NCBI GenBank assembly: GCA_003141855.1
Contig: PLNS01000006.1
Span: forward strand, 232,359-267,458
Source: Candidatus Bathyarchaeota archaeon
Lineage (GTDB): Archaea; Thermoproteota; Bathyarchaeia; Bathyarchaeales; Bathycorpusculaceae
Length of the DNA stretch: 35,100 nt
Reading direction: 5' to 3'
The notes beneath the pieces are model-generated. The model searched no databases. It was given only the letters and a program-made list of their open reading frames with translations, and had not been told where the DNA came from. Shown one piece after another: positions 1 through 35,100 of this stretch. The position numbers were made by a program, and so were the translations under genes. The stretch's first letter is position 1; each line of letters begins with the position of its first letter.

Positions 1-422
1 ACCTCAAAGGCAACGGACTCCAAGAAGCCCACATCGCAAGAAAACTAAACGTTACACGCCAAACCATCCACAAAGCCCTCGACACAGCCAACCTGAAAAT
101 CGGAGAAGCCCTAGAAGAAACAGCCAAAATAAACAAGATTGAAATCCAAACAGTCGACCCAACCAAAGGCTTCCTCTTAGGATACAGCTCACATTTCAAA
201 ACCAAGGCATTCATCACTTTTTCAGCAAAAAACGGCGTCCAAGTCTGGTACAAGCATGAAGGCGACTGCGCAAAATGCAGCAAAATAGACGCTTGCAGAG
301 AAGCCTTGCTTGCGGAGGCTAAAGACCGAAATTTTCTACTGTTGGATGATACAAGCAAGATTTTGCCATCCAAACTCGCAGAAGCCTTGTTTGCTAAAAT
401 CACAGGAGAAAACCAAGCATGA
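1..422 (+). CDS. HTH transcriptional regulator (5'-truncated by window edge)
   Basis: The reading frame is open from base 3 and ends at TGA 420-422; its start lies left of the window. The visible 139 residues open with a helix-turn-helix of the LuxR/sigma-region-4 kind (EAHIARKLNVTRQTIHKAL, then a basic helix). A domain with a small cysteine cluster follows (DCAKCSKIDACREAL). This reads as a sequence-specific DNA-binding regulator whose C-terminal domain may bind a metal or ligand; that role is inferred. The stop overlaps the ATG of the next gene (ATGA at 419-422), so the two are almost certainly translationally coupled and the regulator probably acts in the same process as the membrane protein. 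The family cannot be named with certainty. Confidence 0.75.
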   Translation, partial: LKGNGLQEAHIARKLNVTRQTIHKALDTANLKIGEALEETAKINKIEIQTVDPTKGFLLGYSSHFKTKAFITFSAKNGVQVWYKHEGDCAKCSKIDACREALLAEAKDRNFLLLDDTSKILPSKLAEALFAKITGENQA

Positions 423-1015
423 GCATTCTTAGAAAACTTCGAAGATGGTGTCCTCAGCCCCAGCGAAAGCTACCAACATACGCCGTCACAATGGGCCCGC
501 GGCTACTCGCCTTTGCTGTGCTTGCTGAAATCTTAGTTTTACTTATCGCGCCCTTGACGTATTATGCGTTGCTGGCTCCAAAGCCCACCATTCTCGTTTA
601 CGGTGAGGGCAAAGAAGTCCTGTTAACGAAAAGCCAAATCACGGCTTCGTGGCCAAACCTGCCCACAGGAGACCAAATAGAGCAAAACGGCGGATATTAC
701 AACATTTTTAACGACAGTACTCCTCCACCGCCCCTCATTAATTGCACAAGACTTAACATGCCTGCTTTCTGGGGATGGCCCTCGCACGTACCGAAGGTAT
801 ACGATGTCTGGGTGCAGGACAGCAATGGGTCATGGATATTGGTGCCTGACCAGTACCTTGCGACGGATAATCCGCCACCGATGCCGCCTGATGGTTTCAT
901 GGGCACCGATTTATCCACAATCTACGTCATCGTAGCCATAATAACAGTAGCAGTTTCGTCGGTGGCAGGTGTCAGCTACCTACTGCATAACAGGAAAAAG
1001 TGGAAAATAGGCTGA
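419..1015 (+). CDS. hypothetical membrane protein, two TM segments
   Basis: This 198-aa protein is not recognised. A basic N-terminus is followed by a hydrophobic segment at about residues 28-52. An external-looking domain of about 110 residues, rich in Pro, Trp and Asn, comes next (NDSTPPPPLINCT, PPPMPPDG). A second hydrophobic helix lies at about 165-188 and a basic tail (HNRKKWKIG) closes the protein. The positive-inside pattern predicts that the middle domain faces outside the cytoplasm. The start codon overlaps the stop of the upstream HTH gene, so the two form a pair. A sensor or envelope protein working with the regulator is possible but unproven. Confidence 0.7.
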   Translation: MSILRKLRRWCPQPQRKLPTYAVTMGPRLLAFAVLAEILVLLIAPLTYYALLAPKPTILVYGEGKEVLLTKSQITASWPNLPTGDQIEQNGGYYNIFNDSTPPPPLINCTRLNMPAFWGWPSHVPKVYDVWVQDSNGSWILVPDQYLATDNPPPMPPDGFMGTDLSTIYVIVAIITVAVSSVAGVSYLLHNRKKWKIG

Positions 1016-1019
1016 AAAG

Positions 1020-1772
1020 TTAGGCAGTGGCTGAGGAGTCCCATAGGAACTGGAAGTATTCCCGTGCAAACCCAACTAAGCCCACGTGGTTGCTCCATAT
1101 GACAAGGGTTGGCTTGTCTTCGCCGAGAAACAGCATGGCTTCTTTGCCGTCAGCGATTACGCCGCCGCCGAACATGTGGTCGCGGATGCGCAGTTCGCTT
1201 AAACCAGGGTATTTTTTTAGGAAAAGCCAATCTTCCTTTTTTCCAGCCGCCATAAGCTTAACGCTGACCGTTTTCTTCAAGCCGCTGCCCAGCAAGGGCT
1301 CAGCGAGCGTGATTACGGGTTTGGCGAATTCTGGGGCTGCAATCACAATTTCTATAGAAGCTTTTTTGAGTACTTCTTCAAGTTTAGATAAGACGGCTTG
1401 TTGACCGCGCAGAATCAGCATGTCGGGTCGTTCGACGAGTTCCCGTTTTTCGTAGAGGGGCTGGAGGTTCTCTGCAACGGTGTTTTCCCAGTTCAAGTAT
1501 TTGTCTTCCAGCCGCAATTTAGTGAAACGCGTTGCTTCCAAGGGCGGAACAGGATAGTACTTGAAGGGTCGGCTTTCGTTGCTTTTAATCCAGCCCTTCT
1601 CTTTGAGGGAGTTTAGGACTTCATACATTTTACTGTAGGGCACTTTCGCTTCTTGGCTAATCTCCATAGCCGTCATCTGCCCACCCTCCAGCAACACTAA
1701 GTAAGCGTCGATTTCATAGGCGTTTAAGCCCATTTCACGCAAAGCAACCCGAGTATTCTCATTAATTGGCAT
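1020..1772 (-). CDS. TrmB-family transcriptional regulator
   Basis: A 250-aa protein. The N-terminal winged helix (about residues 5-75, including GLNAYEIDAYLVLLEGG and VPYSKMYEVLNSLKEKGWI) is the standard TrmB domain. A short coiled linker (about 80-110) follows. The C-terminal half has the phospholipase-D-like or sugar-binding fold used for effector binding (DMLILRGQQAVLSKLEEVL, then DHMFGGGVIADGKEAMLFLGE, and ending FAREYFQFLWDSS). TrmB proteins control sugar uptake and central metabolism in archaea, usually as repressors; the ligand here cannot be read. It converges tail to tail with the gene ending at 1015, 4 bp away, and is divergent from the tes-like gene. Confidence 0.88.
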   Translation of the reverse strand: MPINENTRVALREMGLNAYEIDAYLVLLEGGQMTAMEISQEAKVPYSKMYEVLNSLKEKGWIKSNESRPFKYYPVPPLEATRFTKLRLEDKYLNWENTVAENLQPLYEKRELVERPDMLILRGQQAVLSKLEEVLKKASIEIVIAAPEFAKPVITLAEPLLGSGLKKTVSVKLMAAGKKEDWLFLKKYPGLSELRIRDHMFGGGVIADGKEAMLFLGEDKPTLVIWSNHVGLVGFAREYFQFLWDSSATA

Positions 1773-1876
1773 TCTTTCCCCTCAATCACCTTAGGAAACG
1801 TTTGGAAACCTTATTATCATCACATCTGCACTTAAGCACTTCGAAATTAACGCTTACATGCAAGAAGGCAAAAGTA

Positions 1877-3364
1877 ATGAAAGATATCAAACCTACAAGA
1901 AGTATTTGTCCAGAATGCCTAAAGGCTATTGACGCAACCATCTACGAAGACGATGGAAAAGTTTTCATTAAAAAATCATGCCCTGAACACGGGGCTTTTC
2001 AGGAACTCTACTGGTCAGACTATGACCAATACATGCGCGCGGAAAAGTTCCGCTTTGACGGCGAAGGCGTAAGCAACCCCCGAACCGAAAAGAAAAACGG
2101 TTGCCCATACGACTGCGGCATCTGCCCAGAACACAAATCCCACACAGCTCTGGCAATAATCGATGTCACAAACCGCTGCAACCTTACCTGCCCAATTTGC
2201 TTCGCTAATGCCGCAGCTGCAGGCTACGTTTACGAGCCAACAAAAGAGCAAATAGTGGGAATGCTCGAGAACCTTCGAGCCAACAAACCCGTGCCAGCAA
2301 CCGCATTGCAGTTTTCTGGTGGTGAACCAACAATCCGCAAGGAACTCTTCGACTTTATTCGAAAAGCCAAAGAACTCGGGTTCAGCCATGTTGAAATTAA
2401 TACGAACGGGCTTCGGCTCTCGCAGAGCGTAGAATACTGCAAACAACTCAAAGAAGCAGGCGTAAGCACCATCTACCTCCAATTCGACGGGTTAACATCA
2501 GACGTTTTCAAGTTTATCCGCGGCGTAGACCTTCTTGACATAAAGATGAAAGCTATCGAGAACCTTCGCGCGGCAGGGTTCAACAGCGTCGTCTTGGTAG
2601 TCACATTAGTCAAAGGCGTCAACGACCACCAGCTTGGCGACATCATCAATTTTGCAGTTAAAAACTTCGATGTGGTCAGGTGCATTAACGTTCAACCAGT
2701 CAGCCTCTGCGGACGCTTGCCACAAACAGAACGCGAAAAAATGCGCATCACAATTCCCGACTTCATGAAGAAGGTTGAGGAACAAACAAACGGCACAGTC
2801 AAAGTCTCAGACTTTTTTCCTGTGCCGTCAGTAGCAATAGTGTCTAAAGCAATGAGCGCATTAAAAGGCAGACGATACTTAGAGTTCACTGCACACCCGC
2901 ACTGCGGTATGGCAACATACCTGTTTATAGAGAACGGCCAAATCAAACCAATCACACAATTAGCCAATGTAGAAAAGTTCTTTGAAAGCATGAAAAACGT
3001 TTACACAAAAGCATCTGAAGGACACAAAACAAGAGCGTACCTATCGCTCTTAGGTTCATTGCGACATGTTAAATTTAGTTTTATGAGAAAGCTTTTACCT
3101 GTCGTAACAAAAGGCGATTACAAATCCCTTGGCGACCTGCAAAGACAATCATTATTGCTTACTTCGATGCATTTCATGGATCCTTACAACTTTGACCTCG
3201 AAAGAGTCCAGCGATGCCTAATCCACTATGCAGTTCCAGACGGACGCATAATCCCATTCTGCACCATGAACTCCATCCATAGGGCTGAAGTGGAAAAGAA
3301 ACTTGGCGTTCCAATCAAAGAATGGAAAGAGAAACATAAGGTTGAAATAAGCCAGCCATTCTAG
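1877..3364 (+). CDS. tes: radical SAM tetraether lipid synthase (Tes-like)
   Basis: The 495-aa protein fits the Tes/MJ0619 family. Those membrane-associated radical SAM enzymes join the phytanyl chains of archaeal lipids into macrocyclic archaeol and GDGT tetraethers. The radical SAM cluster motif is C101-x3-C105-x2-C108, with SGGEP at 147-151. Additional metal-binding cysteines precede it: C11/C14 and C35 with CPEHG, then C76, C80 and C83 (NGCPYDCGICPEHKSH). This is the multi-cluster N-terminus expected of the family. The conserved stretches YLQFDG and VVLVVTLVKGVNDHQLGDI are present. I chose ATG 1877 because homology-like sequence begins there; the 37 codons upstream in frame look non-coding and run into the divergent trmB promoter. 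It may be cotranscribed with S25e just downstream. Confidence 0.87.
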   Translation: MKDIKPTRSICPECLKAIDATIYEDDGKVFIKKSCPEHGAFQELYWSDYDQYMRAEKFRFDGEGVSNPRTEKKNGCPYDCGICPEHKSHTALAIIDVTNRCNLTCPICFANAAAAGYVYEPTKEQIVGMLENLRANKPVPATALQFSGGEPTIRKELFDFIRKAKELGFSHVEINTNGLRLSQSVEYCKQLKEAGVSTIYLQFDGLTSDVFKFIRGVDLLDIKMKAIENLRAAGFNSVVLVVTLVKGVNDHQLGDIINFAVKNFDVVRCINVQPVSLCGRLPQTEREKMRITIPDFMKKVEEQTNGTVKVSDFFPVPSVAIVSKAMSALKGRRYLEFTAHPHCGMATYLFIENGQIKPITQLANVEKFFESMKNVYTKASEGHKTRAYLSLLGSLRHVKFSFMRKLLPVVTKGDYKSLGDLQRQSLLLTSMHFMDPYNFDLERVQRCLIHYAVPDGRIIPFCTMNSIHRAEVEKKLGVPIKEWKEKHKVEISQPF

Positions 3365-3399
3365 GTGTTGAGAATCAAAAGTTCTGCAAGGTGAAAAAA

Positions 3400-3729
3400 A
3401 TGGGTGGAAAAAAGAAGCTCGGCATAAAGCAAATGGAGAAGCAGCAAGTTAAGACAGACGACGACAAATCGAAAGACGCAAAGAAGAAAGAAAAAGCTGG
3501 ACCTCCAAAAGAAAGAAAAACCGTTGGTATAATGGTTCCAGACGCAAAAGACGGCAAAATCGTCAGCGAAGTCAAAAAGATGAACGTTCTGACCCCATAC
3601 GCTATTTCAACGCGCTTCGGCATAAGAATAAGCGCAGCCAAAGACTTCCTCGAACAGCTAGAAGCAAACGGTTCAATACAACTCGTCTCCGGAAGCCACA
3701 ACATCAAAATCTACAAGCCTGCAGCATAA
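3400..3729 (+). CDS. rps25e: 30S ribosomal protein S25e
   Basis: A 109-aa protein with a Lys/Glu-rich N-terminal tail (residues 1-45) and the S25e winged-helix core (VLTPYAISTRFGIRISAAKDFLEQL, then GSIQLVSGSHNIKIYKP). S25e is found in eukaryotes and in Crenarchaeota, Thaumarchaeota and relatives, so it helps place the organism. A GTG at 3391 would extend it by three residues. However, the GGTGA at 3390-3394 is itself an ideal Shine-Dalgarno for ATG 3400, which decides the start. It lies 35 bp after the tes-like stop and is probably in that transcript. Confidence 0.92.
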   Translation: MGGKKKLGIKQMEKQQVKTDDDKSKDAKKKEKAGPPKERKTVGIMVPDAKDGKIVSEVKKMNVLTPYAISTRFGIRISAAKDFLEQLEANGSIQLVSGSHNIKIYKPAA

Positions 3730-3785
3730 CTGCATAAATTTACCTTTATTTTAAAATAATTTTCTTCGTATTGGAGTTTGTTTTC

Positions 3786-4265
3786 GTGAGTTTTCCAGAC
3801 AGGGTTTATACTACAGAAGAAGTAAAAAGCGCTAAGGCGCTAGTTGACCAAGGCTACAAACACAACCTAACGGTCGAAGGCACACCTGAGTTCACGCAAA
3901 AAGTCAACCAAGCCCTTGAACTGATTAAAACCGCAGATTACTATGACTTTTTGAGAACTAACATACGGAAAATCATGGAAATCGACGGCATAACCCAACT
4001 ACGCGAAACAGAAGTAGCTATCTGGGCAGGCAAGTTCGCCGTGGAAAACCCGGTGGACGCCGCCAGCCTATTTATCCAAAAAGCCTACCACATGAAAGAG
4101 TATCTGGAAGGCGAGCTCTACTACGGCGGCAATGCAGAAAAACGCTCCGTGGCAAAATGCATCGAGTTCTTACAGACCCTCAAAGACAAAACTAGCGATA
4201 AAGCTGTGAAAGAAGAGTGCGAGCGACTGCTTGAAATGTGGAAAGACAGCTCACTTGCGTTCTAG
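3786..4265 (+). CDS. conserved archaeal hypothetical protein, all-helical
   Basis: A protein of about 159 aa, not assigned to a family. It is charged, predicted soluble and mostly helical, with no membrane segment or signal peptide. The most distinctive parts are IRKIMEIDGITQLRETEVAIW, AVENPVDAASLFIQKAYHMKE and a C-terminal helix pair (AKCIEFLQTLKDKTSDKAV). I chose GTG 3786 because a GGAG motif lies 9-10 bases upstream; a TTG at 3771 would add five residues and has no ribosome-binding site. It follows S25e in the same direction, after an AT-rich gap with its own TATA-like TTTATTTTAAAATAA, so it may be an independent transcript. Confidence 0.72.
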   Translation: MSFPDRVYTTEEVKSAKALVDQGYKHNLTVEGTPEFTQKVNQALELIKTADYYDFLRTNIRKIMEIDGITQLRETEVAIWAGKFAVENPVDAASLFIQKAYHMKEYLEGELYYGGNAEKRSVAKCIEFLQTLKDKTSDKAVKEECERLLEMWKDSSLAF

Positions 4266-4266
4266 A

Positions 4267-4662
4267 TTAAGCTGTTAACAACTGAACTTTAATTGTTATC
4301 CCACTTTTGACCTGCTTAAAAAGTTCAAGGTTACTGGTTACTTTTCCCAGAATGCTCACTGGACTGTAAGGTTGAGACTTGCCGTAGAAGACGCATAGGG
4401 CGCTGTCCATGGGCCAGAAAGCAATGGTGCCTTGTTCCACGGTTGTCTTGGCTTTTTCCTCTCCCATCTTGATTGGGATTTCAAAGTAGACCTCTTCTTT
4501 ATACAAGGCGGCTCGACCTTCAAGGGGAAGCTTGCGAACGATGGTGTCTATTGTTCTTGGCGCTAAAAACCTGACGAGTTCGCCTTCAGCTTCACCTAAG
4601 CCTTCGATGAGAAACTTGATTTTTATGCGGGAAACGCCTTCTTCATTAATCAAAGTGTCCAT
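4267..4662 (-). CDS. cyclophilin-like fold protein
   Basis: A 131-aa protein matching the small archaeal and bacterial cyclophilin-like fold family (formerly DUF369, TM1367-like). Seen in sequence are the RKLPLEGRAALYKEEVYFEIPI strand pair, a GTIAFWPMDSALCVFYG core and the closing GKVTSNLELFKQVKSG. Members have a beta-barrel resembling cyclophilin. Peptidyl-prolyl isomerase activity is not generally shown for them, so enzymatic function should not be assumed. It converges with the plus-strand gene ending at 4265. A perfect inverted repeat (4717-4738) lies upstream of its start. Confidence 0.82.
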   Translation of the reverse strand: MDTLINEEGVSRIKIKFLIEGLGEAEGELVRFLAPRTIDTIVRKLPLEGRAALYKEEVYFEIPIKMGEEKAKTTVEQGTIAFWPMDSALCVFYGKSQPYSPVSILGKVTSNLELFKQVKSGITIKVQLLTA

Positions 4663-4716
4663 ACCCCTTAAAGAAAACCCAATAATTCCCTGTAAATCAG
4701 AAGGTATAGTATGTGA

Positions 4717-4738
4717 AGTGTAATTTAACTCTTACACT
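4717..4738. promoter_or_regulatory. inverted repeat AGTGTAA-N8-TTACACT, candidate operator
   Basis: Perfect 7-bp arms at 4717-4723 and 4732-4738 lie in the 98-bp gap between the cyclophilin-like gene (starting 4662) and the end of the aminotransferase gene (4761). A third TTACAC half-site follows at 4742-4747. No U-tract follows on either strand, so a regulator site is likelier than a terminator; this is inference. Confidence 0.45.
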
Positions 4739-4760
4739 CCATTACACAGCGCAAATTAGG

Positions 4761-5864
4761 CTATAGGAGACTTAGAACGGTTTCCCCGATGAACCGTGCC
4801 TGTTCCTCGGTGACTCCAGGATGAATAGGCAACGAGAACACTTGCTTTGACGCTTTCTCTGTTTCAGGCAGTTTGGCGCTTCCAAAGTTCTCGCGGTAGA
4901 ACGGCATCTGATGCACCGGATTTATGTAGTACACTTCGGCGCCGACGCCTTTTTTCTTGAGCTTTTCCACAATGTGGTTGCGCTCTTCCTCCGTGCCGTC
5001 CTTTAGTTTGGCAGTGTAGAGGTACCAACTGTGCAGTCTGTCTTTTGATTCATAGGGCAAAACGAGTTTGCTATTTTTTTCCAGTATTTTCGTTAACTGT
5101 TGTGCGTTCTGGCGACGTTTAGCCACAAACGAGGGCAACTTCTGCAGTTGCACGTTACCTATGGCAGCTTGTATTTCGGACATGCGATAGTTTGTTCCGA
5201 GCATGAGGGAGGAGTACTTGGCTTTTTCGCCATGCGTCCTAATCATCCGCAAGGTTTCGGCGATTTGGTCGTTGTTTGTTGTTGTGACTCCGCCTTCGCC
5301 GGTGGTCATGTTTTTGCTTGCGTAGAGGCTCCAGCATGCGGCATCAGCGAATGCTCCTGCAGGCTTCCCAGAATAGGTTGTTCCGTGCGCTTGAGCTGCA
5401 TCCTCAACCAACGCTAAACCGCGTTTTGCAGCGATTTCTTTTAGGGGTTTCATGTCGGCGGAAAACCCGTACAGGTCCACGGGCATTATAGCCTTGGTTT
5501 TTTTGGTTACTGCTTTTTCCACTGCTGAAGGGGACAGGTTGTAGGTTTGGGGGTCGATGTCAGCGAAAACTGGCTTTGCACCTGCCAACACGACGGCTTC
5601 GGCAGTGGCGACAAAAGTGAAACTGGGCAAAATAACCTCATCACCCTGTTTAACGCCGACAGCTAATACTGCAGAGTGCAAGGCAGCAGTGCCAGTATTA
5701 ACAGCTACGGCGTGTTTAGCGCCAGCAAAATCTGCAAAGTTTTTTTCGAACTCCGTTACTTGGGGACCTGCTCCGAGCCCGCTTGTTAGCATACCGCTTC
5801 TTAGAACTTTTACTACTGCTTGGACTTCTTCTTCGCCGATTTTTGGCAGGTTAATGGGTATCAC
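4761..5864 (-). CDS. DegT/DnrJ/EryC1/StrS-family PLP aminotransferase
   Basis: A 367-aa PLP enzyme of the sugar aminotransferase family. These proteins usually transaminate nucleotide-activated keto-sugars used in glycans, S-layer glycosylation or lipopolysaccharide-like polymers. The Schiff-base lysine is K184 in SLYASKNMTTGEGG. The PLP-contacting Asp is D155 in LVEDAAQAHG, and the N-terminal phosphate-binding region NTGTAALHSA is intact. The C-terminal motif YYINPVHQMPFYRE is typical. It stands alone, with no sugar-nucleotide genes beside it in the window, so its substrate is unknown. An inverted repeat brackets its promoter at 5890-5951. Confidence 0.92.
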   Translation of the reverse strand: MIPINLPKIGEEEVQAVVKVLRSGMLTSGLGAGPQVTEFEKNFADFAGAKHAVAVNTGTAALHSAVLAVGVKQGDEVILPSFTFVATAEAVVLAGAKPVFADIDPQTYNLSPSAVEKAVTKKTKAIMPVDLYGFSADMKPLKEIAAKRGLALVEDAAQAHGTTYSGKPAGAFADAACWSLYASKNMTTGEGGVTTTNNDQIAETLRMIRTHGEKAKYSSLMLGTNYRMSEIQAAIGNVQLQKLPSFVAKRRQNAQQLTKILEKNSKLVLPYESKDRLHSWYLYTAKLKDGTEEERNHIVEKLKKKGVGAEVYYINPVHQMPFYRENFGSAKLPETEKASKQVFSLPIHPGVTEEQARFIGETVLSLL

Positions 5865-5889
5865 GTTTTCAGCCTCACTTTGTTAGAAT

Positions 5890-5951
5890 ATTGGTGGACT
5901 ACTGGTATATTTCAATTACCAATAAAATAAACTGTACAATACTCCACCAAT
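5890..5951. promoter_or_regulatory. inverted repeat bracketing the aminotransferase promoter
   Basis: ATTGGTGGA (5890-5898) and TCCACCAAT (5943-5951) are perfect 9-bp arms; the match extends to 11 of 12. The 44 bp between them are AT-rich and hold TATA-like sequences, 26-87 bases upstream of the aminotransferase ATG. The gap is shared with the plus-strand gene starting at 6054. A DNA-looping or dimeric-repressor site is a reasonable reading. Confidence 0.45.
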
Positions 5952-6053
5952 GTATGGTAACTATCCCAATTGATGATGGTGACTGCAAACCCACAGTCTC
6001 ACATACGCTAATAAAAAATAGCTCAGTATGCCTTTTGGAGATTTGATTGTTGA

Positions 6054-6434
6054 ATGTTAGGAGAATTGATCGGTGAATTTACAGGTAAAAACACAGTTTA
6101 CAGAGTGCTTCCTGACGGGAAAATTGAAACGTCCAACCAGGGAATGGGCAAGATTTTAGGATTGGATGCTTTCATTATGTCAACTGCCGTTGCAACTATG
6201 GCAAACGAAGTTTTCGTGGGAGAAGTAAACAGTTTGATTACAACTATGACTGGCGACGCGGTTATGATGAGGGGCAACGCTGTAAGTTGGCAGTCTGAAA
6301 AAGGCGGCGCCACCAGAGCTTCATCATACCAGACGACACAGTCGGAGAAACTCATGCGCTTAAACAAGGTAATAGGCGTGCATGAATACGAGACCGACGA
6401 GATGGGGAATTGGAAAGGCAAGATATGGGAATGA
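6054..6434 (+). CDS. conserved hypothetical protein (heme/lipocalin-like size, unassigned)
   Basis: A 126-aa protein whose family I do not recognise. It is soluble, without signal or membrane segment. Repeated short Gly-rich turns (GEFTGKNTVYRVLPDGKIETSNQG, here given as the segment from about residue 7 to 30) and strands such as VIGVHEYETDEMGNW suggest a beta-rich barrel that might bind a small ligand. That is inference from pattern alone. ATG 6054 is preceded by GGAG at 6037-6040, rather far for a ribosome-binding site. It converges with the NAD-kinase-like gene downstream. Confidence 0.65.
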   Translation: MLGELIGEFTGKNTVYRVLPDGKIETSNQGMGKILGLDAFIMSTAVATMANEVFVGEVNSLITTMTGDAVMMRGNAVSWQSEKGGATRASSYQTTQSEKLMRLNKVIGVHEYETDEMGNWKGKIWE

Positions 6435-6460
6435 AAATAGCACCCAAATAAGAAATTTTA

Positions 6461-7597
6461 TTATTCAATATTCATTTCTTTAGTGGTTTTATAATCAGTC
6501 ACCACTCTAATCCCACGCGCCCTAAACTGCCCATCCAGTTCGGGGTCGCCTGTGTCAACCCTTAAACGCTCCAACCTATCCAACTTACCCTTAGTCGCAA
6601 CCACGACAACATTGTCTAAGCCTACTTGGCGGATTACTTTTGAGCTTATCTGCTGGTTGCCTCTGCCGAAAATGAAGCCTTGCCCCCCGATCGGCGTCAC
6701 GATTATGTTAGCATCTTTTCCGTTTATGGATTGCAGGATTTGTTTTTCGTTCACATCTTTCGCGGTTATTTTTTTGTTTTGGAAGAGGTCAACGCCTAGG
6801 AGCGTTTTTTTCTGGTCTAAAAGGTCGCTTATTGTGCGGGTCGTCGTTCCTGGACCAACAATGTAGATGATGTCTGGTTTCATTTCTTCGATTATGTTGA
6901 TGGCTATGGCGGCTTGGTTTTCCACTTCGCTCTCAGTCATTGGGCTGGCCATTTTATTGCCCTGAATAAGGTGGGGCTCGTATGGGCTTAGCAGGTACCC
7001 GTAAAGCTCCGCCGACAAGTGCCCCTGCCTGAAAGCTTCCTCATCCACGTCCATGACCTCCGCTTCCCTCAGTGGCAACCCACCCCACAGGTAAGTGAGG
7101 GCAACTCTTGCCGCGGCTTGAGGACTAACCGCGAATATTGCACTATGCATTTTAACGCCCGTCGGAACACCAAGCACGGGCAGCTTCATGTCAATTGTTT
7201 TTAGTATGTCTCTTGCTGTTCCGTCTCCGCCACAGAAAACCAGCAAATCAACACCAGCTTCTACAATTCCTTTGGCAGTGTTTTGCGTGTCTTCGGAGGT
7301 AGTTTCTTTTTTGCTCTCGCCGACAACCTTGCAGTTGTAACCGTATTTTTCTGCTTGATTCTGTCCCATGTTGCCTGCGCCAACGATTAGTTTTAGGCTT
7401 CCTTTGGCTGGGCTTAGTTCGGTGAGGAAGGTTTCTGCTCTTTGCGTTGCCACGGGTTTAGCCCCCAAAGCTATGGCTTGTGTTAGGATTGCTTTTCCGT
7501 CTGTGCCTTTTAACCCGACGGCGCCGCCCATGCCGGCGACTGGGTTTACGATGAACCCGATGGTTTTTGTTGGGAGAGCGTTTTCAGCAGCGTTCAA
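6461..7597 (-). CDS. ATP-NAD/AcoX kinase-family protein
   Basis: A 378-aa protein of the NAD-kinase/AcoX superfamily. The N-terminal TIGFIVNPVAGMGGAVGLKG and the nucleotide-binding GGDGT at 123-127 (LLVFCGGDGTARD) are diagnostic. They are followed by VLGVPTGVKMHSAIFAVSP, which corresponds to the G-x-K-x-x-S region conserved in AcoX-type members. A C-terminal domain (about 230-378) contains IIYIVGPGTTTRTI and VTPIGGQGFIFGRGNQQIS. Members phosphorylate NAD or a related metabolite; the exact substrate cannot be told. It is followed on the same strand by no close partner; trpB2 upstream is 78 bp away, so the two may share a transcript. Confidence 0.85.
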   Translation of the reverse strand: MNAAENALPTKTIGFIVNPVAGMGGAVGLKGTDGKAILTQAIALGAKPVATQRAETFLTELSPAKGSLKLIVGAGNMGQNQAEKYGYNCKVVGESKKETTSEDTQNTAKGIVEAGVDLLVFCGGDGTARDILKTIDMKLPVLGVPTGVKMHSAIFAVSPQAAARVALTYLWGGLPLREAEVMDVDEEAFRQGHLSAELYGYLLSPYEPHLIQGNKMASPMTESEVENQAAIAINIIEEMKPDIIYIVGPGTTTRTISDLLDQKKTLLGVDLFQNKKITAKDVNEKQILQSINGKDANIIVTPIGGQGFIFGRGNQQISSKVIRQVGLDNVVVVATKGKLDRLERLRVDTGDPELDGQFRARGIRVVTDYKTTKEMNIE

Positions 7598-7675
7598 GGG
7601 AATAACCTAGTTTAGTAATAGATTGGTTGACAAATAAAAAGAAAAATGAAAAGTAAGATAGGGAGGGTCTGCGGT

Positions 7676-9088
7676 TTAGATTGTTTCGCAGCTTATGTAT
7701 TTCTTATTGACGTCGTTTAACCACGGATACAACTTGTGCAACTTACCCATTGATTCTGCAACTTTTTCGGTTGGGTACTCGTATGGTTGGAGTCTGCCGC
7801 TGAAGTATTCGTCGTATGCTGCCATGTCAAAGTAGCCGTGACCGCACAACACAAACAGGATGGTCTTTGCTTCACCCGTCTTCTTGCATCTTAGCGCTTC
7901 GTCGATGACGCCTTTGATTGCGTGGGACGGTTCAGGCGCGGGGATGATGCCTTCGGTTTGGATGAATAGTTTGGCTGCGTCAAAGACTTCTAGTTGGTTG
8001 TAGGCTTCGGTTGTCATTTGTTTTTCTTGGACAAGCACGCTTATGGTTGGGGCGATGCCGTGGTAGCGGAGTCCGCCTGCGTGGATTGGGGCTGGAATGA
8101 AATCGTGTCCTAACGTGTGCATGGGAACCAGCGGCGTGAGCTTTGCTGTGTCGCCGTGGTCATACTGGTATACGCCTTTGGTGACTTTGGGGCACGCGGT
8201 GGCTTCTGTGGCGATGAACTTTGTTTCTTTGGGTGCTTTCTTGGATACTTTGTCGTAGTAGAAGGGCCACATGAGTCCAGAGTAACTGCTGCCTCCACCA
8301 ATGCAACCGTAAATCACGTCTGGGTAATCGTCTACCATTTCGAGTTGTTTCTTGGCTTCTAAGCCTTCAACCGTCTGGTGTAAACATACGTGGTTGAAGA
8401 CGCTACCGATTGCATAGTTGGTTTCTTTCTCGTTTACGAGTGCATCTTCGACGGCTTCGCTGATGGCTATGCCGAGGCTGCCTTTGTTGTTTGGGTCTTC
8501 AGCGAGGATTTTTCTTCCTGCCTCAGTCTTGTTACTTGGGCTTGCAATACATTCTGCACCGAACGCGTTCATCATCATCTTACGGTATGGTTTTTGGTCA
8601 AAACTTGCGCGGACCATGTAAACTGTGGCTTTGAGTCCGAACATCATGGCTGCAAACGCTAAAGCGGAACCCCACTGTCCTGCGCCTGTTTCTGTTGACA
8701 GTCGTTTGGTGCCTTCTTTCATGTTGTAGAATGCTTGGGGCACGGCGGTGTTGGGTTTGTGGCTTCCCGCTGGGCTTGTGCCTTCGTACTTGTAGTAGAT
8801 TTTTGCTGGTGTTTTGAGGGCTTTTTCTAAGCCGAGTGCTCTGAAGAGTGGTGTTGGTCTCCAGATTCGGTAGACTTCTCGCACTTCGTCCGGGATGTTT
8901 ATCCATCTTTCTTGGCTTATTTCTTGACCGATGATTTCTTTGGGGAATATTCTTGGGACGATGCCGACGCCGGGCTGTTTGGTTTCCACGTCTATGAATG
9001 GTGGAAGTGGATGTGGCAGGTCGGGCACGATGTTGTACCATTGTTTTGGTATGTCGTTTTCGTTTAATAGGATTTTTCTGTCGGGCAT
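7676..9088 (-). CDS. trpB2: TrpB2-type tryptophan synthase beta chain
   Basis: A 470-aa PLP enzyme catalysing condensation of indole with serine (or a phosphoserine-like donor) to tryptophan. The PLP lysine is K111 in [11 protein letters not shown]. The catalytic-loop [16 protein letters not shown] and the phosphate-binding [11 protein letters not shown] are intact. The N-terminal extension (residues 1-70) and total length mark the TrpB2 group rather than TrpB1. TrpB2 usually works without TrpA, and no trpA or other trp gene is nearby. It is divergently transcribed from an HTH/ACT amino-acid regulator, which suggests control by amino-acid level (inference). Confidence 0.95.
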
Positions 9089-9173
9089 TTTTTCGCCTTC
9101 TATGGGTTATAAACCGTACTTTAAAGTTTTATTTAAGGCTTTTGTGAACAGTTCTGTCCATCAGCAAACAACA

Positions 9174-9182
9174 CATTTATAC
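9174..9182 (+). promoter_or_regulatory. TATA-like element upstream of the ACT regulator
   Basis: CATTTATAC lies about 35-43 bases before ATG 9217, the usual spacing for an archaeal TATA box followed by a short leader. The rest of the 128-bp divergent gap to trpB2 holds a small ACAG-TT-CTGT dyad (about 9148-9157) that could bind the regulator. Confidence 0.4.
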
Positions 9183-9216
9183 CCAAACGCACAGAAATAC
9201 ACACAAGCGACCCAAA

Positions 9217-9720
9217 ATGTGGAACCAAATCAAAACCCAACTCGAAGCCTACCCCGAACGCCTCAAAGTAGCACGCGTCCTCGTAGAAAACGGCTTAAGC
9301 GCCAGAAACGACAAAATATACCTAAACCAAATAGAAATCCCACCCGTCCGCATAGCCAGAGTCGCAGGCGTCGACAGACGAACAGTAAACGAAACCCTAA
9401 ACACCATAAAAGCCAACCCCGAGCTAAAAATGATTTTTGAAGAAATCCGTCCAGCAGGGCACTCCCTGAAAGAACTCGCAAAACACCTCAACCTTGGTGT
9501 CTTGGAGATAACCCCGATTAACGCGAGGTCGCCAGGAATCCTCTCCAACGCCGCCATGCTGCTAAACAAGGCAGGCTTAAGCATACGCCAAGCAATCGTA
9601 GACGACCCCGAACTCTCACCCGAACCCAAACTAACCCTAATCGTTGAGAAGAAAATCCCCGGAGAACTCATCCCAGAACTACTAAAAATAACCGGAGTTG
9701 CCAAAGTATCCGTATACTAA
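9217..9720 (+). CDS. HTH and ACT-domain regulator of amino-acid metabolism
   Basis: A 167-aa protein. The first half has a helix-turn-helix-like segment (PPVRIARVAGVDRRTVNETL, about residues 42-61). The second half is an ACT ligand-binding domain (about 90-167: GVLEITPINARSPGILSNAA, LLNKAGLSIRQAIVDDPE, and a closing strand VAKVSVY). This is the make-up of the predicted archaeal regulators in COG2150. ACT domains bind amino acids. Its position head to head with trpB2 suggests an aromatic amino acid as effector and trpB2 as a target, both inferred. Confidence 0.82.
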   Translation: MWNQIKTQLEAYPERLKVARVLVENGLSARNDKIYLNQIEIPPVRIARVAGVDRRTVNETLNTIKANPELKMIFEEIRPAGHSLKELAKHLNLGVLEITPINARSPGILSNAAMLLNKAGLSIRQAIVDDPELSPEPKLTLIVEKKIPGELIPELLKITGVAKVSVY

Positions 9721-9786
9721 ACAACTCCATAGGGCAAATATGGCAGCCAAACTAGACATGGTCTTAGGCTTAAATTAAAATTCTAA

Positions 9787-12700
9787 TTATCGAAAGATAC
9801 TTTCAAGTTGAATAGCCAAGTTGATTGCTTTTGGCCAACCGATTTGTAAATACGCCTCTAATATTTGAACAAAGTCTAAACGACTCTCATCCATACCAAG
9901 AACTATCTTGTGTTCGGCAAGGACACGTCCTAAGATGTTGATTGTTTTATCAGCTGCAAGTTGTTCTCCTGAAATTCCAAAAGGCGTACTTGCGGTCGTT
10001 ACCTTATTAAGCCAATGGAGTCCCCGAGCAACGTCAAACCATATGATATGCTCGATTCCATCAACTAAGCTATACGCTATCTGTGGATCGGGAAAGGCAA
10101 GTAAAACTTCAAGGATCGGTTCGGCATTTTTCCACCAATCAGATACTTGAGTGGTTGCTTCACTACTAACCATAGATGACCAATGTGTTGCGTAGTTCTC
10201 TGCCGAAACACGAAACTCAATTGTAATTCGATAAAGAAGCCAGTGCAGGTCTTTTAGTATTTGCTGTACCTCGCTGGTTGGCTGAGAACTTATTTCTTTT
10301 TGATGTATTTCAGCCCAGTCTTTAGCAGCACCTATTAGATTCAATAAAAATATCATCGCCTCTTGATGACCGATCAAATTTACTTTTATGGCTCTAGGAA
10401 GCAATTCGCCTGTTGCAAAATCAGAAGCCCCTTGTAACTCGTCCAAGTTTTCATCAAGGCTTTGAATCAACTCTTGGAGAATTTTGGATGCCCAAGTTTC
10501 GCCATCTCCAAAAGCTATCGCACCCAACCATGAACCACAAATTTTTCTAAGATCCCGCGAATTACTTGAATGAACAGCATTCAAGAGTTTTTTCATTAAC
10601 TGGGTCGCTCGCATCGAATCATTTTTCTGAAGTACCCAGAACCAATTCTGAATTAACGCTATCATGAGAACTTCATCGTTTTGCGGTTCAGATGGAAGTG
10701 TATCAATCCAAAACTCCAAAGTTTCCCACACATAAGCCGGCCATTTCTTAAAGATAGACCATAATCGCATGCTAACTTGCATTCGCACCTCCTTTTCGGG
10801 CTGCCGTGCAAGAGTACAAAGCAAACTTTTGTATTCATCTGTGAGTGAGTCAACTTTACCTGCTAAACATACGAGCGCCCCTACTGCGTCGCGCTTTGAA
10901 TTCAAAAGTTCAGCTTCTCTAAATTGAGTCCATTTCGCTGTTTGGGCGGGCACAAAATAACATTTGTCAAATATGATTGCTCGGAACCTTGCGGTCAAAT
11001 TATCGATTAGCAGATTATCTAACCGAAATGGACTGCACGCGAGCTGGGCATAGCCATGAATTAGTCTACATTGAACTAATGAACCGATGGCATCGCCTGC
11101 TGCATTTGGTTTATCGGCCAATTTTTGCTCAATTTCACTCATTTTTTGAAGAATTACAGATACATCGCTTTCAGTAATCGTTTTGGTTGTTAGCTGTTCT
11201 AAAAAGGAGGAGGTTTCAATTAGCTCCTGAATCACTGGATTAGTTATATCTAAACCCTGACTCTGTAGCCACATCTCTTTAGTGAATTCTTGTACACCGG
11301 TTGTTACTTTCCCATATTGTTCCTCTTTAGAAACAGGCGGGTTTTTGCTTAGGAAATCCTTTGCAGCGGGAGTTAGTTTTTCCTCTGGAATAAATTGTAA
11401 CAGTCTTGCAGTTATAGCGAGCAGTCTTTCTCCTTTACCCGTGCAATTGTGAGCCTGGTTGGGTATGCTTAAGACTGATTTTTCAATCTGGTAAACGCTT
11501 TCGATAGATAAATGAGGTACAAACGCCTTGATGCAGTCTTCTACTACACTCATCGGGAGGCTGACCATAAAACTTGAATCAAGTAATATTGTCCAGATGC
11601 GCTGAGCAAAAAATTTGGGTGAATTGCCAGCAGCAATCAACATTTTTCTCCAAATGGCGCCAATTGTGTTTTCTTTAATTAATACCTGCTTTATTTTTTC
11701 CCAATTTTCATTAGATTCATTAAGGCTTAATTTTTCAAGATATTGTTGCCAGTTCTGTAGCATTATTTCTTGTGGATCTCCTGCATTCGAATTATCCCAG
11801 AAACCAGAATAATCTAATTGTATATGGCAGGCACTACCTTCCCAAAGGAACTCCTTAACTGGATAAGCCGCTTTGTATAGATGATGCTGATATAGATAGT
11901 GATTAAGCGTTTTTATCAGCGCTCTTGTTGCTTCTTGCGGAGCAGCGGATAAGAATTCGGCATATTCTTGCGAGAGTTGATACCAGACCATCTCATAGTC
12001 TTGGCGTTTATTAGTAAGCAATGGTAAAATTTGTCCAAAACCCATTGGTATTTGTTCATTGCCCGTTTCGCTATAACCAAAAATATTATCGTATACATCT
12101 ACAGCAAGGTTTGGGTCGACTCGCCAAATGTATTTGATGCCGTTCGCTATTCCGTATGCTTGTAGGTAGCCAGCTCGCTCAAGCTCAGGACGAGAGAGGA
12201 TCTTTTGGATCATTTTCTTTGACTCGGCGAGGTTTGAAGCAATTGTGGTACAAACCCAGAGAATTGGAGCACTGATCAGTCGACTTGGTTTTTTGTCATG
12301 CGCCCAATGAAAGTCTATAAGGATAATTGCTGACTGGTTTGTTAGTAATTTACCTATTGCTGACAAGTTTTCTATTTTATCAAACGCCGAAAATAACAAT
12401 CGGCGGCCGGAAAAGACCAATTCCAAGTTAGCGCTACTTACTAAGTCTTTTGCGAACTCAATCCACCAATCCCCAGAGGACTTATCAAACAATACCGGTA
12501 AAGAAGTAAATGACGCCGCCGAAATTACTTGGTTGATTACCCCAATCCATTTTGGACTGTCAGCATCGTTCTTAACAACTCCTTCTAACAATGTTTGCAA
12601 GTCTTGACGATTTTTTGCCTCTTCTGCAACCACAATATAACTTGGATATTTGTTTAACAATGAAACTGAGGACTTTTCAAGTGTTAGTATTGTCTCCCAA

Positions 12701-14640
12701 AAATCGTCGCGTCCATGCGTCCAAGCAAATCGATGATATAACAACAAACTAGGACGAAGGAATAGTGCCCATGTGTTAGGGATCGCAAGTTCTGACTCAA
12801 GATTTTTATGCCGTGGACGGACAAAAAGTCGTTCAGCAACGTAGTCGAATAACAAATGGTGATTAAATTCAACTAATTGCTCATCCGGCAAACGTCCCGG
12901 AAGGAAGACTGGATGGCGAATGAAATCTGAGCTGAAGAGTGCGTTACTTACATTCGCACTTAAATTGTCAGGGGTAGTTTGTAGAGTTTTCTGCTCAACC
13001 ATTTTTTCGACTGTTTCTTTGATAGCTACTGTCATTTCTTGCCTTAACGGTTGGGCTTCAATTCGCCGGTTCCAATACTCTTCAAAGAGCTCTGCTTGTG
13101 TGGAAAGCGCCGAAAATTGTATAGCTGAATCCCCAGCAGAAATTAGTTTGCATAATAAATCTAGGTTAAATAAATTGTACAAAATAGGCTGAAGGTTTGG
13201 ATTCCTTTCAAGCACTTCCTTGGCGGTCGGAAGTTCTGCAAGAACTTCGTTAAATTCACCCTCAGTTAAATCAGGTACGACTATGTGGTTAACTGTTTTT
13301 AAATCAGGGCTTATAAATTGGGTTGAAACAGAATTTTCCAAAGATGCTGGAAAGAGGCCCTGCAAATCACTCGCATACCGCAAGTCAAACATACGTATAG
13401 AAGCAACTACTCGGATACCCACACGTTTGGCCAAGGCAATTAGTTTCCGATATCCATTTTGAATCGCTGGATCACGTAAACCATCAAGTCCATCAATGAT
13501 TAAAACGGTCTGCGAAGTGCTAACGGCTTCTGAAAAAATGCCTGACCAAAAATTCTGAAGATTGAGATGAGTCTGCAACTCTTGTGGGGATGAATACGGT
13601 AAGGAGTCTGCCGCCCAATACCAGACACGGAAACCTGTTGATTTCAATTCCTCTACTAAAGTCAAGAGACACCCTGTTTTTCCAGACCCGGCGCCCCCTG
13701 TTATAATGTATGATGCCTCTTGAACGGCTCTAACTATCTCCTTTAACACAGGTCGAGAGATGTGCAGTTTATCATTTGCTATAGAGAGACTTGTTCTTCC
13801 TTTTTCAGTTTGATCTATGACTTCTATGTTTGTCAAGTCATATAGCCTTTCGAAATCCTTTTTGTAATTAACGCTTTCTCGTAGAGCAACGCCTTCAGAG
13901 ATTAGTCTATTTCGAAGTGCAATGCGGTCGATTGAACCCCTTTCCGCAAGAAGGTCGTCTGCTAAACAATGTAGCAATCTAAGAACTGAGGTTAGTTGGG
14001 AGGGATTAGAAAGTAATCCATTTTGAAGAGCATCAATAATTGCTAAAGAGTCAGAGTCACTTTGCTCTAGTTGAAGCTGTTTTATGTAGATTCGCTTTAA
14101 CAACTGCTGGACTGAAATCGATTGGTCGCCATTTGGGGCACAAGCAACAGATTGGGTGAGAGTTAATAATTCATTTACAATTTCTTGTTCTTGCTGGTTT
14201 TTCGCTGCATCGATTATGTTTGACCCTTGAGGTGATTGGCGGTATCTGCGTAGAATTTGCTCTAACATTTTTAGCCTGCGGTTGTTTTTTTCATAAAAAA
14301 GAATTAAGCAATAGCCTATCCCAGGCGATATGTTCTGTTGCTCTCTATAAAACTGTTTTACAACTGAGCCCCACTCACTATCTACACTGCTTGAAAGGCT
14401 TAGGCTCCGCTTGCATTGCCCAAAAAGAACTTCACTCGCATCAAATTCAACTCTTAAGTCATCGACATCATCGTTTGTTTCTGAAAATATCCGCTGAGGA
14501 ACTGATTCGGCTTTAAAACCAAAAAGTTCACCCATTGGAGTCTGAAGAAGCACTCGTGCGCACCACCAGGCCGTTACTCGAGCCTGAAAACGTTGGCCGC
14601 CAGCCATGGCAGCGCCACCTGAATGTTGCGGTTCAGACAT
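9787..14640 (-). CDS. Avs-like STAND NTPase with N-terminal nuclease domain
   Basis: A giant protein of about 1617 aa. An N-terminal domain (to about residue 220) opens GGQRFQARVTAWW and contains DVDDLRVEFD followed by EVLFGQCKRS. This D...QxK pattern is that of PD-(D/E)XK nucleases of the Cap4/DUF4297 type. A P-loop NTPase follows: Walker A GGAGSGKT at about 315-322, Walker B TVLIIDGLDGLRD at about 378-390. The remaining 1100 or so residues are helical, with no recognised catalytic motif, as in sensor domains. Avs proteins recognise phage proteins through that C-terminus, oligomerise, and then cut DNA. I chose ATG 14640 because GGGGGA lies just upstream; ATG 14655 and 14658 are alternatives. 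Its AT-rich composition contrasts with its neighbours. Confidence 0.78.
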   Translation of the reverse strand: MSEPQHSGGAAMAGGQRFQARVTAWWCARVLLQTPMGELFGFKAESVPQRIFSETNDDVDDLRVEFDASEVLFGQCKRSLSLSSSVDSEWGSVVKQFYREQQNISPGIGYCLILFYEKNNRRLKMLEQILRRYRQSPQGSNIIDAAKNQQEQEIVNELLTLTQSVACAPNGDQSISVQQLLKRIYIKQLQLEQSDSDSLAIIDALQNGLLSNPSQLTSVLRLLHCLADDLLAERGSIDRIALRNRLISEGVALRESVNYKKDFERLYDLTNIEVIDQTEKGRTSLSIANDKLHISRPVLKEIVRAVQEASYIITGGAGSGKTGCLLTLVEELKSTGFRVWYWAADSLPYSSPQELQTHLNLQNFWSGIFSEAVSTSQTVLIIDGLDGLRDPAIQNGYRKLIALAKRVGIRVVASIRMFDLRYASDLQGLFPASLENSVSTQFISPDLKTVNHIVVPDLTEGEFNEVLAELPTAKEVLERNPNLQPILYNLFNLDLLCKLISAGDSAIQFSALSTQAELFEEYWNRRIEAQPLRQEMTVAIKETVEKMVEQKTLQTTPDNLSANVSNALFSSDFIRHPVFLPGRLPDEQLVEFNHHLLFDYVAERLFVRPRHKNLESELAIPNTWALFLRPSLLLYHRFAWTHGRDDFWETILTLEKSSVSLLNKYPSYIVVAEEAKNRQDLQTLLEGVVKNDADSPKWIGVINQVISAASFTSLPVLFDKSSGDWWIEFAKDLVSSANLELVFSGRRLLFSAFDKIENLSAIGKLLTNQSAIILIDFHWAHDKKPSRLISAPILWVCTTIASNLAESKKMIQKILSRPELERAGYLQAYGIANGIKYIWRVDPNLAVDVYDNIFGYSETGNEQIPMGFGQILPLLTNKRQDYEMVWYQLSQEYAEFLSAAPQEATRALIKTLNHYLYQHHLYKAAYPVKEFLWEGSACHIQLDYSGFWDNSNAGDPQEIMLQNWQQYLEKLSLNESNENWEKIKQVLIKENTIGAIWRKMLIAAGNSPKFFAQRIWTILLDSSFMVSLPMSVVEDCIKAFVPHLSIESVYQIEKSVLSIPNQAHNCTGKGERLLAITARLLQFIPEEKLTPAAKDFLSKNPPVSKEEQYGKVTTGVQEFTKEMWLQSQGLDITNPVIQELIETSSFLEQLTTKTITESDVSVILQKMSEIEQKLADKPNAAGDAIGSLVQCRLIHGYAQLACSPFRLDNLLIDNLTARFRAIIFDKCYFVPAQTAKWTQFREAELLNSKRDAVGALVCLAGKVDSLTDEYKSLLCTLARQPEKEVRMQVSMRLWSIFKKWPAYVWETLEFWIDTLPSEPQNDEVLMIALIQNWFWVLQKNDSMRATQLMKKLLNAVHSSNSRDLRKICGSWLGAIAFGDGETWASKILQELIQSLDENLDELQGASDFATGELLPRAIKVNLIGHQEAMIFLLNLIGAAKDWAEIHQKEISSQPTSEVQQILKDLHWLLYRITIEFRVSAENYATHWSSMVSSEATTQVSDWWKNAEPILEVLLAFPDPQIAYSLVDGIEHIIWFDVARGLHWLNKVTTASTPFGISGEQLAADKTINILGRVLAEHKIVLGMDESRLDFVQILEAYLQIGWPKAINLAIQLESIFR

Positions 14641-14870
14641 CCAATTATCCCCCATCAAGCATTTTTCATTTAGGTATTAATTCTTTCGGTCACTACGCTG
14701 GTTTGCTTGTTTTATTCTGCTTTTTGTGGCGCGAAATTGCTTATAGGGGGCGGTTGGTTGTGGGGTTGGTGGGCGGGGTTTTGTCTTTATGGGCTATGCT
14801 AGTGCCCGCTTGCATTGTGCTGTTCATCGCTTTCTGCTTCTGTCGCTGCCATTTTTGGGTAGCTTACCAA

Positions 14871-14911
14871 CCTATTAGGCGTCTATTAGGAGCATATCAG
14901 GATCCTAATAG
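14871..14911. repeat. CTATTAGG direct and inverted repeats
   Basis: CTATTAGG occurs at 14872-14879 and again at 14883-14890. The second copy pairs perfectly as CTATTAGGA (14883-14891) with TCCTAATAG (14903-14911) across an 11-bp spacer. It could be a regulator-binding cluster for the Avs-like gene, 240-270 bases upstream of its start, or a remnant of the insertion junction. Confidence 0.5.
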
Positions 14912-15091
14912 TAGTTCTATGCAGAAACTATAGAGGGGGTCAATGCGCTGAAATTTCTGAGAGGGGAGGTTGGTATTGACTTAAAACAGGCGCACTAGCA
15001 TGTTGCAATTTGTGCTCCTAAAGTCCGCCTATTTGTAAGGGGGTATAGAAAAAAATCGCAAGTGCTCTAAGCCATTTTGCTTCCGCCTTCA

Positions 15092-15235
15092 GCTTGTAAT
15101 AACCTGCACAACCAGAACGCAACCCTAATTCCAACCTGAAGACAAAACACAATCTTCTGCATAACCTGTTGGTTGTTGTTGTGGTATAGGGACATTTCAC
15201 TCACAACTACTAAAGAAAAAACAAGATAAACAACC
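15092..15235 (-). repeat. diverged dispersed repeat, copy A
   Basis: Read on the minus strand, this segment aligns with 17481-17617 on the plus strand. A 22-nt identical block (15203-15224) and a 17-nt identical block (15166-15182) occur in the same order and at nearly the same spacing (20 versus 18 nt) in both copies. A 54-nt stretch follows that aligns without gaps at about 63% identity, then a shared TTGTGCA. Each copy has an open frame giving a PYTTTTNR-like and LCFVF-like peptide, so a small gene or a structured RNA remains possible. Confidence 0.7.
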
Positions 15236-15338
15236 CGTCAGCTCCTGCAAAAATGAAACGCCAAATAGCCCAAAAAACGGGTTAATGATGCAAAAACTGC
15301 TCGCCTAGGCTTTATTCAACATGCCCCCACTAGAAAAA

Positions 15339-15347
15339 CTTATATGG
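15339..15347 (+). promoter_or_regulatory. thermosome TATA box
   Basis: CTTATATGG, preceded by the A-rich GAAAAA expected of a BRE, lies 46-54 bases before the chosen thermosome start. A start site near 15368 would leave a short leader containing the GGAGGT ribosome-binding site at 15379-15384. Confidence 0.55.
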
Positions 15348-15392
15348 TTAGTAACGTTTTGTTGTAGTTCGCATTATTGGAGGTTATTTGAT

Positions 15393-17060
15393 TTGTCATC
15401 ATCACAAGCTGGCGGAGTACCTGTTCTCGTTCTCAGAGAAGGCGCAAACAGGTCCCGCGGAAGAGAAGCGCAACACAGCAATATCATGGCTGCCAAAGTT
15501 GTCGCTGAAAGCATCCGAAGCGCTTTAGGTCCAAAAGGAATGGATAAAATGCTCGTTGACAGCTTCGGAGACGTCACAATAACAAGCGACGGCAGAACTA
15601 TTCTCGACGAGATGGATGTTCAGCATCCAGCAGCAAAAATGCTCGTCGAAGTTGCTAAAACACAGGACAAAGAAGCTGGCGACGGAACAACATCCGCAGT
15701 TATAATTGCAGGCGAACTTTTGAGCAGAGCAGAAGAATTAATCGACAAAAACATCCATCCAACAGTCATAATTGACGGTTACAGGAAAGCCGCTGACAAA
15801 GCCTTGGAAACTCTTGAGAAAATAGCCATCCCAATCGACCTAAAATCACACGACTACCTCAAGAAGGCTGCAGCAACATCCATGGGCAGCAAAATCGTCG
15901 CTGAATACAAGGATTACTTAGCTGATTTAGCCGTTAAAGCAATGTTGGCAGTCGCCGAAAAACACGACGGCGCCTACAAAGCAGACGTTGACGATGTGAA
16001 GGTTGAGAAGAAAACAGGCGAATCCCTCGCGGACACCAGCCTAATCAACGGCATAGTTTTAGATAAAGAAATCGTTCACTCAGGCATGCCCAAACGATTA
16101 GAAAAAGCAAAAATCGCTTTGCTTGATGCGTCACTGGAAAATGAAAAACCAGAGATGGACGCAAAAATCAGCATTGAAAGCCCAGAGCAGATTGAAGCGT
16201 TCCTAAAACAAGAAGAAACCATGCTAAAGGACATGGTTGAAAAAGTCTTAGCCTCAGGCGCGAACGTGATTATCTGCCAGAAAGGCATCGACGATATGGC
16301 TCAGCATTTCCTCGCGCGCCGTGGAGTAATAGCGATTAGGAGAGCCAAGAAATCAGACATGGAAAAACTTGCAAGAGCCACGGGTGGAAAAATAGTTAGC
16401 AACATTGACGCACTCGCCGCCTCAGATCTTGGTTACGCAGCTTTAGTTGAAGAGCGCAGAACAGGCGATGACAAGATGACTTACGTTGAAGGCTGCAAGA
16501 ACCCCAAGTCGGTTACGCTTTTGATTAGGGGTGGAACTCAACGGATGACTGCAGAAGCCGAACGCTCCATACATGATGGGCTCTGTGTTGTCAGAGACTT
16601 AATTGAGGAGCCAAAAATCGTTGCCGGAGGAAGCGCTCCAGAAATGGAAATGGCAAGTGTTCTTAAAAAATACGCTCAAACCGTGCAGGGAAGAGAGCAA
16701 CTTGCAATCACAATATTTGCAGAATCCCTCGAAGCAATAGCAACAACACTTGCGGAAAACGCTGGCTTAGACCCAGTTGACATATTATCAGAATTACGAA
16801 CTAGACACGAAAAAGGAGAAACATGGGCAGGCATCGATGTTCTCGCAGGCAAAGTCGAAGACATGACAAAAATAAACGTCTATGAACCACTCGCAGTCAA
16901 AAAACAAATCATCAAATCAGCAAACGAAGCCGCAACAATGATTCTTAAAATCGACGACGTTATAGCTTCAGGAAAAATGAAGACGCCTCCAATGCCACCG
17001 GGAGGAGGAATGCCGGGCGGAATGGGCGGCGGTATGGGTGGATATCCAGGCGGAGAGTAA
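15393..17060 (+). CDS. ths: thermosome subunit (group II chaperonin)
   Basis: A 555-aa ATP-dependent chaperonin subunit that forms a double-ring folding chamber in the cytoplasm. The equatorial ATP site is intact: [18 protein letters not shown] near the N-terminus, [15 protein letters not shown], and [20 protein letters not shown] with [19 protein letters not shown] near the C-terminus. The C-terminal tail is the usual Gly/Met-rich repeat ([13 protein letters not shown]). I chose TTG 15393 because GGAGGT sits 8 bases upstream and the product then starts [13 protein letters not shown], as in relatives. Upstream in-frame starts would add a non-homologous tail. It is directly followed by rpoK, whose ribosome-binding site overlaps the thermosome stop. 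Confidence 0.97.
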
Positions 17061-17066
17061 TAAAAC

Positions 17067-17309
17067 ACGTCAGAACAAAAAATTATTATAGGACCCCCAA
17101 AAATTACTCGCTTCGAGAAAGCAAGAATAGTAGGCGCACGTGCGCTTCAAATCTCGATGGGAGCACCAATCTTGGTAGATGCAGCTGATAACACAAACCC
17201 GATTGACATCGCATTAAGTGAACTTGACGCGGGAATCTTGCCAATAACTATCCGAAGAACCCTGCCAGATGGGACTTTTCAAGATATTCCATTAAAATGG
17301 CTATCTTGA
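17067..17309 (+). CDS. rpoK: DNA-directed RNA polymerase subunit K, apparent ACG start
   Basis: An 80-aa protein, the archaeal equivalent of eukaryotic RPB6, needed for RNA polymerase assembly. Seen are [30 protein letters not shown], the acidic [21 protein letters not shown] and the ending [15 protein letters not shown]. No ATG, GTG or TTG precedes the conserved part. The frame is closed by TAA 17061-17063, and ACG 17067 stands where related proteins have Met (then SEQ...IIIGPP). GGAGAG at 17052-17057 gives that ACG an ideal 9-base spacing. The gene is 6 bp beyond the thermosome stop, so translational coupling may aid initiation. An assembly or sequencing error turning ATG into ACG is the main alternative. 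Confidence 0.9.
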
Positions 17310-17318
17310 GCCTCAATT

Positions 17319-17350
17319 TTTCTCTTTTAGATTTTCGTTTTTAGTTAGCT
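17319..17350 (+). terminator. T-rich transcription terminator after rpoK
   Basis: Several runs of four to five T follow the rpoK stop within 40 bp. This is the form of intrinsic terminator used by archaeal RNA polymerase, which needs no hairpin. Confidence 0.45.
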
Positions 17351-17480
17351 TTTGTCTTTTTCTTTCTAACCTTTTTTGGTATCCTATTGAAATGGAATTT
17401 AAGTCCTTTTTACGCTTTTTTGTTGTTTCCTGTACTTTTTTAGACGTTTTTACGCTTTACCTGCTTCTTTGGCTTTAGTT

Positions 17481-17617
17481 GGTTGTTTGTTTTTTCTTTA
17501 GTAGTTGTTGCCGAAAACCCCTATACACAACAACAACCAACAGAATGAGCTGTTTTTTGTGTTTTGTGTTCTACGTTGGGTTCGGGTTGCTTTTTGGTTG
17601 TGCAAGCTGCCACAAGC
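17481..17617 (+). repeat. diverged dispersed repeat, copy B
   Basis: Partner of copy A (15092-15235) in inverted orientation, with exact blocks at 17487-17508 and 17527-17543. Together the two copies bracket thermosome-rpoK and stand at the edges of the two defence modules. The open frame across this copy encodes a short Cys-rich hydrophobic peptide (MSCFLCFVFYVGFGLLFG) that has no clear ribosome-binding site. Confidence 0.7.
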
Positions 17618-17822
17618 AACACGCTTGCGATAAAACATCGCTATTGAATATATTTTTCGAAAATCTTGCAAATGTTACAGCGGCAAAGTTCTGATTTATC
17701 GACATTTGGCATTGACAAACGAGGGACAGACAATTAACCTTCTTGGCTAACAAAGTAAAAATTAAAATGCGAAGATAGATAAGTATGCATAGCCAAGAGT
17801 GCGGTGATACATCATTAGTGAC

Positions 17823-19040
17823 TTGAGAGTTGAAGCGGTTCTGTTGCCACCTAGTTGGACTCGGTTGCCAGTTAAGGATGTTATCCGACTTATACCTCTT
17901 ACTCGGAAGAAAATAAAACGAAGTCAGTATTTGGAAAAAGGAAGCCTGCCTGTAGTCGATCAGGGTAAGAAGTTAATTGGTGGATATACGAATAATGAAG
18001 CACTGAAGATCACTCATTCAAAACCAGTAATAGTTTTTGGCGATCACACCAGAAAAATCAAATTTATCGATTTCGATTTTGCCGCTGGTGCTGACGGCAT
18101 AAAGGTTTTTGAACCTCTTGCCCTTTTCGATCCTAAACTCCTTTTCTTCTTCCTACAGGGTGTTAACGTACCAAACAAAGGCTATTCCCGTCACTTTCAA
18201 TTCCTTGCTAACTCCACAATCCCGGTGCCTCCAGTAAATGAACAACAGCGCATTCTTAACAAACTTGAGTTTTTTTTTAGTTGTCTTGATGCTGGCATGA
18301 CATCGATCAATAAAGTTCAATCGCAGCTGAACTATTATAGACATGCACTATTGAAACATGCCATGGAGGGTACGTTGACCGAAGAATGGCGTCATAGCCA
18401 TGCTGAAGCCCGCAACCAACTAAACGACTCGGCGACTGAAGTCTTAAAACGCAAATTGCCGACAGGCTGGATGTGGACTAAAATCGGCTCGATTGGTCAA
18501 TTGATCTCTGGGCAACACATTCTCTCAAAAGATTACAGTTTCAAAAGTGACGGCACGCAATATTTGACAGGCCCCTCAGACTTTGGGAAGACCAATCCCA
18601 TAATTACAAAGTGGACGCTACACCCGAAAATATTTGCTCGCAAGGATGATATCTTGATTACTGTTAAAGGCTCGGGAGTTGGTAAAGTCAATTTGCTAAA
18701 CTTAGAAAGTGTAGCAATCGGTCGCCAGATTATGGCAATAAGATCTCAAACTATCGAACCTCGTTTCCTTTTCCTTTACTTGCAATACGCAAATAATGAA
18801 CTGCGAAAGCTTAGCAGGGGGTCAACAATACCAGGAATCAGAAGGGAGGAAATTCTAAATTTTCCGATCCCCGTGTGTTCGAACGATGAGCAAAAGACGA
18901 TAATCCAAAAAGTTGAGTTTCACTTATCAATTATTGAGAATCAAGAAAAAATCGCATCATTAATTCTAGCTGAGGCTAACAATTTACGCAGAAGCATATT
19001 GAGTACTGCGTTGTCTGGAGAATTGACAGTAAATCAATGA
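17823..19040 (+). CDS. hsdS: type I restriction-modification specificity subunit HsdS
   Basis: A 405-aa protein with two target-recognition domains separated by helical conserved regions. Each domain ends in the hallmark PxxEQ-type segment: VPPVNEQQRILNKLEFFF about residues 136-153, and CSNDEQKTIIQKVEFHL near 355-371. The second TRD starts at GWMWTKIGSIGQLISG. HsdS directs the methyltransferase to a bipartite DNA site. TTG 17823 is the only standard start near the homologous region. GGTGA at 17803-17807 is 15 bases away but would suit ATT 17814, so the start is uncertain. The S-before-M gene order is less usual, and the gap to hsdM is 81 bp. Confidence 0.93.
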   Translation: MRVEAVLLPPSWTRLPVKDVIRLIPLTRKKIKRSQYLEKGSLPVVDQGKKLIGGYTNNEALKITHSKPVIVFGDHTRKIKFIDFDFAAGADGIKVFEPLALFDPKLLFFFLQGVNVPNKGYSRHFQFLANSTIPVPPVNEQQRILNKLEFFFSCLDAGMTSINKVQSQLNYYRHALLKHAMEGTLTEEWRHSHAEARNQLNDSATEVLKRKLPTGWMWTKIGSIGQLISGQHILSKDYSFKSDGTQYLTGPSDFGKTNPIITKWTLHPKIFARKDDILITVKGSGVGKVNLLNLESVAIGRQIMAIRSQTIEPRFLFLYLQYANNELRKLSRGSTIPGIRREEILNFPIPVCSNDEQKTIIQKVEFHLSIIENQEKIASLILAEANNLRRSILSTALSGELTVNQ

Positions 19041-19121
19041 TCTCGCATGCAATCGTACTAGATATTTAGGAGCAAGGTATTGACAATATCTATAAACTAC
19101 AAATAATAAAGCAATGTAACA

Positions 19122-20618
19122 ATGGCTTGGGTAGTAATGGCTAACGAAACAGGTTCAATCGTTCAGAGAGTTTGGAATTTCTGCACAGTTTTAAGAGATG
19201 ATGGTATTAGTTATGGCGATTATGTTGAACAGATTACCTACCTTCTTTTCCTAAAAATGGCTGATGAGCAAACCAAATATCCATTTAATAAATCGCCATA
19301 TATTCCAAACGGTTTGGATTGGCAAAGCCTTACTACCGCTTGTGGTTTAGACCTTGTAGCTCAGTATCAATTTATTTTAAGCGAGTTAGGAAAGAAGAAG
19401 GGGTTGTTGGGTGCAATCTTTAGAAAAGCTCAGAATAGGATACAAGATCCTGCTAAGCTCAAGCGGTTAATTGAACTGATCGACCAAGAAAAATGGATGT
19501 TCATAGACATAGACGTAAAGGGGGAAATATACGAAGGCTTACTCCAAAAGAATGCTGAAGATATCAAAAGTGGAGCTGGACAATACTTCACTCCTCGACC
19601 CCTTATTAAAGCGATTGTTGACGTCGTTCGACCTAAGCCAGGTCTGAGAATACATGATCCCGCATGCGGAACAGGCGGGTTCTTTATCGCTTCGTACGAT
19701 TTTATTAATGATCCTCATAACTACTCCTTAAGCCCTTCTCAACAAGAGTTTCTAAAGTTTGATACATTTAGTGGAAATGAAATAGTTGATAATGCCCTGC
19801 GGCTCTGCATAATGAACTTGTACCTTCACGGAATTGACGGCGCAGACGATCGACCATGTCCAATACAGGCCATTGATTCACTTGAAGACAGCCCAAGCAG
19901 CCACTATGATATTGTTATGACCAATCCGCCGTTCGGGCGAAAATCTAGTATGACCTCCTCCAACGGAGATGGTAAGCTCGGAAAAACGCTTTCATACCAG
20001 AGGCTGGACTTTTGGGTAGCAACAAGCAATAAACAACTGAATTTTCTTCAGCACGTCAAGACGCTGTTGGAACCTGACGGAAAAGCAGCTATAGTCGTGC
20101 CTGACAACGTTCTGTTTGAGGGCGGGGCAGGCGAAATAGTCCGCCGCAAACTCTTAGACGAATGTGATGTACACACCCTTCTCCGTTTGCCATCGGGAAT
20201 ATTCTATGCTCAAGGGGTAAAGGCTAACGTCCTTTTCTTTGATAACAAAAACACTTCTCAACCAAGAACTGAAAAGTTATGGATATACGATCTCAGAACA
20301 AACAATCATTTTACTTTGAGAACGAAACAGCTAACTTACGAAGACTTGCAGGATTTTATAAAATGTTATAATCCCAAAAATCGGTCGGATAGGACAGAAA
20401 CTGAGCGATTTAAAGTCTATTCATATAAAGACCTTATCAAGCGAGAGAAAGTAAATTTAGACATTTTCTGGCTAAAGGATGAAAGCTTAGGTGAGACCGA
20501 TAAGGTTGCTTCTTTACAAACGATTGCTGTCGAGATAGCGGAAAACTTGCAATCAGCCTTAGATCAATTTAGCAGAATACTTGAAGATGTAGAAGAGAGC
20601 GAAGGAACATACGAATGA
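19122..20618 (+). CDS. hsdM: type I N6-adenine DNA methyltransferase HsdM
   Basis: A 498-aa modification subunit. After the helical N-terminal domain come QYFTPRPL (motif X, residues 154-161), DPACGTGGF (SAM-binding motif I, 179-187) and NPPF (catalytic motif IV, 268-271), all intact, so an active adenine methylase is expected. With HsdS it should form the M2S modification complex. ATG 19122 and ATG 19137 are both possible starts; neither has a clear ribosome-binding site. Its stop overlaps the ATG of the ptuA-like gene (ATGA 20615-20618), which ties methylase and ATPase into one transcript. No HsdR gene is adjacent. Confidence 0.96.
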   Translation: MAWVVMANETGSIVQRVWNFCTVLRDDGISYGDYVEQITYLLFLKMADEQTKYPFNKSPYIPNGLDWQSLTTACGLDLVAQYQFILSELGKKKGLLGAIFRKAQNRIQDPAKLKRLIELIDQEKWMFIDIDVKGEIYEGLLQKNAEDIKSGAGQYFTPRPLIKAIVDVVRPKPGLRIHDPACGTGGFFIASYDFINDPHNYSLSPSQQEFLKFDTFSGNEIVDNALRLCIMNLYLHGIDGADDRPCPIQAIDSLEDSPSSHYDIVMTNPPFGRKSSMTSSNGDGKLGKTLSYQRLDFWVATSNKQLNFLQHVKTLLEPDGKAAIVVPDNVLFEGGAGEIVRRKLLDECDVHTLLRLPSGIFYAQGVKANVLFFDNKNTSQPRTEKLWIYDLRTNNHFTLRTKQLTYEDLQDFIKCYNPKNRSDRTETERFKVYSYKDLIKREKVNLDIFWLKDESLGETDKVASLQTIAVEIAENLQSALDQFSRILEDVEESEGTYE

Positions 20619-22177
20619 GGATAGACAAAGTCCACATTGGCAATTTCAAGAACCTGAACAAGGTAACCGTTGACTTTGACGAAAAATCTTTATCGACGGT
20701 TTTGATCGGGCCCAACGGTTCGGGTAAATCGAATCTTCTAGAAGCAATAGCCATTATCTTTCGAAACCTTGACCTGCACGAAGACCCAAAATTTAAGTAC
20801 ACTATTGACTACCAAATTCGGACGCATAGGATAGGCATTGATGCTGATCCTTTAAGAGAACGAGACAAAACCCAAATAGTTGTCGATTCTAAAGTTGTTT
20901 CTTTCCGCACGTTTGTAGATCACAAATCCGATTATTTACCTAACAATGTTTTTGGTTATTACTCTGGAGTCAGCAAAAGGTTTCAACAAATTTTTGCAAA
21001 ACACCAAAATCAGTTTTATACAAAATTGATAAATTCTGTTGAGCCTCCCTTAAGACCTTTGTTCTTAGCTAGGACCTTCCACGGGCAGTATGTATTATTA
21101 GCGTTTTTTGCACTAGGCGACGAAGAGTCCGTGCGGTTCCTGAAAGAATACTTTAACATAACAGGAATTAGTAGCATTGTCTTCCATTTGAAAGAGCCGT
21201 ATTGGCATATGGGCAAGGGTACGAAGTCGACAGATGGTCTGTTTTGGGGTGCTGAGGGAGTAGTCAAGAATTTTTTGTATGATATATCTAAGATATCTAC
21301 ATGGAGCGAAAAAAAACCGCATCGCATCAATCTTTCGAACAAAAGAGTACGACGAGAAGAAAGATTTGATCTACGTATAAAAGATTTGCAATCTCTTCAA
21401 GAACTGGCAAGGCAGTACGGAAAACCTGTTCAATTCTTCAAAAAACTTGAAAGCGTTTCAATTTCGGATTTGATTGGGAAGCTATCCATCACAGTTAGGA
21501 AGGAAGGGGCTGATAGTAGCATCGAGTTCGGACAATTATCCGAAGGCGAACAACAATTGTTAGTAGTACTTGGTCTATTGAAGTTTATGAACGAAGAAGA
21601 GTCTTTGTTTTTGCTAGACGAGCCTGACACTCACCTCAATCCCAGGTGGAAACTTGGGTACCTCAGAATGATTGAAAGAGTTGTTGGTACGAACGATAAA
21701 AGCCACATAATTATCGTTACTCATGATCCTTTGCTTATAGGGGGGCTGACAAAAAGTCAAGTCCAAATTTTTTCCGTATCAAAAAAGTACTCGTTACTTA
21801 TCGAGCCACCAGAGGTCAATCCTATTGGTTTAGGGGTAGATGGTCTACTGACAAGTGATATTTTTGGTTTGCCATCGACACTTGATATAAAGACACAAGA
21901 AAAGCTGGATCAAAGGATAGTTTTAATAGTTAAGAAAAACTTGGTGAAAGAAAAACTCACTGACCAAGAGGCAAAAGTATTAGCGGATCTCGATGACTAC
22001 CTTTCAAAGCTTGGGTTCATCAGTACTGTTAGAGACCCCTTATACTCGAAGTTTTTAACCGCTTTGCGAAAATATGAGTTGAAAGAGAAGATAACCTTTG
22101 ATGAACTCGAAAGGAAAGCGCAAGCCGACATTGTCGAAAAATTATTACTAGAACTCAAGGCTGGTGTAAAACAATAA
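20615..22177 (+). CDS. ptuA: PtuA-like SMC/ABC-type ATPase (Septu)
   Basis: A 520-aa single-chain ABC-type ATPase of the AAA_15/AAA_21 group. It has Walker A GPNGSGKS (residues 32-39), signature LSEGEQQ (308-314), Walker B LFLLDEPDTH (331-340) and H-loop H370 (IIIVTHDPLL). The intervening region is a short arm rather than the long coiled coil of true SMC proteins. The C-terminal 130 residues are charged and helical. Followed directly by an HNH nuclease of the PtuB type, it matches the PtuA subunit of the Septu anti-phage system, whose ATPase complex holds the nuclease in check. Translational coupling to hsdM is the unusual part. Without its partners it could be any OLD-like or RecF-like ATPase. 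Confidence 0.85.
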   Translation: MRIDKVHIGNFKNLNKVTVDFDEKSLSTVLIGPNGSGKSNLLEAIAIIFRNLDLHEDPKFKYTIDYQIRTHRIGIDADPLRERDKTQIVVDSKVVSFRTFVDHKSDYLPNNVFGYYSGVSKRFQQIFAKHQNQFYTKLINSVEPPLRPLFLARTFHGQYVLLAFFALGDEESVRFLKEYFNITGISSIVFHLKEPYWHMGKGTKSTDGLFWGAEGVVKNFLYDISKISTWSEKKPHRINLSNKRVRREERFDLRIKDLQSLQELARQYGKPVQFFKKLESVSISDLIGKLSITVRKEGADSSIEFGQLSEGEQQLLVVLGLLKFMNEEESLFLLDEPDTHLNPRWKLGYLRMIERVVGTNDKSHIIIVTHDPLLIGGLTKSQVQIFSVSKKYSLLIEPPEVNPIGLGVDGLLTSDIFGLPSTLDIKTQEKLDQRIVLIVKKNLVKEKLTDQEAKVLADLDDYLSKLGFISTVRDPLYSKFLTALRKYELKEKITFDELERKAQADIVEKLLLELKAGVKQ

Positions 22178-23022
22178 GATACATTGATATCAGCAAGCTC
22201 CATATACCAGACGAATGGAAAAGAAAAGCCGACCAGGCTTCTGAGGAATTGCGCCGACTTCCACCAGAGAGCAGATCGAAGTACATTGAAGATCATAATT
22301 ACATCTGGAGAGAGATCAAAAGTGAGCTTGAAAAGTTATCAGACAATAAATGTTGGTACTGTGACTTTAACTATGTTAGAAGCGATTTCGACGTGGACCA
22401 TTTTAGACCCAAAAACAAATTAAAGGATTTCGATGATCCCGAACAGGAATCAGAGGGATATTGGTGGCTTGCTTTTGATCATAAAAATTTTAGGCTATCC
22501 TGCAACTACTGTAATCGTCCCCACAAAGGCGAAGACGATGTAACAAGAGGAAAAGCGATGTTCTTTCCTTTATGCAATGGCACGCAAAAGTGTCCAGAAC
22601 AGGGGGACATCGATACAGAAGAACGAATTTTGCTTGATCCTACCGACCCCTTAGATCCTGGTTTCTTATGGTTTAACGAAGAAGGGCGTGCTGTTCCAGC
22701 GTTTGACAAGGGCTATGGCAAATACCACGAGCGAGCAGCGAAAACGCTAGACATACTAAACCTCAATGATTGCCAGATAAAAGAACAAAGGCGACTTATC
22801 AAAAATGAATGTGATTCTATTATTAAAGAAGGCGATTCGGCCTATAGGCTGTTTGAGTCTCGTAATCCTGAGGGAGAAATACTTCTCAGGGAAGTTTTGA
22901 GGCGAGCACGAAACTTGATCGATGACTCATCCCCATTGTCGAGTGTAGCAAGAATTTACCTCTTATCAGGAAATAGTAATAATAATAGACCATGGATCGA
23001 TAAAATACTCAAACATATTTAG
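22174..23022 (+). CDS. ptuB: PtuB-like HNH endonuclease (Septu), non-standard start
   Basis: A protein of about 282 aa if started at ATA 22174. The nuclease core has the zinc-ligand pair CWYC, then DVDHFRPKNK (catalytic DH), YWWLAFDHKNFRLSCNYCN and HKGEDDVTRGKAMFFPL, the PtuB-type HNH pattern. Coding-like sequence RYIDISKLHIPDEWKRKAD runs right up to the ptuA stop, but no ATG, GTG or TTG is in frame until TTG 22249, which would remove about 25 residues. ATA 22174 overlaps the ptuA TAA exactly where an ATGA overlap would be expected, and GGTG (22163-22166) lies 7 bases upstream. ATT 22183 is another option. Its role would be cutting invader DNA or RNA once released by PtuA. Confidence 0.85.
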   Translation: MRYIDISKLHIPDEWKRKADQASEELRRLPPESRSKYIEDHNYIWREIKSELEKLSDNKCWYCDFNYVRSDFDVDHFRPKNKLKDFDDPEQESEGYWWLAFDHKNFRLSCNYCNRPHKGEDDVTRGKAMFFPLCNGTQKCPEQGDIDTEERILLDPTDPLDPGFLWFNEEGRAVPAFDKGYGKYHERAAKTLDILNLNDCQIKEQRRLIKNECDSIIKEGDSAYRLFESRNPEGEILLREVLRRARNLIDDSSPLSSVARIYLLSGNSNNNRPWIDKILKHI

Positions 23023-23029
23023 GGCGACT

Positions 23030-23145
23030 CCCGCTAAGCGATTTTTTAGAACTTTTCCTAAACTATTAGGTTACACAGCTATTTGCGTTGAGCGAGCGTT
23101 ATACTGCCGTAACCGAATTTTATGTCAACAAGTCATCTTAGCGGG
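23030..23145. repeat. 9-bp inverted repeat beyond ptuB
   Basis: CCCGCTAAG (23030-23038) and CTTAGCGGG (23137-23145) are perfect arms 98 bp apart in the 231-bp gap between ptuB and the Mut7-C gene. They may mark the right edge of the inserted defence cluster or the stem of a structured transcript. No tRNA or gene was recognised in the gap. Confidence 0.4.
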
Positions 23146-23253
23146 TTATGATTGTTAGGGTTGGTTCCGGTTCCATGTTTGCTGTGGCGTATGCGACAAG
23201 CGCTATGCTCTAAAACACATCATGACGTACCCTTGGGATGCAAAAGCCTACAC

Positions 23254-23730
23254 TTAGAGGCAGAGCCTTTTTTGTTGTGCTTGAGTTAGGGTGTTTGTGA
23301 TTTGTTTCCAGTGGGCGCCTTGCCAGTAGATTTGTCCGCAGTTTGGGCACTTCCAGAATTTATCGTAATAGGTGAACGTGTTTTTCTCTAGCTCGCCTTG
23401 GAGTTGCTCTTTGGGGGTTGGGTTGAGTTTTGTGTTGCATATTGGGCAGTGGGACTTGTCCATATCAATCGTCAGCTGTAAGTTATATCGCTTGGCTACT
23501 TCCGCCAACCTCTCTGGTTCAGTCTTTCCCTCAACATAGTAAGCGTCCATGCCTCTGCCGATGGCGCGTTTATAGAGCTCAAAATCCTTCGTCAACAAAA
23601 CGCGGTCCTCCTTTTTCGCCAACTCCAAAAGCTCAGAATCATTAAACTGCACGGAGTAAATAACGTCTTGTCCTAACATGCGCAGCCAACGCGTCAGTTT
23701 CCCCAGCATTCCATCCGCGAGAAACTTCAC
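23254..23730 (-). CDS. Mut7-C RNase-domain protein with zinc ribbon
   Basis: A 158-aa protein. The N-terminal PIN-like Mut7-C domain has acidic residues in the expected places (MKFLADGMLGKLTRWLRMLG, FNDSELLELA, VLLTKDFELY). A four-cysteine zinc ribbon follows (HCPICNTKL and KCPNCGQIYW). Family members are presumed single-strand RNA nucleases in archaea and bacteria; the target is unknown. Its start overlaps the dihydroorotase stop by 4 bp (23727-23730), so the two are translated together. Confidence 0.9.
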   Translation of the reverse strand: MKFLADGMLGKLTRWLRMLGQDVIYSVQFNDSELLELAKKEDRVLLTKDFELYKRAIGRGMDAYYVEGKTEPERLAEVAKRYNLQLTIDMDKSHCPICNTKLNPTPKEQLQGELEKNTFTYYDKFWKCPNCGQIYWQGAHWKQITNTLTQAQQKRLCL

Positions 23731-25073
23731 ATGCTGCCTCTCCGAACGATAAAGCCGCTTCCCGCCTTAGCAACAATTTCGCCCTCATCAAAGACCAATT
23801 GCCCATTGACTATGGTTTTTACTGGTTTGCCCTGAACATCCCAGCCGTCGTAAGGCGAAAACTTGGCTTTGGACTTGAATTTTGAGGCATCAATTTTGAA
23901 TTGGCGGTTAAAATCTACCACCGTTAGGTCAGCGTTTTTTCCCTGTTCCAAACGACCACGGTCATTTAAACCGTAGATTTCTGCTGGTTTCTCGGCCAAC
24001 AATTGAACCGCTTGAGTTAAGGTTAATCGATTCTTCTTTACAAGCGTCAGGATGAGCGGTAGCGTGGTTTCTAAACCTGGCACGCCGACTTTTACGTCCC
24101 AGACGCTGCTGGCTGACTTCTCTCTTTGAGCGTGGGGCGCGTGGTCTGAGCCTAAAGCGTCCACCGAACCATTTTCCAAACCCTTCCAGAGGGCTTCCAA
24201 ATGGTTTTTGCTGCGAAGCGGAGGCGCCATAATCACCATTTGCCCATAACGCTTCAAATCTTCACTTGACAGCAAGAGATGGTTTGGGGTTACTTCGCAG
24301 GTTACGGTTCTGCCAGATTTTTTGGCTTCTGCAATGGCGTTTAAGCCTTCTTGGGTTGAGAGGTGGCAGAAATGCAACCGCACACCCGTTTGCTTATTTA
24401 TTTTTAGTAGGCGCTGGATTGATTTTAGCTCTACTGCTTCTGTATGTGCCCTAAGAAAGTCAGCGGTACCAGTTTTTTTGGATTGCTTTAGCTTTTCCTC
24501 GTTAGCTGTTAGTGTTGCCTTGTCTTCGGCGTGCACTGCCACTGGCACATTAAGTTTGGCGACTTCTTTGAAGGCATCTTGCAGGGCTTGGTCGTCGTCT
24601 ATGTTTAATCCTCCGATTTGGCAGCCCATGAAAAGCTTGAACCCGACCGCACCTTCAGCCACGATGTCTTGTACTGCAGGCATTTTTTTTGGAAATTCCG
24701 AGTAAAACCCAACGTTAACGAGGATTTTTCTTTGAGCGGTTCTCATGCGGTTGCGCAGGGTTTCAACGCTCATGGTAACGGGGTCGTTGTTGGGCATATC
24801 CAAAACAGTGGTGAAGCCTCCTGCAGCCGCGGCGGCGGTTCCCGAAGTAAAATCTTCCTTGTACGCCTTGCCTTCATCCCGCAAGTGAACGTGCTCGTCA
24901 ATCAAGCCAGGCAGAACCAACATATTTTGCAAGTCGGTTTTTTCGTCGGCGTTAGGCATTTGGGTTTCTTTGCCGATTTTTTGGATTTTGCCTTCTTCAA
25001 TGGCTATGCTGCAGTCGACGATTTGCCCGTTGAGGTAGGCTTTGGCGTTTGTGAGGACAGAATCAACAATCAA
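23727..25073 (-). CDS. pyrC: dihydroorotase
   Basis: A 448-aa amidohydrolase of the third step of pyrimidine synthesis, interconverting carbamoyl-aspartate and dihydroorotate. Metal ligands are visible as H61 and H63 in GLIDEHVHLRDEG, the bridging lysine region GFKLFMG, the histidines of VAVHAED and LHFCHLS, and the aspartate of GSDHAPH. These mark an active class I enzyme rather than an inactive PyrC' homologue. The start is TTG 25073. Translation is coupled to the downstream Mut7-C RNase; no other pyr gene is in the window. Confidence 0.94.
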   Translation of the reverse strand: MIVDSVLTNAKAYLNGQIVDCSIAIEEGKIQKIGKETQMPNADEKTDLQNMLVLPGLIDEHVHLRDEGKAYKEDFTSGTAAAAAGGFTTVLDMPNNDPVTMSVETLRNRMRTAQRKILVNVGFYSEFPKKMPAVQDIVAEGAVGFKLFMGCQIGGLNIDDDQALQDAFKEVAKLNVPVAVHAEDKATLTANEEKLKQSKKTGTADFLRAHTEAVELKSIQRLLKINKQTGVRLHFCHLSTQEGLNAIAEAKKSGRTVTCEVTPNHLLLSSEDLKRYGQMVIMAPPLRSKNHLEALWKGLENGSVDALGSDHAPHAQREKSASSVWDVKVGVPGLETTLPLILTLVKKNRLTLTQAVQLLAEKPAEIYGLNDRGRLEQGKNADLTVVDFNRQFKIDASKFKSKAKFSPYDGWDVQGKPVKTIVNGQLVFDEGEIVAKAGSGFIVRRGSM

Positions 25074-25153
25074 GACGGGTCACGGTCTAGTGAATAGCGG
25101 GTGGTTTGGTTAATTAAAGTTTATTTATGGTACAATACAAAGGTTATAGTTGA

Positions 25154-27136
25154 GTGCTTAAGAAGTGGTTTTTGTTGCCCAGAAACGTTTTAGTTAGTAA
25201 CGGACGGTTCGCAGTAGCTCTCGATGATAAAGCCAGAATTAGAGACGTCTATTTTCCTTATGTTGGGCTTGAGAACCATGCGGTTGGTCACCAGTTCAGG
25301 TTCGGCGTCTGGGTTGACGGCAAATTCGAGTGGCTAGAAAAAGACTGGGACATAGCGATGACTTATTTGCCTGAAACGCTCACGGGACGATATAAAATAA
25401 AAAAGCAAGCTTACGGCGTTGAGATGGAAGTCAACGACGCCATCCACAACTCCAAGGACGTTTTCCTACGCAAAATAAAAGTCTCAAACAACTTAGACCA
25501 CAAACAAGAAGTCCGCTTGTTCTTTACCCAGGATTTCCACATTTACGGTTACGAGGCTGGGGACACCGCGTTTTTTGAACCGAACACTCACGGAATCATC
25601 CATTACAAGGGTAAACGCTATTTTCTGGTCGGCGGAGCAACGGGCGGCAAAGGCTTCTACCAGTATGCCGTCGGCCACAAAGAGAGTGAAGGCAAAGAGG
25701 GCACTTGGCGGGACTGTGAGGATGGGCAATTAAGCACCAACCCTGTTGCTCAAGGCGCAGTTGACTCGGCAGTTTCTTTCCAACTGGAGATTCCCCCGCA
25801 CGGTTACGGAATTATTCATTATTGGATTGCTTGTGGGACTCATCTTAACGAAGTCACAGCCTTGGACGGTGAAGTGAAAAGTGTGGGGGTTGAACAGATG
25901 CTCTTGGAAGTTGAAAATTACTGGAGCGCCTGGCTAAATCGACTAAAACTGGACCTAAACATTTTGCCCCGTGAAGTGGCTATCCTCTTTAAACGGTCAC
26001 TGCTCCTCATGCGCACCCACGTTGACAACCACGGCGGGTTTTTGGCATCGCTGGATTCCGACATAATGGAGATTCACAGAGACACCTATTCCTATGTATG
26101 GCCCAGAGACGGCGCCATGGCAGCCTTAGCTTTCACAAGCGCGGGCTTTACCGATGTAGCAGCAATGTTCTTCGGGTTTTGCAACAAAGTCATAGGCGAA
26201 GACGGCTTTTTCCGCCACAAGTACCTGCCAGACGGCTCACTGGGAAGCACATGGCATGCACTAATCGACACCTCAGGCAATTTGCAGTTGCCCATTCAAG
26301 AGGATGAAACGGCAAGCGTACTTTATGCACTTTGGAAATATTATGAAAAGAACGGCAATTTAGAGTTCGTCACTAAAGTATACGACCGCCTCGTGGTGAA
26401 AGCGGCGGATTTCATGATGAACTACCGAGACCCCGACACCTTGCTGCCTAAACCAACGTTTGATGAGTGGGAAGAAAAAGTCGGCGTATTCACCTCAACT
26501 GTGGCATCGGTCTGTGCTGCTCTTGATGCAGCCGCCAAATTCGCCAAGGTATTTTACGACAGCAACAGGCAAGAAATCCTCTCAGAAGCCTCCGCCCAGA
26601 TTAAGGACGCTATGATTAAGCACTTGTATGACCCGCAGTTGAAACGGTTCATAAAGGGCATCTATCCAAACGGCGAAAAGGACACAACACTTGACAGCAG
26701 CGTTTCAGCGGTTTTTGCTTACGAAGTCTTGGATGCCAAGGACTTAAGGGTCAAGAGCACAATGGAAGCCTTAGCCAGCAACCTTCGGGTTAACACTGGC
26801 GTCGGCGGTTTAGCAAGGTACCAAAACGACCGTTACCGAAGAGTATCGACTGACACTCCAGGAAACCCATGGTTTATTTCCACTCTCAGGCTCGCAAGAT
26901 GGCACATCGCTACAGCGTCCTCGCCGGGTGAGTTAGCGCAAGCGATGGATTTTCTTAAGTGGGCAGCCAAAAACGCCTTGTCCACAGGAGCATTAGCCGA
27001 ACAACTTGACCCCTACTCGGGCAACCCAATATCCGCGACACCTCTACTTTGGAGCCACGCCGAATTCGTCTTAGCAGTAACCGAGTACATTAGCAAACAT
27101 CAGGAAATAACAGCAATAGGTCAACCGCAAGCATAG
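25154..27136 (+). CDS. glycoside hydrolase family 15 (glucoamylase/trehalase-like)
   Basis: A 660-aa protein. An N-terminal beta-sandwich (about residues 10-265) is followed by an (alpha/alpha)6 barrel. Key motifs are SYVWPRDGAM (313-322), QEDETASVLYALW (382-394), the general-acid motif FDEWEEKVGVFT (about 436-447) and the general-base motif ALAEQLDPYSGNP near the C-terminus with PLLWSHAEFV. There is no signal peptide, so it should act in the cytoplasm on alpha-linked glucans, maltodextrin or trehalose; which of these cannot be decided. The start is GTG 25154. A TATA-like TTTATTTATGG lies about 25-30 bases upstream, suggesting a short leader. The Rieske gene follows 12 bp after its stop. Confidence 0.93.
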   Translation: MLKKWFLLPRNVLVSNGRFAVALDDKARIRDVYFPYVGLENHAVGHQFRFGVWVDGKFEWLEKDWDIAMTYLPETLTGRYKIKKQAYGVEMEVNDAIHNSKDVFLRKIKVSNNLDHKQEVRLFFTQDFHIYGYEAGDTAFFEPNTHGIIHYKGKRYFLVGGATGGKGFYQYAVGHKESEGKEGTWRDCEDGQLSTNPVAQGAVDSAVSFQLEIPPHGYGIIHYWIACGTHLNEVTALDGEVKSVGVEQMLLEVENYWSAWLNRLKLDLNILPREVAILFKRSLLLMRTHVDNHGGFLASLDSDIMEIHRDTYSYVWPRDGAMAALAFTSAGFTDVAAMFFGFCNKVIGEDGFFRHKYLPDGSLGSTWHALIDTSGNLQLPIQEDETASVLYALWKYYEKNGNLEFVTKVYDRLVVKAADFMMNYRDPDTLLPKPTFDEWEEKVGVFTSTVASVCAALDAAAKFAKVFYDSNRQEILSEASAQIKDAMIKHLYDPQLKRFIKGIYPNGEKDTTLDSSVSAVFAYEVLDAKDLRVKSTMEALASNLRVNTGVGGLARYQNDRYRRVSTDTPGNPWFISTLRLARWHIATASSPGELAQAMDFLKWAAKNALSTGALAEQLDPYSGNPISATPLLWSHAEFVLAVTEYISKHQEITAIGQPQA

Positions 27137-27148
27137 GGATGGTTTGGC

Positions 27149-27451
27149 TTGTTTGTTAAATTATGCGACAAAAACATTCTTCCACTTGGAGAACTAAGGT
27201 CTTTCAAAATTAAAGGGCATGAAATCCTAGCTGTTAATGTTGAAGGCAAAATTTTTTGTTTAGACGGAAGATGCACGCATGCTGGAGCGCCACTATCAGA
27301 AGGCACCCTAGACGGAGAGGTCCTCACTTGCCCATGGCACTACTCCCAATTCAACATAACAAACGGCACAGTGCTTCGTGGACCAGCGTATAAGCCTCTT
27401 AAAAGTTACCTTGTTGAGGAAAGAGAAAATTTCGTTTTTATCGATTTATAG
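27149..27451 (+). CDS. Rieske [2Fe-2S] ferredoxin
   Basis: A 100-aa soluble Rieske protein. The cluster ligands are C42 and H44 (CTHAGAPLSEG) and C61 and H64 (CPWHYSQFNI), spaced as in ferredoxin-type Rieske proteins. There is no transmembrane anchor or signal. It should carry electrons for an oxygenase or reductase, but no partner enzyme is adjacent; the upstream GH15 gene is an unlikely functional partner. The start TTG 27149 is 12 bp past the GH15 stop, giving a probable common transcript. Confidence 0.93.
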   Translation: MFVKLCDKNILPLGELRSFKIKGHEILAVNVEGKIFCLDGRCTHAGAPLSEGTLDGEVLTCPWHYSQFNITNGTVLRGPAYKPLKSYLVEERENFVFIDL

Positions 27452-27460
27452 AAAGAAGAA

Positions 27461-28060
27461 TTATTTTTCTTGTTCGAGCTCTATGCGGCATTCATCGCAA
27501 ATGTTTTGCCCGTTGCGTTCCTTTAGGCTTTCTGAGTAAATGTTGCAGCGGTCACAGTATCCTGAGAGCGGAACTTCCTCAGTTTCTTCGGTTCTGGCGG
27601 CTCCTTCGATGCGTGATCGCTCCTGCATTATCTCGATTAGTTCTGGCATAACGCCTAGGATGTCTTTGCTTGAGATTATTCCAAGCAGGTTGCCCTTGTA
27701 GATTACGCCGAGCCGTCTAATGTCAAGACGCGTCATTCTTCTAGCCGCATCGCTTATGGTAGCTTCAGGTTCTATGGTAACGAGCGGGGTCGTCATGATT
27801 TCCTTAGCCTTCACGGTGTCTGGCTTGACGTTCTTAGCTAAAACCCTGATGACTAGGTCGCGTTCGGTTATGATGCCGATTGATTTTCCAGCTTTGTTGG
27901 TGACTATGACGGCGCCTACATCGTTCATATCCATGCTGACGGCAGCCTTGTTCGAAGCTTCATCCTCATCCATAGTTATGACTGGGTTACTCATCACGTC
28001 TCTAACTAGCATTTTTGTTCTTAATCCAATTTCAGACATGGCTAAATTCGCTTCCGACAA
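27461..28060 (-). CDS. CBS-domain pair protein with C-terminal zinc ribbon
   Basis: A 199-aa protein. Two CBS motifs are at about residues 20-75 (VRDVMSNPVITMDEDEA, GIITERDLVIRVLAK) and 82-140 (AKEIMTTPLVTIEPEATIS, GIISSKDILGVM). Such pairs bind adenine nucleotides and act as energy sensors. The C-terminus has a four-cysteine ribbon (YCDRCNIYSES and ICDECR), which may bind nucleic acid or protein. The start is TTG 28060, or ATG 28039, which would remove seven residues. It converges with the Rieske gene. Confidence 0.88.
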   Translation of the reverse strand: MSEANLAMSEIGLRTKMLVRDVMSNPVITMDEDEASNKAAVSMDMNDVGAVIVTNKAGKSIGIITERDLVIRVLAKNVKPDTVKAKEIMTTPLVTIEPEATISDAARRMTRLDIRRLGVIYKGNLLGIISSKDILGVMPELIEIMQERSRIEGAARTEETEEVPLSGYCDRCNIYSESLKERNGQNICDECRIELEQEK

Positions 28061-28192
28061 TTTAGGCAGGCTTGCTTCTACTTCAACAATAAAGAGGCGG
28101 ATAATTTAAGAGTTGCTTAAACCCAAAAAGGTACCTGTGAAAGTTTATTTGACCCCGCGCGGATACACCACAAGCCCAAAGAGGAACAATTT

Positions 28193-29080
28193 ATGCTCAA
28201 AACAAACGCTGAAAAACTCATAAAAATCTCAGTTATGGGCGAAATCGCCAGCCCAACAATCCGCTCAGTTTACAATGTTTCTGCAACAGGAAAACCTTTA
28301 GTGCTTCCGGGAGTAGGCGGTATAACTTACAACTTAAGAGTTGGTGACCCAGCGTGCGGCTGGGAAGCAGACCATGTGGAACCAGGCATCAGCGTGGAAA
28401 ACAAGGAGAACGATGCCCGCTCAGGACAAGCCGCTAACACCGCCTTCAACGTGCTAGCATGTGTTGGAAACCAGGCAACGGTGGCCACTGGCGACGCGAA
28501 GGGCGCTAAAGGAACAGTCACGGGCAAGCACGGCGGAATAGAGCACGTGCTGGTTGATTTTCCGCCAGAGGTTTTAGAGAACCTTTTGCTTGGCGACAGA
28601 ATTCTCGTGAAAGCTTACGGTACAGGTTTGAAGCTTTTGGATTTTCCAGACATTAAGGTGCTTAATGTGGATCCAGGTTTGCTTGAGGCGTGGAATCCTA
28701 AACCCAACGGTGACAAGTTGGAGGTGCCTGTTACGCATATTGTTCCCGCAGCGATAATGGGTTCAGGTTTAGGCGCAAACCAAGTTAACTCGGGCGATTA
28801 TGACATTCAGTTGTTCGATGAGGCAGTCGTTGAGCAGTATGGGCTTGAAAGTTTGAGGCTTGGCGATTTAGTTGCCATCATTGACGCGGACCATACGTTT
28901 GGCAGGATTTACCGTCAAGGCGCTGTTTCCGTAGGCGTTGTTGTTCATTCAAATTGCGTTACCGCGGGTCATGGCCCTGGAGTTACAACTTTGATGACTT
29001 CGCGTGATGGAAAGATTGTTCCTCAGATAGATCAGAACGCAAACGTTGCTTCTCTCTTAAAATTACGGGCAGATATATAA
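28193..29080 (+). CDS. DUF4438 domain protein
   Basis: A 295-aa protein of the DUF4438 family, conserved in archaea and Thermotogae, of unknown biochemical role. Seen are LPGVGGITYNLRVGDPACGWEADHVEPG (about residues 40-67), a GKHGGIEHVLVDFPPE loop, PAAIMGSGLGAN, and RIYRQGAVSVGVVVHSNC with GHGPGVTTLMTS near the C-terminus. No catalytic site is established, although the conserved His, Asp and Glu could bind a metal. GAGGAACAATTT immediately before ATG 28193 supplies the ribosome-binding site. It is upstream of S26e, 49 bp apart. Confidence 0.88.
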   Translation: MLKTNAEKLIKISVMGEIASPTIRSVYNVSATGKPLVLPGVGGITYNLRVGDPACGWEADHVEPGISVENKENDARSGQAANTAFNVLACVGNQATVATGDAKGAKGTVTGKHGGIEHVLVDFPPEVLENLLLGDRILVKAYGTGLKLLDFPDIKVLNVDPGLLEAWNPKPNGDKLEVPVTHIVPAAIMGSGLGANQVNSGDYDIQLFDEAVVEQYGLESLRLGDLVAIIDADHTFGRIYRQGAVSVGVVVHSNCVTAGHGPGVTTLMTSRDGKIVPQIDQNANVASLLKLRADI

Positions 29081-29129
29081 GATAGTAAAGTCAATAAATG
29101 GAATAATAGAAAAGAAAGAGGTCAAAATA

Positions 29130-29423
29130 ATGCCCGTTAAGCGAAAAAGCCGAGGAAGATCAAAAGGAAACAAAGGTAGCAGCACTCTTGTTCAATGCGC
29201 AAATTGTGGTGCTTCGGTGCCACGAGACAAGGCAAAAAGGTCCACGCGCAGGGTATCCTTTGTCGAGCCGCAATTAGCTAAAGAGCTTAGGCAAAGCGGC
29301 ACATACTTAGCCTCTTGGGTGGACACAAAATTCTATTGTATTTCATGTGCTGTTCACCGCGGTATCGTTAAGGTTAGAGCTGAAAACGAGCGGCATTCAA
29401 GAGGTTATAAAAAAAGGTACTAA
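29130..29423 (+). CDS. rps26e: 30S ribosomal protein S26e
   Basis: A 97-aa protein with a basic N-terminus (MPVKRKSRGRSKGNKGSS) and a zinc ribbon made by CANCG (residues 23-27) and FYCISCAVH (about 68-76). The ending RVKAEN-like helix and RGYKKRY tail are typical. In eukaryotes it binds near the mRNA exit site. Its presence, like S25e, points to the Crenarchaeota/Thaumarchaeota/Bathyarchaeia side of Archaea. The stop overlaps by 4 bp the end of the convergent CDP-alcohol phosphotransferase gene. Confidence 0.95.
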   Translation: MPVKRKSRGRSKGNKGSSTLVQCANCGASVPRDKAKRSTRRVSFVEPQLAKELRQSGTYLASWVDTKFYCISCAVHRGIVKVRAENERHSRGYKKRY

Positions 29424-30070
29424 GCGGCTATCTGTTGCTTTTTTCTTAATGTTTTGTAAACGTGAAGTGCTCTTTGTATAACGGTTAGGTTTGAAAGCAC
29501 CGCCAATAAGGCTATACCGTAACCTAAAGCTGGCAACCAAAAGAATGCGATTATAGATACAGCAGCTAAAATGAGCATACGCTCTGCTCGTTCAGCGAGG
29601 CCCACTGACTCCATTTTTATTCCTACGGCTTCCGCTCTTGCACGGGTATAACTTACCATCACGGAACCTGCTAAAGCTGCCAAGCCCCAAACTGAACCCC
29701 AAACGGGACCCCAAACGGGATTGACTAATCCAGCGACGATTATAGCGGCGTAGACTGCGACGTCAGCGTACCTGTCGAGGACTGAATCGAAGAAGCCGCC
29801 GAACACGGTTATTTGCTGGAAGGTTCGGGCTACTATGCCGTCTAATGTGTCGCAGAATCCTGAAGCTAAGAGAAAAAATGTTGCTAAGATAAGAAGCCAA
29901 AGTGACTGAGGCGTGGTTACTGCGAATGTAACCGCTGAGGCTAACGCGAGAATGAATCCGATTATACTGATTCGGTTGGGGGTTAAGCCTATTTTGTGTG
30001 CGGCGTTTGCTTGTGAAGTGAGCGTTTGCTGGACTTTTTTCTTGAGTTTGGTTAGCAAGTTAACTCTCAA
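29420..30070 (-). CDS. CDP-alcohol phosphotransferase (archaetidylinositol-phosphate synthase-like)
   Basis: A 216-aa integral membrane enzyme with about five to six hydrophobic segments. The catalytic signature is complete: D74, D77, G78, A81, R82, G91, D95 and D99 (DTLDGIVAR, then GGFFDSVLDRYAD). Such enzymes transfer a polar head group to CDP-archaeol; archaetidylinositol-phosphate synthase is the likeliest archaeal assignment, but serine or glycerol as acceptor cannot be excluded. The start is TTG 30070. Together with the tes-like gene, it makes a second membrane-lipid gene in the window. Confidence 0.88.
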   Translation of the reverse strand: MRVNLLTKLKKKVQQTLTSQANAAHKIGLTPNRISIIGFILALASAVTFAVTTPQSLWLLILATFFLLASGFCDTLDGIVARTFQQITVFGGFFDSVLDRYADVAVYAAIIVAGLVNPVWGPVWGSVWGLAALAGSVMVSYTRARAEAVGIKMESVGLAERAERMLILAAVSIIAFFWLPALGYGIALLAVLSNLTVIQRALHVYKTLRKKQQIAA

Positions 30071-30077
30071 CTGGGCA

Positions 30078-30100
30078 GGGTGTTATTGCTCAAAACACCC
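30078..30100. other. hairpin GGGTGTT-N9-AACACCC at the element's left junction
   Basis: A perfect 7-bp stem (30078-30084 with 30094-30100) lies in the 68-bp gap between the core gene starting at 30070 and the integrase at 30139. Composition changes at about this point. It could be the attachment core, the integrase operator, or a simple structural element. Confidence 0.4.
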
Positions 30101-30138
30101 TTAAAAACACTGTTACACCAGCCAAAGAAAGTGAAAAA

Positions 30139-31137
30139 ATGACTGAAAACCCAACAGCAACAACAATAGCGGGATACCACGTAAACTTAGACACCGAACC
30201 AGCATACACAGAGTACAACGCCAGAATAATAAACACACTACAAAACATGGCGAAAAACGGCAGAAAAAAAGCAACAATCAAAGGAGCAACATCAGCCCTA
30301 AGACAAATGAACCGATTAGTTGACCTGATGGAACCAGAAACCGTCAAACTACACATAGCAAATATGACAATGATAAACAAGGATGGAAAAGAACAGCCAG
30401 TTGACGACACAACAAAACACATCCGAACAGCAATGTACAACAACTTCGTAAAAACCAACAATCTGCACTGGAATAAACCAGTTTTCAAAATCAACAGCAA
30501 AATACCAATCACGCCAACAAAAGAGCAGGCAGAAACAATAATCGCGTGCGCACCAACAATAAACACAGCCACGCAATTCAGAATCCTACTTGAAGCTGGA
30601 TTCGAGGGAGAAGAACTCCACTGCACAATGGAAAACGATATCGACACTGAACAGGGAATAATCACGGTCGCAGGACACAAACAACACAACGGCAGAAGCT
30701 ACAAACTGAAATCTTCAACCGCCGAAATGCTAAAAATATACATGGCAACACACCACAGAGAACACCCGTTCAGCACCCCTAAAAACCTGTACCACGCATG
30801 GGTACACGCAAGGGACAGAGCATCAACTAAACTGAGCAGAACAGACTTAAAGAAAATCCCGCTTAAAGGACTCCGAAACCTATCGGGAATACTATTATTC
30901 CAAAAATGCAAAGACCCTTGGACTGTCATGCTTCACATGGGACACAAGAAACTGGATACAACACAACACTACCTAAGAGCCATGACAACAATGCAAAACC
31001 AAGACCCCGAATACAACGTAACCGTAATAGCAAAAGGACAACCCGACACAATGAAAAAAATAATGGACGTAGCAGAACAAGGATTCACAAAATTCGACGA
31101 AGACGACGAATACAAATACTACAGAATCCCAAAATAG
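30139..31137 (+). CDS. tyrosine recombinase/integrase, first catalytic Arg replaced
   Basis: A 332-aa integrase-like protein: N-terminal SAM-like core-binding domain (about residues 20-112), then the catalytic domain. Visible catalytic positions are K243-x-x-R246 (PLKGLRNLSGILL), H269 in HMGHKKLDTTQHYLRA, and the nucleophile Y278. The position of the first active-site arginine (usually TGxRxxEL) reads EAGFEGEEL, so Glu156 stands in its place. The protein may be a divergent or impaired recombinase, or the alignment may be shifted. It is the first gene of an element with a marked A/C bias and probably lies near one attachment site. An A-rich leader with GTGAAAAA precedes ATG 30139. Confidence 0.82.
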   Translation: MTENPTATTIAGYHVNLDTEPAYTEYNARIINTLQNMAKNGRKKATIKGATSALRQMNRLVDLMEPETVKLHIANMTMINKDGKEQPVDDTTKHIRTAMYNNFVKTNNLHWNKPVFKINSKIPITPTKEQAETIIACAPTINTATQFRILLEAGFEGEELHCTMENDIDTEQGIITVAGHKQHNGRSYKLKSSTAEMLKIYMATHHREHPFSTPKNLYHAWVHARDRASTKLSRTDLKKIPLKGLRNLSGILLFQKCKDPWTVMLHMGHKKLDTTQHYLRAMTTMQNQDPEYNVTVIAKGQPDTMKKIMDVAEQGFTKFDEDDEYKYYRIPK

Positions 31138-31407
31138 AACAAACCATAAAAGCAAACAACAACCAACCAAAACAACACACACATAGAAAGAAAGTCTATC
31201 ACACAAGGCTTCTCTTTTCAACCTCAAGTCATTGCTTCGCTTCGCTCCCTTGCTACGCTCGGTACGCTACGCTCAAGCAAAAAGACAAACGGAACAAAAC
31301 GAGAAGCCCAAAGAGAAAAACAGACATTCAAAACCGCAACAACAAACATAAACAAATACAAAAAACTAAAACAAATATAGGCTTTCCCAAACAAAAAAGA
31401 AGAAAGA
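31138..31407. other. non-coding gap after the integrase with CG-rich repeats
   Basis: The gap is A/C-rich except for a sharply different block at 31232-31280, made of TCGCTTCGCTCCC and two copies of GCTACGCTC (about 31252 and 31266). The block is bounded by TTGCTT (31232-31237) and AAGCAA (31275-31280), which can pair. No gene was recognised on either strand; the long open frame across it is a shadow of the integrase frame. Confidence 0.5.
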
Positions 31408-31890
31408 TTACCCGAAAAGGATACCGAACAACAAAATAAAGAAAATCACCAAACCGCACAAAATCCCTAAAACAGCTATTCCCTTATTACCCGAACCATC
31501 AGACATTTTATATGCACCAGCCAAAACGGCTATAACGGCAAAAACAACCAAAATCAAATAATAAACCAACGGTACAGACTGCACAACATATGGAGGAACA
31601 GGAGAAGATACAACCCCAAAAGCATAAAGTTTACCATCCCCCGAACCAAAATAAACCACCCCATCGGATACAGCAGGAGAACTATGAACAATACTCGAAC
31701 CAGTTGTAAAGTTCCAAAGTTGAACACCAACAACAGGAACAGAATCAGAATATCCAGTGTGTGCAAGGTCATGATGAAACATTACCCAATCTGCACTCAC
31801 CAAGGGAAACGAAACAAACAAGGAAAATAATAACAAACTAACAACAAACAAACTTAATCTTTTACTTTTTATCCTAAAGATTCCGTTCAT
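31408..31890 (-). CDS. secreted or membrane protein with single PQQ-type beta-propeller blade
   Basis: About 160 aa from ATG 31890 (GTG 31905 would add five residues). A signal peptide or anchor is clear (RLSLFVVSLLLFSLFVSFPLVSA split around residues 9-34). A single PQQ-like blade follows: WVMFHHDLAHTGYS and VSDGVVYFGSGDGKLYAFG. Two hydrophobic helices close the protein (about 105-127 and 135-160). One blade cannot form a propeller alone, so it may oligomerise or be cut down from a longer surface protein. In an RCR or viral element it could be a surface or spike protein (inference). It overlaps the 3' end of the small Cys protein gene upstream. Confidence 0.75.
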   Translation of the reverse strand: MNGIFRIKSKRLSLFVVSLLLFSLFVSFPLVSADWVMFHHDLAHTGYSDSVPVVGVQLWNFTTGSSIVHSSPAVSDGVVYFGSGDGKLYAFGVVSSPVPPYVVQSVPLVYYLILVVFAVIAVLAGAYKMSDGSGNKGIAVLGILCGLVIFFILLFGILFG

Positions 31891-32056
31891 ACATATACAA
31901 CTCACGAAGCAAAATTAACGAGCGTTTTTCAAAAATCAAAACAACATCAACACAATAGCAACCATCACCCCAATGAGCATAAAGACCAACATCATCAATA
32001 AGACGATAAAAGAATTCTGGACCACAATGAGAACAAATCTTAAGCTCATTTTGCAT
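31874..32056 (-). CDS. small cysteine-containing protein of the mobile element
   Basis: A protein of 60 aa from ATG 32056 (GTG 32065 would add three residues and overlap the Rep stop). It has CSHCG near the N-terminus and a later GCYC, which could bind zinc. Its tail overlaps the following gene by 17 bp. The function is unknown. Support comes from tight packing in the leftward cluster and from a codon bias like that of Rep. Confidence 0.5.
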   Translation of the reverse strand: MQNELKICSHCGPEFFYRLIDDVGLYAHWGDGCYCVDVVLIFEKRSLILLRELYMYERNL

Positions 32057-32058
32057 AG

Positions 32059-33303
32059 TTACCACTTCCCAAAATTACCTTTCCCATCTTCATCCTTGGC
32101 AACCCAGACATTAACACCGCCCTCAACCATAGGAGACCAAAAAGAACGCCTGAAATTCGGAGAAGTCTCATCAGTACAAAACTCACGCTCACCAAAATAA
32201 CGAGCCCTAACTAAATCGTGCAAACACAACGGACAAGACTGCTTATGTTTCTCAACAACAACCTTCAATTTACGGTAAGAGCATGTCCCGAACCATACAG
32301 ACGGACAAGCACGCTTACCATTATGAACAATGGAAGCATGTGACAACTGATAAGAAGCCGTCTTAAAAATAGATACACGCTCAGTTCCAACCTTAGCAAT
32401 ATATCTATCAGATTCATACATTTTCCGAGTTACACCCTCAAAACCCGAACATCCTAAACAAACAGGAGAACCAGCACGATTATAACTCTTAGAACCATAC
32501 CGTTTAAAAAGCGGGCATTTTCTACAACGTGAATATCCACCCTTGATAAATCCAATTACATGCCAATGAAAACTAAAGAACCAACCTAAAGGATAATTGG
32601 CAGTCCCCGAAACCTGAAATTCCTTACGGTCATGATACCGAAAAGCATGAGGAATCAAAACGCCACCGATAATTCCACGAGAAGCCAAAACCTTAACAGC
32701 CTTATCTCTTAACTGTTTTACACTTAAACCATAATCAGAAGAAGGCACACTCAAAACGATATGTTCAGCCTTGCTATCTTCACCCATACCAGCTAAATAT
32801 TTAGAACCAGCTTCAATACGCTGTTCAATCTTGCCAGCCTCACGATAAGAAGCACCAAATCTATAACATATTGGACAACGCCAGTTAAAACAGTGACGAT
32901 GAGCAAGACGGACAAAAACCTCGTTAGGATGTTTTTCACCATCCAACAAGGTATTATTCCCGTGCAATTCAGTTCTTGGACAGATTTTATAACCAAGCCA
33001 TGCGCCACAATCAGGACGAGTTGGAGTTTTTCTTTGACCTACAAGTTCATGGTCACCAAAAACACCGTTCTGATTCTCAGGCTCAGGTTCACCTTGATTA
33101 AAATCGTCAAAAGCCGATTTATATTCACGAGCTAAATTCTCAATTTCCCCATCAGTAAGCAAACGCAAAGGATAAACAGTTACCATATCAGGAGAATGAG
33201 TAAAATCGGAACGTGAAAAACCATTAACATTACCGTTTTCAAGTGAACGTAAAGGAAAAGCTCTTACACAATCAGTGAGCAAATGCAAAGGATAAACAGT
33301 CAA
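32059..33303 (-). CDS. HUH-family rolling-circle replication initiator (Rep)
   Basis: A 414-aa protein. The HUH motif is FHWHVIGF (H246 and H248). A downstream TASYQLSHASI (Y318) is the probable nicking tyrosine region, followed by WFGTCSYRKLK as in archaeal plasmid and pleolipovirus-type Rep proteins. Cysteine pairs suggest zinc fingers: C138, C143 and C146; C260 and C263; C282 and C285; C357 and C360. It should nick the plus origin and start rolling-circle replication. TTG 33303 overlaps the stop of the gene before it, which supports coupling. ATG 33186 is an alternative that would drop an N-terminal part made of three similar YPLRLLTD-like peptides. Confidence 0.85.
   Translation of the reverse strand: MTVYPLHLLTDCVRAFPLRSLENGNVNGFSRSDFTHSPDMVTVYPLRLLTDGEIENLAREYKSAFDDFNQGEPEPENQNGVFGDHELVGQRKTPTRPDCGAWLGYKICPRTELHGNNTLLDGEKHPNEVFVRLAHRHCFNWRCPICYRFGASYREAGKIEQRIEAGSKYLAGMGEDSKAEHIVLSVPSSDYGLSVKQLRDKAVKVLASRGIIGGVLIPHAFRYHDRKEFQVSGTANYPLGWFFSFHWHVIGFIKGGYSRCRKCPLFKRYGSKSYNRAGSPVCLGCSGFEGVTRKMYESDRYIAKVGTERVSIFKTASYQLSHASIVHNGKRACPSVWFGTCSYRKLKVVVEKHKQSCPLCLHDLVRARYFGEREFCTDETSPNFRRSFWSPMVEGGVNVWVAKDEDGKGNFGKW
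33157..33300. repeat. three-copy repeat at the 5' end of rep
   Basis: On the plus strand, near-identical segments at about 33157-33180 and 33275-33300 (AGCAAANGCAAAGGATAAAC) and a weaker one at about 33245-33268 (GAACGTAAAGGAAAAG) encode YPLRLLTD, YPLHLLTD and FPLRSLEN. They may be iterons where Rep binds, or a small peptide repeat. Confidence 0.6.
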
Positions 33304-33506
33304 GCGTAAACACCATCCGCTTTATGGAAATGGCAACAGCCCTTATTCCGAAACGGAACAGGCTTAACACCATCCATAACACTCTCAAACTGAAAACCAG
33401 CAACAGGATTTAAACGACATATACAACCCGAAGCATAGCATTCAACATAATCCAAACCACAAATGCCAAACCGCTTACTAACTACATCAGACATGGAGAA
33501 AACCAT
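33300..33506 (-). CDS. small Cys-rich protein upstream of rep
   Basis: 68 aa from ATG 33506, or shorter from ATG 33494. Cysteines in GICGLDYVECYASGCICRL and GCCHFH suggest a metal-binding or zinc-finger protein. The stop overlaps the rep start (TTGA). The family is unknown; coupling to rep implies a role in replication or its control. Confidence 0.55.
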   Translation of the reverse strand: MVFSMSDVVSKRFGICGLDYVECYASGCICRLNPVAGFQFESVMDGVKPVPFRNKGCCHFHKADGVYA

Positions 33507-33762
33507 CCTTTAAAACCGCATAACAAACACAGGAAACAGAAGTGACAACCCAATACGGTAAAAATCTACACCGAAAACCACCCTTACTGCAAACAGCACG
33601 CCCTAAATTAATATTAAATTCAGGGCAAGGCGAATCTAAATCGTAAGGACACTTTAGAGGCACATCTAAAAAATGAACACCAAAATTAAGAAACGCAGAG
33701 TTCTTATCAACCCTACTAACAACAGAACCAACAACAAACACACCGCTTTTCTTAATCATCAT
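33487..33762 (-). CDS. small Cys-containing protein, first gene of the rep cluster
   Basis: A 91-aa protein not assigned to a family. Cysteines lie in KCPYDLDSPCPEF and AVCSKGGFRCRF, again suggesting a zinc site. It overlaps the next gene by 20 bp and begins the leftward cluster. A TATA-like ACTTAAAAGTTA on the minus strand (about 33783-33794) lies 21-32 bases before its start, so it probably has a very short leader. Confidence 0.55.
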   Translation of the reverse strand: MMIKKSGVFVVGSVVSRVDKNSAFLNFGVHFLDVPLKCPYDLDSPCPEFNINLGRAVCSKGGFRCRFLPYWVVTSVSCVCYAVLKDGFLHV

Positions 33763-34144
33763 AGTCTCACATCAATCCAAATAACTTTTAAGTCTGCCAC
33801 CTAAGGAACTAAAGAAAATCGGCGATAAATCCCAAATTACTACCATAGCAACACCTCACCAAAAATGCTATAAATATCCGATTAACACAAAAAACGCAAA
33901 ACAAACAACAACAAAAAACAAAAAAAATTAGAATTTAAAAACAATAATAAAAATAATGCCATCCAAGAACACAAAATAAACAACAAATTAACCAGACTAA
34001 CCAATCAAACCAACAACAACAAACTAAACCAATCAAAAAACGACGATGCGCAAAGCCAAAACCTCAGAACGAACGGTACGCACAGCCAACAAAACCAGAT
34101 AAATTGAAAAGAAAATTCAATTCAAGAAAATTGAGGAAACATCT

Positions 34145-34199
34145 GAAACCCCCACGCGAGCCGCCACAGGTGGCGCAAGAAGCTCTACAAAGGGGTTTC
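34145..34199. other. nested hairpin, candidate rolling-circle origin or structured RNA
   Basis: The outer stem is GAAACCCC (34145-34152) with GGGGTTTC (34192-34199). Inside it, CGCCAC (34162-34167) pairs with GTGGCG (34170-34175) across two bases. The block is GC-rich in a strongly A-rich region of an element with a Rep gene. A second small hairpin CCCC-AATAT-GGGG follows at 34276-34288. The origin role is inferred; no nick site was identified. Confidence 0.5.
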
Positions 34200-34587
34200 C
34201 GACTTCCCATACCGTACCACGAAGAGTGAGTACAGTGATATGAAACGAAACAACGTAAACTACCCCCGACAATCCCCCCAATATGGGGAGAAGAAAATAT
34301 AACAAAATAAATACGACTACAACAACAATAAAAAAATAGTCAAAAAGGGCAACAGTTCAAGAACCCACACAATAAGCAACCCATAACAAAGCACAATCAC
34401 GCCAAAACATGAAGCACAAAATAAAAGCCTAAGACACAGGAACATGCAAACAGAGAAACCATCACAAACAAAAAAACAACTTATGGAAAACTACAGCATC
34501 GCCCTAACGCAAAGCTAAAACCCACCATAAACAACAATAATAAAATACGAAAACCGCATTAAACCAACATACAACAAATAAAAACAA

Positions 34588-34598
34588 AGTATATATTA
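34588..34598 (+). promoter_or_regulatory. strong TATA box of the small rightward operon
   Basis: AGTATATATTA is a near-ideal archaeal TATA element. A start about 25 bases downstream (near 34620) would fall in the partial palindrome CATTAT (34607-34612) / ATAATG (34625-34630), a plausible operator. Confidence 0.6.
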
Positions 34599-34671
34599 CA
34601 CTATACCATTATCCCAATATGAGAATAATGAAAAATGAAAACAAAAAAAGAATTAAAAGGTGAAAAATAAA

Positions 34672-34803
34672 ATGCCAAAAATCACATTCATACCAACAAC
34701 ACAAAACGAAACAGCACTTCGCAAACTCAACCGCAAAAAAGGCGACATATCCAACATAATAAACAAAGCCCTCGAAATGTACCTACCAAAAGAGGAAAAA
34801 TAA
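34672..34803 (+). CDS. small ribbon-helix-helix-like DNA-binding protein
   Basis: A 43-aa protein: one N-terminal strand (KITFIPT) and two helices (NETALRKLNRKK and GDISNIINKALEMYL). This is the size and pattern of a minimal ribbon-helix-helix repressor, like copy-number or transcription regulators of plasmids. The ribosome-binding site GGTGA (34659-34663) is 8 bases before ATG 34672. It is the first gene of a small operon and may repress its own promoter, which has a dyad at the expected start site. Confidence 0.72.
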   Translation: MPKITFIPTTQNETALRKLNRKKGDISNIINKALEMYLPKEEK

Positions 34804-34804
34804 A

Positions 34805-34957
34805 ATGAAAGAAGCACAATTATGGAAAAAAATAAACCAGCCAAAAGTCGAAGAGCTGATAATCCGCTTTGACCAAAATAAAAACCCATTATACATATCG
34901 GAAATAATAGACCCAAAAGACATACCAAAAATAACACGCGAAAGAAGGCAAAAGTAA
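34805..34957 (+). CDS. small charged hypothetical protein
   Basis: 50 aa, rich in Lys and Glu, with the sequence feature KVEELIIRFDQNKNPLYISEI and a basic tail. It begins two bases after the preceding stop, so it is cotranscribed and probably coupled. The function is unknown. Confidence 0.55.
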   Translation: MKEAQLWKKINQPKVEELIIRFDQNKNPLYISEIIDPKDIPKITRERRQK

Positions 34958-34960
34958 AAA

Positions 34961-35100
34961 ATGGAAACCCAAAATTTTTCAACCCGAAAAATATCAGCAA
35001 CAGAACCAAAACCAACAACAACAGAACAAAGAACAACCAAACAAGGAACAACAAGAGAACCAACCACAACAAACACCAGAGATTACTTAGACCAGAGGCA
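34961..35100 (+). CDS. hypothetical protein, truncated by window edge
   Basis: Open from ATG 34961 to the right edge (46 codons seen), starting 3 bases after the previous stop. The visible N-terminus is low-complexity, rich in Thr, Gln, Pro and Arg (repeated TT, QR and EP), and so looks disordered; a folded domain may follow beyond the window. The Thr/Gln bias partly reflects the ACA/CAA-rich composition of the element. Confidence 0.5.
   Translation, partial: METQNFSTRKISATEPKPTTTEQRTTKQGTTREPTTTNTRDYLDQR

What the first reader, a model, noticed from the sequence alone, without database searches (positions are those of the whole stretch)
17823..23022. Type I methyltransferase fused by operon to a Septu-like ATPase/HNH pair, with no HsdR
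Seen: hsdS, hsdM, a PtuA-like ATPase and a PtuB-like HNH nuclease lie in one direction. Stop/start overlaps join hsdM to ptuA and ptuA to ptuB, and no restriction translocase gene is present before core genes resume at 23254. Known: HsdMS alone only methylates, and Septu (PtuA+PtuB) is normally a stand-alone system. Inferred: methylation by HsdMS may mark self DNA, or gate PtuAB, so that PtuAB replaces HsdR as the effector. This would be a hybrid modification-Septu system that I do not know as described.
Basis: partly seen in the sequence, partly recalled or inferred. Interest (0 to 1): 0.88.

Follow-up and report, generated by a model that had tools for sequence, protein, structure and literature searches.

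The report
Methyltransferase wired to Septu nuclease pair
An archaeal genome carries a four-gene island in which a type I DNA methyltransferase is linked to a Septu-type ATPase/nuclease pair without the usual restriction enzyme, and the same four genes recur in dozens of bacteria and in another archaeon, so this looks like a real, largely uncharacterised defence system rather than chance neighbours.

Summary
hsdS, hsdM, ptuA and ptuB lie in one direction at 17823-23022. No HsdR is nearby or detectable in the 96%-complete genome. Same-genus genomes show the empty site: a clean insertion.

The linkage is not chance. Of the 80 closest PtuA relatives, from many phyla, 76 have both hsdM and hsdS beside ptuAB, usually with overlapping genes. 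On trees, ptuAB has changed partner between two HsdM lineages about nine times. HsdR is optional: present in 29 of 80, not found near about 35.

New here: HsdS in these loci carries a C-terminal extension of about 75-120 residues, in no Pfam family, found almost only in the ptuAB-linked HsdS of each genome. I infer that it couples the methyltransferase to PtuA.

The window copy is the odd one out: order S-M-A-B, HsdS without the extension, and ATA where relatives start ptuB with ATG or GTG. It may be rewired or eroding.

Best reading: HsdMS is the sensor, PtuAB the effector, HsdR an optional second effector. "PtuAB replaces HsdR" is only partly supported. NCBIfam already names a related family "restriction system-associated AAA family ATPase", so this is a new variant of a known kind.

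The parts
17310..23253 (.). Inserted island of about 5.9 kb between rpoK and a convergent 158-aa gene
   Evidence: In same-genus genomes thermosome, rpoK and the 158-aa gene are adjacent (G360: 289 bases between thermosome and the 158-aa gene, rpoK included); 1 of 300 phylum genomes has this PtuA
17823..19040 (+). hsdS, specificity subunit, 405 aa, two Methylase_S stretches, WITHOUT the C-terminal extension of relatives
   Evidence: Pfam Methylase_S 7.6e-24; extension absent
19122..20618 (+). hsdM, type I adenine methyltransferase (start 19122 or 19137); catalytic NPPF and SAM motifs present
   Evidence: N6_Mtase 2.7e-67, HsdM_N 1.6e-12; PADLOC MTase_I 630 bits; conserved residues
20615..22177 (+). 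ptuA, OLD/Septu-type ABC ATPase, 520 aa, overlapping hsdM by 4 bases
   Evidence: PADLOC PtuA 578 bits; Walker A, signature, Walker B and switch histidine intact; model pLDDT 83.5, best PDB matches retron I-A and Septu PtuA
22174..23022 (+). ptuB, HNH nuclease; homologous start is ATA 22174 (non-standard), first standard start TTG 22249
   Evidence: PADLOC PtuB 248 bits; TIGR02646 42 bits, below its cut-off of 52; model pLDDT 94.6, best PDB matches retron Ec78 and Septu PtuB; start compared with relatives

Best explanation
The island is one member of a widespread, horizontally moving defence module, HsdMS-PtuAB. HsdM and HsdS form a type I adenine methyltransferase that methylates its motif in host DNA (inferred from family). 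PtuA (ABC ATPase) and PtuB (HNH nuclease) form the effector (homology and fold shown, activity inferred). The methyltransferase acts as the sensor: PtuAB is held off while HsdMS is intact and sits on self-methylated DNA, and is released when HsdMS meets unmethylated foreign DNA or is disabled by an invader. In most relatives a C-terminal extension of HsdS probably makes the contact with PtuA. HsdR is an optional second effector that comes and goes. What PtuAB then cuts (invading DNA or host tRNA) cannot be told from sequence. In the window the genes are open with intact PtuA motifs and conserved PtuB residues, but the HsdS extension is missing, the order is altered and ptuB lacks a standard start, so this copy may be rewired or eroding. 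Shown: linkage, partner exchange, optional HsdR, specificity of the extension, intact motifs. Inferred: complex formation, gating, target.
For: hsdM and hsdS beside ptuA in 76 of 80 loci picked by PtuA similarity alone. Overlapping genes: hsdS-ptuA in 65 of 82, ptuA-ptuB in 72 of 85. ptuAB re-paired with two HsdM lineages: gene order changes 9 times on the PtuA tree, once on the HsdM tree. HsdR optional: present in 29 of 80, about 18 changes on the PtuA tree and 17 on the HsdM tree; 15 genomes with an HsdR-less locus show neither HSDR_N nor a full-length match to the HsdR profile. PtuA and PtuB conserved residues are equally kept with and without HsdR. HsdS extension in 84 of 89 loci and essentially one strong hit per genome, although the genomes hold up to 15 Methylase_S matches. 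Precedents: PtuAB as effector of retron I-A (PMC11555353); PrrC, an ABC ATPase nuclease silenced by a linked type I enzyme (PMC2610378).
Against: No experiment. The PtuA-HsdM distance correlation is weak (0.25), so a tight co-evolving HsdM-PtuA interface is not shown. L054 keeps ptuAB with no hsdMS within 10 kb. The window copy lacks the HsdS extension and has lost the standard ptuB start. The extension's fold and binding partner are unknown.
Confidence: 0.6

Rival explanations
1. Direct substitution: HsdMS finds its motif and, when it is unmethylated, PtuAB takes HsdR's place and cuts that DNA. Methylation is purely the self mark, as in ordinary restriction-modification. (A sharper version of the best explanation and of the reader's idea.)
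For: HsdR not found within at least 4 kb on either side in about 35 of 80 loci and undetected in whole genomes including the window's. E. coli ATCC 25922 PtuAB was reported to act on nicked DNA (cited in PMC11555353).
Against: 29 of 80 loci keep HsdR beside PtuAB, so the two are not alternatives. Nothing known shows PtuAB reading methylation. Other PtuAB cleave tRNA (PMC11555353, PMC13096335).
Confidence: 0.25
2. Guard or abortive version: PtuAB is a suicide nuclease held inactive by the methyltransferase complex and released when an invader inhibits or removes it, as for PrrC and EcoprrI.
For: PrrC precedent (PMC2610378); tRNA targeting by PtuAB in retron Eco7 and Septu EcB88; ptuAB almost never found without hsdMS; in L070, where hsdM is missing, ptuB is short, and in L024 all genes are broken together.
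Against: L054 keeps intact-looking ptuAB without nearby hsdMS, although its genome has other methylases. No direct evidence for inhibition by HsdMS.
Confidence: 0.35
3. The window copy is a decaying or rewired island: general system real, this copy not working in the usual way.
For: ATA in place of the ATG or GTG start of relatives, HsdS without the extension, unique order S-M-A-B.
Against: All four frames are open, motifs are intact, the PtuB model is confident. Other genes in this genus also appear to use odd starts: rpoK has ACG in three genomes.
Confidence: 0.3
4. Chance neighbourhood of an orphan methyltransferase and a Septu system inside a defence island.
For: Defence genes often cluster.
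Against: 76 of 80 independent loci with the same four genes, overlapping reading frames, repeated re-pairing, and an HsdS extension specific to these loci.
Confidence: 0.02

Closest known systems
Septu (PtuA + PtuB)
   Same: ATPase plus HNH pair; PADLOC PtuA and PtuB models match along the full length; predicted folds match Septu and retron PtuA/PtuB best in the PDB, though TM-scores are only 0.4-0.5
   Different: Linked to hsdMS rather than stand-alone; PtuA about 520 aa versus 690-773 aa in the stand-alone and retron plasmid set; separate side of the tree
Retron I-A (Ec78/Eco7, Ec83)
   Same: PtuAB effector controlled by another module
   Different: Controller is a DNA methyltransferase; no reverse transcriptase among the island genes
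Type I restriction-modification
   Same: HsdM and HsdS
   Different: No HsdR here; PtuAB in the operon; in relatives HsdS carries an extra C-terminal domain
NCBIfam TIGR04435, restriction system-associated AAA family ATPase
   Same: AAA/ABC ATPase beside hsdM and hsdS (Sphingobium L025, Priestia L026)
   Different: Window PtuA scores 130 bits, cut-off 300; long branch between them; my PtuB profile finds no PtuB at L025 or L026
EcoprrI with PrrC
   Same: ABC ATPase nuclease gene inside an hsd operon, silenced by the type I enzyme (PMC2610378)
   Different: One protein with an anticodon nuclease domain instead of ATPase plus HNH; HsdR present
MADS (methylation-associated defense system)
   Same: HsdM-like, HsdS-like and ATPase genes together; mad5 is the best PADLOC match of the window HsdS
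   Different: NCBIfam MAD2, MAD3 and MAD5 cut-offs far from met (107/720, 41/420, 38/400); PtuB present here
[quoted passage not shown]
   Same: OLD-type ABC ATPase paired with nucleases beside modification systems
   Different: That passage concerns BREX; the primary survey it cites is not held, so whether this exact pairing is listed there is unknown

Membership tests
Septu | PtuA-type ATPase with intact ATPase motifs | tested here: met
   PADLOC 578 bits; motifs invariant in 86 of 86
Septu | PtuB-type HNH nuclease | tested here: met
   PADLOC 248 bits; PDB sequence and fold matches to PtuB; TIGR02646 just below its cut-off
Septu | Stand-alone two-gene system | tested here: not met
   Four-gene unit with hsdMS, here and in 76 of 80 relatives
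Septu | Anti-phage activity of PtuAB alone | not testable with these tools
   Needs phage assays
Type I restriction-modification | HsdM and HsdS | tested here: met
Type I restriction-modification | HsdR translocase/nuclease | tested here: not met
   None in the window or the 96%-complete genome
Retron I-A | Reverse transcriptase in the operon | tested here: not met
   The four island genes are accounted for and none is a reverse transcriptase
TIGR04435 restriction system-associated AAA family | Score above the curated cut-off | tested here: not met
   130.4 bits, cut-off 300
MADS | MAD2, MAD3 and MAD5 above curated cut-offs | tested here: not met
HsdMS-PtuAB clade (defined here) | hsdM, hsdS, ptuA and ptuB in one operon-like run | tested here: met
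HsdMS-PtuAB clade (defined here) | C-terminal extension of HsdS | tested here: not met
   Absent from window HsdS, window frames and whole genome; present in 84 of 89 loci
HsdMS-PtuAB clade (defined here) | PtuAB controlled by HsdMS | not testable with these tools
   Needs genetics or biochemistry

The most novel reading that the evidence does not exclude
HsdMS-PtuAB is a distinct, unnamed class of defence system in which a type I methyltransferase has been turned into a sensor: a dedicated C-terminal domain of HsdS docks PtuA and releases a Septu-type nuclease when DNA is unmethylated or the methyltransferase is attacked, with HsdR dispensable.
Probability: 0.45. Interest if true: 0.78.

Novelty: new variant of a known kind. 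Interest (0 to 1): 0.62.

Why it matters
Many hsdMS pairs without hsdR are written off as orphan methyltransferases. If their effector is PtuAB, a share of them are complete defence systems, and PtuAB is a plug-in effector used under at least three kinds of control (alone, retron, methyltransferase). The HsdS extension gives a simple sequence marker for finding such systems and a concrete protein contact to test.

Tried and rejected
Chance neighbourhood: rejected by recurrence and repeated re-pairing. An HsdR elsewhere in the genome that pairs with this HsdMS: two profiles, none found. PtuAB as a strict replacement of HsdR: weakened by 29 of 80 loci with both. A separate small gene for the missing HsdS extension in the window: all frames down to 20 aa searched, nothing above noise. 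Identifying the extension by Pfam or PDB sequence search: no convincing relative, so 'winged-helix-like' is only an impression. A possible internal start before the extension (Met enriched at the linker boundary; separate ORF in L053): left as a lead, ribosome-binding sites not convincing. Plasmid search with the extension: too divergent for single-sequence tblastn. The primary ABC ATPase survey (10.1093/nar/gkaa726) and the Septu structure paper are not held.
Full report
OBSERVATION. Four genes lie on the + strand at 17823-23022. Profiles identify HsdS, HsdM, a PtuA-like ABC ATPase and a PtuB-like HNH protein. hsdM and ptuA overlap as ATGA. Relatives have ATG or GTG there (67 ATG, 13 GTG and 5 TTG among 86 loci, the window's own TTG call counted). 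The residues between 22174 and the first standard start (TTG 22249) are conserved and confidently modelled.

NO HSDR. HSDR_N gives only sub-threshold matches in the genome, in frames of 903 and 1019 aa that also carry the N6 methylase domain. A profile made from the HsdR proteins that accompany related loci finds nothing in the genome even at E 0.001. The genome is 96% complete, so absence is likely but not proven.

ORIGIN. Among 300 genomes of the phylum only this one has a PtuA of this kind. In same-genus genomes the thermosome gene, rpoK and the 158-aa gene are adjacent. In G360, 289 bases separate thermosome and the 158-aa gene, rpoK included. The island is therefore a clean insertion of about 5.9 kb.

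RECURRENCE. tblastn in plasmids finds the same four genes in Pseudoalteromonas, Pantoea, Vibrio and Roseomonas. A scan of one genome for each of 84,980 species, with a six-sequence PtuA alignment chosen by similarity alone, gave 80 loci. They come from Bacteroidota, Pseudomonadota, Chloroflexota, Acidobacteriota, Planctomycetota, Actinomycetota, Bacillota, Aquificota, a Methanosarcina and others. My own profiles annotate hsdM and hsdS beside ptuA in 76 of 80. The exceptions are L064 and L077 (contig ends), L070 (hsdM missing, ptuB short) and L054 (ptuAB alone). HsdR lies nearby in 29; about 35 have at least 4 kb on each side without it. One of those, L100, may have HsdR about 7 kb upstream. 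Orders are M-S-A-B and S-A-B-M, with or without R in front; S-M-A-B is seen only in the window. The 80 are the best-scoring of 433 relatives, so the sample describes the near clade, not all relatives.

HSDR IN OTHER GENOMES. In 15 genomes with an HsdR-less locus neither the HSDR_N model nor the HsdR profile finds a full-length HsdR. Several of these are isolates (for example Pedobacter caeni, Methylobacterium ajmalii, Rhodanobacter, Azospirillum). Eight others have a strong HsdR match elsewhere. HsdR families outside these two profiles would be missed.

TREES. HsdMS-linked PtuA and nine stand-alone or retron PtuA from plasmids lie on opposite sides of one strongly supported branch, with long branches and a small outgroup. 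On the PtuA tree HsdR changes state about 18 times (at least 13 forced by well-supported branches in the group table) and gene order 9 times. On the HsdM tree order changes once and HsdR 17 times. So ptuAB has been re-paired with two hsdMS lineages repeatedly, each time ending in the same four-gene unit. Distance correlations: HsdM-HsdR 0.89, PtuA-PtuB 0.59, PtuA-HsdS 0.41, PtuA-HsdM 0.25. The last is weak, as expected if the modules are exchanged.

ACTIVE SITES. PtuA Walker A, signature, Walker B and switch histidine, and the PtuB residues invariant across the alignment, are conserved equally in loci with and without HsdR. AlphaFold models: PtuB pLDDT 94.6, PtuA 83.5. The best PDB matches are PtuB and PtuA of retron I-A and Septu, though TM-scores are only about 0.4-0.5.

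HSDS EXTENSION. HsdS in these loci is mostly 480-645 aa and ends in a basic linker plus a conserved small domain (consensus ..LW..S....IDEFY.ELK.EI..G.I.E..). It is present in 84 of 89 loci and I found no Pfam or PDB family for it. A whole-genome search of 45 genomes gives essentially one strong hit per genome, while the same genomes hold up to 15 Methylase_S matches, so it marks the ptuAB-linked HsdS. It is absent from the window HsdS and from the whole window genome. In L053 it is a separate small ORF between hsdS and ptuA. I infer an adaptor between the methyltransferase and PtuA. This is the strongest new lead, and also the strongest reason to think the window copy is atypical.

MECHANISM. 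Precedents: PtuAB is the effector of retron Eco7, where it depletes tRNA-Tyr (PMC11555353); Septu EcB88 cleaves tRNA-Tyr (PMC13096335); PrrC is silenced by a linked type I enzyme and activated by a phage anti-restriction peptide (PMC2610378). HsdMS as sensor and PtuAB as effector explains the optional HsdR, the near-obligatory hsdMS and the extension. Direct restriction and guard versions cannot be separated from sequence.

LITERATURE. Ten full-text searches found no characterised hsdMS-ptuAB system. NCBIfam TIGR04435 shows that curators had noticed restriction-linked relatives, and PMC12839542 refers to earlier reports of OLD-ABC plus nuclease pairs in RM-like systems. The key earlier survey was not readable here, so the claim of novelty is limited to the repeated re-pairing, the HsdS extension and the proposed function.

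Noticed in passing
window 17067-17309: rpoK (RNA polymerase subunit K) has ACG at the start homologous to ATG in congeners, directly after in-frame stops, so no upstream start is possible. Two other genomes of the genus (G360, G359) also have ACG there and one (L149) has CTG.
   Followed up: partly
window 22174-22176: ptuB has ATA where relatives have ATG or GTG overlapping the ptuA stop: a non-standard start, a damaged gene or a sequence error.
   Followed up: partly
L053:2031-2216; HsdS tails of L027-L106: The HsdS extension is a separate small ORF in L053, and Met is enriched at the linker/domain boundary in the fused forms (about 6% of residues against about 1%), hinting at a fused gene or an internal start.
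   Followed up: partly
G000:C26:27909-29763: A second hsdM/hsdS-like pair in the window's genome; no HsdR was detected anywhere in the genome.
   Followed up: no
L054:10001-12450: Tengunoibacter tsumagoiensis keeps ptuAB of this clade with no hsdMS within 10 kb: a possible reversion to stand-alone Septu.
   Followed up: partly
window 9787-14658 (-): 1,623-aa open frame with only a weak AAA_19 match; not identified.
   Followed up: no
L019, L022, L023 PtuB: Some PtuB have lost cysteines of the zinc-type pairs (CWYT in place of CWYC, and loss of the second pair) although the histidine and asparagines are kept.
   Followed up: no
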